The notes under the pieces were generated by a model. The model saw only the letters and a list, made by a program, of their open reading frames with translations. It was not told the DNA's origin and did no database searches. From a bacterium (GTDB taxonomy: Bacteria; UBP6; UBA1177; JAGLDR01), in assembly GCA_023145475.1 (NCBI GenBank), contig JAGLDR010000003.1, positions 1 through 33,449 on the forward strand: 33,449 nucleotides of DNA, given 5' to 3'. Positions within the stretch are counted from its first letter, which is position 1. Every line of letters starts with the position of its first letter. Both the position numbers and the translations under genes were made by a program. Positions 1 to 33,449 of this stretch are shown here, piece by piece.

Positions 1-71
1 CGACAGATGAGATAACCGCTCAGAGGTGCCGTGATGCATAGAAACAGATTCTTTTTTGTTCTATTGACTGA

Positions 72-755
72 GTGTCAATTACAATTCGCTTTCAGAGCTT
101 TGTAAGTAGTGTTGGTGTGAGAAAATCCTTTTTTAACAATATCTTTGTAGCGTTAATAACTCGTTATTTCGCCCACTCAATAATGCTGTTTCTCGCTCTG
201 TTGCACGAGAGAGTTCCTGGTCATAAGCTGAATGATGTCCTGCTTAACACAGTGCCGTATGTTGCGGTAATAGACCGATTTAATTATATGATCTGGCTTT
301 TGTGTTATGTTCCTGTTGCGCTCTGGCTCTGGAAAAAGAATCGTCAGCGATTTATCCAATTTCTCTATCTTGGCGCACTTCTCAGCCTTATTCGTGGTGT
401 TGCTATATCGTTTGTGGCGATTGGTCCTGTTCGGGGAGGGGACATCAATGTTGGAATGAGTTACACGGCTATTTTCGACGCGTGGATTGCCATTGTTAAC
501 CCTATCTCAGCACTTTTTGGGAATGCAACTCACATCTATTTGACTAAAGATCTCTTCTTTTCAGGACATGTTGCGACGACTTTTCTTCTTTTTCTTTTTA
601 CCCTTCCTTATAAAAAGATGGCAACCGTTGCGCTGATTGCCCATCTTATCGTGGTTGGTGTCGTCTTTTTTAGCCATCTTCACTATACAATTGATGTGAT
701 TGGTGCCTGGATAATTACATATATTCTCTTTAGATTGATTATGAGAAGAAATTAG
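72..755 (+). CDS. Sphingomyelin-synthase-like (PAP2_C) membrane phosphotransferase
   Basis: A polytopic membrane protein of up to 227 residues. The C-terminal third carries the motif FSGHVATTF (about residues 163-171) and then HLHYTIDVIGAW (about 202-213). Together they give the His/His/Asp triad of the sphingomyelin-synthase-related branch of the PAP2 superfamily (PAP2_C), whose animal members have FSGHT and HYTxDV. By family, the enzyme would move or remove a phospho-headgroup on a lipid at the membrane surface; the actual substrate cannot be read from sequence. The start is uncertain: the frame opens at GTG 72 straight after an in-frame TGA, with no convincing ribosome binding site, and GTG 117 or ATG 183 are alternatives. 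A 39-base gap separates it from pyrK, to which it has no obvious link. Confidence 0.72.
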   Translation: MSITIRFQSFVSSVGVRKSFFNNIFVALITRYFAHSIMLFLALLHERVPGHKLNDVLLNTVPYVAVIDRFNYMIWLLCYVPVALWLWKKNRQRFIQFLYLGALLSLIRGVAISFVAIGPVRGGDINVGMSYTAIFDAWIAIVNPISALFGNATHIYLTKDLFFSGHVATTFLLFLFTLPYKKMATVALIAHLIVVGVVFFSHLHYTIDVIGAWIITYILFRLIMRRN

Positions 756-794
756 GTTAGAGTAGATTCGTCTGTTATTTTTTTGGAGTGTCTG

Positions 795-1553
795 ATGAGT
801 AGAACGGTAATTTCTAAGATTGTGGGTACGAAGGTGGTGAATGACGCTACTTTTATGATCTCTCTTCTTTTTGAAGAGCAGCCAAAACCTGGACAATTTG
901 TTATGGTAAGTTTGATTGATAATCGTAGTGACCCTTTTCTTCCGAGACCGATTAGCGTTTTTGATTGGGAAGATGGTCTGTTAAAGTTGTTAATTCGGAA
1001 GGTAGGCCGCGGAACTGAGCTTTTTTCTCAACTTTCTGCTGGTGATAGCGTCCGGGTAACAGGATATCTTGGAAATTCCTTTCCTGATACCAACGATTCG
1101 ATCTGTTTTGTTGGTGGTGGCATCGGTATTGCACCACTTTTCTATGCTGCACGCAAAAGTATAGCCGCAGAGAAGCTCTTTTTGATGGGCTTTCCAACAG
1201 AGTCGGCTGTTATCTGTCTTGAAGAGAAGAGAGCGGATACCAAACTGCTCTATGCAACAGATGATGGAAGTGCAGGAGTGCATGGAACCGTTGTTGATAT
1301 GTTAAAAAATCGTCTTGAGATAACACCACCTGATTTGATTATAACTTGTGGGCCTGAGGGGATGATGAAGGCGGTTCAAAAGATTGCATCTCCTTATAAT
1401 ATTTCAATATTTCATTCTCTGGAATCTGTAATGGCGTGTGGAATTGGTGCCTGTCTTGGTTGCCGAAGAGAGTTGCCAGGACGGAGTGTTCTTGTCTGTA
1501 AAGATGGGCCTATTTTTGATGGCCTTGATATTTTTCCGGAGGTGCCGCAGTGA
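795..1553 (+). CDS. pyrK: Dihydroorotate dehydrogenase B electron-transfer subunit PyrK
   Basis: The FAD and [2Fe-2S] subunit that passes electrons from dihydroorotate (via PyrD) to NAD+ in pyrimidine synthesis. The 252-residue product has the flavin-binding RPIS (51-54), the nucleotide-binding GGGIGIAP (107-114) and four cysteines, C215, C220, C223 and C235, spaced as in the family's iron-sulfur site. ATG 795 is chosen over TTG 783 because GGAG at 785-788 lies six bases upstream of it. The stop overlaps the pyrD start by four bases (GTGA), so the two subunits are translationally coupled, as expected for an obligate complex. Confidence 0.95.
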   Translation: MSRTVISKIVGTKVVNDATFMISLLFEEQPKPGQFVMVSLIDNRSDPFLPRPISVFDWEDGLLKLLIRKVGRGTELFSQLSAGDSVRVTGYLGNSFPDTNDSICFVGGGIGIAPLFYAARKSIAAEKLFLMGFPTESAVICLEEKRADTKLLYATDDGSAGVHGTVVDMLKNRLEITPPDLIITCGPEGMMKAVQKIASPYNISIFHSLESVMACGIGACLGCRRELPGRSVLVCKDGPIFDGLDIFPEVPQ

Positions 1554-2455
1554 AAACAGCAGTAAATATTGGCTCTCTTCAGTTGAAAAATCCTATTTTG
1601 ACGGCGAGTGGAACCTTTGGGAATGGACATGAATTTATTGATTATATGAACCTCAATAGTATCGGTGGATTCTGTTCAAAAGGGCTTTCAATGGAGCCGA
1701 GAGGTGGAAATCCAGAGCCACGAATTGTAGAGACAGCATCGGGAATGCTCAACTCTATTGGTCTTGAAAATGGCGGGGCAAAAGCGTTTCTTAATGAAGT
1801 TTTACCGCAAGTTTCTGACTATGATACGGCTGTTATTGTTAATATTTATGCCCATTCGATGGCAGAATTTGTTGAGCTTGTTCGTTATTTAGAGCAGAGC
1901 GATAGAATTGATGGATACGAGATGAATCTGTCGTGTCCTAATGTTGCTGAAGGTGGCGCAGCATTCGGCAGTGACGCTGCCGTTGTTGCAAAGTTGACAC
2001 AGGCAGCTCGCAACGAGACAAAAAAACCGTTGATTATCAAACTCTCACCAAATGTAACCGATGTAAGAGAGATGGCAAAAGCAGCGCAAGGTGCTGGTGC
2101 TGACGCTGTATCATTGATTAATACTCTTATTGGAACCGCAATTGATAGAGAAAAACGCCGGTTTATTCTGGCACGAAAAGTCGGTGGACTCAGTGGCCCA
2201 GCAATTAAACCAGTTGCTTTGAAAATGGTCTGGGATACTGTGCAAGCTGTTGATATTCCTGTGATTGGTATTGGTGGCATTGTCTCATTTGAAGATGTTC
2301 TTGACTTTCTTATTGTTGGAGCGACCGCAGTGCAAATTGGCTCTGGGAATTTTATAAATCCTGCACTTGCGCAGGAGTGTGCACACTCACTTGAAACCTA
2401 TCTTGAGGAGCGAAATGAAACGATTGATCAGCTTATCGGCTCTATTCGTAGCTAG
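1550..2455 (+). CDS. pyrD: Dihydroorotate dehydrogenase B catalytic subunit PyrD
   Basis: The class 1B catalytic FMN subunit, a TIM barrel that oxidises dihydroorotate to orotate. Family marks in the 301 residues are KGLS (44-47), ASGMLNSIGLENGG (63-76), NLSCPN (126-131) with Cys129 as the class 1 active-site base, NTLIG and GIGGI. Cys at the base position and the adjacent pyrK separate it from quinone-linked class 2 enzymes. The start is GTG 1550, preceded by GGAGG (1538-1542). Its 3' end overlaps the next gene by 41 bases. No other pyr gene is in the window. Confidence 0.96.
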   Translation: MKTAVNIGSLQLKNPILTASGTFGNGHEFIDYMNLNSIGGFCSKGLSMEPRGGNPEPRIVETASGMLNSIGLENGGAKAFLNEVLPQVSDYDTAVIVNIYAHSMAEFVELVRYLEQSDRIDGYEMNLSCPNVAEGGAAFGSDAAVVAKLTQAARNETKKPLIIKLSPNVTDVREMAKAAQGAGADAVSLINTLIGTAIDREKRRFILARKVGGLSGPAIKPVALKMVWDTVQAVDIPVIGIGGIVSFEDVLDFLIVGATAVQIGSGNFINPALAQECAHSLETYLEERNETIDQLIGSIRS

Positions 2456-3104
2456 CCTGTTATTTTTGTCATGCGGAACGCCGTATGGACTCTATTATAG
2501 TGTTAAAAAAGGGGATACTTTACAAAGCATTTCCGCTCGTTATCACGCCACTCCTGAAGTGATTTCTCAGGCTAATGCTCTTTCCGCTGACGAGCTTTTA
2601 GTGGCTGGAATATCTCTTTTTATTCCTGGTGTAGAGGAGCAGCCAGCTGTTCAAAGTGTTGAGCCAACTGTTGCTCATTCTGATGATGCGGAAGGTGTTG
2701 AAGTTGAGCAACCGCAAGTTATTGAGAAACAAGAGGATATTGCAACGATATTTACGATGCCAGTGCAGGGGAATGTTGTTAAGAAATTTGCCGTACAGGG
2801 GAGTGAAGGTGTTGATTTTGCTTGCAAACGAGGCGAGAAAGTTGTTGCGTCAGCAGCAGGGAAAGTACTGTTTGCCTCTGCTCATAAATCATTTGGAAAT
2901 ACGGTGATTATTCAACATTCAAAATCGTTGATAACAGTGTATGCTTTTTTAAGTGAGTTTAGAACAAAAGAGGGTGCAACAGTGAAACTTGGTGAGACTA
3001 TTGCAATTTGTGGACAGTCTGGAATCAATACAACTGATGCTCTCCATTTTGAAGTTCGTTCACATGGAAAACCTGTTGATCCGCTCTCATTTCAACCGGA
3101 ATAA
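2415..3104 (+). CDS. LysM plus degenerate LytM/M23-domain lipoprotein (NlpD/EnvC-like)
   Basis: A 229-residue lipoprotein. The signal peptide ends at LLFLSC, giving lipid-anchor Cys20. A LysM peptidoglycan-binding domain covers about 28-71, an acidic/Gln-rich linker about 72-110, and an M23-type domain about 115-225. The metallopeptidase site is broken: the first His of HxGxD is Ser130 (Asp134 is kept), the YAHLS His is Phe178, and the first His of HxH is Ala209 (His211 is kept). It should therefore not hydrolyse peptidoglycan itself; by analogy with NlpD and EnvC it may activate an amidase. ATG 2415 is preferred over upstream codons because GAGGAG (2405-2410) precedes it and the signal peptide begins there. 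The first 41 bases lie inside pyrD. Confidence 0.85.
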   Translation: MKRLISLSALFVASLLFLSCGTPYGLYYSVKKGDTLQSISARYHATPEVISQANALSADELLVAGISLFIPGVEEQPAVQSVEPTVAHSDDAEGVEVEQPQVIEKQEDIATIFTMPVQGNVVKKFAVQGSEGVDFACKRGEKVVASAAGKVLFASAHKSFGNTVIIQHSKSLITVYAFLSEFRTKEGATVKLGETIAICGQSGINTTDALHFEVRSHGKPVDPLSFQPE

Positions 3105-3127
3105 ACAACACGGTTTTATTTATATGA

Positions 3128-3155
3128 TTGATTATGTGAGCAAGTTAAGTAGACT
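3128..3155 (+). promoter_or_regulatory. Possible sigma70 promoter for the acidic-stalk lipoprotein
   Basis: TTGATT (3128-3133) and TAGACT (3150-3155) are 16 bases apart, 34 bases upstream of the ATG. The match is moderate and the call is weak. Confidence 0.3.
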
Positions 3156-3189
3156 GTAGACGGTGATTATTTTGTAGGAGAATTACTCA

Positions 3190-4518
3190 ATGCGTTTGTT
3201 TTATTTCATTTTAATGATTTTACTGTTAGCAAGTTGCTCACAAACAAAAACTCCATCTATCTATGTTGATAGTGATACATATGATGATTCTTCAATGGAT
3301 GATAGTGGAGATAATGATTCAGATGATTTACCTATAGTTGATGTTGATGCTGCTGAAGACGCAGACGACGATAGTAAGGGCGACGATTCATCGCGACCAG
3401 ATGTTGACGAAACCGTTGATGAAATTATTGACGAAGATGTAGAGACGCAAGATTTTGCGCCCGTTGATGACGACGAAACCGTTGATGAAATTATTGACGA
3501 AGATGTAGAGACGCAAGATTTTGCGCCCGTTGATGACGACGAAACTGTCGACGAAACAGCTGACGAGACCGTTGACGAAACAATTGATGAAACCGTCGAT
3601 GAAACCGTCGATGAAACCGTTGATGCTGATGAAGACGCTGATGTTCCTCCACCAGTTGAGATTTGTGATGGTATTGATAACAACGGAATAGATGGTATTG
3701 ACGAAGGATGCAATGATGACGGCGATGACTATTGCGATATAAATATGTACACTTATGGCCTTCCCGCAATTTGTCCAAAAGGTGGCTTAGACTGCAATGA
3801 TAATGATCCCACAATATATCCCTTTTCAACTCACTTTAAAGAGGGTGTTGATTACGATTGCGATGATAGAATTGAGTATGGTGTTGAGCTGATTATCTCT
3901 GTTGATGACACTCTAATTGATATGTGTGTGAATAGTGAAGATATTACTTCATTTGGCCCGCGTTACAGTAACTGGACATACGCTGATACTTATAACCATA
4001 ATACTTCTCTCTTTTTTGTTATGGAATCGGGTGAAAATGTAATTGGTATTCATGGACGAGATGCCGGCACCGTAATTTCAGCATTTATAGCAACCGTAAA
4101 GGTTAATGGTACAACTATTCGAACAGATGGTGTAATGCCAAAACTGCCACCAACAAATCCAATTGTACCCTATACACCTTCCGATGCTCAGTGGACGGCA
4201 ACTCCTTGGCGTTACTATCCAAATCCAGCAAGTGGAAGCCCAAATGGTGGCTGGTGTGACCCTTGGTTTAATGACGATGACTGGGGTCCAGCGATTCGTG
4301 CAGGAATTTATGGTTCATCTCCTGTGGGAACATGGGGCGAACTGGGTAGTTCTCCATGGACGATGAGTTGTGGAACACCTGCAACCGTACCATGTCCCGC
4401 AGATTTTAGACCTTATTATGATGATGCAATTGCAAATAATGAACCGATGTGGATATGGGACTATAATCCGGCAAGTCTTGCTGACGCGTGGTTTCGTTTG
4501 AAAATAGTTCTTCCTTGA
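3190..4518 (+). CDS. Acidic-stalk lipoprotein with MopE-like metal-binding motif
   Basis: A 442-residue surface lipoprotein. The signal peptide ends LLLASC, giving lipidated Cys16. Residues about 26-155 are a nearly continuous Asp/Glu stalk made of DETVDE-type units and an exactly duplicated 22-residue block. Residues about 157-212 match the MopE-like putative metal-binding motif: CDGIDNN, DGDDYCD, GGLDCNDNDPTIYP. The remaining ~230 residues look like a beta-sandwich, with WFNDDDW, GTWGELG and a terminal WIWDYNP...AWFRLKI pattern seen in galactose-binding-like domains. The start has AGGAG at 3176-3180. It has no enzymatic signature. A role as a surface adhesin or metal/glycan binder is inference. 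Confidence 0.82.
   Translation: MRLFYFILMILLLASCSQTKTPSIYVDSDTYDDSSMDDSGDNDSDDLPIVDVDAAEDADDDSKGDDSSRPDVDETVDEIIDEDVETQDFAPVDDDETVDEIIDEDVETQDFAPVDDDETVDETADETVDETIDETVDETVDETVDADEDADVPPPVEICDGIDNNGIDGIDEGCNDDGDDYCDINMYTYGLPAICPKGGLDCNDNDPTIYPFSTHFKEGVDYDCDDRIEYGVELIISVDDTLIDMCVNSEDITSFGPRYSNWTYADTYNHNTSLFFVMESGENVIGIHGRDAGTVISAFIATVKVNGTTIRTDGVMPKLPPTNPIVPYTPSDAQWTATPWRYYPNPASGSPNGGWCDPWFNDDDWGPAIRAGIYGSSPVGTWGELGSSPWTMSCGTPATVPCPADFRPYYDDAIANNEPMWIWDYNPASLADAWFRLKIVLP
3406..3537 (+). repeat. Exact 66-bp tandem duplication (two copies)
   Basis: Bases 3406-3471 and 3472-3537 are identical. Each encodes 22 residues starting DETVDEIIDEDV and ending FAPVDD. Synonymous positions also match, so this is recent duplication rather than protein-level selection. 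Shorter DETVDE-type 12-bp units continue to about 3624. Confidence 0.97.
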
Positions 4519-4568
4519 TTCTACGCCTTTTATATGTTATATCTACTTGAGATTTTTTGGAGAATAAT

Positions 4569-5438
4569 ATGATTACTCAGTGTCCAAGTTGTGATAAGAC
4601 AATTTCAGTTAATAATATAGGATTGCAAGCGTGCCCAAAGTGTGGCGCGTCGATTTTGATTGGAAATCCTCTGAAAGATGAAGAAAATAAGGTGGTTGCA
4701 CCACCAATTCCTGCTCAAAAACCGGCTGAAACTAATGAGAAAGAGCCGGAGAAGAAGAAAAAACCAAAGAGACGAGCATCGGGTGTTCCGTGGGATAATC
4801 TGAAAACAGTAGGATTTACAGAGGCGACAATTGCAACGACAAAGGTGTTGCTTACTACACCAAAAAAGTTTTTTAGAGCACTAAAACAGGGGAAAGACAG
4901 TCGTTTTATCCCTTTGTATGGTGTGATGATGGCAATTATTGGTACTCTTTTCAAGTTTTTCTGGATTTTGCGATATTTTAGACAGTATTTTCCTTCGTAT
5001 GATATTTTTGTCAGTGAGTTGCAGAAATATCCAGAACTCTATACATGGGTTGTGCAGGCATCAGATGGTGGAAAGGGTTTAGAAAAGATGTATGATGTTA
5101 TACATACGCCCGCTCCTACGGATTTGCTCTTTGCTATTTTACTTGCGCCACTTGCTGGCATTGTTATCAATGCTTTGGCTCTTTTTCTTGCGGCAACAAT
5201 CTTAGGCTCACGAGCAAAACTGAACTATTTTTATCGTGTTGTTGGTTTTTCACAGGTGACGGCTCTTTTTAATATTATTCCTTTTGCAGGGATGATTATC
5301 GCCTTCTTTTGGCAGCTGGCACTCTTTTTCAAAAGTTTAGAGGTGATAAGACGATTTTCAAAGAACAGAGCAATCTCTGCGTTGATAATCTATTTTATTA
5401 TATCTACATTTTTCTCCGTTTTTACTTTTGGAGGATAG
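4569..5438 (+). CDS. Zinc-ribbon / Yip1-domain membrane protein
   Basis: A 289-residue protein. The N-terminal zinc ribbon has C5-x2-C8 and C22-x2-C25 and is followed by a basic linker rich in Glu/Lys/Pro (about 40-75). About five hydrophobic segments then form a Yip1-like integral membrane domain, beginning TTPKKFFRAL and containing NALALFLAATILGS and IPFAGMIIAFFWQLALFFKSLEVI. Bacterial Yip1-domain proteins have no settled function. ATG 4569 is chosen over TTG 4557 because GGAG (4559-4562) is six bases upstream of it. One base separates its stop from the ispF start, so it probably shares a transcript with ispF and gltX. Confidence 0.85.
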   Translation: MITQCPSCDKTISVNNIGLQACPKCGASILIGNPLKDEENKVVAPPIPAQKPAETNEKEPEKKKKPKRRASGVPWDNLKTVGFTEATIATTKVLLTTPKKFFRALKQGKDSRFIPLYGVMMAIIGTLFKFFWILRYFRQYFPSYDIFVSELQKYPELYTWVVQASDGGKGLEKMYDVIHTPAPTDLLFAILLAPLAGIVINALALFLAATILGSRAKLNYFYRVVGFSQVTALFNIIPFAGMIIAFFWQLALFFKSLEVIRRFSKNRAISALIIYFIISTFFSVFTFGG

Positions 5439-5439
5439 G

Positions 5440-5916
5440 ATGGAAATCCGTGTTGGACTTGGCTATGACATACACCGAACAGATGCATCTCGTCCACTCT
5501 TTTTAGGCGGTGTTCTTCATGAAAATGAGGTAGGACTGCTCGGACATAGCGATGGAGACGCTCTTTTACACGCAATTGCTGACGCACTACTTGGTGCAAC
5601 TGGGCGTGGTGATATTGGAGAACTCTTTCCTGATAGTGATGAATCTTTGGAGGGATTAGACTCTTCTCTTATTGTTAAAAAAGCAATGAATATGGTTAAA
5701 AAAGATGGGTGGAGTATTGGGAATATAGACGCTGTGATTGTGTGTGAACGCCCAAAAATACTCCCACTACGGACAAAGATACAGCAATCTCTTTCAACGC
5801 TTCTTGATATAGATATTTCTCGCATATCATTGAAGGGAAAGACGGCTGAAAAGCTTGGGCCAATAGGTGAGGGCAAGGCTCTCGAAGTGATGGTTACTAT
5901 TTTGATGGAGCGATGA
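5440..5916 (+). CDS. ispF: 2-C-methyl-D-erythritol 2,4-cyclodiphosphate synthase IspF
   Basis: Converts CDP-ME-2-phosphate to the cyclic diphosphate MEcPP in the non-mevalonate isoprenoid pathway; the family is trimeric and metal-dependent. The 158-residue product shows the metal ligands Asp10 and His12 in GYDIH and His44 in ALLHAIADALLG, then GDIGELFPD and the C-terminal KGKTAEKLGPIGEG. ATG 5440 is preceded by GGAGG (5431-5435); a TTG-initiated form from 5428 is less likely. No ispD is visible; ispF sits next to gltX with one small gene between. The stop overlaps the next start by four bases (ATGA). Confidence 0.97.
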   Translation: MEIRVGLGYDIHRTDASRPLFLGGVLHENEVGLLGHSDGDALLHAIADALLGATGRGDIGELFPDSDESLEGLDSSLIVKKAMNMVKKDGWSIGNIDAVIVCERPKILPLRTKIQQSLSTLLDIDISRISLKGKTAEKLGPIGEGKALEVMVTILMER

Positions 5917-6524
5917 TGATTAAAATTTCAATGTCATTTAAAAAGAAAAGTTTGCATCTTTTTTTGTTGCTTGCCGTAGTTTTACTCTATGGTATGTATG
6001 TTTTCTTTAGTGATTTTCTCTTCTATTTTCATAGTGCCCCTCCAAAAGATTTAGGTGATGCAATGAGTCCCAATCTTTCAGTTTTAGCAACGGTGGAAGA
6101 TGGTGATTATATTAAGATGACTGGTATTCGTGCAGTGCAGGGAGGTACCCTTACAAAAGGTCTTCTCGGTGAGAAATATACCCTCTTTTATTTTACTGGT
6201 TCAAACCGTTTTCTTGCGATACAAAAGACACCAGAAGATAAGCCACTTGGCCCAGCCTATGTGACTGTTGTTGGGCGTGCGTACTCTTTTAAGACAAATG
6301 GATATGCACAAAGTATGAATACTTTTTTTAATAAGCAGCTTTTTATTGAAATGTCGCCTGATGGATTTCTTATCCATTCAGGTCTAAAGCCTGGTGAAGA
6401 CAAGACAGCACTTGTTATGTTTGCGTTGATGATATTACTTTTTTTAATAAATGTTGGCTTGATGGTGAGACAGACATGGTTCCCGCCTGCCAAACAAGAT
6501 GAGGATGACTTATATGACGATTAG
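5913..6524 (+). CDS. Unknown two-helix membrane protein between ispF and gltX
   Basis: A 203-residue protein I cannot assign. A basic N terminus is followed by a hydrophobic segment (about 14-33), roughly 120 extracytoplasmic residues that look beta-rich (including LATVEDGDYIKMTGIRA, YTLFYFTGSNRFLAIQ and AYVTVVGRAYSFKTNGYAQ), a second hydrophobic segment (about 166-186) and an acidic tail ending DEDDLYDD. The central strands could form an OB-like or similar small barrel, but no catalytic motif is seen. The start is ATG 5913 or 5916, after GGAG. It overlaps ispF by four bases and gltX by eleven, so it is translationally coupled to both. Confidence 0.8.
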   Translation: MMIKISMSFKKKSLHLFLLLAVVLLYGMYVFFSDFLFYFHSAPPKDLGDAMSPNLSVLATVEDGDYIKMTGIRAVQGGTLTKGLLGEKYTLFYFTGSNRFLAIQKTPEDKPLGPAYVTVVGRAYSFKTNGYAQSMNTFFNKQLFIEMSPDGFLIHSGLKPGEDKTALVMFALMILLFLINVGLMVRQTWFPPAKQDEDDLYDD

Positions 6525-7968
6525 AACAAGATTTGCGCCCAGTCCAACTGGACAAATGCATGTGGGAAATTTAAGAACAGCACTCTATGCGTGGCTTCTT
6601 GCAAAGAGTCAAGGTGGTGCATTTATTCTTCGGATTGAAGATACAGATCAAGCACGAAAGGTGGAAGGTGCAGTTGACTTTATCTATAATATTTTGGCAG
6701 ATACTGGCTTAACACACGATGAAGGTCCCGACAAAGGTGGCGAATATGGTCCTTACACTCAAAGTGAGCGACTTCCAATCTATAAAGAGATGAGTGAAAA
6801 GCTGATAGAGCTTGGTGGTGCGTATCGCTGTTTTTGTACACCCGAGCGATTAGATAGCGTTAGAGAGGTGCAAAAAGAGGCAGGGGAACAGCAGAAATAT
6901 GATGGCCACTGTCTACATCTTTCACCAGAAGAGATTCAGAAAAATCTTGATGCTAACCTTCCGTTTGTTGTGCGTCAAAAGATGCCACTTGATGGTGCAA
7001 CTACCTTTGATGATGAGGTTTTTGGGGAGATTACAATTGAGCATAGTACTCTTGATGATTTGATTTTGATGAAAACAGATGGCTTTCCAACTTATAATTT
7101 TGCTAATGTTGTTGATGACCATTTAATGAAAATCACCCATGTAGTGAGAGGAAGCGAATATCTGATTTCAACACCCAAATATAACCTTTTGTATCAAGCA
7201 TTTGGCTGGACACCACCAAAATATGTCCATGTCAGTGCCGTTATGCGTGACGCAAAAAAGAAGTTGAGTAAGCGAGATGGCGATGCAAATTATAGAGATT
7301 TCATTGAAAAAGGGTATCTAAAAGAGGCGTTGCTAAACTATATTGCTCTGCTTGGTTGGAATGCTGGCGATGATAGAGAAAAATTCACACTCTCTGACCT
7401 CGTTGAAGCCTTTTCAATTGCAGGAATCAGCAAATCACCGGCTATTTTTGATGAGCAAAAGTTGCGGTGGCTCAATGGAGAGTATATCAGAGAACTTTCT
7501 GCGGAAGCGTTTCAAAAGATTGCTGAGCCATGGATTCGCACTGTTGTGAAGAGTAAAACAGCAGATGTTGCCTATCTGTGTACACTGTTGCAAAAGAGGA
7601 CTGAGATTTTATCTGAGATTCCAGAGAAGGTTGACTTCATTGAAGAAATCCCAGAGTATTCAGTTGAACTTTACACCCATAAAAAGATGAAAACCAATCC
7701 TGAGAATGGGTTACAATCGCTGAAGATTCTTCAGCCGGCACTTGAAGCATTTGAGCCGTGGGACCATGCTGAAATGTACCCAATGATTGTAAAACTTGCC
7801 GAAGTTAACGATATCAATAAGAAAAAACTGCTGTGGTCGCTTCGTGTTGCACTAAGTGGCAAGGCGCTCACTCCAGGTGGCGGAACTGACCTTGCGGCAA
7901 TTTTTGGAAAGTCTGAAAGTATGAGACGACTGAACAGTGCCATTGACAAGTTGGAAAAAGAGGAGTAA
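6514..7968 (+). CDS. gltX: Glutamyl-tRNA synthetase
   Basis: A class I aminoacyl-tRNA synthetase that charges tRNA-Glu. The 484 residues include RFAPSPTGQMHVGNLRTALY (5-24), which carries the HIGH-type signature, the family block ILRIEDTDQ, an internal HYLISTPKYNLLY-like tRNA/ATP region (written SEYLISTPKYNLLYQAF here) and the KMSKS-type KLSKR (250-254). An anticodon-binding helical domain covers about 330-484. Length is normal for bacterial GluRS. ATG 6514 is preferred over ATG 6499 or 6505 because GAGGA (6501-6505) lies eight bases upstream. Sequence alone does not settle whether it discriminates against tRNA-Gln. Confidence 0.96.
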   Translation: MTIRTRFAPSPTGQMHVGNLRTALYAWLLAKSQGGAFILRIEDTDQARKVEGAVDFIYNILADTGLTHDEGPDKGGEYGPYTQSERLPIYKEMSEKLIELGGAYRCFCTPERLDSVREVQKEAGEQQKYDGHCLHLSPEEIQKNLDANLPFVVRQKMPLDGATTFDDEVFGEITIEHSTLDDLILMKTDGFPTYNFANVVDDHLMKITHVVRGSEYLISTPKYNLLYQAFGWTPPKYVHVSAVMRDAKKKLSKRDGDANYRDFIEKGYLKEALLNYIALLGWNAGDDREKFTLSDLVEAFSIAGISKSPAIFDEQKLRWLNGEYIRELSAEAFQKIAEPWIRTVVKSKTADVAYLCTLLQKRTEILSEIPEKVDFIEEIPEYSVELYTHKKMKTNPENGLQSLKILQPALEAFEPWDHAEMYPMIVKLAEVNDINKKKLLWSLRVALSGKALTPGGGTDLAAIFGKSESMRRLNSAIDKLEKEE

Positions 7969-8000
7969 ATTGCCCCTGTAACTTATGCGAGACTCTCTTT

Positions 8001-9101
8001 ATGCGATATATATTTTTTATTTTACTGCTGTTTGCTGTTGCTTCCTGCCAACAGAGCAAAGGTGAGCTAAAAACTCCTACGACATCATCTGATTCAGTTG
8101 AAAAGCCCTCATTTGTATCACATAATAGAAAAGATATGACACTGCTTGCAACGGGTGATTTAATTGGCGCTTCTTATGTTGAAGTTGCAATGCAAGCGTA
8201 TGGAAAAGAGTATCCATTTAAAGAGATACGCTCTACGATTGAAGAGGCTGATATTGCATTTGCAAATCTTGAGTGTGTCATTAGTAATCATGGGAAACGC
8301 CGCTCTAATCACAAACACAAAATAAACTATGATGCGACATCGTTGGTGTTTGAAAGTTTGAAAATGTCAGGATTTGATGTTTTTTCACTTGCCAATAACC
8401 ATGTATATGATATGGGCGCAGAAGGTATAGAGGGGATGATTGATCTTCTTACCCCCTCACAATTCTTTTTTGGTGGAGCTGGCCGCACTCTTGAGGAGGC
8501 CTCAAAGCCCCTTTATATTATGGTCAATGGATTGAAAATCGCTTTTATCTTCTATTTTGGGAATGATGGAGCTTTTGCCGCGACTCCCAAGAAAGCAGGA
8601 TACAATTATATTGACTATCGTACAATGAAAAAGGCGAAAAAAGTGCTTTCAAAAGATTTAAGTAAGATTGATGAAGATGTTGATATTACTATTCTTTCTA
8701 TACATTGGGGAGATAATTATACGACGAAGATTACAGAGCAACAAAAGAAGTTTGCTCACTATGCTGTCGATCAAGGTGTTGATTTGATTTTGGGGCATAG
8801 TGCTCATATTTTTCATGCTGTTGAACTCTACAAACAGCGACCTATTCTCTATGATATGGGCGATATTATGATTAATGATGATGACAACTGGGATACACGC
8901 TCATTTCTCTTCTCTATTGAGGTGAAAAATGGCACTATTCGAGAGATAAATCTCCAACCAATTTATATTGTCAACAGTCAAATACGGAAGGCACACGGAT
9001 TGATGGCAGATACGATTATCGACCGATTCATTCATCTTGAGAAAGAGTTTAACCATCCTATTATCAGAGATGGTGAGATGTTGAAGATGGTAGTAGAATG
9101 A
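8001..9101 (+). CDS. CapA/PgsA-family lipoprotein (metallophosphatase-like fold)
   Basis: A 366-residue lipoprotein; the signal peptide ends FAVASC, giving Cys16. The body matches the PGA_cap/CapA family, which has a calcineurin-like metallophosphatase fold: GDL (52-54), FANLEC (88-92), LANNHVYDMG (130-139), a later SIHWGDN and GHSAHIFHAVE. CapA proteins act in poly-gamma-glutamate capsule synthesis or export, but many relatives have other or unknown roles, and no capB or capC is present here. The start ATG 8001 lacks a strong ribosome binding site. The stop overlaps the glycosyltransferase start by four bases (ATGA), suggesting they work on the same envelope polymer or glycan. Confidence 0.86.
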   Translation: MRYIFFILLLFAVASCQQSKGELKTPTTSSDSVEKPSFVSHNRKDMTLLATGDLIGASYVEVAMQAYGKEYPFKEIRSTIEEADIAFANLECVISNHGKRRSNHKHKINYDATSLVFESLKMSGFDVFSLANNHVYDMGAEGIEGMIDLLTPSQFFFGGAGRTLEEASKPLYIMVNGLKIAFIFYFGNDGAFAATPKKAGYNYIDYRTMKKAKKVLSKDLSKIDEDVDITILSIHWGDNYTTKITEQQKKFAHYAVDQGVDLILGHSAHIFHAVELYKQRPILYDMGDIMINDDDNWDTRSFLFSIEVKNGTIREINLQPIYIVNSQIRKAHGLMADTIIDRFIHLEKEFNHPIIRDGEMLKMVVE

Positions 9102-11785
9102 AGAGAGCGTTAACAAAAAGAGAGTGGTTTTTTGCCCTCGTTCTTCTTCTTGTTTTTGCTGTTGTACTGTTTCGAACTGCGTGGATGTCTGATGATGCCT
9201 ATATTACACTGCGGACGGTTGATAATTTTATTAACGGCTATGGTCTTCGCTGGAATATTATAGAGAGAACGCAATCTTATACCTCTCCACTCTGGCTTTT
9301 TGTCATCTCTTTTTTCTATCTCTTTACAAAAGAGGCGTACTATACAGTCATCTTTCTTTCGATATTTTTCTCTCTAATAACGGTCAGTTTTTTGCTGTTT
9401 CGCATCTCTATTACTCTAAAATCAGGGCTACTTGCCGTGGTGCTATTACTCTTTTCAAAAGCGTTTATTGACTATTCAACATCTGGTTTAGAAAATGTTT
9501 TTGCCCACTTTTTATTTGTTGTCTTTTATTACTATTACTATATATATCAAAAAGAAGATGATGGTGCTAAGAGACTGTTTATTATAACATTTCTTGCATC
9601 ATTTATAGTGCTTAATAGGATGGATCACATTCTTTTTGTTTTTCCGATTCTCTTTTATGAAGTTTTTTTGAATAACTTTCAGTGGAAAAATATTGGAATT
9701 GCTGTTGCAGGTTTTTTCCCTTTTATTGTGTGGGAAATTTTTTCGATTATCTATTATGGTTTTCCTTTTCCTAATACTGCGTATGCAAAGCTCAATAGTG
9801 GAATTGGAGGCTACCGACTTTTTCAACAAGGGTTGCTCTATCTGTTAGATATTGTACTTAATGACCCTATTGGTGCTATAACCATTGTTGTTGCTCTGGT
9901 TCTGCTTTTAGTTAGTTGGAAAAAAGATATAAAGCAGCGATTGCTCTTTTTAGGAATGCTTCTCTATCTCTTTTATATTGTCAAAATTGGTGGCGATTTT
10001 ATGTCTGGCCGCTTTTTCTCTGTGATGATTCTTCTCTCTGCTATTACTATTTCTCGTTTTCGTTTGACTTCTCGTATCGCTTTCTTTGGGATTGTTCCAA
10101 TTGTTTTCATTGGCCTTTTTATCCCTTTTAATCCTGTTTTAAGTGGAAAGGGATATTTGAATCGTAAAATCCCAACCAGTGGAATTGCCGATGAAAGAGG
10201 ATACTATTTTGCCTATACAGGACTTTTTAATGGAAAAAAGGGGGCTAAACCGATTGACCCTTTCCGTAACAAAGGAAAAAGAGAGAAGAATTTTGTTGTG
10301 AAAGATGGTGTAGGAATGTCTGGTTTTGCTTTAGGTCCAAAGAAGTACATCCTTGATAGGTACGCACTTTCTGATGCTTTTTTAGCTCGTGTTCCTTTTC
10401 AACAGCAGTGGGAACATCGAGGGTTTAGACCAGGTCATCTTGGGCGTATTTTTCCTGAAGGATACGAAAAGACTCTCAAAACGGGTAAAAATCATTTGAG
10501 AGATGACAGACTTGCAAAAGTCTATACGGCACTCACTTTGATTACAAGAGGTGAGATTTTCTCTTTGAGCCGTTTTGTTGAGATTGTGAAGATGAACAGC
10601 GGGTTTTATAGCCATTACATTCGTGATTACACTCACACGATGGAGCTCTATGCCGATACGATGCGTTCAGATTATAAAGTTGCGAGTGTGAATATTCTCC
10701 GAAAGACTCATAGTGACTCTCTTTTTCGTTGTGGTCAACCATCACTCAGAAAAGATGGTTTTTTGTTGTTTGGTCCGTATGTTTCAATGAAAAGAGGATG
10801 TTATAAAATTACTTATAGTGCTGGCATTACACCAACGGGTAGAGCCAGAGCACATAACGAAATTCTCAATCTTGATGTTTTTGCATCTGGGCAACATCTT
10901 GCAGAACGGAAAATTTTTCAAAAAGACTTTAAAAAAGCGGATGTTTTTCAGAAATTCTCTCTCTACATAAATCTTGAGACAGAGACGAAAAATGTTGAAT
11001 TTAGGGCATTTTATAAACCCTCTCAAAAAGTCTGCCTTGACACGATAAGAGTTGAAATAGTTGATGATAGTGTTTGTGCTTCAAAGATAGAGCAAAAAGG
11101 ATATTTTGAAGAGAGTCTCTTTCTCTATTTCCAAAATGAAAAGAAGAATATCTCACGGCCGCAACACTCCTTTATGCTTTCAGATGACTTTTCTCTTGTT
11201 ATTGATAGGGAAAAGGCTCTTAAACAGCTTCCTCTTCGCATTGTGTGGACGAATCCTCGTGGTAAGAAAGATGAGGTCATAGTAGATTCACTCTCGTCAA
11301 AAGAGAAATTAATCGCGCGCTCTCCTCGCAAAAAAGAGCGTGGAAAGTGGATTGTTTCTCTTTTTTCAGCAGATAAAAAGCTTTTTGAAAAGAGAAGTTT
11401 TATGGTGTTGGGAGAGGGAGAATTTCAGAAGCCACTGATAACGATGCATATGACGAATGAAAAGGTGACTGATATTCGCACGACATTTTCGGCTGACGAG
11501 AAAATATCAGTGAACTGTAAGTGGAAACATCGTCTAAGAGGAAAACGGGTGATACTTGACTGGATTAATCCTCAAGGTGATGTCGCTTTTTCAAGCTACC
11601 ATCACGCAAATTTCAGACGAAATCAATTCAGCCTCTATCCCTATCGAGGTCCACTACCAATGATGGAGGGTGAGTGGCGAGTCAATGTTCGTATCATTAC
11701 CTTTGATAAAAAGAGCGAAGATCTTCTGCTTGGTGAAACTTCATTTACCGTTTCAGATGCGTTACTAGAGCAAAAACAGCACTGA
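9098..11785 (+). CDS. GT-C family polyprenyl-linked glycosyltransferase (AftB-like) with extracytoplasmic C-terminal extension
   Basis: An 895-residue membrane protein. The N-terminal half has about 9-10 hydrophobic helices with the GT-C first-loop acid pair in SDDAYITLR (31-39), followed by GYGLRWN and SYTSPLW. This pattern is shared with mycobacterial AftB-like arabinofuranosyltransferases, as is the later FALGPKKYILDRYALSDAFL and GHLGRIFPEGYEKTL. From about residue 530 to 895 lies a soluble, probably periplasmic tail: one jelly-roll-like segment (FGPYVSMKRGCYKITYSAG) and two immunoglobulin-like segments that include DWINPQGDVAF. The family uses lipid-phosphate-linked sugars; the sugar is unknown. 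It is coupled to the CapA-like gene. Confidence 0.82.
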   Translation: MKRALTKREWFFALVLLLVFAVVLFRTAWMSDDAYITLRTVDNFINGYGLRWNIIERTQSYTSPLWLFVISFFYLFTKEAYYTVIFLSIFFSLITVSFLLFRISITLKSGLLAVVLLLFSKAFIDYSTSGLENVFAHFLFVVFYYYYYIYQKEDDGAKRLFIITFLASFIVLNRMDHILFVFPILFYEVFLNNFQWKNIGIAVAGFFPFIVWEIFSIIYYGFPFPNTAYAKLNSGIGGYRLFQQGLLYLLDIVLNDPIGAITIVVALVLLLVSWKKDIKQRLLFLGMLLYLFYIVKIGGDFMSGRFFSVMILLSAITISRFRLTSRIAFFGIVPIVFIGLFIPFNPVLSGKGYLNRKIPTSGIADERGYYFAYTGLFNGKKGAKPIDPFRNKGKREKNFVVKDGVGMSGFALGPKKYILDRYALSDAFLARVPFQQQWEHRGFRPGHLGRIFPEGYEKTLKTGKNHLRDDRLAKVYTALTLITRGEIFSLSRFVEIVKMNSGFYSHYIRDYTHTMELYADTMRSDYKVASVNILRKTHSDSLFRCGQPSLRKDGFLLFGPYVSMKRGCYKITYSAGITPTGRARAHNEILNLDVFASGQHLAERKIFQKDFKKADVFQKFSLYINLETETKNVEFRAFYKPSQKVCLDTIRVEIVDDSVCASKIEQKGYFEESLFLYFQNEKKNISRPQHSFMLSDDFSLVIDREKALKQLPLRIVWTNPRGKKDEVIVDSLSSKEKLIARSPRKKERGKWIVSLFSADKKLFEKRSFMVLGEGEFQKPLITMHMTNEKVTDIRTTFSADEKISVNCKWKHRLRGKRVILDWINPQGDVAFSSYHHANFRRNQFSLYPYRGPLPMMEGEWRVNVRIITFDKKSEDLLLGETSFTVSDALLEQKQH

Positions 11786-11791
11786 AATCCA

Positions 11792-11819
11792 TTCGATATT
11801 TTTTTATTCTTGTATCGAA
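11792..11819. promoter_or_regulatory. Candidate operator: perfect 7-bp inverted repeat over the -35 box
   Basis: TTCGATA (11792-11798) and TATCGAA (11813-11819) are perfect inverted repeats with centres 21 bases apart, about two helical turns. The right arm overlaps the -35 hexamer of the promoter below. This is the geometry of a dimeric repressor site; the regulator is unknown. Confidence 0.4.
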
Positions 11820-11838
11820 CGCAAAAACAGTCTATAAT
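11810..11838 (+). promoter_or_regulatory. Sigma70-type promoter for the slt/spoIID pair
   Basis: TTGTAT (11810-11815) and a perfect TATAAT (11833-11838) are separated by 17 bases and lie 24 bases upstream of the lytic transglycosylase ATG. This is the only gap of any size between the glycosyltransferase and slt genes. Confidence 0.7.
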
Positions 11839-11862
11839 GGTGGGCATTAGCGTGAGGAACAG

Positions 11863-14238
11863 ATGAGACTGACGATACTATTTTTAACTCTATTTTTTCT
11901 GATACTGCCATTGAGCGGGAAGGATGTTACAGAACAACCAGCTGCAAAAGAGAAGCCTCCTCTTGCAATTCCTGTTGACTTCTCAGCTTTGCTGAGTGAT
12001 GGAAAGTATGAAGAATTTTTGCGAGTTGAAGAATCATTTAAACCAAAAGGGGCTGCAGCTCGAGCAAAACGCCATCTGCAAAAATTTGTCGCACTCTATG
12101 AGACAGGGCAATACAAAAAGATGGAGACAGAAGGGTGGTCGCTTCCTAAGAGATATGTGAATTCATTTTTTATTAAGTACTTGTCAATGCAAGCATATTT
12201 CGCCAGGAAGCGGTTTAAGCAGGCGGAGTTGCTGAATGATGAGCTTGTTGCATCATATCCATTGGCAATTTACCGTGATAGTGCATCCTGTATGAAGGCT
12301 GATATGGCACTCTATCGCCGGAAATATGATGAGGCTGAAAAGCTATTTGATGAGTGTATTCCGCAACTTAAAGATGCGAGCATGGCTTCTTACCGTTTGA
12401 TTCTTGCAAAAGAGAAGGGGCACTCGCCTAAAAGTAGGTTGCTTGGAAAATATATAGAGTATGATAGGCGTTACCCATACTCTCCTGCGGTCTCCCTCAT
12501 GCGAGAGCGATTTGAAACCCTTTATACAAAGTACAATCTCCCTTCAGAAAAATCACCACTGTTTAATGAGTGGCTCTATGCGATGAAACGCAATAAGATG
12601 TTGAAAAATATTCTAAAAAAATCCTGGTTTGATATTTCTGAGCCACCGTTGGCACTTGTCTCCTATCTGATGAAGGAGGAGCGTTTTACCGATGCGTATG
12701 AACTTGCAAAACGGGGTAGTGAACAGTGTGAAGATGATGGGAGACAGTATAAATATGGCTGGCAGATGTATCGTGCACTTTCAAAAGGTTCAAAGCCACA
12801 AGAGGCGGGTGAACATCTCCTTGAGTTGGCAAAGCAGGTCAAGAATACACGACGAAAACAGCAGGCACTCTTTTTTGCTGCTCTTGCATTTGAAGAGGCC
12901 GGGGTTTATGAAAAATCGAGGGGGCTATTTGAGCAGTTAATCTATCAAAAAGAGCGTTCGCCCTATTTTCTTCTCTCGTTGCACCGATTAGGAATGCACT
13001 ATTTAATCAAGGGGAATGAGTGGTATACAGCGACACTCTGGACAAATTTTCTTATAGATGAGGATCTCTCAATTCGTGGACAGTATGGTGGTCAGCGATT
13101 GCTGAATAATATGCGTAATGTTACTACAATTTTGAATAGAAAGAATGGATTTTATGCGCTCGGCGGTGCATCACCTCTCGTCTGTGATGATTTTGAAAAG
13201 TGTGAAACATCTGCAGGGTTTATCTCATATTATGATTTTTTATGGCACCATCTTGAGCAGCCGAGTTTTTCACACTCGTTTATGAAGGGGGTTTTCAAGA
13301 GTAATCGCTTTGAAAAGTGGCTCGCTTCATCTAAGAAGAGTCGAGCCGATTTATTGATACAATTAAAAAAAGATGTCAGAAAACTGCCACGCTCTGTAAG
13401 AAATGGTGAATATGGAGAGATGATGATTCACTGTGCAAATAGTGGTCTAAACTCTTGTATTGATTTCTATTTTACTGCATTGAGAGATGCGTTGCATACA
13501 GCAAAGAAACCGCCAGAAGAGTTGAGCGAAGCTGCTGACCGGTTTTTACATAGTGGTGAATCGGCAAAAATCGTTCTCTTTTCGAGAGTGGCTGCATCTC
13601 TGCTTAAGCTTTCTGAAAGAGATGCAGATTTAGTGGATCACCATTTTAGTCGCAGTAAAAAAAATCTCTCTTATGGACCTCATATTGATGATGACGAAGA
13701 GTTGTGGATGCATCTCTATCCAACACCCTATAAGCAGACAGCGCTCGAGGCAGCAAAATTATTTGGTGTTCCGCCGGCACTTCTTTTTTCTATTATGAGA
13801 ACAGAGACATTTTATCGACCTTTTTTGAGATCACCAGTTGGTGCGGTTGGACTTATGCAGATTATGCCGACAACTTTTGAAAAGATTATAGCTCTCGGTG
13901 GACTCTCTCTTGATGATCCATTTAATCCTCGGCAAAGTATTCAAGCGTCCGCTTGGTATCTTGGTAAGTTATTGAAAAGATTTGATAATAACCCATTTCT
14001 TGCTGCGGCTGCCTATAATGGTGGACCCCACAATGTTACAAAGTGGCTCGCACGATATAGAGGTGTTCCACTCTGGGTTTTTATAGAGTCTATCCCCTTT
14101 CGAGAGACACGGAATTATGTGAAAAAAGTGGCAAGATATATGGAACTTTACAGTTATTTATATGAAGGGCAATACTATGATTTGGAACTTCAAGCACCGC
14201 TCAATATTAAAGAATCTCCCGAAGTGGTTGGTTTTTAG
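11863..14238 (+). CDS. Soluble-type lytic transglycosylase (Slt70-like)
   Basis: Cleaves the MurNAc-GlcNAc bond of peptidoglycan in the periplasm, leaving 1,6-anhydro ends. The 791 residues have a signal peptide (1 to about 20), a long alpha-superhelical TPR-like region (about 40-600, with repeated Tyr/Ala helices) and a C-terminal SLT domain (about 625-770). The catalytic Glu648 lies in IMRTETFYRP; GAVGLMQIMPTT and AAAAYNGGPHNV are the classical goose-lysozyme-fold motifs. GAGGA precedes ATG 11863. It overlaps the SpoIID gene by 62 bases. The layout matches E. coli Slt70 but is longer than its ~645 residues. Confidence 0.92.
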   Translation: MRLTILFLTLFFLILPLSGKDVTEQPAAKEKPPLAIPVDFSALLSDGKYEEFLRVEESFKPKGAAARAKRHLQKFVALYETGQYKKMETEGWSLPKRYVNSFFIKYLSMQAYFARKRFKQAELLNDELVASYPLAIYRDSASCMKADMALYRRKYDEAEKLFDECIPQLKDASMASYRLILAKEKGHSPKSRLLGKYIEYDRRYPYSPAVSLMRERFETLYTKYNLPSEKSPLFNEWLYAMKRNKMLKNILKKSWFDISEPPLALVSYLMKEERFTDAYELAKRGSEQCEDDGRQYKYGWQMYRALSKGSKPQEAGEHLLELAKQVKNTRRKQQALFFAALAFEEAGVYEKSRGLFEQLIYQKERSPYFLLSLHRLGMHYLIKGNEWYTATLWTNFLIDEDLSIRGQYGGQRLLNNMRNVTTILNRKNGFYALGGASPLVCDDFEKCETSAGFISYYDFLWHHLEQPSFSHSFMKGVFKSNRFEKWLASSKKSRADLLIQLKKDVRKLPRSVRNGEYGEMMIHCANSGLNSCIDFYFTALRDALHTAKKPPEELSEAADRFLHSGESAKIVLFSRVAASLLKLSERDADLVDHHFSRSKKNLSYGPHIDDDEELWMHLYPTPYKQTALEAAKLFGVPPALLFSIMRTETFYRPFLRSPVGAVGLMQIMPTTFEKIIALGGLSLDDPFNPRQSIQASAWYLGKLLKRFDNNPFLAAAAYNGGPHNVTKWLARYRGVPLWVFIESIPFRETRNYVKKVARYMELYSYLYEGQYYDLELQAPLNIKESPEVVGF

Positions 14239-15769
14239 TACACTATTTTGGTTGACAACATTGAGTGCTTTACCGTCTGACGATTTTCAATTTATGCACT
14301 CTGCCTCTTTCCGATTTCGGGATAGCGTGCCTGTTATTCATGTTTTAGTTGAAAAAAAGAAGAGTGGTACATTTAAAATTAACGCACCTGTTCAAGCGCA
14401 GTGTGATGGGATGCAGCGGGTGTTTAAAGGGGTCGATATTACGGTGAAAGAGGTGGCGAGGGCGCGTGTTCGCTATGATGTTTCACTGATGGAGATTACC
14501 AAAGATGAGTTGTCAGACTATCAATCTTTAATAAAAAAGTGGGAGAGTTTGGCAAGAGAGAAGCTTTTTTTGCTGACAAGAGGCGGTATATTCTCTATTG
14601 GCAGCCATCGCATTAATAATCGTGAGTATCATATTGCTCTTTCTGGAGGCACCTCAAAAAAAGAGGCCTACAGGAAAATGCAGCAGCTACGCCGGAAGTT
14701 TCCCAATAAAAGCATCGCAATTATTCCACTTTTAGAGAGGCCACAGGAGTCTCTTATCACTTTAACTGAGAGGAGCTCAAAAAAGAAAAAGAGAGTGATG
14801 GAGTGCCACAATCTTGTCTATCTCTCACCGCAGACAAAAAACATTGTCTTTGGCTCTAAAACGGTAATCCCACATGAGCGAATTATTTTGACCTCTTCAA
14901 AGAAAGGGCAGTTAGATATTGTAACTGAATCAGATATTGAAAGTTTACTCTATCGTATTCTTCCAGGTGAGCTCTTTTTGAGTGCTCCACTTGAATCATT
15001 GAAAGCGCAGGCTGTGGCTGCAAGAACAGATATTTTTATGCAGCTAGGTAAACGCCATGTTACTGAACCTTTTCATATTTGCAGTTCAATTCACTGTCAA
15101 AAGATATTGTGGAGTCAGCCAATAATTCAACAAAAATTTCGAGATGCGGTTGATGCTACAAGAGGCGAGGTTTTGCTCCATAAGAAGCTCTATATTGCTC
15201 GCGCTCCCTACTCATCATCTGCGGGTGGACATACCGAAGACATTCGTTTTGTCTGGTTTACGGCAAAAAAAGAGTATTTGACAGGTGTCTGGGATGGTGA
15301 TAAGAGTTATCCTTATGATTTGAGAAAAGAGCGTGACTTGCGAGCGTTTCTTACGCACGGAGATGGAGAGGATAATATATCTATAAATAGGCGTTTTCGC
15401 TGGAAGAAAGAGTATACAGATGCACAATTTGATGCCTTTTTTGCAAAAAATGGACTGGGTCATATTAAAAAGTTTGTTCCATTGAAAAGGGGTGTTTCAG
15501 GACGAATTTATCATATTAAAGTTGTTGGAACAAGAAAAAGTATGGAGATTTGGGGCGAACTACACCTCCGGCGTAAACTTAACTCACTCTATAGCTCAAT
15601 GTTTGTCATTGACAGAAAGCCTGGCAAGTGGATTTTTACCGGTGGGGGCTGGGGTCATGGCGTTGGAATGTGTCAAATGGGTGCTATTGGAATGGGTAAA
15701 AAAGGTAAGGATTATAGAACGATATTGCGTCATTACTATCCAGGAACAGAGAGTGAAAAATTGTATTAA
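14177..15769 (+). CDS. SpoIID/LytB-domain protein with SPOR-like region
   Basis: About 530 residues: a signal peptide (about 1-32), an unassigned beta-rich region, a SPOR-like segment (about 138-185, with the RINNREYHIAL and KKEAYRKMQQL pattern) and a SpoIID domain (about 250-525). SpoIID proteins are peptidoglycan lytic transglycosylases that act on peptide-free glycan, or enhancers of amidases. Marks are LYRILPGEL, LKAQAVAARTD, SSSAGGHTED and the terminal GGGWGHGVGMCQMGAIGM. ATG 14177 is chosen over 14162 because GAAGGG lies about seven bases upstream, but this is not certain. It is encoded within the end of slt, so the two wall enzymes are probably made together. No other sporulation genes are nearby. 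Confidence 0.88.
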   Translation: MIWNFKHRSILKNLPKWLVFSTLFWLTTLSALPSDDFQFMHSASFRFRDSVPVIHVLVEKKKSGTFKINAPVQAQCDGMQRVFKGVDITVKEVARARVRYDVSLMEITKDELSDYQSLIKKWESLAREKLFLLTRGGIFSIGSHRINNREYHIALSGGTSKKEAYRKMQQLRRKFPNKSIAIIPLLERPQESLITLTERSSKKKKRVMECHNLVYLSPQTKNIVFGSKTVIPHERIILTSSKKGQLDIVTESDIESLLYRILPGELFLSAPLESLKAQAVAARTDIFMQLGKRHVTEPFHICSSIHCQKILWSQPIIQQKFRDAVDATRGEVLLHKKLYIARAPYSSSAGGHTEDIRFVWFTAKKEYLTGVWDGDKSYPYDLRKERDLRAFLTHGDGEDNISINRRFRWKKEYTDAQFDAFFAKNGLGHIKKFVPLKRGVSGRIYHIKVVGTRKSMEIWGELHLRRKLNSLYSSMFVIDRKPGKWIFTGGGWGHGVGMCQMGAIGMGKKGKDYRTILRHYYPGTESEKLY

Positions 15770-15772
15770 GAA

Positions 15773-15800
15773 TTGACATTGTTTGATAAATAAGTATTTT
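15773..15800 (+). promoter_or_regulatory. Probable sigma70 promoter for the DUF285-repeat lipoprotein
   Basis: A consensus TTGACA (15773-15778) is followed after 16 bases by TATTTT (15795-15800), 44 bases upstream of ATG 15845. GAGGGG lies just before the start codon. Confidence 0.5.
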
Positions 15801-15844
15801 TTTAAAGAGCCTGTTTTTGTTTTTTAAATTTGTGAGGGGTTTTC

Positions 15845-17350
15845 ATGAAAATTGGACAGACAATTTTAGTGATGTTTTTGTTGGTAATCATGATTAGTTG
15901 TGGTGACAAAAGTAATGATTCTGCCACAGACTTTGATCTTCGTTCCGATAGTGATTTGTTAGGCGATAGTGATGATGCCGTTAGCGATAATGATGCTGCT
16001 GCAGATGATGGTGAATCTGTTGATGATGACGCAACACCAGATGAGACGGTTGATTGGGACCAAAATTTGACACCCCCACCTGCTTCTGAGCCATTTATCA
16101 CTGTTTGGAAAACGGACAATTTAGATGAACATAACTCATATCAATCGCATGAAGATCAAATTGAGTTACCACTTGTAGAAAATGGATATTATAATTTTCT
16201 TGTTGATTGGGGTGATGGACACCAGCAGGTTATTCGTTCATGGGATTCAGCTTTGAAAAGACATACATATTCAGAGGTTGGGAGTTATACCGTTACGATA
16301 ACAGGGATTTTAACTGGGTGGGCATTTTATGAATATGACGAGGACTTAAGGCGTGAAATCCGTAAAGATGCAGATAAACTTCTTGAGGTGAAAGGGTGGG
16401 GTTGCTTTGAATTTGGCGACACTGAGGGACAGTTCTTTGGTGCAAAAAATCTTCTGATTACGGCAACAGATAAACCAGACTTGAGTCGTACAAAGAGTGC
16501 TAAAAAAATGTTTGAAGGATGTTCCCTGCTTGCTGATATTCCCGGAGTAAATAAGTGGGATATGTCAAAGATTGAAACTATGGAGGCGATGTTTTCCTCA
16601 GCTGTAGTCTTTAACCAAGATATTTCAATGTGGGATGTTTCGCAGGTTACTACTATGGAGCGAATGTTTTCACTTGCTCTACAGTTTAATCAGGATATTT
16701 CACCGTGGGATGTCTCTCATGTTACAACAATGAAGGCGATGTTTGAACATGCCGAACTTTTTAACCAAGATATTTCATCATGGAAAACTTCATCTCTTAC
16801 GAATGTAGAAAAGATGTTTATGTGGGCGAAAGTGTTTAATCAGAATATAGATACTTGGGATGTTTCAAAGGTTACAACAATGAAGGATTTCTTTTGGGGA
16901 ACTCGCGATTTCAATCAAAATATTGCATCGTGGGATGTTTCTCAAGTGACTGATATGAGTGGTCTTTTTTATTGGTCAACTTTGTTCAATCAAGATCTTT
17001 CAATGTGGAATGTGGGAAATGTAACAACGATGGCGAAGATGTTTGAGCATACGCTTGTATTTGATCAGAATCTTTCATCGTGGAGTGTGGAAAAGGTAAC
17101 CGATATGACAAAAATGTTTGCTGAAATCGAGCTTTCAACTGCAAACTATGATGCACTTCTTATTGGTTGGGCAGCTCAAACTGTTCAATCTGGGATAGTG
17201 TTGGATGTAGAAGCTTCGCAATATACTGCAGGAGCTGCAGCAACTGCACGACAAAAATTGATTGATGATTTCAGCTGGACAATCAATGATGGTGGCGAGC
17301 TAGGCGAAGTTGTAGGTGATGAAGATACACTTCCCGATGAGGATATCTAA
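15845..17350 (+). CDS. Lipoprotein with acidic stalk, PKD-like domain and BspA/DUF285 repeats
   Basis: A 501-residue predicted lipoprotein: a hydrophobic signal ending MISC (Cys19, a slightly atypical lipobox), an Asp-rich stalk (about 25-72), a PKD-like beta domain (about 80-165, with VDWGDGHQQ, RHTYSEVGSYTVTITG) and then DUF285 / BspA-type surface repeats. Seven 25-residue units of the form MFxxAxxFNQDISxWDVSxV run from about residue 249 to 423, with a partial unit on each side. The C terminus has the usual family ending ANYDALLIGWA...FSWTINDGG. Proteins of this kind occur on surfaces of varied bacteria and some bind host or matrix proteins; the ligand here is unknown. Confidence 0.87.
   Translation: MKIGQTILVMFLLVIMISCGDKSNDSATDFDLRSDSDLLGDSDDAVSDNDAAADDGESVDDDATPDETVDWDQNLTPPPASEPFITVWKTDNLDEHNSYQSHEDQIELPLVENGYYNFLVDWGDGHQQVIRSWDSALKRHTYSEVGSYTVTITGILTGWAFYEYDEDLRREIRKDADKLLEVKGWGCFEFGDTEGQFFGAKNLLITATDKPDLSRTKSAKKMFEGCSLLADIPGVNKWDMSKIETMEAMFSSAVVFNQDISMWDVSQVTTMERMFSLALQFNQDISPWDVSHVTTMKAMFEHAELFNQDISSWKTSSLTNVEKMFMWAKVFNQNIDTWDVSKVTTMKDFFWGTRDFNQNIASWDVSQVTDMSGLFYWSTLFNQDLSMWNVGNVTTMAKMFEHTLVFDQNLSSWSVEKVTDMTKMFAEIELSTANYDALLIGWAAQTVQSGIVLDVEASQYTAGAAATARQKLIDDFSWTINDGGELGEVVGDEDTLPDEDI
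16589..17113 (+). repeat. Seven 75-bp DUF285 repeat units
   Basis: Units begin at 16589, 16664, 16739, 16814, 16889, 16964 and 17039, each 25 codons, with the core FNQ(D/N)(I/L)S-W-(D)VS-VTTM. Related partial units flank them (from 16508 and from 17114). DNA copies are diverged, so this is an old array. Confidence 0.9.
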
Positions 17351-17403
17351 GAGTTTTCCACGATATCGTTGCTAAACTACTGTCTCAATAAAAAATAAGA
17401 TAG

Positions 17404-17432
17404 TTGACTCCTCTTTTCTCTTTAGCTATAAT
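17404..17432 (+). promoter_or_regulatory. Strong sigma70 promoter for the TSP3/EGF/OmpA gene
   Basis: TTGACT (17404-17409) and a perfect TATAAT (17427-17432) are 17 bases apart, 39 bases before ATG 17472. It is the best -35/-10 pair I found in the window and suggests abundant expression. Confidence 0.75.
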
Positions 17433-17471
17433 GCCTTGAAAAAGATGATCATAATTTGTAAGAGGGTCACT

Positions 17472-20400
17472 ATGAAATCAAAATTTTTAATGGGTTTTCT
17501 CCTTTTGTGTGTGATGGTATTTATGCCGCATACTATGATGGCAGCCAGCGGTGTTTTTCAGATGGAAGGTGAGACTTTTCACCAAAGAAACACCTATGAT
17601 GATCCTGTGTGGGAGGTTGTTGCACTTAAATACAGTTATGATATCCCAATTATTGTAACTATTCCCAACACCTCGGGAAATCATCCAGCTGATTTTAGAG
17701 TGAGAAATGTGACATCAACGACCTTTGAAACAACCATTGTTGAGCCTCCAGGATGGGATGGACCTCATGCTGCAATGGATGTTGCCTATTTTGCAGTAGA
17801 GAAGGGGCTGTGGACACTTCCTGACGGAACTTTAGTTGCTGCAGGAACCGTTGATACTAAAGCGGTGGTCAGCCGTACAGGAGGAACTTTCACCTCGGTT
17901 ACTCTTCCATCTGGTTTTACCAATCCAATTATTTTGACTATGATTCAAACAATAAATAATGAGACTGGAAATGTGCCAGATGAGTCATCTAGTCCATGGT
18001 TAAATGCCATTGTTAAAAATGTAACAGCAACAAGTTTTGATGTTGCGTTAGATAATGGTGAATGTAGTTCTGGACCGTTAGCTTTGACAGAAACGGTTGG
18101 CTGGGTTGCCATTGAAGCTGATGTTAATGGCTCTTTTGTTGATGATGATGCTGTAACGATTACCCATGAATCGATTAAAACGGACCCTATTATTACGGGC
18201 TGGAATGAGGGAGGTGTTCAAGTGCCCCTCACTCAAACATATGCTGTTACTCCTCGTTTTGTTGCAAAATTGCAGTCAAGAAATGCAAGCGATGGTGGAT
18301 GGTTTAGATTTAACGGACTTTCACCAACTAGCGTTACTCTTAGAGTTGATGAAGATACCTGTTTTGACAGTGAAAGATCACATTCAGACTATCCTGAAGT
18401 TGCAGGAGTTTTTGTCTTTTCAGAAAGTTTTAGAGTGCAAGATGATGATAATGATGGTGATGGTATTCCTGCAGCCATAGATAACTGTCCTACAATTGCA
18501 AATGTTGATCAAGCTGATGGGGACTTGGATGGTGTTGGCGATGTGTGCGATAACTGCATAAGTGATGTAAATACGCCTCAAATTGACACAGATGACGACG
18601 GTTTTGGTAATGTTTGTGATGATGATGATGATAATGATGGTCTCACAGATGTTGAAGAGATAGCGCTGGGAACTGATCCATTGCTTGCAGATAGTGATGG
18701 TGACGGTCTGAATGATTACATTGAAAGTAACGGTGGAAATGTGGTTGATAGTGATGGTGATGGAATCCAAGATCCACTTGATACCGATGATGACGATGAT
18801 GGGATAGATACTGCCGTTGAGGTGAGTGATAGCTCTGTTTTTGGTGATGATATTGATGGTGATGCCATTCCAAATTGGTTAGATGAAAATAGTGATGGTG
18901 ACATGCTAGATGACTTTTTTGAAGGTCGTTTTGATGATGACAATGACGGTGTTCCAAACTATCTTGATCCAGACGATACTGATGGACCTGACGGTGATGC
19001 CGATGGCGATGGTTTGACAAATGCAGAAGAGGTATATCTGCATACAAATCCGAACAATCCTGATACCGATGGTGATGGGATTGATGACTTTGTTGAAACT
19101 AACGGTGGAGACCCAGTCGATACAGATGGTGATTGGATTATCGATGCAAATGATCCAGACTCAGACAATGATGGCGTTGATGACTCCGTTGAAGGTGTTG
19201 GCGATATTGATGGTGATGGTACGCCTAACTATCGTGATGCTAATGTTTGTGGTGACGGTGGAAATCAAGGTTCTGAAGAGTGTGATGACGGGGCGAACAG
19301 TGACGGTGATGGTTGTGATGCAACCTGCTATGTTGAGTCAGGATACAGTTGTGATGCTGCAAACCCAAGTGTTTGTAGTGATGTAGACGAATGCGCAGAC
19401 AGCACAAACAACTGTGATCAAAATTGTAGTAACACAGTTGGTGGATTTACCTGCTCTTGTAATGCAGGCTATACGCTGAACGCAGACGGACATACTTGTG
19501 ATGATGTTGATGAATGTACCGATGACACAGATGGTTGTGCACAAGATTGTACAAATACCGCTGGTAGTTACACCTGTTCATGTGCATCAGGTTATACGCT
19601 GAACGGTGACGGACATGGCTGTGATGATGTAGATGAATGTACCGATGATACCGATGGTTGCGCACAAGATTGTACAAATACCGCTGGTAGTTACACCTGT
19701 TCATGTAATGCAGGATATACGCTGAATGGCGATGGTTTTACCTGTGATGATGTTGATGAATGTGCAGACAGTACCGACAACTGTACTCAAAACTGTAACA
19801 ACACGCCAGGTGGCTTTACCTGTGACTGTAATGCAGGATACGCACTAAATGCGGATGGATTTACCTGTGATGATGTTGATGAATGTACTACTGGTACGAC
19901 TAACTGTGAACAAATCTGTATTAATGATATTGGAAGTTATCACTGTGACTGTAATCTAGGGTTTGTGCTCTATCCAGATGAATATGCCTGTGCTGTTGAC
20001 ACCGATTCTGACGATGTGCCTGATGTTATCGATAGTGATGACGATGGTGATGGAATTCTTGATGCCGATGAAGGTAATGGCACCGTTGATACTGATGGTG
20101 ATACCATTCCTGATAGCTTAGATCTTGATTCTGATGGTGATGGTGTTCCTGATTCAATCGAAGGTTTTGACACGAATAGTGATGGCGTTCCAGATATTAC
20201 GCCAACAGGAAATGACACCGATAATGATGGATTAGACGATGCGTTTGATACGGATAATGGTGGAACTCCCGCCTCGTTGCAAGACACAGACAGTGATACC
20301 ATTTTTGATTTCCAAGATGATGATGATGATAATGACGGGCTTGATACAATAAATGAAGATGAAAATGGAAATGGTGATTTTGCTGATGATGATGAAGATG

Positions 20401-22541
20401 GCGATGGCATTCCTGATTATTTAGATCCTGATAATGTAGCAACACCAGATGAAGATGTTATTTCAGATGTGGACGCAGTCGCAGATATGGACACAGTCGC
20501 AGACATTGATGCAGTCGCAGATATTGATGAAGTTGCAGATATGGACGCAGTCGCAGACATGGATGAAGTTACAGATATGGATGCAGTAGCAGATATTGAC
20601 GCAGTCGCAGACATTGACGCAGTCGCAGACATTGATGAAGTTGCTGATATGGACGCAGTCGCAGACATTGATGCAGTCGCAGATATGGATGAAGTAGCAG
20701 ACATTGATGCCGTTGATGATTCTGATGATTCAGAAACATCTGATGATCCGTATGCAGGCTATAAAGTTAAGGGTGGTGGTTGTTCTTTGACAATTTCTGA
20801 TGATGAAACATCTGAAAGCTCTCTTCTGTTGGCTCTGTTAGCTCTTTTTCTTTCACTTTTCTTATCGTGGTTTATACCTAAAAAAAAAGGTATAATCGTC
20901 ATAGCACTGTTTTTGATGCTGACGACGACATCTCTTCTCAACGCTGAAGCATCAATAAATGTAAAAGCCTACAATCAAAGCCCACTGCATGGAAACATTT
21001 TGTCAACACACGATGCTCTTCCTGCTCCACTCTGGGATATCTATTTTGGATTTCTTGTGGGTTACAGCCACAAACCGCTGGTGCTTGAAAGTACCTCTTC
21101 AACAACTTCAGACAGGACACTTGTAGGCAGTCGAGTGGATTTGGATTTATATGGTTCTGTTGGATTTGGTAGGTGGTTTGATTTTGGTATTACCTTGCCT
21201 GTTATCCTCTATCAAGGCGGCGATGGTTATCTGAATGAAGATATGACTCATGGCGGTGTCGGTGATTTGACAATTCTTCCTCGCTTTCATATTTGGGGAC
21301 CCAAAAGTCATGTTTTTGATGCTGCAATTATTCTTGAAACCACATTCCCAACAGGGCAGGCGGTCGATCCATTTATGGGCTCTTCGAGTGTAACATTTTC
21401 TCCAACTTTGGCACTTTCAACAAGAATAAAGTGGTTTCACGCTGCTTTTAACTTCTATTACAGAATTGTGAAAGAGCAGACAGTCGGCAACTTGACAGTT
21501 GATGATGAAATTGGAATGAAACTCGCACTCTCGTTTTCTGTTATTAAAAATCTTGATCTGATGACAGATGTGTTAATAAAATCTTCTGCAAAGAACTATT
21601 TTAAAGATTTGACTCAATCGCCAGTTTTGCTCAACATCGGTGCTAAAGGGTATTTGAAAGAGAGAAAGATTGAACTTAGTGCGGGAACAGGTTTTGGTTT
21701 GACTGAGGGGTATGGAAATCCTATTTTTCATGTTTTTGGACAATTTACCTATCATATTGGCCACGAAAAGAAGAAGCCAGAGCCAAAACCCGAACCAAAG
21801 CCAGAGCCAAAGCCAGCTCCCGTTGCGCCACCTGATGCAGATAAAGATGGCATTCCTGATGCAAAAGATAACTGCCCGAAAATAGCAAACAAAGAGCAGA
21901 AAGATATAGATGGCGATAAGAAAGGTGATGTGTGCGATGAGGATAAAGATGGCGATACAATTCTTAATAAGGATGATAATTGCCCAGATATCGTCAACAA
22001 AGAGCAAAAAGACAGAGACAATGACAAAAAAGGTGATTTGTGCGACGATGATATTGATGGTGACACTATTCTTAATGAAAAAGATATGTGCCCAAAGAAG
22101 CCAGAGAGTGTCAATCAGTTTGAAGACGAAGATGGCTGTCCAGACATCAAACCTGTGGCAAAACTGAAGCATATCGAAGTTGTAAAAAACAAAATTGTGG
22201 TAAAATCAAAGATTTTCTTTGCACTCGGTAGAGCAACGATTAGGAAGAAGTCGTTAAGCACTCTTGATGAGGTGGTAATGATTCTTGAATCAAACCCAGA
22301 TATTCACATGGTTATTGAAGGACATACCGACAAAATTGGTAATTATGATAACAATGTTGCACTTTCCCAAAAGCGAGCTGATTCGGTGATGAATTATATC
22401 GTTAAAAAAGGCATTGATGCTAGTAGACTCACCGCAAAAGGGTACGGTCCAGATTTTCCAATTGCACCTGGGAACACACGAAAAGATAACAATATGAACA
22501 GAAGAGTTGAGTTCAACGTTGTCTTTCAAGATGCAGAATAA
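17472..22541 (+). CDS. Giant TSP3/EGF surface protein fused to an OmpA-family protein (possible polyprotein)
   Basis: A 1689-residue protein (ATG 17472 after GAGGG). In order: signal peptide (1-26); three ~95-residue beta domains, weakly H-type-lectin-like (about 28-320); thrombospondin type-3 Asp repeats (about 323-592); a DUF4215 Cys motif (593-635); five calcium-binding EGF-like domains (637-841); more TSP3 (about 842-1000); a DxVADx acidic stalk (1001-1084); GGGC with Cys1104; a hydrophobic helix (1118-1135); PKKK; a second hydrophobic segment (1140-1158) with AEA (1158-1160) resembling a signal-peptidase site; an outer-membrane barrel-like region (about 1161-1420); a Pro/Glu/Lys linker and TSP3 repeats; and an OmpA peptidoglycan-binding domain (about 1565-1689, with [13 protein letters not shown] and NRRVEF). 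The C half should sit in the outer membrane and bind the wall. The N half resembles a calcium-dependent adhesin, by inference. Confidence 0.85.
19380..19994 (+). repeat. Five tandem 123-bp calcium-binding EGF-like units
   Basis: Units start at 19380, 19503, 19626, 19749 and 19872, each 41 codons beginning DVDEC and holding six Cys in EGF order. Units 2 and 3 share an exact 44-bp block (gcacaagattg to acctgttcatgt), so that duplication is recent. Confidence 0.92.
20472..20723 (+). repeat. Fourteen 18-bp units encoding an Asp-rich stalk
   Basis: A six-residue unit, Asp-(Ala/Glu/Thr)-Val-Ala-Asp-(Ile/Met), repeats 14 times without interruption; the last unit is degenerate. Bases such as gcagtcgcaga recur almost unchanged, so copy number is likely to vary between strains. 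Confidence 0.93.
20872..20895 (+). other. A9 homopolymer inside an 8-bp inverted repeat at the fusion junction
   Basis: TTATACCT (20872-20879) and AGGTATAA (20888-20895) are perfect complements around eight A; counting the A in the right arm, the run is nine (20880-20888). In frame it reads Pro-Lys-Lys-Lys-Gly. With one A fewer the reading becomes Pro-Lys-Lys-Lys-Val-stop. Confidence 0.6.
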
Positions 22542-22574
22542 ATTGCAAAATCTTTCTAAACAGATGAGGAAATG

Positions 22575-23186
22575 ATGGTAAAACGGTACTTGTTGTTGGT
22601 TGTTCTTTTTTCTATTCTATTCGGAGCTTTACCATTGAGTGGCTCTAATTTAAACGCGGTGGATAGAACGCCTGTTTTTGGGTTCAAGCTGATGGCTGGT
22701 GGGCGTTATGATGACATGCGAATGTGCGTTGCCTCTCCAGCGGGAGCAAAGGGCGGTCCTGTAGCAGATATTTTGCTCTTTATGCGGTTTAAGCTCTCTC
22801 CTCATTTTGGTCTTTCCATTTCTGTTCCTGTTTTTAGACCCATTCTTTTTGGTGCCGCCTTTGGGATGTTGCAGTATGAATCTGATGTTGCGCTTGAGTG
22901 GAGCTTTCCTGTTTCGCACAGTGTAGATTTTGTAACGGGACCAGGAATTGGGATAAGTTATCACTATGGCCCAGACTATACCGTTGGCCCTGATGATGTG
23001 AATCCTGAGAAGTTTTTTGCACTAGGACCAATGATTTCATACTACGCTGCCTTCGATTTTCGTTGGCCAAAAAAATATGCCACCAGAGTGGGAATACATC
23101 TCTATCACATCTCTCTTTTCAGAACAGATGAGTCCGATTATGGGATGGTTTTTGGTGGAGCTTTAGAAGTTGGAATGCATTTCTAG
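22575..23186 (+). CDS. Small outer-membrane beta-barrel candidate
   Basis: About 203 residues: a signal peptide (about 1-22, ending near GALPLSG), then alternating short amphipathic strands rich in Gly and aromatics (HFGLSISVPVF, HSVDFVTGPGIGISYHYG, TRVGIHLYHISLF), finishing at a C-terminal Phe as many BAM-assembled barrels do. About eight strands would fit the length. I do not recognise a specific family. ATG 22575 is preferred over 22572 since GAGGA ends four bases upstream of it. It follows the OmpA fusion by 33 bases and very likely shares its transcript. Confidence 0.7.
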   Translation: MVKRYLLLVVLFSILFGALPLSGSNLNAVDRTPVFGFKLMAGGRYDDMRMCVASPAGAKGGPVADILLFMRFKLSPHFGLSISVPVFRPILFGAAFGMLQYESDVALEWSFPVSHSVDFVTGPGIGISYHYGPDYTVGPDDVNPEKFFALGPMISYYAAFDFRWPKKYATRVGIHLYHISLFRTDESDYGMVFGGALEVGMHF

Positions 23187-23227
23187 ATAAAATCGTAAAA
23201 ATTAACACTGTCAGGAGTGAAAGTAGC

Positions 23228-23842
23228 ATGACGAAGAGTCTTGAACAAATTTACAATAAGTTTGCTGAAACATACGATAAAAACAGAAGTCTTTTTGATA
23301 TGACCGAGATTTTTGACTCTTTTTATGGGACATTAAACCATAAAAACGGAAGTCTACTTGATCTTGGTTGTGGTGCAGGGGAATCGTTCTCAAAATTGTT
23401 TGTTGATAAAAGGTGGAGTGTCACTGGTGTCGATTTTTCAGAGAAGATGGTTGAGTTGGCAACAAAATATGTGCCAGAAATGACAACAATTCACGCCGAT
23501 ATGCGAAAGCTGGTTTTTGAGCCACGCTCTTTTGATGCAATCAGCGCAATTTATAGCCTTTTTCACCTTCCAACGAGTGATCATTTTGCACTTTTTGAAC
23601 ATTTTTATCGTTGGCTCACTCCTGGCGGAATGGTGCTGTTCACCTATGCAACAAAAGAGTATACGGGGAGCGAGCGATTTGATGGTGAAAAAGAATTTAT
23701 GGGTCAAAATCTCTACTATGGTCATAAGAAACCGGATGAGCTCTATCTTGATTTAGAGTCGATTGGATTTATGGTTGAAGCTGCCGATTATCGCACGATT
23801 GGTGGAGAGACTTTTCTGTGGATTATCTGTAAGAAGCATTGA
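23228..23842 (+). CDS. SAM-dependent methyltransferase (class I)
   Basis: A 204-residue Rossmann-fold methyltransferase. Motif I is LLDLGCGAG (43-51), the acidic ribose-binding residue follows in VTGVDFS (Asp69), and the later blocks are HADMRKLVFEPRSFDAISAIYSLFHL and LTPGGMVLFTYA in the usual order. The N-terminal ~25 residues (FAETYDKNR) are typical of Methyltransf_11/25 enzymes acting on small molecules or lipids. The substrate is not predictable. AGGAG (23213-23217) lies ten bases before ATG 23228. It sits between a surface operon and a secreted peptidase with no evident functional tie. Confidence 0.88.
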   Translation: MTKSLEQIYNKFAETYDKNRSLFDMTEIFDSFYGTLNHKNGSLLDLGCGAGESFSKLFVDKRWSVTGVDFSEKMVELATKYVPEMTTIHADMRKLVFEPRSFDAISAIYSLFHLPTSDHFALFEHFYRWLTPGGMVLFTYATKEYTGSERFDGEKEFMGQNLYYGHKKPDELYLDLESIGFMVEAADYRTIGGETFLWIICKKH

Positions 23843-23863
23843 TATATTGAGTGTTTTTTATTC

Positions 23864-23872
23864 TGGTATGAT
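23864..23872 (+). promoter_or_regulatory. Extended -10 promoter candidate for the metallopeptidase gene
   Basis: TGGTATGAT (23864-23872) is an extended -10 element 55 bases upstream of ATG 23928. A TTGAGT upstream leaves only a 14-base spacer, so the -35 is weak or absent. Confidence 0.4.
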
Positions 23873-23927
23873 TTTTGCTCTAATCTTTAGTGGTTTGAAG
23901 TTCATTATTATCTTACAAGGAGTTGTT

Positions 23928-26267
23928 ATGAGAGTTTTTACCGTTATTTTGCTTGTTTTATTGTTGCAGATATCTCTTGTTGCTGAGTCGCTTTCAGCAA
24001 AAAGTATTGTGCGTGACAGAGATGGTGTTTTCTCGATTGAAAAGCTCTCTATTCCTGTTGAACGGACACCACTTGCTGTCAGAAATCTTCTGATAACGAA
24101 GTTGAATGGTCGTCTGAATTTAAATGAGGAGTTGATTCCTCATTTTAAGGCTGGTTACGGACCAATCGAAAACTCTATTCTGAAATTTGACTATAGCTAC
24201 AAAGACATTCCTGTTTCTGGTCGTTATACGGTTGTTACTCTTTCAAATGGAAAGGTGATAAAGGTTGCGTCTGCAGTGGAAAATATAGAGTTAGATGTGA
24301 AAAATCTTCTCCCTCTTAACGGTGCTGTAAAAGATGCACAGTTTGCCCGTTTTGGAAAAGAGCTGAAAAGTACTCCAAAAATCTATTCAAAGACAATAAT
24401 TATGAAGTGGTTAGGCAGTTACCGTGTTGTCTATAAAGTGAGTTTTACTCCTACATCACTTGCTGATGGTCGTTTCTACCTTGTTGATGCCCACACTGGC
24501 GAATATTTTGGCGGTGGTAACAGCGTCCGTAATGCCGAGCCAACAAATATGGCAAAGGTGTTTGAAACAAATCCGCTTCGTAATCCTGAGCCAATTGAAG
24601 TTGAGCTTCCCTGGGTTGCCGATGATAAAGATGGCTTTTTGACCTCAGCTGAAGGGAGTGATGGCCTCAGACGCATCGTTGCAACAAACTGTCTTGATGA
24701 GGGAGAGAAAGTTGCAGCACCCGATGGAAGTGGTGATATTCCAATTTGTACTCCTCGTCAAGTTGCTAATAAGGATATAAATGGTAGCTTTATCTATGAA
24801 GATTGGGATAAAGGTGTTCAACAATCCTTTGATATTGATGATGTTTATGCAGAAGTATCAATGTATTATCACGCTTCAAAGATTTATAAATATCTCCTTT
24901 CACTTGGGACTGAAGAGTTTGATTATCTTGCCGCACACCAGATGGATAAAGATGCAAAAAAGCCACTGATTGTTGTTGGTAATTTTCAGTTTCCTGCACG
25001 AAGCGGTGGTCTTGCTCCAATGGATAACGCCTTCTTTTCACCTGAATCTCCGCAGTTTAATGACCTCTTTTTCAAGAATTTCCCCTATCAAGGCTCTCTT
25101 TTGGTTTTTGGACAGGGTACAAAGACAGATTTTGGATATGATGGAGATGTTGTCTATCACGAATTTGGCCACGCAGTTGTAGAGACAGCTGGTCCACTCT
25201 CTGCCTTGGCTTTTCCTGATAGATATGGGTTCACGATGGAGTCGATGTCAATCAACGAAGGTTTTGCTGATACCTTCTCTTTTTTGATGACAGAGGATGA
25301 GTGTCTTGGTGAGTACGCTTCAGTTGGAATGGCTGCTCAAGCACAGCTTAAAAAGAATTCTGAAGGGTTTTACTGCATGAGAAACGCAGTAAATGATAAA
25401 AAAGCAAATGAAAATTTTACCGGAGAGAGTCACCACGACGGACTTTCGATGCTGGCAACACATTGGGAGGTATACCACCTTGCTCTTGATAAAGGTCTTA
25501 CAAAAGATGACTTTTCACGACTCTTTTTGAGAACACTCTACTCAATTCCGACTGCCAATCTCTACTTTGAAAGATATGCACGACTCTTTATGGATCAAGT
25601 TGATTCAGATACAAAATTCTCTCCATTTAAAGATGAAATTCGGGCGATTTTTGAAAAGAGAAACTTTTTTGAAAAGGTACGAGCAAGAGATATTATCGGT
25701 AAGTTTGATTACATAATGATTGGTGGCATAATCGCACCGATGGGCGCACCTAAAGCATCATTTAAAGTTGATACAGGTGATAGAGTAGAAGAGATTTCTC
25801 CTGCCTATGTTCAATTCTATTATGATGTTCCAGAGTGTACCGATACTTTAAAGATTACTGCTCAAACACAGGCAACACAGACATATACCACACAGGGTCC
25901 AAAACTAGAACTCTATGTGAGAGAAGGGCAGCATCTTGATTTTATGGTTGATGATTTTCCTATCACTGTCAAAGTTGATTCAATCATTCAAGATGAAGGT
26001 GGATGGAATGTAACAGGATTAACACCAGGTAAGCGCTATTATATGCAGTTTGTTAACAAAGCTGGCGATGGTGTTATCTACTCTATGAATCTGAAAGAGG
26101 AGTGGAACAGTGAAGCTGAGTGTACTGTCGAAGAGCAAGATGATTCAGAGATAACAGACTCAGAAATAAGTGATGATGAGACAAGTGATTCAGAAACCAG
26201 TGACAGTGATAATAGCGAGCAAGAGACATCAACAAAATCTGATGGTTGTTCTTTGTTAATAATCTAG
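23928..26267 (+). CDS. Secreted gluzincin metallopeptidase (M4/M36-like) with FTP propeptide and GCS tail
   Basis: A 779-residue exported zinc peptidase. Domains: signal peptide (about 1-25); an FTP/PepSY-type inhibitory propeptide (about 60-200, with FDYSYKDIPVSGRYTVV and YLVDAHTGE); a catalytic domain with HEFGH (411-415) giving two His ligands and Glu412, and the third ligand probably Glu444 in NEGFAD; a C-terminal beta domain (about 600-730); a Ser/Asp/Glu stalk (about 735-770); and a terminal GCSLLII with Cys774. The HEFGH...NEGFAD pattern is that of gluzincins, but the exact MEROPS family is unclear. ATG 23928 with AAGGAG upstream is chosen over an opening at 23763 that would lie inside the methyltransferase gene. 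Confidence 0.87.
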   Translation: MRVFTVILLVLLLQISLVAESLSAKSIVRDRDGVFSIEKLSIPVERTPLAVRNLLITKLNGRLNLNEELIPHFKAGYGPIENSILKFDYSYKDIPVSGRYTVVTLSNGKVIKVASAVENIELDVKNLLPLNGAVKDAQFARFGKELKSTPKIYSKTIIMKWLGSYRVVYKVSFTPTSLADGRFYLVDAHTGEYFGGGNSVRNAEPTNMAKVFETNPLRNPEPIEVELPWVADDKDGFLTSAEGSDGLRRIVATNCLDEGEKVAAPDGSGDIPICTPRQVANKDINGSFIYEDWDKGVQQSFDIDDVYAEVSMYYHASKIYKYLLSLGTEEFDYLAAHQMDKDAKKPLIVVGNFQFPARSGGLAPMDNAFFSPESPQFNDLFFKNFPYQGSLLVFGQGTKTDFGYDGDVVYHEFGHAVVETAGPLSALAFPDRYGFTMESMSINEGFADTFSFLMTEDECLGEYASVGMAAQAQLKKNSEGFYCMRNAVNDKKANENFTGESHHDGLSMLATHWEVYHLALDKGLTKDDFSRLFLRTLYSIPTANLYFERYARLFMDQVDSDTKFSPFKDEIRAIFEKRNFFEKVRARDIIGKFDYIMIGGIIAPMGAPKASFKVDTGDRVEEISPAYVQFYYDVPECTDTLKITAQTQATQTYTTQGPKLELYVREGQHLDFMVDDFPITVKVDSIIQDEGGWNVTGLTPGKRYYMQFVNKAGDGVIYSMNLKEEWNSEAECTVEEQDDSEITDSEISDDETSDSETSDSDNSEQETSTKSDGCSLLII

Positions 26268-26301
26268 TATTTCTCATTTTTATAAATAGATAGCAATCAG
26301 A

Positions 26302-27804
26302 TTAGAAGTCTTCCGGGAGATTCTTATAAAATCCTTCAGGTTGAGGGCCCTCATTAAAAAGATTGTTAATGAGTTGAATCTCTTTAGTATGTTTCAATCT
26401 CCACCGAATGTGTTTTGCCTGTTTTGAGAACAGTTTCATTCGCTTTCCTTTGAGTTTTGGTGTTGCAATCATATGTTTTTTCAACGGATTAAGCCACTTC
26501 CCAGCTCCACTTTTGATGCCAAAGTGAAGGTGCGGTCCAGTAACTCGTCCTGTCCTTCCCATCTTTGCAATTTGCTGTCTTGGTTTTATAGAGTCTCCAA
26601 CTTTTACGAGCTGGCGTGAAAGATGAAGGTAGTAGGTTTTTGTTCTATCAGCATGTGATAAAATAACTTTCTTTCCACTATATCTATCTTGCGAAACATC
26701 TATGACCGTTCCTTTTGCTGCTGCATAGATAGGCGTGCCTGTCGGACCACCATAGTCAACGCCTGCGTGAAAGGCCTTTCGTCCCGTAACGGGGTGAATA
26801 CGCCACCCAAATGGGCTCGTGATGTGTACTCTGTCAACAGGGAGTCGGAGTGCATTGGGAATGAGAGCCTTGCCATCAAGAGTGTAAAAAGCTGAAAATG
26901 CCGATTTAGGATCATCTCCATCAATATATTTAAAGGCTTCGTGAAGTCCTGTGCGTCTTCCTTCGTATGCAGTATAGAGCATTGCAGCACCAGGAATCTT
27001 TTTGCCTTTATAGTAACGGTCTTGCAGGAGAATTTGGTATGTATCACCTTTTCGTGCGTTTCTTCTGAAATTCACGACACATTCAAGGACATTGTTGGTG
27101 ACAGCTCTTATTGTGCCGGTTACATCCTCTCGTTCAATTAGTGCCTGATTGAGTGATGTTGTTATCTCGCCCTTAATAATGCGGTATCTCTTTTCTGTGG
27201 GAAGCAGTGTCTCCAAAAAGAGTAGTTTGCCACTCTTTTTATCCCGTTTCAGTCCGTAATGTGTTACAATGTCAGGAGAATAGATGAATTCATCAATTTT
27301 CAGGCCATCTTTTGAAAATCTTATTTTAAAATCTTCACCCGCTTTCAAAATCCTCAAATCAACTTTAAAGCGGATGGCGTTGGTTATCTCCATTGCTGCA
27401 AGAAGTTGCATGCCTGGAATTGCCATCAATGCCTCTCCAAATCCTTTATGGGGCAAAATCTTTCCATAAAACCATCCATCTTTTGGTGCTTTCTCTTTTG
27501 ATGTGATGGGTAGGCTCTCTTTTTGTTGAAGCTTTTCTTGTTTTTTCTCTTTTTCTTGTGGTTGCTCTATTTCATCAGGAGCTGGGATGCTCTCAATCTC
27601 ATTCTCTTTGCCTGAGGCTTGCTCAATAGGCTTCTCTTTTTGAGGAGGTGAAACAGCTTTTTTCAGAGGAAGATTTTTCTCACCTTCAGGAGAGGATGGG
27701 AGCGGTGTTATCGTTTTATCATCAAGCGTTTGAGCAATAAAAAGTGCAACGACACCAATAAATATAGCAATGAATACAAAAACAACTCTCTTTCCTTGCG
27801 ACAC
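26302..27804 (-). CDS. Membrane-anchored M23 peptidoglycan endopeptidase
   Basis: A 500-residue protein: one N-terminal anchor helix (about 7-26), a Pro/Glu/Lys/Gln-rich periplasmic linker (about 30-112), a MepM/OapA-like beta region (about 115-330) and an M23 domain (about 340-450). The zinc/catalytic motifs are complete: HAGVDYGG, YYLHLSRQL and GPHLHFGI, so it should cut peptide cross-links, unlike the LytM-like lipoprotein at 2415. The start is GTG 27804, placed by AGGAGGT (27815-27809) four bases upstream; the ORF could run to TTG 27828 but that includes the ribosome binding site. It is convergent with the metallopeptidase gene, 34 bases apart, with no clear terminator hairpin between them. 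Confidence 0.92.
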   Translation of the reverse strand: MSQGKRVVFVFIAIFIGVVALFIAQTLDDKTITPLPSSPEGEKNLPLKKAVSPPQKEKPIEQASGKENEIESIPAPDEIEQPQEKEKKQEKLQQKESLPITSKEKAPKDGWFYGKILPHKGFGEALMAIPGMQLLAAMEITNAIRFKVDLRILKAGEDFKIRFSKDGLKIDEFIYSPDIVTHYGLKRDKKSGKLLFLETLLPTEKRYRIIKGEITTSLNQALIEREDVTGTIRAVTNNVLECVVNFRRNARKGDTYQILLQDRYYKGKKIPGAAMLYTAYEGRRTGLHEAFKYIDGDDPKSAFSAFYTLDGKALIPNALRLPVDRVHITSPFGWRIHPVTGRKAFHAGVDYGGPTGTPIYAAAKGTVIDVSQDRYSGKKVILSHADRTKTYYLHLSRQLVKVGDSIKPRQQIAKMGRTGRVTGPHLHFGIKSGAGKWLNPLKKHMIATPKLKGKRMKLFSKQAKHIRWRLKHTKEIQLINNLFNEGPQPEGFYKNLPEDF

Positions 27805-27832
27805 AGAGACCTCCTGTAAGCTACGCAAAAGC

Positions 27833-27869
27833 CTTGACTGTTTTAGTTAAATGTAGATGGCAAGTCAAG
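27833..27869. promoter_or_regulatory. Inverted repeat bracketing the M23 promoter
   Basis: CTTGACT (27833-27839) and AGTCAAG (27863-27869) are perfect inverted repeats with centres 30 bases apart. One arm contains the -35 hexamer of the minus-strand promoter and the other lies just past its -10. It could be an operator or chance in A+T-rich DNA. Confidence 0.3.
27840..27868 (-). promoter_or_regulatory. Sigma70-type promoter candidate for the M23 peptidase gene
   Basis: On the minus strand, TTGACT (27868-27863) and TAAAAC (27845-27840) are separated by 17 bases, 35 bases before the GTG start. Confidence 0.4.
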
Positions 27870-28032
27870 TATTTCACTGAATTTAACAGTTGTTTTTAGC
27901 TGTTTTTCTGAGGAGAAATTTATTCGAACCAGTTTAACGTCTCTTTTTCTCTTGTTTTCTTTGATAAGAATCTAGCGATTTTCTAGAATAATACTTTTTT
28001 TGCTACAAATATAAAAATAAAACACTCTTTTC

Positions 28033-28060
28033 TTGTATTTTAATTTTATGGTTGTAGAAT
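28033..28060 (+). promoter_or_regulatory. Sigma70-type promoter candidate for pepA
   Basis: TTGTAT (28033-28038) and TAGAAT (28055-28060) are 16 bases apart, 52 bases before ATG 28113. A small ATTAC/GTAAT stem-loop (28069-28083) would lie at the very 5' end of the message. Confidence 0.5.
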
Positions 28061-28112
28061 AATTGAGCATTACGGAGTGTAATTTTATTATATTTACCAT
28101 TGGAGGTATACA

Positions 28113-29603
28113 ATGGATATTCAAATTTCCTCAAGAACAAAATTAACAGATGTTGTAGTTTTCATGCTACATGAAGAGATGGAAACAGAGAATTTGCAAT
28201 CACTTTATCCTAAAGCACCTGCTGAAATTATTTCAGAGGTTACAACGCTTTTAAATGAGGATAAGCCGGATTTGAGCAAAGGACAGACATATCATATTCG
28301 AGTATCTAATCCTGCGATGAGACACATTATTGTAATGGGTATGGGTAAAGAGCGAAGAGTGCTTAAACCTGTCTTGAGAGAGCTTGTTGGAAAGGCAACA
28401 ACAATGATTTTAGCGTATCCAAAATTGAAAACTTCTCAGGTCTTTATTCCACAGGTGAAAAAGTTGACGACAAGTGAAATTATTCAAGTTGCCGTTGAGT
28501 CATCTGCACTTTCTGACTATTCTTTTAATCGCTATAAGAGTGAGAAATCTAAAGTTAAGATGAAAGAGATTACTTTTCATTTTGAACATATTCCACATGA
28601 TATTCGTCCTTTTCATCAAGAGGCGCTTGTTTTGGCGGAATCAACCATTATTGCACGAGATTTAGTAAATGAGCCAGCAAATGTTATCTATCCAGAAACA
28701 TTGGCAAATCGTGCTGTTGAGCTTGGTAAAGAGGCCGGGTTTGAGGTTAAGGTTTTTGAAGAGAAGAAGATTGCAGCTTTGAAAATGGATGCCTATCTTT
28801 CTGTTGCAAGAGCCGCTGAAAAACGCCCACGATTGATTGTTATGACCTATAATGGCAATCCAAAAAGCAGTGATAAAGTTGCTCTTGTTGGTAAGGGTTT
28901 AACTTATGACACTGGTGGACTCAGCCTTAAACCGACAGCTGGAATGGTTGACATGAAGACTGATATGGGCGGATCAGCCGCTGTTATCGGTGCGATGCGC
29001 GCTATTGCATTACAAAAACTGCCTATTAATGTTGTTGCTGTTGTTGCCGCTGCTGAAAATAGTATTGGTGGAAATGCCTACCGACCTGGCGATATTATTG
29101 GCTCGATGAACGGCAAGACAATTGAAGTGTTGAATACCGACGCTGAAGGACGATTAACGCTTGTTGATGCTGTTACCTATGCGATTAGAAAAGAGAAGGC
29201 AACACACATTGTTGATGTTGCAACCCTTACTGGCGCTGTTCTTGTTGCACTTGGCACATCAACTGCTGGCGTTGTTACAAATCAAGGTGCCCTTTTTAAC
29301 AAGCTTGCAAAAGCGGGCGAGCAGGCAGGCGAACAGGTATGGAAACTGCCATACTATCCTGAATATCAAGAGATGATTAAGAGTGATATCGCAGATGTTA
29401 AAAATATCGGCGGAAAGTATGCCGGTTCAATTACTGCTGGCTGTTTTGTTGGTGAATTTGTTGAAAATCTTCCATGGGTTCACATTGATATAGCGGGAAC
29501 ATCGTGGAGTGAGTCTAAAAGCGATACTCTTCCTAAGGGTGGAACAGGCTACGGCGTGAGACTTCTCTATCACTTTATGAAGCAGTTCGACAAAGAAATT
29601 TAG
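28113..29603 (+). CDS. pepA: Leucyl aminopeptidase (M17, PepA family)
   Basis: A cytosolic hexameric two-metal aminopeptidase that removes N-terminal residues. The 496 residues have the variable N domain (1 to about 170) and the M17 catalytic domain, with metal-binding Lys261 and Asp266 in VGKGLTYDTGG, MKTDMGGSAAV, and the signature NTDAEGRL (341-348) providing Asp343, Glu345 and the bicarbonate-site Arg347. GGAGG precedes ATG 28113. Some PepA proteins also bind DNA in recombination or repression; nothing here shows whether this one does. Only eight bases separate it from the convergent DUF192 gene. Confidence 0.95.
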   Translation: MDIQISSRTKLTDVVVFMLHEEMETENLQSLYPKAPAEIISEVTTLLNEDKPDLSKGQTYHIRVSNPAMRHIIVMGMGKERRVLKPVLRELVGKATTMILAYPKLKTSQVFIPQVKKLTTSEIIQVAVESSALSDYSFNRYKSEKSKVKMKEITFHFEHIPHDIRPFHQEALVLAESTIIARDLVNEPANVIYPETLANRAVELGKEAGFEVKVFEEKKIAALKMDAYLSVARAAEKRPRLIVMTYNGNPKSSDKVALVGKGLTYDTGGLSLKPTAGMVDMKTDMGGSAAVIGAMRAIALQKLPINVVAVVAAAENSIGGNAYRPGDIIGSMNGKTIEVLNTDAEGRLTLVDAVTYAIRKEKATHIVDVATLTGAVLVALGTSTAGVVTNQGALFNKLAKAGEQAGEQVWKLPYYPEYQEMIKSDIADVKNIGGKYAGSITAGCFVGEFVENLPWVHIDIAGTSWSESKSDTLPKGGTGYGVRLLYHFMKQFDKEI

Positions 29604-29611
29604 ATTAAAAG

Positions 29612-30076
29612 TTATTGAATAATAACGGTATCTCCGACCTTTATATCTTTCCCTGATTTCCATAGAGTTTCAACAACAAATTGAGCCTTTCCATTTGAGG
29701 GAAGTTGCCTTCTGCTCAGTGGTTTTCCCTGCCGCACAGCAATCACTTTTTTGTGAACATCAATAAAAATAACAGCAAGTTCTAATGGGGTGTTTTCCAT
29801 CCAAAAACTTCGGTAATCAGGATAACTCCAGACAAAAAAGAGTGCTTCATCATGTCGAACATCTGTACAGTGCATAAGCCCTTTTTGATGGAGCATTATT
29901 CTGTCCGCAACCCCTGCACGAAAGTGGGCGATTTTTTTTGACCCATGCATAAATGTAATGGATGCTATCAGTGGATAGCCACACATTTTAGCCCTTTTTT
30001 CAACTGCTTTAGAAGTGGCTGAAAGGGGTAATGTTATCAAGAGAAAAAGGAGCGCCATTTTTTGTAAGATATACAC
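29612..30076 (-). CDS. DUF192 family exported protein
   Basis: A 154-residue exported protein: a signal peptide (about 1-25, hydrophobic core MALLFLLITLPLSA), then a DUF192 domain with the family pattern LMHCTDVRHDEALFFVW, FWMENTPLELAVIFID and a terminal VVETLWKSGKDIKVGDTVII. The function of DUF192 is not established. The start is placed at GTG 30076 because AGAGGAG (30090-30084) is seven bases upstream; ATG 30058 has no ribosome binding site, and the longer frame to 30256 would lie within thiL without one. It overlaps the 3' end of thiL by 68 bases, so it is probably cotranscribed with it. Confidence 0.83.
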   Translation of the reverse strand: MYILQKMALLFLLITLPLSATSKAVEKRAKMCGYPLIASITFMHGSKKIAHFRAGVADRIMLHQKGLMHCTDVRHDEALFFVWSYPDYRSFWMENTPLELAVIFIDVHKKVIAVRQGKPLSRRQLPSNGKAQFVVETLWKSGKDIKVGDTVIIQ

Positions 30077-30920
30077 AGTTATTCTCCTCTTTTGGTAAAA
30101 CTTTTCCAATGGTATGCCATCCCTTAAGTGGTTTTTTTGCCGTCGCAAGCAGAAAAAACTCTTCACCACTCCCAAGCAGAAGTTGTTCAAGAGAAATATT
30201 CTCGTTATTTGCTGTTTTAATAACATCTCGATGGCGTGGAATTGCATCAATATCAATTGTTATGGTTACGCCACTTTGCTGCGCTAAAATCTTTGTCTCT
30301 GAGAGAAGGGAGTCGCTTATATCAATTGCTGCAGTAACTCCTTCACACATTTCAGGAAGAACAGAGTAGGGGTTTGGGCGTAAAAAGCGTTGTACTGCGT
30401 CAGGAAAATCGTCTCTGTCCCCTTTTTTTAGATGGTGAAGCCCAGCAAGCGAGAGTCCAGGATAGTCAGCTATCAAAAGAGAGTCGCCACTCTGCGCTCC
30501 ATCTCTTTTCCAGAGACTCTTTTCGATATTACCAAACATTGTTACAGCAAGAAAAACTGCTGTCGCTGTTGTGGTGTCGCCACCGAGAAGTGTAATCTTA
30601 TGCTGCCGTGCGAAATCTGACATTCCCTCAATAATACCAAATCCTTGTTCTTTTCTGTCGTGAGGGATTGCGATGTTGCAAAGATAGTGAGATGGTCGTC
30701 CACCCATTGCAATAATATCGCTGGCATTTGCAGCCATCAGCCGCCAGCCTATATCATGAGGAGTCATAAATTCAAAGTCAAAATGAACACTTTCGACCAT
30801 TTGATCAGTAGTTACAAGCAGCGATTTGTTGTTCCAGATTGCGCAATCATCTCCAATAAGATTCTTGGGATTAAGCCGAGAGATATGATTAATAAATCGT
30901 TGTTCGCCACTGTCAGGCAT
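30009..30920 (-). CDS. thiL: Thiamine-monophosphate kinase ThiL
   Basis: Phosphorylates thiamine monophosphate to thiamine diphosphate with ATP, the last step of cofactor synthesis. The 303 residues have the AIR-synthase-like fold with IGDDCAIW (22-29), TTDQMVESVHF (37-47), the MAANASDIIAMGG block (63-75), TLLGGDTTTA and AIDISDSLLSE. AAGGAGG lies nine bases upstream of ATG 30920. No thiamine riboswitch is apparent in the 162-base divergent region upstream, and no other thi gene is nearby. Confidence 0.95.
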   Translation of the reverse strand: MPDSGEQRFINHISRLNPKNLIGDDCAIWNNKSLLVTTDQMVESVHFDFEFMTPHDIGWRLMAANASDIIAMGGRPSHYLCNIAIPHDRKEQGFGIIEGMSDFARQHKITLLGGDTTTATAVFLAVTMFGNIEKSLWKRDGAQSGDSLLIADYPGLSLAGLHHLKKGDRDDFPDAVQRFLRPNPYSVLPEMCEGVTAAIDISDSLLSETKILAQQSGVTITIDIDAIPRHRDVIKTANNENISLEQLLLGSGEEFFLLATAKKPLKGWHTIGKVLPKEENNCVYLTKNGAPFSLDNITPFSHF

Positions 30921-30952
30921 CTAAGAAAACCTCCTTCAGATATTACTCTCTT

Positions 30953-30980
30953 ATTAAACGCTTGAGATATTTTTCGTCAA
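30953..30980 (-). promoter_or_regulatory. Promoter candidate for thiL
   Basis: On the minus strand TTGACG (30980-30975) and TTTAAT (30958-30953) are 16 bases apart. Its -35 lies within the opposing aminotransferase promoter candidate. Confidence 0.45.
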
Positions 30981-30991
30981 TGTTTTATAAT
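30962..30991 (+). promoter_or_regulatory. Promoter candidate for the aminotransferase gene
   Basis: TTGAGA (30962-30967) and TATAAT (30986-30991) with an 18-base spacer. A second weaker pair, TTGCAA (30997-31002) and TATACA (31019-31024), lies closer to the gene. Confidence 0.5.
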
Positions 30992-31082
30992 AATTCTTGC
31001 AAAAATAGTATTTATATCTATACATAATCTGTTCGTTGTGAACAAGTGTGTTGTTTGTTATCCATTTATTGTGAGGTTTATC

Positions 31083-32276
31083 ATGATATCAGTTTCAAAA
31101 AGAGGTTTATCACTTCCTTCATCTCCAATTAGAAAGCTTAAACCGTATGCTGACGCTGCTGTTGCTAAGGGGTTGAATGTTCACTATTTGAATATTGGTC
31201 AACCTGATATTGAAACACCAGCGCCAATGTTAAAAAAACTTAAAGAGCTTGATACGAAAATTATAGCTTATGGCCCTTCGCAAGGGCTAAAAGAGTATCA
31301 AGATGTTCTGGTTCGCTACTATCAAAAACACAATATTGAGCTCTCTACGAGTGATATTATTGTGACAACAGGTGGCAGCGAGGCTATTATTATGGCATTT
31401 ACTGTCTGTCTTGATAAAGGCGACGAAGTAATTCTTCCAGAACCATTTTATACCAACTACAACGGTTTTGCTGCAGCAACTGGTGTTATATTGAAGCCAC
31501 TTACAACGACAATTGAAGATGATTGGGAGCTTCCAACAGCAGAAGAGATTGAAGCATCGATTACTTCAAAAACAAAGGCAATTATGATTTGTAATCCCAA
31601 TAATCCAACGGGAAAGGTCTACAATGCCGAAGCGTTACTAAAGCTCGCAAAGATTGCAAAGAAACATAACCTCTATCTCTTTAGTGATGAGGTGTACAGA
31701 GAGTTTATCTTTAGCGGTGAGAAACATAGCAGTCTTCTTGATTTTGAAGGATATGAAGAGAATGTTGTGATGATGGATAGCATTTCAAAGCGGTTTTCAG
31801 CGTGTGGCGCACGAATTGGCGCACTCGTTTCTCGTAATAAAGATGTGATGAAAGCAGCGCTTGCGTATGGTCAAGCTCGTCTCTGTCCTCCCACTCTTGA
31901 CCAGATGATGGCTGTTGCGTCTGAAGAGATTGGTGATGAGTATTTTGTTAAAATGCTTGCTGAATATAAAGGACGACGAGATACCGTTGTTGAAGCTCTT
32001 GAAAAGATGGACAATGTCATCTATCAAGTACCTGATGGCGCATTTTATATTGTTATGAAGCTTCCCGTTGAAAATGCAGAGGATTTTGTTATCTGGTTGC
32101 TTTCAGATTTTTCTATTGATGGTGAGACGGTAATGCTTGCGCCTGCAGAGGGCTTTTACGCTACGCCAGGATTAGGAAGAAGTGAAGCTCGTATCGCCTT
32201 TGTTCTTGATGTTGAAAAGACAAAAAGAGCAATGCATATTATCTCTGAAGGTCTTAAAAAATATCTATCATTATAA
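31083..32276 (+). CDS. Class I/II pyridoxal-phosphate aminotransferase (AspC-like)
   Basis: A 397-residue fold-type I PLP aminotransferase. Family marks are NIGQPDIETP (about 36-45), AYGPSQGLKEY, NPNNPTGKVY with the substrate/cofactor Asn, SDEVYREF with the PLP-ring Asp, and SISKRFSACGARIG with Schiff-base Lys236. The sequence fits the aspartate/aromatic/alanine aminotransferase group; the substrate cannot be fixed from motifs. ATG 31083 with GAGG six bases upstream is preferred over an opening at 31038 that adds 15 residues without support. It is divergent from thiL and convergent, 12 bases apart, with the Cys-rich gene. Confidence 0.92.
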   Translation: MISVSKRGLSLPSSPIRKLKPYADAAVAKGLNVHYLNIGQPDIETPAPMLKKLKELDTKIIAYGPSQGLKEYQDVLVRYYQKHNIELSTSDIIVTTGGSEAIIMAFTVCLDKGDEVILPEPFYTNYNGFAAATGVILKPLTTTIEDDWELPTAEEIEASITSKTKAIMICNPNNPTGKVYNAEALLKLAKIAKKHNLYLFSDEVYREFIFSGEKHSSLLDFEGYEENVVMMDSISKRFSACGARIGALVSRNKDVMKAALAYGQARLCPPTLDQMMAVASEEIGDEYFVKMLAEYKGRRDTVVEALEKMDNVIYQVPDGAFYIVMKLPVENAEDFVIWLLSDFSIDGETVMLAPAEGFYATPGLGRSEARIAFVLDVEKTKRAMHIISEGLKKYLSL

Positions 32277-32288
32277 AGAATTGTTTGG

Positions 32289-33449
32289 TTAGAATCCGCA
32301 ATGATCAGGAATGAGGCTGCCGCTTATGTTTGGCGTAATAACATTTGCTGGTGCAAAATCTTTCACACACTCAGTAAAACCATTTGCGATACAGTCATAC
32401 TCTTTATCTATACCGTTAATCGTGTAATGTAAGATGTTTTGTTCACAATATGCTGTCTCTGTCCACGATTCTGCAACGGTCTTGTAGACGCAGTTTTCAT
32501 CACCGTCAAGAGCAATATTACAAAGATAGTCAGCGCCATAGGATGTTGCGCAATCGAGCTCAGCAAGATGACCTGTTCCTGTGGCATCACCAACACAGAA
32601 GAGATGTTTTGAACCTTCACAGTGAGTTTCATAGGTTTCGGGATCACACTCTTTCGCAGTCGAAGGAGGCAGACACATTGCAAATGTTTGTCCCATCATA
32701 TTGATGGTGTCACAAGTTGAATCTTTACCCATTATATATTCACAGTTTACGCTCACAATTCTTCCATCGTTACACTGTTTCATTCCGTCATCGGTACATT
32801 CTGGAACATATGTTGTATCGTCACATTCGCCATAGTCGGCATAACAACCACTTTCCATCGTTTCGTTGTTCCACGAGGACATACTCTCTTCAACTTTACA
32901 CTTATAGTTATAATCAGAACAGTCAGTCTTAATCACTTTTCCAAAGATGTTACAGTGTGTTGAAATGTTGTTGTCGCAGCTGTTAGGTGTTGAGCCTGAA
33001 CACTCTTCAGTGCTCTCTTTCACGCTGCCACACACTTTGTAATCATCACAATCGGTAGCTTTGGCATAACAATCAAAGACTAACCGAGCAACTGCCATCG
33101 TGTCTTCTACATGGAGTGAAACAAGAACAGGAGCGTCATCTTCCATATGGAGATAGCTTGTGTAATTTCGAATACATTCGTTGATATCGTCACCGCTTTT
33201 ATCATAGGTGTCTGTTTCGATTTGACAGGCAATATCAAGATTACAGACTTTGATGATTTGCTCAATTGACCAGCTACCAGGGGCAGGGATATCATCTGTT
33301 CCAGGGTCTACGATACCTGCAGCATCTCCACCACCACCATCTTTTGGTGTGAAAAGAATGACATATTTTGAAAAGTGGTTAGAGGTAATCATAATAGGGT
33401 CGCCCTGCATAATTGGGTCGCCTTGCATGATTGGATCACCTTGCATAAT
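32289..33449 (-). CDS. Cys-rich repeat surface protein, 5'-truncated by the window
   Basis: The frame stays open to the window edge, so the true start may lie outside; 386 codons are visible. The N-terminal part seen here is three MQGDPI units, then MITSNHFSKYVILFTPKDGG and a Pro/Asp linker. From about residue 130 come several ~45-55-residue modules with the spacing C-(x)n-C-G...V..DC...Y...C, for example CNIFGKVIKTDCSDY and CNDGRIVSVNCEY. Such Cys-rich modules are common in large secreted proteins of Myxococcota-like genomes; their function is unknown. With many paired Cys it is probably exported, although no signal peptide is visible in this part. Confidence 0.72.
   Translation of the reverse strand: MMQGDPIMQGDPIMQGDPIMITSNHFSKYVILFTPKDGGGGDAAGIVDPGTDDIPAPGSWSIEQIIKVCNLDIACQIETDTYDKSGDDINECIRNYTSYLHMEDDAPVLVSLHVEDTMAVARLVFDCYAKATDCDDYKVCGSVKESTEECSGSTPNSCDNNISTHCNIFGKVIKTDCSDYNYKCKVEESMSSWNNETMESGCYADYGECDDTTYVPECTDDGMKQCNDGRIVSVNCEYIMGKDSTCDTINMMGQTFAMCLPPSTAKECDPETYETHCEGSKHLFCVGDATGTGHLAELDCATSYGADYLCNIALDGDENCVYKTVAESWTETAYCEQNILHYTINGIDKEYDCIANGFTECVKDFAPANVITPNISGSLIPDHCGF
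33393..33449 (-). repeat. 18-bp tandem repeat, three copies visible, each with a start codon and SD-like sequence
   Basis: Units on the minus strand at 33446-33429, 33428-33411 and 33410-33393 encode Met-Gln-Gly-Asp-Pro-Ile and are followed by ATG 33392. The array may continue past the window. The first unit contains GGTGATCC, complementary to the 3' tail of bacterial 16S rRNA, four bases before the next ATG. Confidence 0.9.

Follow-up and report, generated by a model that had tools for sequence, protein, structure and literature searches.

The animal sphingomyelin synthase (SMS) family includes SMS1, SMS2 and SMSr (SAMD8), the last being available as solved structures (8ijq, 8ijr). In SMS2 the catalytic triad is formed by H229, H272 and D276, and E271 is specific to, and needed for, ceramide-phosphoethanolamine (CPE) synthase activity; in SMSr the residues of interest are E205, D295, H301, H344 and D348, and the D3 motif of the animal enzymes reads C-G-D-x3-S-G-H-T, as far as the accessible text of PMC11663969 goes. 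The inositol phosphorylceramide (IPC) synthases (yeast Aur1, 9ivc; the membrane enzyme 9vj4) also belong to the PAP2 superfamily and also transfer a phospho-headgroup to ceramide. In Bacteroides, deletion of the AUR1 homologue BT_1522 abolishes phosphoinositol dihydroceramide according to the accessible part of PMC9246714; a bacterial headgroup enzyme of this general kind, likened to ours by description, is thus already known. Among the phospho-headgroup-adding enzymes it is the one for which we found genetic proof. Bacterial genes for the ceramide backbone have been recognised in many phyla: the accessible text of PMC11334938 identifies potential sphingolipid producers by a serine palmitoyltransferase (SPT) clade together with bCerS (1e-30) and CerR, and widens their known range from 9 phyla to 40. 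In P. fluorescens MYb115, SgaA (a PKS) and SgaB (an alpha-oxoamine synthase, AOS, with SPT activity) make sphinganines, and PG (phosphoglycerol) sphingolipids are proposed as products in what is accessible of PMC12134224, a text that names no headgroup enzyme. Among the titles listed in the literature covered, which takes in few subscription papers, none deals with what a bacterial SMS-type (PAP2_C) protein does. Such a family matters for knowing which bacteria produce phosphosphingolipids and for the origin of the animal enzyme. Its members are small single-gene proteins and can be assayed directly.

The protein considered here is a membrane protein of 227 residues, encoded from a GTG start at positions 72–755 of the forward strand. 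The stretch of DNA analysed, here called the window, is an entire contig (1–33449 of 33449) of a 2.35 Mb genome in 246 contigs that is 94.6% complete. As the window is the whole contig, 71 bp are known upstream of the gene. The start codon is uncertain, because the first two blocks of ten residues have a pLDDT of 52 and 58 in the AlphaFold model; translation may instead begin at about residue 16. Downstream follow matches to a dihydroorotate dehydrogenase electron-transfer subunit, a dihydroorotate dehydrogenase and a LysM-M23 peptidase. These pyrimidine and peptidase genes are uninformative on the function of the SMS-like protein, the gene of which, with pyrimidine genes next to it, lies apart from the sphingolipid genes of the genome.

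The original prediction had likened two segments, FSGHVATTF and HYTIDVIGAW, to the active-site blocks of animal sphingomyelin synthases. Both are present, at residues 163–171 and 204–213, and the family matches go beyond chance. PAP2_C (PF14360) is matched with 33.7 bits (E 5.3e-8, cut-off 27), as the sole Pfam family above its cut-off. A phmmer search of the PDB (E up to 10) yielded SMSr alone, in the form of two sequences, the better one at E 1.3e-4 over query residues 39–220. NCBIfam gave no match up to E 0.1. PAP2_3 (PF14378), to which we take Aur1 to belong, stayed below its cut-off (19.1 versus 27 bits), which distinguishes the protein from the Aur1 type; PF01569 matched weakly (E 0.27).

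An alignment of 44 rows, made of the window protein and 43 loci from the best 80 of 491 relatives (L102, L104, L112, L113, L124 and L125 of L100–L129 and 31 of L130–L179 being omitted), sharpens this picture. As a profile it matches human SMSr with E 1.5e-16 over nearly its full length (positions 13–226 of 231); apart from SMSr, the PDB matches up to E 10 consist of PgpB alone (E 0.2, positions 170–225). At E 0.01 or better, PAP2_C is matched by all 44 rows and PF01569 by 30.

The fold tells the same. The AlphaFold model (pLDDT 91.9, pTM 0.87) is predicted to have the core fold of the animal SMS family. In Foldseek, SMSr with ceramide (8ijq) is the single match at E 1e-3 or better, and it also ranks first in VIA-align (Z 17.2, rmsd 3.6 over 208). 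IPC synthase 9vj4 (Z 11.6), Aur1 9ivc (Z 11.1), LpxE and LPP1 (Z 10.0 each) and PgpB (Z 9.3) come next; with helical folds a Z under about 13 means little, so that only SMSr stands clear. The window protein represents the SMS core alone, 227 residues as against 415 in 8ijr.

The residues on which catalysis depends in the animal enzymes are largely retained. In the D1-like segment HERVPGHKLND (204–236, forward strand like the following; residues 45–55), HERVP is identical in SMSr; its E46 is found in 40 and its Asp, D55, in all of the 44 rows. R108-G109 (393–398) lies in the D2-like segment and contributes another invariant residue, R108. Asp160, equivalent to SMSr D295, and the triad residue His166 mark the two ends of the D3-like block DLFFSGH (549–569, residues 160–166), and the D4 block LHYTID (678–695, residues 203–208) holds the triad residues His204 and Asp208. 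In all 44 rows, D55, R108, D160, S164-G165-H166, H204-Y205 and D208 are invariant; the His-His-Asp triad (H166, H204, D208), aligned to that of SMSr, is thus intact throughout.

There are also departures from SMSr and SMS2. The D3 motif is kept in part: in TKDLFFSGHV the Asp is retained, the Cys-Gly before it (CGD to TKD) and the final Thr are replaced. The column of SMSr E205, at about residues 71–72, is Asn-Tyr here and acidic in none of the 44 rows. In SMS2 a Glu, E271, stands beside the D4 His; its counterpart here is Leu203, and this column has Leu in 24 and Ile in one of the 25 close rows, the window protein included, and Val in 15, Ile in three and Glu in one of the other 19. An SMS-like protein from a Spirochaetia MAG (L130:7977–8687) reads HEHYTID and has, next to the catalytic His, the Glu of the animal type.

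Lipid phosphate phosphatases of the LPP/PgpB type are marked by the motifs Kx6RP, PSGH and SRx5Hx3D. Could the protein be such a phosphatase, acting for instance on phosphatidate, PGP or undecaprenyl diphosphate? The superfamily is the same, the PF01569 matches mentioned above speak for it, the PAP2 core fold, SGH and HxxxD are shared with LpxE, LPP1 and PgpB (Z 9–10), and human SMSr itself has PAP activity according to the accessible text of PMC11663969. All the same, we consider this improbable. The three motifs are absent from the window protein, and within the alignment PSGH and SRx5Hx3D occur in 0/44 rows and Kx6RP in 1/44, whereas both generic PAP2 controls have all three. The fold scores of the phosphatases are lower, the profile prefers SMSr to PgpB by the E values given, and the tree separates the window protein from the two generic PAP2 rows, if with modest support.

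This tree comprises 40 rows: 30 SMS-like proteins, human SMSr, seven Aur1-like and two generic PAP2 proteins. The label “Aur1-like” was given by inspection and is unproven, since phmmer with one such protein gave a weak PgpB match and no Aur1. The SMS-like proteins and human SMSr fall on one side, the Aur1-like and generic PAP2 proteins on the other, with 87/50 for the split and 97/95 for the separate Aur1-like branch. SMSr lies inside the SMS-like side, together with Myxococcota-type rows (92/86), and pairs with the Spirochaetia protein L130 (97/84); its branch is very long (3.97). Because of the 87/50 support and this long branch, the tree alone is moderate evidence. The original prediction would have fallen with a placement among generic PAP2 phosphatases and a lack of sphingolipid genes, and neither was seen: the protein groups with human SMSr, apart from generic PAP2, and sphingolipid-type genes are present in the genome, as described below. 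Profile and fold also favour SMSr over the phosphatases. There is good support for placing the product of 72–755 in the SMS branch of the PAP2 superfamily and for reading it as an SMS-type phospho-headgroup transferase; headgroup chemistry of the SMS type appears highly probable.

A single-sequence search of 99 genomes, the own one included, returned the protein itself and homologues in three genomes of the same phylum (G025–27, from another family); it found none in 24 genomes of the same order. A 4-sequence profile matched 26 of 386 genomes at E 1e-3, eight of them better than 1e-15 (G000, which is the own genome, G025, G026, G027, G202, G278, G141 and G330); the weaker matches include proteins that are Aur1-like or generic PAP2 by inspection. 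The same-order genome G013 was dropped as a carrier, its match (6.9e-4) being confined to query positions 82–133. In named genomes, a scan with the single sequence found no relative; a scan with the alignment as query gave 491, of which the best 80 were taken. Thirty of these 80 are close relatives (L100–L129), by record title 20 myxobacterial, four “delta”, three from Planctomycetota and three others, among them an Ilumatobacter MAG and a Thermoanaerobaculum MAG. Of the other 50 (L130–L179), one is from Spirochaetia and one from Myxococcales; the remaining 48 are of the Bacteroidota kind and include two Melioribacter. Culturable carriers among the 80 are Anaeromyxobacter (L120, L125, L128) and Mucilaginibacter or Pedobacter (L174, L176). 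The 24 close relatives in the alignment are 32–52% identical to the window protein. Members of the SMS-like family occur in Myxococcota, Planctomycetota, Bacteroidota and Spirochaetia; among solved structures, animal SMSr is the one clear relative.

Gene neighbourhoods were mapped for 79 of the 80 loci (L125 left out). The close clade has no conserved lipid-gene neighbour in this comparison. Among L130–L179, a member of an SDR cluster occurs at 24 of the 50 loci (the clustering is by single linkage, and some members, such as one of 706 aa, may be unrelated), and a PhyH-type gene at 21. The order nagB, SMS-like gene, outer-membrane-type protein, PhyH dioxygenase, SDR, with gene names that reflect our reading of the sequences, recurs in 19 Bacteroidota loci (L133–L179) and is possibly a sphingolipid-modifying cluster. 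The 60 PDB matches listed for the neighbouring SDR include no 3-ketosphinganine reductase.

Whether a sphingolipid is at hand as acceptor can be judged from the genome itself, where the original prediction had advised a search for SPT and other sphingolipid genes. The search disclosed a pair of bCerS-like and CerR-like genes and an SPT-like AOS linked to a PKS. The bCerS-like ORF (C105:6489–7610, 374 aa) matches the query, which we take to be the bCerS of the Caulobacter layout, with E 3.5e-59 and 30% identity; the threshold was E 1e-30 or better, as in the accessible text of PMC11334938. It is adjoined by a CerR-like epimerase of 326 aa, the arrangement by which we recognise bacterial ceramide synthesis, and on its other side by a citryl-CoA-lyase-like gene.

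The genome has 17 Aminotran_1_2 matches, four of which are AOS by our reading. One of these lies directly behind a reducing type I PKS (contig C167, L023:11257–19102, reverse strand). The PKS has 2160 aa and the domains KS-AT-DH-ER-KR-ACP; in NCBIfam, mycobacterial fatty-acyl PKS models are among the best matches, with scores below their cut-offs. For the AOS, the two best PDB matches are SPTs, with other AOS enzymes close behind. Against the NCBIfam SPT models it stays under every cut-off (293 versus 640, 272 versus 500 and 242 versus 670 bits), a score that does not discriminate, since genes of the Kbl/BioF type score equally high. A tree of 55 rows (L079, L203, L191, L081, L015, L083 and five duplicate rows left out) was built. 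In it the PKS-linked AOS falls together with two PKS-AOS fusions from myxobacteria (99/96), and this group shares one branch with 13 bCerS-adjacent SPT-type rows and five unlabelled rows (98/94), the Kbl- and BioF-type rows lying outside. With the six named rows kept, the grouping is the same (98/95). The AOS sits among the SPT-type rows on a long branch of its own (2.03), and the rows contain no experimentally proven SPT. Row L063 (G122), unlabelled in the tree and adjoining a bCerS match, lies on the same branch. In 36 other genomes searched, the PKS-linked AOS has no match above 39% identity.

In its layout, a PKS gene and then an AOS gene that is placed with the SPT type, the locus resembles SgaAB. 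It differs in that no SDR gene was seen beside the pair among the ORFs scanned, and in that bCerS- and CerR-like genes are found elsewhere in the genome. Matches to bCerS and AOS lie directly side by side in the same-order genomes G002, G004, G006, G008, G014, G015 and G022; in view of these relatives, the canonical SPT of our organism may be replaced by the PKS-linked one or may fall into an assembly gap. AOS matches within frames of more than 2000 aa were seen in seven of 38 genomes. The two myxobacterial fusions of the tree, AOS-containing proteins of about 2300 aa, come from a Myxococcaceae MAG (L210:8599–15663) and an Archangium MAG (L211:2064–8930); the former has the domains KS-AT-KR-DH-AOS and, as neighbours, an AMP-ligase and a cyclopropane-synthase-like methyltransferase (both domains and neighbours read on L210).

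A neutral-ceramidase-like ORF on the PKS contig (L023:4168–5718, reverse strand) was rejected as a supporting gene. The nucleophilic Ser of neutral ceramidase presumably lies in the GDxSP region, and the ORF has GDVGP where 4wgk has GDVSP. With Gly instead of Ser at the nucleophile position it was not counted; its score is 64 bits against an NCBIfam cut-off of 1200. Genes resembling recJ, secF, secD and yajC lie between this ORF and the AOS.

With regard to the acceptor, three things make the case for ceramide: the nearest relative of solved structure is SMSr, the fold agrees, and the organism has the genes mentioned; ceramide is the likely acceptor of the 72–755 product. The suggestion of the original prediction that the organism may remodel phosphosphingolipids or another headgroup gains support from the SMSr-like placement and the ceramide-pathway-like genes. 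As a whole, the reading as an SMS-type headgroup transferase with a sphingolipid acceptor is one to which we lean, with moderate confidence.

The distribution of bCerS was also considered as a proof, and was discarded. It is present in four of the eight strong SMS-like carriers and in 127 of the other 378 genomes (Fisher p 0.45, a rough value because the genomes are related); the SMS-like genes do not track bCerS beyond chance. The three same-phylum carriers of another family (G025–27) have none. In the close clade, 12 of the 30 genomes have bCerS at 1e-30 or better, two a weak match and 16 none, in assemblies that may be incomplete and again among the best 80 of 491. Conversely, eight of the 24 genomes from the same order carry bCerS but lack a clear SMS-like gene. 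The strong carrier G330 has no bCerS, but an AOS (row L075) on the SPT branch; bCerS is thus not the sole mark of sphingolipid genes. These results imply that the SMS-like family overall need not act on ceramide.

These carriers, G025–27 and the 16 genomes of the close clade, lend weight to a different acceptor. The chemistry could be of the same SMS type with a glycerolipid as acceptor, as in phosphatidylcholine:diacylglycerol cholinephosphotransferase, or the protein could mainly be a phospholipase C that releases diacylglycerol. Weak matches to Pfam AtPDCT1_2 in 11 of the 44 aligned rows (best E 2.8e-4) point to the former; phospholipase C activity of SMS2 and SMSr, described in the accessible parts of PMC11663969 and PMC7988496, points to the latter. 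However, AtPDCT1_2 is absent from the Pfam matches of the window protein itself, the solved structure closest to it in fold is SMSr with ceramide, and its own genome has ceramide-pathway-like genes. We regard this alternative as doubtful, though worth serious thought. The same carriers would also be explained if ceramide were taken up from a host or from neighbours and not made by the cell; the bCerS-, CerR- and SPT-like genes in the window's own genome make this highly improbable here.

In three genomes (G156:C4, G293:C10, G198:C63), PAP2 matches that are Aur1-like by inspection lie no more than 150 bp from bCerS matches, the strands being convergent. This closeness agrees with a role of PAP2-type transferases in the last step of bacterial sphingolipid synthesis, but in another sub-branch.

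For the preferred reading, SMS-type transfer to a sphingolipid, we infer catalysis, its direction, the acceptor and the membrane side of the 72–755 product from the data above. By analogy, the triad His204, paired with Asp208, would attack the phosphodiester of a glycerophospholipid; the enzyme would hold the phospho-headgroup while diacylglycerol leaves, and would then pass it, with the assistance of His166, to an acceptor hydroxyl. The acceptor would most likely be ceramide or a long-chain base, made by the reducing PKS, the SPT-like enzyme and the bCerS- and CerR-like enzymes.

As to donor lipids, the genome has a PS decarboxylase gene, an inositol-1-phosphate synthase above cut-off and five CDP-alcohol transferase matches, of which one is above the PgsA cut-off, another is weakly like the CDP-inositol/DIPP synthase family (88 versus 580 bits) and two are PssA-like ORFs that remain below the cut-off (97.5 and 94.8 versus 107 bits). 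Judged by these genes, PE, PG and inositol phosphate suggest themselves. The lost acidic residue beside the D4 His suggests, as far as a residue can, that the headgroup is neither choline nor ethanolamine. In view of the Leu at this position in 24 of the 25 close rows, we tend towards an uncharged head, either inositol or glycerol, with ethanolamine as a further candidate.

The place of human SMSr inside the SMS-like side of the tree invites a wider speculation. The bacterial branch would be ancestral to the animal SMS family, and at the end of a PKS-fed sphingolipid pathway a true member of the SMS branch would attach an uncharged phospho-headgroup, either inositol or glycerol. We deem this combination rather unlikely.

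Some other genes deserve mention. At 17436–22541 the window encodes a protein of 1701 aa that combines EGF-type and TSP3 repeats with an OmpA domain at its C-terminus, an animal-like mix of extracellular domains. DUF285 repeat proteins are encoded at 15845–17350 of the window and at L023:19436–19984, the latter upstream of the PKS. At 14162–15769 of the window, the gene of a SpoIID-domain protein overlaps the end of a lytic-transglycosylase-like gene (11863–14238).

Follow-up and report, generated by a model that had tools for sequence, protein, structure and literature searches.

An open reading frame that joins a predicted adhesin to an outer-membrane barrel through a sorting-type tail and an internal signal peptide

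Can a sorting signal of the C-terminal kind stand in the middle of a protein, directly followed by a second signal peptide? An earlier note on the DNA analyzed here (the window, the whole stretch of 33,449 nucleotides) had claimed that a sorting-type tail and a signal peptide lie back to back in one open reading frame. Our direct reading of the frame and its translation bears this out: 17436/17472-22541 is one ORF without a stop, and the junction has the anatomy described. The ORF encodes 1701 amino acids when counted from the TTG at 17436. The likely start is the ATG at 17472, which is 3' of an AGAGGG-like site. With numbering from this ATG, the cysteine of the GGGC motif is residue 1104, the AEA sequence ends at 1160, and the predicted mature second half begins at 1161, in agreement with the positions given earlier. 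From its N terminus, the product has a signal peptide, an unassigned domain, TSP3/EGF repeats and an acidic stalk, which leads into the GGGC-helix-PKKK tail. A helix like that of a signal peptide, with AEA at its end, comes next, and the second half then consists of a barrel with 12 predicted strands, more TSP3 repeats and an OmpA domain (Table 1). Strong hydrophobicity over 17 residues is reached at exactly three peaks of the product: one is the N-terminal signal peptide, and the other two flank PKKK at the junction.

Table 1. Features of the fused ORF and of a nearby gene in the window
Feature	Position	Strand	Basis
Sec signal peptide at the N terminus of the whole product	17472..17546	+	direct reading; hydrophobic peak 2.02; cleavage point by eye
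Adhesin body: TSP3-type repeats, cysteine-rich acidic repeat, five Ca-binding EGF domains	18441..20459	+	Pfam EGF_CA 137 bits, cEGF 138 bits, TSP3_bac 45 bits; TIGR02232 34 bits
Tandem repeats in the adhesin body	19449..19888
Acidic repeat stalk, 18-base period	20464..20710	+	tandem-repeat reading
GGGC motif with Cys1104	20772..20783	+	sequence; compare GRGC/GHGC/GSGC at the equivalent place in fused homologous loci
Tail helix	20814..20876	+	KD 2.61, top value among the ORF's hydrophobic peaks
A9 run coding KKK: basic tail end and n-region of the next signal peptide	20880..20888	+	sequence
h- and c-region of the internal signal peptide, with AEA before the predicted signal peptidase I site	20889..20951	+	KD 2.35; alignment to N-terminal signal peptides of split relatives L002-L004
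Outer-membrane beta-barrel, 12 predicted strands	21039..21758	+	AlphaFold2 model; PDB matches by Foldseek to FapF and COG4313 channels
Proline-rich linker and TSP3 repeats	21759..22145	+	Pfam TSP_3 75 bits
OmpA-like peptidoglycan-binding domain	22215..22502	+	PF00691 75.3 bits; 71 bits in another Pfam search
Exported protein with short tail KSDGCSLLII	23763..26267

The AlphaFold2 model of the second half, made with 27 homologues, has a mean pLDDT of 77.8 and a confident OmpA domain in addition to the barrel, and OmpA domains are also among its Foldseek matches. The gene neighboring the fused ORF (15845-17350) encodes a lipoprotein-like product with DUF285 repeats (231 bits). Elsewhere in the window, a secreted protein (3190-4518) has 66- and 12-base tandem repeats at 3406-3625 that code an acidic DETVDE stretch, stalk-like as in the fused ORF.

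Split and fused relatives

The best homologues of the window's barrel are found in three genomes of another family of the same order, where the barrel has a gene and a signal peptide to itself. The barrel ATG is 12 bases 3' of the stop codon of a gene for a TSP3 protein with an acidic stalk, and that upstream protein ends in GGCGCSVVF or GGCGCSVIF, without a helix. The upstream halves of the window and these relatives share the TSP3 repeats and the acidic stalk, but not the N-terminal domain. Given the split relatives, and the alignment of the internal signal peptide with their N-terminal ones, the second half of the fused ORF most likely descends from a separate gene. In a further operon of this type in the relatives, the upstream protein ends in GGGGCSLTTL (G004 and G002) or GGGGCSLTLL (G006); in G010 it has a full tail with a helix, GGGGCSLTTVENGESPETVAGVWLAIALLGIASILRRMSIA. 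An alignment search with the window's second half returned the three split relatives only, and a search of contig proteins with it gave no matches. A second copy of the junction was not found in the viral contigs searched, nor was a second assembly of the species found, and the fusion is known from one draft genome of its family.

The earlier note would have given up the fusion if close relatives always carried two separate genes. Within the window's own order they do, but another phylum fuses the same parts. We searched 193 genomes of the phylum of genome G055 for a tail, a second signal peptide and a homologous barrel. Counting the listed matches that extend from the tail onward, at least about 70 of the 193 have the layout in one frame, often in several copies per genome, in frames of roughly 850-5200 amino acids. 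The fused loci that we read are 36-100% identical to the query. A typical junction (43 were read) consists of G[RHS]GC, a helix, 4-6 Arg/Lys, a second helix, A-x-A, and a barrel start like IDVQQYKPG. Of the 43, 32 lack an in-frame ATG, GTG or TTG between the two helices (as bordered by a script, roughly for a few loci), and therefore the second half can hardly be made alone. The phylum is presumably Myxococcota, because G055 has MrtX (444 bits) and TraB (998 bits), both above their cut-offs. Overlapping TraA/TraB ORFs were also read in G055. The fused layout is real and not a product of chance, as dozens of genomes of that phylum conserve this order of parts.

A tree of 43 barrels indicates how the fused state could have arisen. 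The window's barrel nests among its order's split genes (100/97), and the fused clade (100/98) is distant from it; the starred branches of the tree require the state to have switched between fused and split at least five times. By this tree, fusion has been gained or lost several times, and the window's fusion looks independent of that in the other phylum since its barrel is placed among split genes. Common descent of the fused state with the clade that resembles MXAN_5598 of Myxococcus xanthus (see below) is not supported. The tree argues against a shared fusion event, not against a shared function.

Sorting tails and candidate proteases

The tail of the first half had been described as MYXO-CTERM-type. 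The GGGC motif and the helix of these tripartite tails are present, but the basic end is Lys (KKK) rather than Arg and is followed by more protein. In a search of the window's genome with the MYXO-CTERM model TIGR03901 (cut-off 20 bits), the tail gave no match up to an E value of 10, and the best match elsewhere in the genome was 18.5 bits. Because the tail scores nothing with this model, we class it as MYXO-CTERM-like rather than as a tested member. Two other proteins of the same genome have classic C-terminal Cys-helix-Arg tails, GSGCSIVTTDESEGNLLAALLIGLLALLVFRRRLS and GGCAQIAVDSTGRDGVSMLLLSLLFALSFVVVRRRNR (L036 907-3807, minus strand, and L077 1-1068, plus strand).

The earlier note had suggested looking in the genome for a sorting protease. 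The sole CPBP protease that we found there (L063 1816-2466, minus strand, contig C19) has EExxxR and HxxxN motifs. The families that it matches best are without exception myxosortases (MrtP 89.6 bits, MrtC 88.1 bits and Mrt_core 84.3 bits, the last with a cut-off of 100), but it falls below every myxosortase cut-off. One comparable CPBP match was found in each of four of the five relatives tested. This protease could possibly represent a new myxosortase subfamily that serves short tails. The genome also encodes signal peptidase I and the type II secretion secretin GspD (423.7 bits, cut-off 351). A cut by a rhombosortase-type rhomboid was considered and rejected; there is one rhomboid in the genome, but CPBP myxosortases are the enzymes to expect from the Cys tail.

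C-terminal tails that are short and lack a transmembrane helix, with (G)GC[STA] followed by 3-4 hydrophobic residues, occur on exported proteins, most of which have acidic stalks. In addition to the one in the window (Table 1), such proteins are found elsewhere in its genome (L035, L074, L079, L072, L051) and in relatives (L040, L044, L183, L188, L190, L191, L194, L196). The strict pattern GC[STA]hhh was found in 4 of 559 ORFs in a sampled third of the window's genome (0.10 expected) and in 8 of 334 ORFs in G004 (0.08 expected), so that 12 were seen in the window's order versus about 0.2 expected. In the loci of the other phylum it was found in 0 of 111 ORFs. The same orthologous operon has the short tail in G004, G002 and G006 and the full helix tail in G010. 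To judge from their makeup, the short tails look like a helix-less MYXO-CTERM or a CAAX-type signal. No described family for them was found in a limited literature search. They could reveal which part of the sorting signal is truly needed.

Processing of the product and alternative readings

We think it likely that the ORF is a natural in-frame fusion of an operon of TraA/TraB layout, and that its product is a single chain cut by signal peptidase I and by a myxosortase-like CPBP protease. The first half would be exported by way of the N-terminal signal peptide. The tail helix would then halt in the inner membrane, leaving KKK on the cytoplasmic side, and the helix after it would go back into the membrane, acting as an internal signal peptide. 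A cut by signal peptidase I after AEA could release the barrel to the outer membrane, and there the OmpA domain would bind the cell wall. The CPBP protease could cut at Cys1104, which is probably lipidated and is the presumed cleavage site, and the adhesin could be carried to the cell surface, perhaps by the type II system. This would yield the adhesin together with a barrel partner tied to the wall, at a fixed 1:1 ratio. We infer this topology, both cuts, the lipidation and the partnership of the halves; the hairpin in particular follows from two exported flanks with KKK between the helices, according to the positive-inside rule. By analogy, the two products might function as an adhesion or recognition pair.

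A hairpin cut by a sorting protease and signal peptidase, as the earlier note proposed, is in our judgment the best-supported reading, and candidates for both enzymes are present. A real fusion with an uncut product, a single hairpin protein that tethers adhesin and barrel, seems very unlikely. In its favor, cleavage on either side is deduced and the tail misses the MYXO-CTERM model. However, such a protein, with both halves exported, would tie the barrel to the inner membrane through a spacer that, in the AlphaFold2 model, has 29 residues from the AEA site to the first barrel strand. This spacer would be too short to cross the periplasm uncut, which makes at least the signal peptidase cut likely. 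Moreover, the AEA site and the Cys motif are expected cut sites, and the split homologues exist as separate proteins.

Other alternatives turn on the A9 run under the junction, which is the only run of nine or more A or T in the window. An error of assembly or base calling at or near this run could have merged two genes, and the closest relatives are split. A stop in the +1 frame (TAA 20893) would end the tail as PKKKV, and the +2 frame has a stop at TAA 20879. However, the last start before the run in the +1 frame is ATG 20803, which is followed by a stop at TAG 20839, and in the +2 frame GTG 20867 is followed by the stop at 20879. Since every frame lacks a start codon from which the barrel would be made with its signal peptide, a single miscounted base could not restore a normal gene pair; the assembly would have to have lost a longer piece. 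Many other genomes genuinely have this fused layout too, and we consider an error unlikely. Two genes with internal initiation were rejected as well. The only start codon in frame ahead of the signal peptide is TTG 20829, within the beginning of the first helix, which would make a poor signal peptide, and a sequence scan of the fused frame found no ATG, GTG or TTG between 20829 and 20913. Alternatively, slippage on A9 could give two products, with some chains ending in PKKKV (the adhesin alone) and others fused. Runs of this length are known to slip, and the neighboring frame has a stop five bases after the run. However, a stop soon after a run in a given frame is not rare. Slippage is not a conserved device, because the homologous fusions mostly have Arg at the place of KKK and are conserved without an obvious equivalent; we regard it as the least probable of the alternatives. 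We favor a genuine fusion whose product is cut on both sides.

We also entertain, tentatively and with somewhat more doubt than belief, a broader proposal. In at least two phyla, fusion of a surface receptor to its barrel partner may have occurred repeatedly and given a self-sorting polyprotein with a tail/signal-peptide hairpin. The Cys tag may be modular, appearing in the window's order as a helix-less CAAX-like C-terminal tail, a classic helix tail and an internal hairpin.

Comparison with known systems

In FbcH, the cytochrome b/c1 precursor, a second protein is freed by signal peptidase at an internal signal peptide. FbcH differs from the window's ORF on the other flank, where it has neither a sorting tail nor a second protease. 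Literature searches on internal signal peptides yielded no useful result.

A second comparison is with the outer membrane exchange pair TraA/TraB. Its ORFs overlap by four bases in M. xanthus (PMC3325183), and TraB consists of a barrel, TSP3 and OmpA and is in a 1:1 complex (PMC12045341). As in the window, a surface protein with a Cys-rich stalk and MYXO-CTERM is directly followed by a signal peptide, a barrel, a TSP3 linker and OmpA. The second half of the window's ORF has the TraB domain order and scores 193.4 bits with the TraB model NF033763 (106 and 94 bits per piece), below the equivalog cut-off of 700; in split relative L002 the full-length score is 188 bits. Judged by these scores, the barrel half is homologous to TraB-like proteins. 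In contrast, TraA and TraB are made separately, each from its own frame, whereas the window has one chain, and its first half has no match to TraA.

The earlier note knew of no described case of this layout, but MXAN_5598 of M. xanthus is one: a single ORF with a large adhesin, an internal MYXO-CTERM, an outer-membrane beta-barrel and OmpA (Guo, Haft & Wall 2025, PMC11980579). Those authors regard it as probably two fused genes, liken it to TraA plus TraB with overlapping ORFs, and propose that its N-terminal half is processed and surface-anchored. The window's ORF likewise has an adhesin, an internal Cys tail, a second signal peptide, a barrel and OmpA in one frame, and a homologue of MXAN_5598 in G055 (L029/L089), a fused copy that adjoins ftsZ as MXAN_5598 does, has a barrel homologous to the window's. 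The two differ in that the window's barrel is on another branch of the tree (the starred clade of split genes from its own order), its tail has GGGC and KKK and is not Arg-rich, and its neighborhood is not ftsA/ftsZ. What seemed a one-protein oddity of M. xanthus is a widespread and recurrent design that is also present outside the phylum of that protein. The fused genes are therefore a test bed for the mid-chain action of a C-terminal sorting signal and for the need for a 1:1 supply of receptor and barrel. The layout itself is already described; as far as we searched the literature, its breadth and its independent occurrence here are new.
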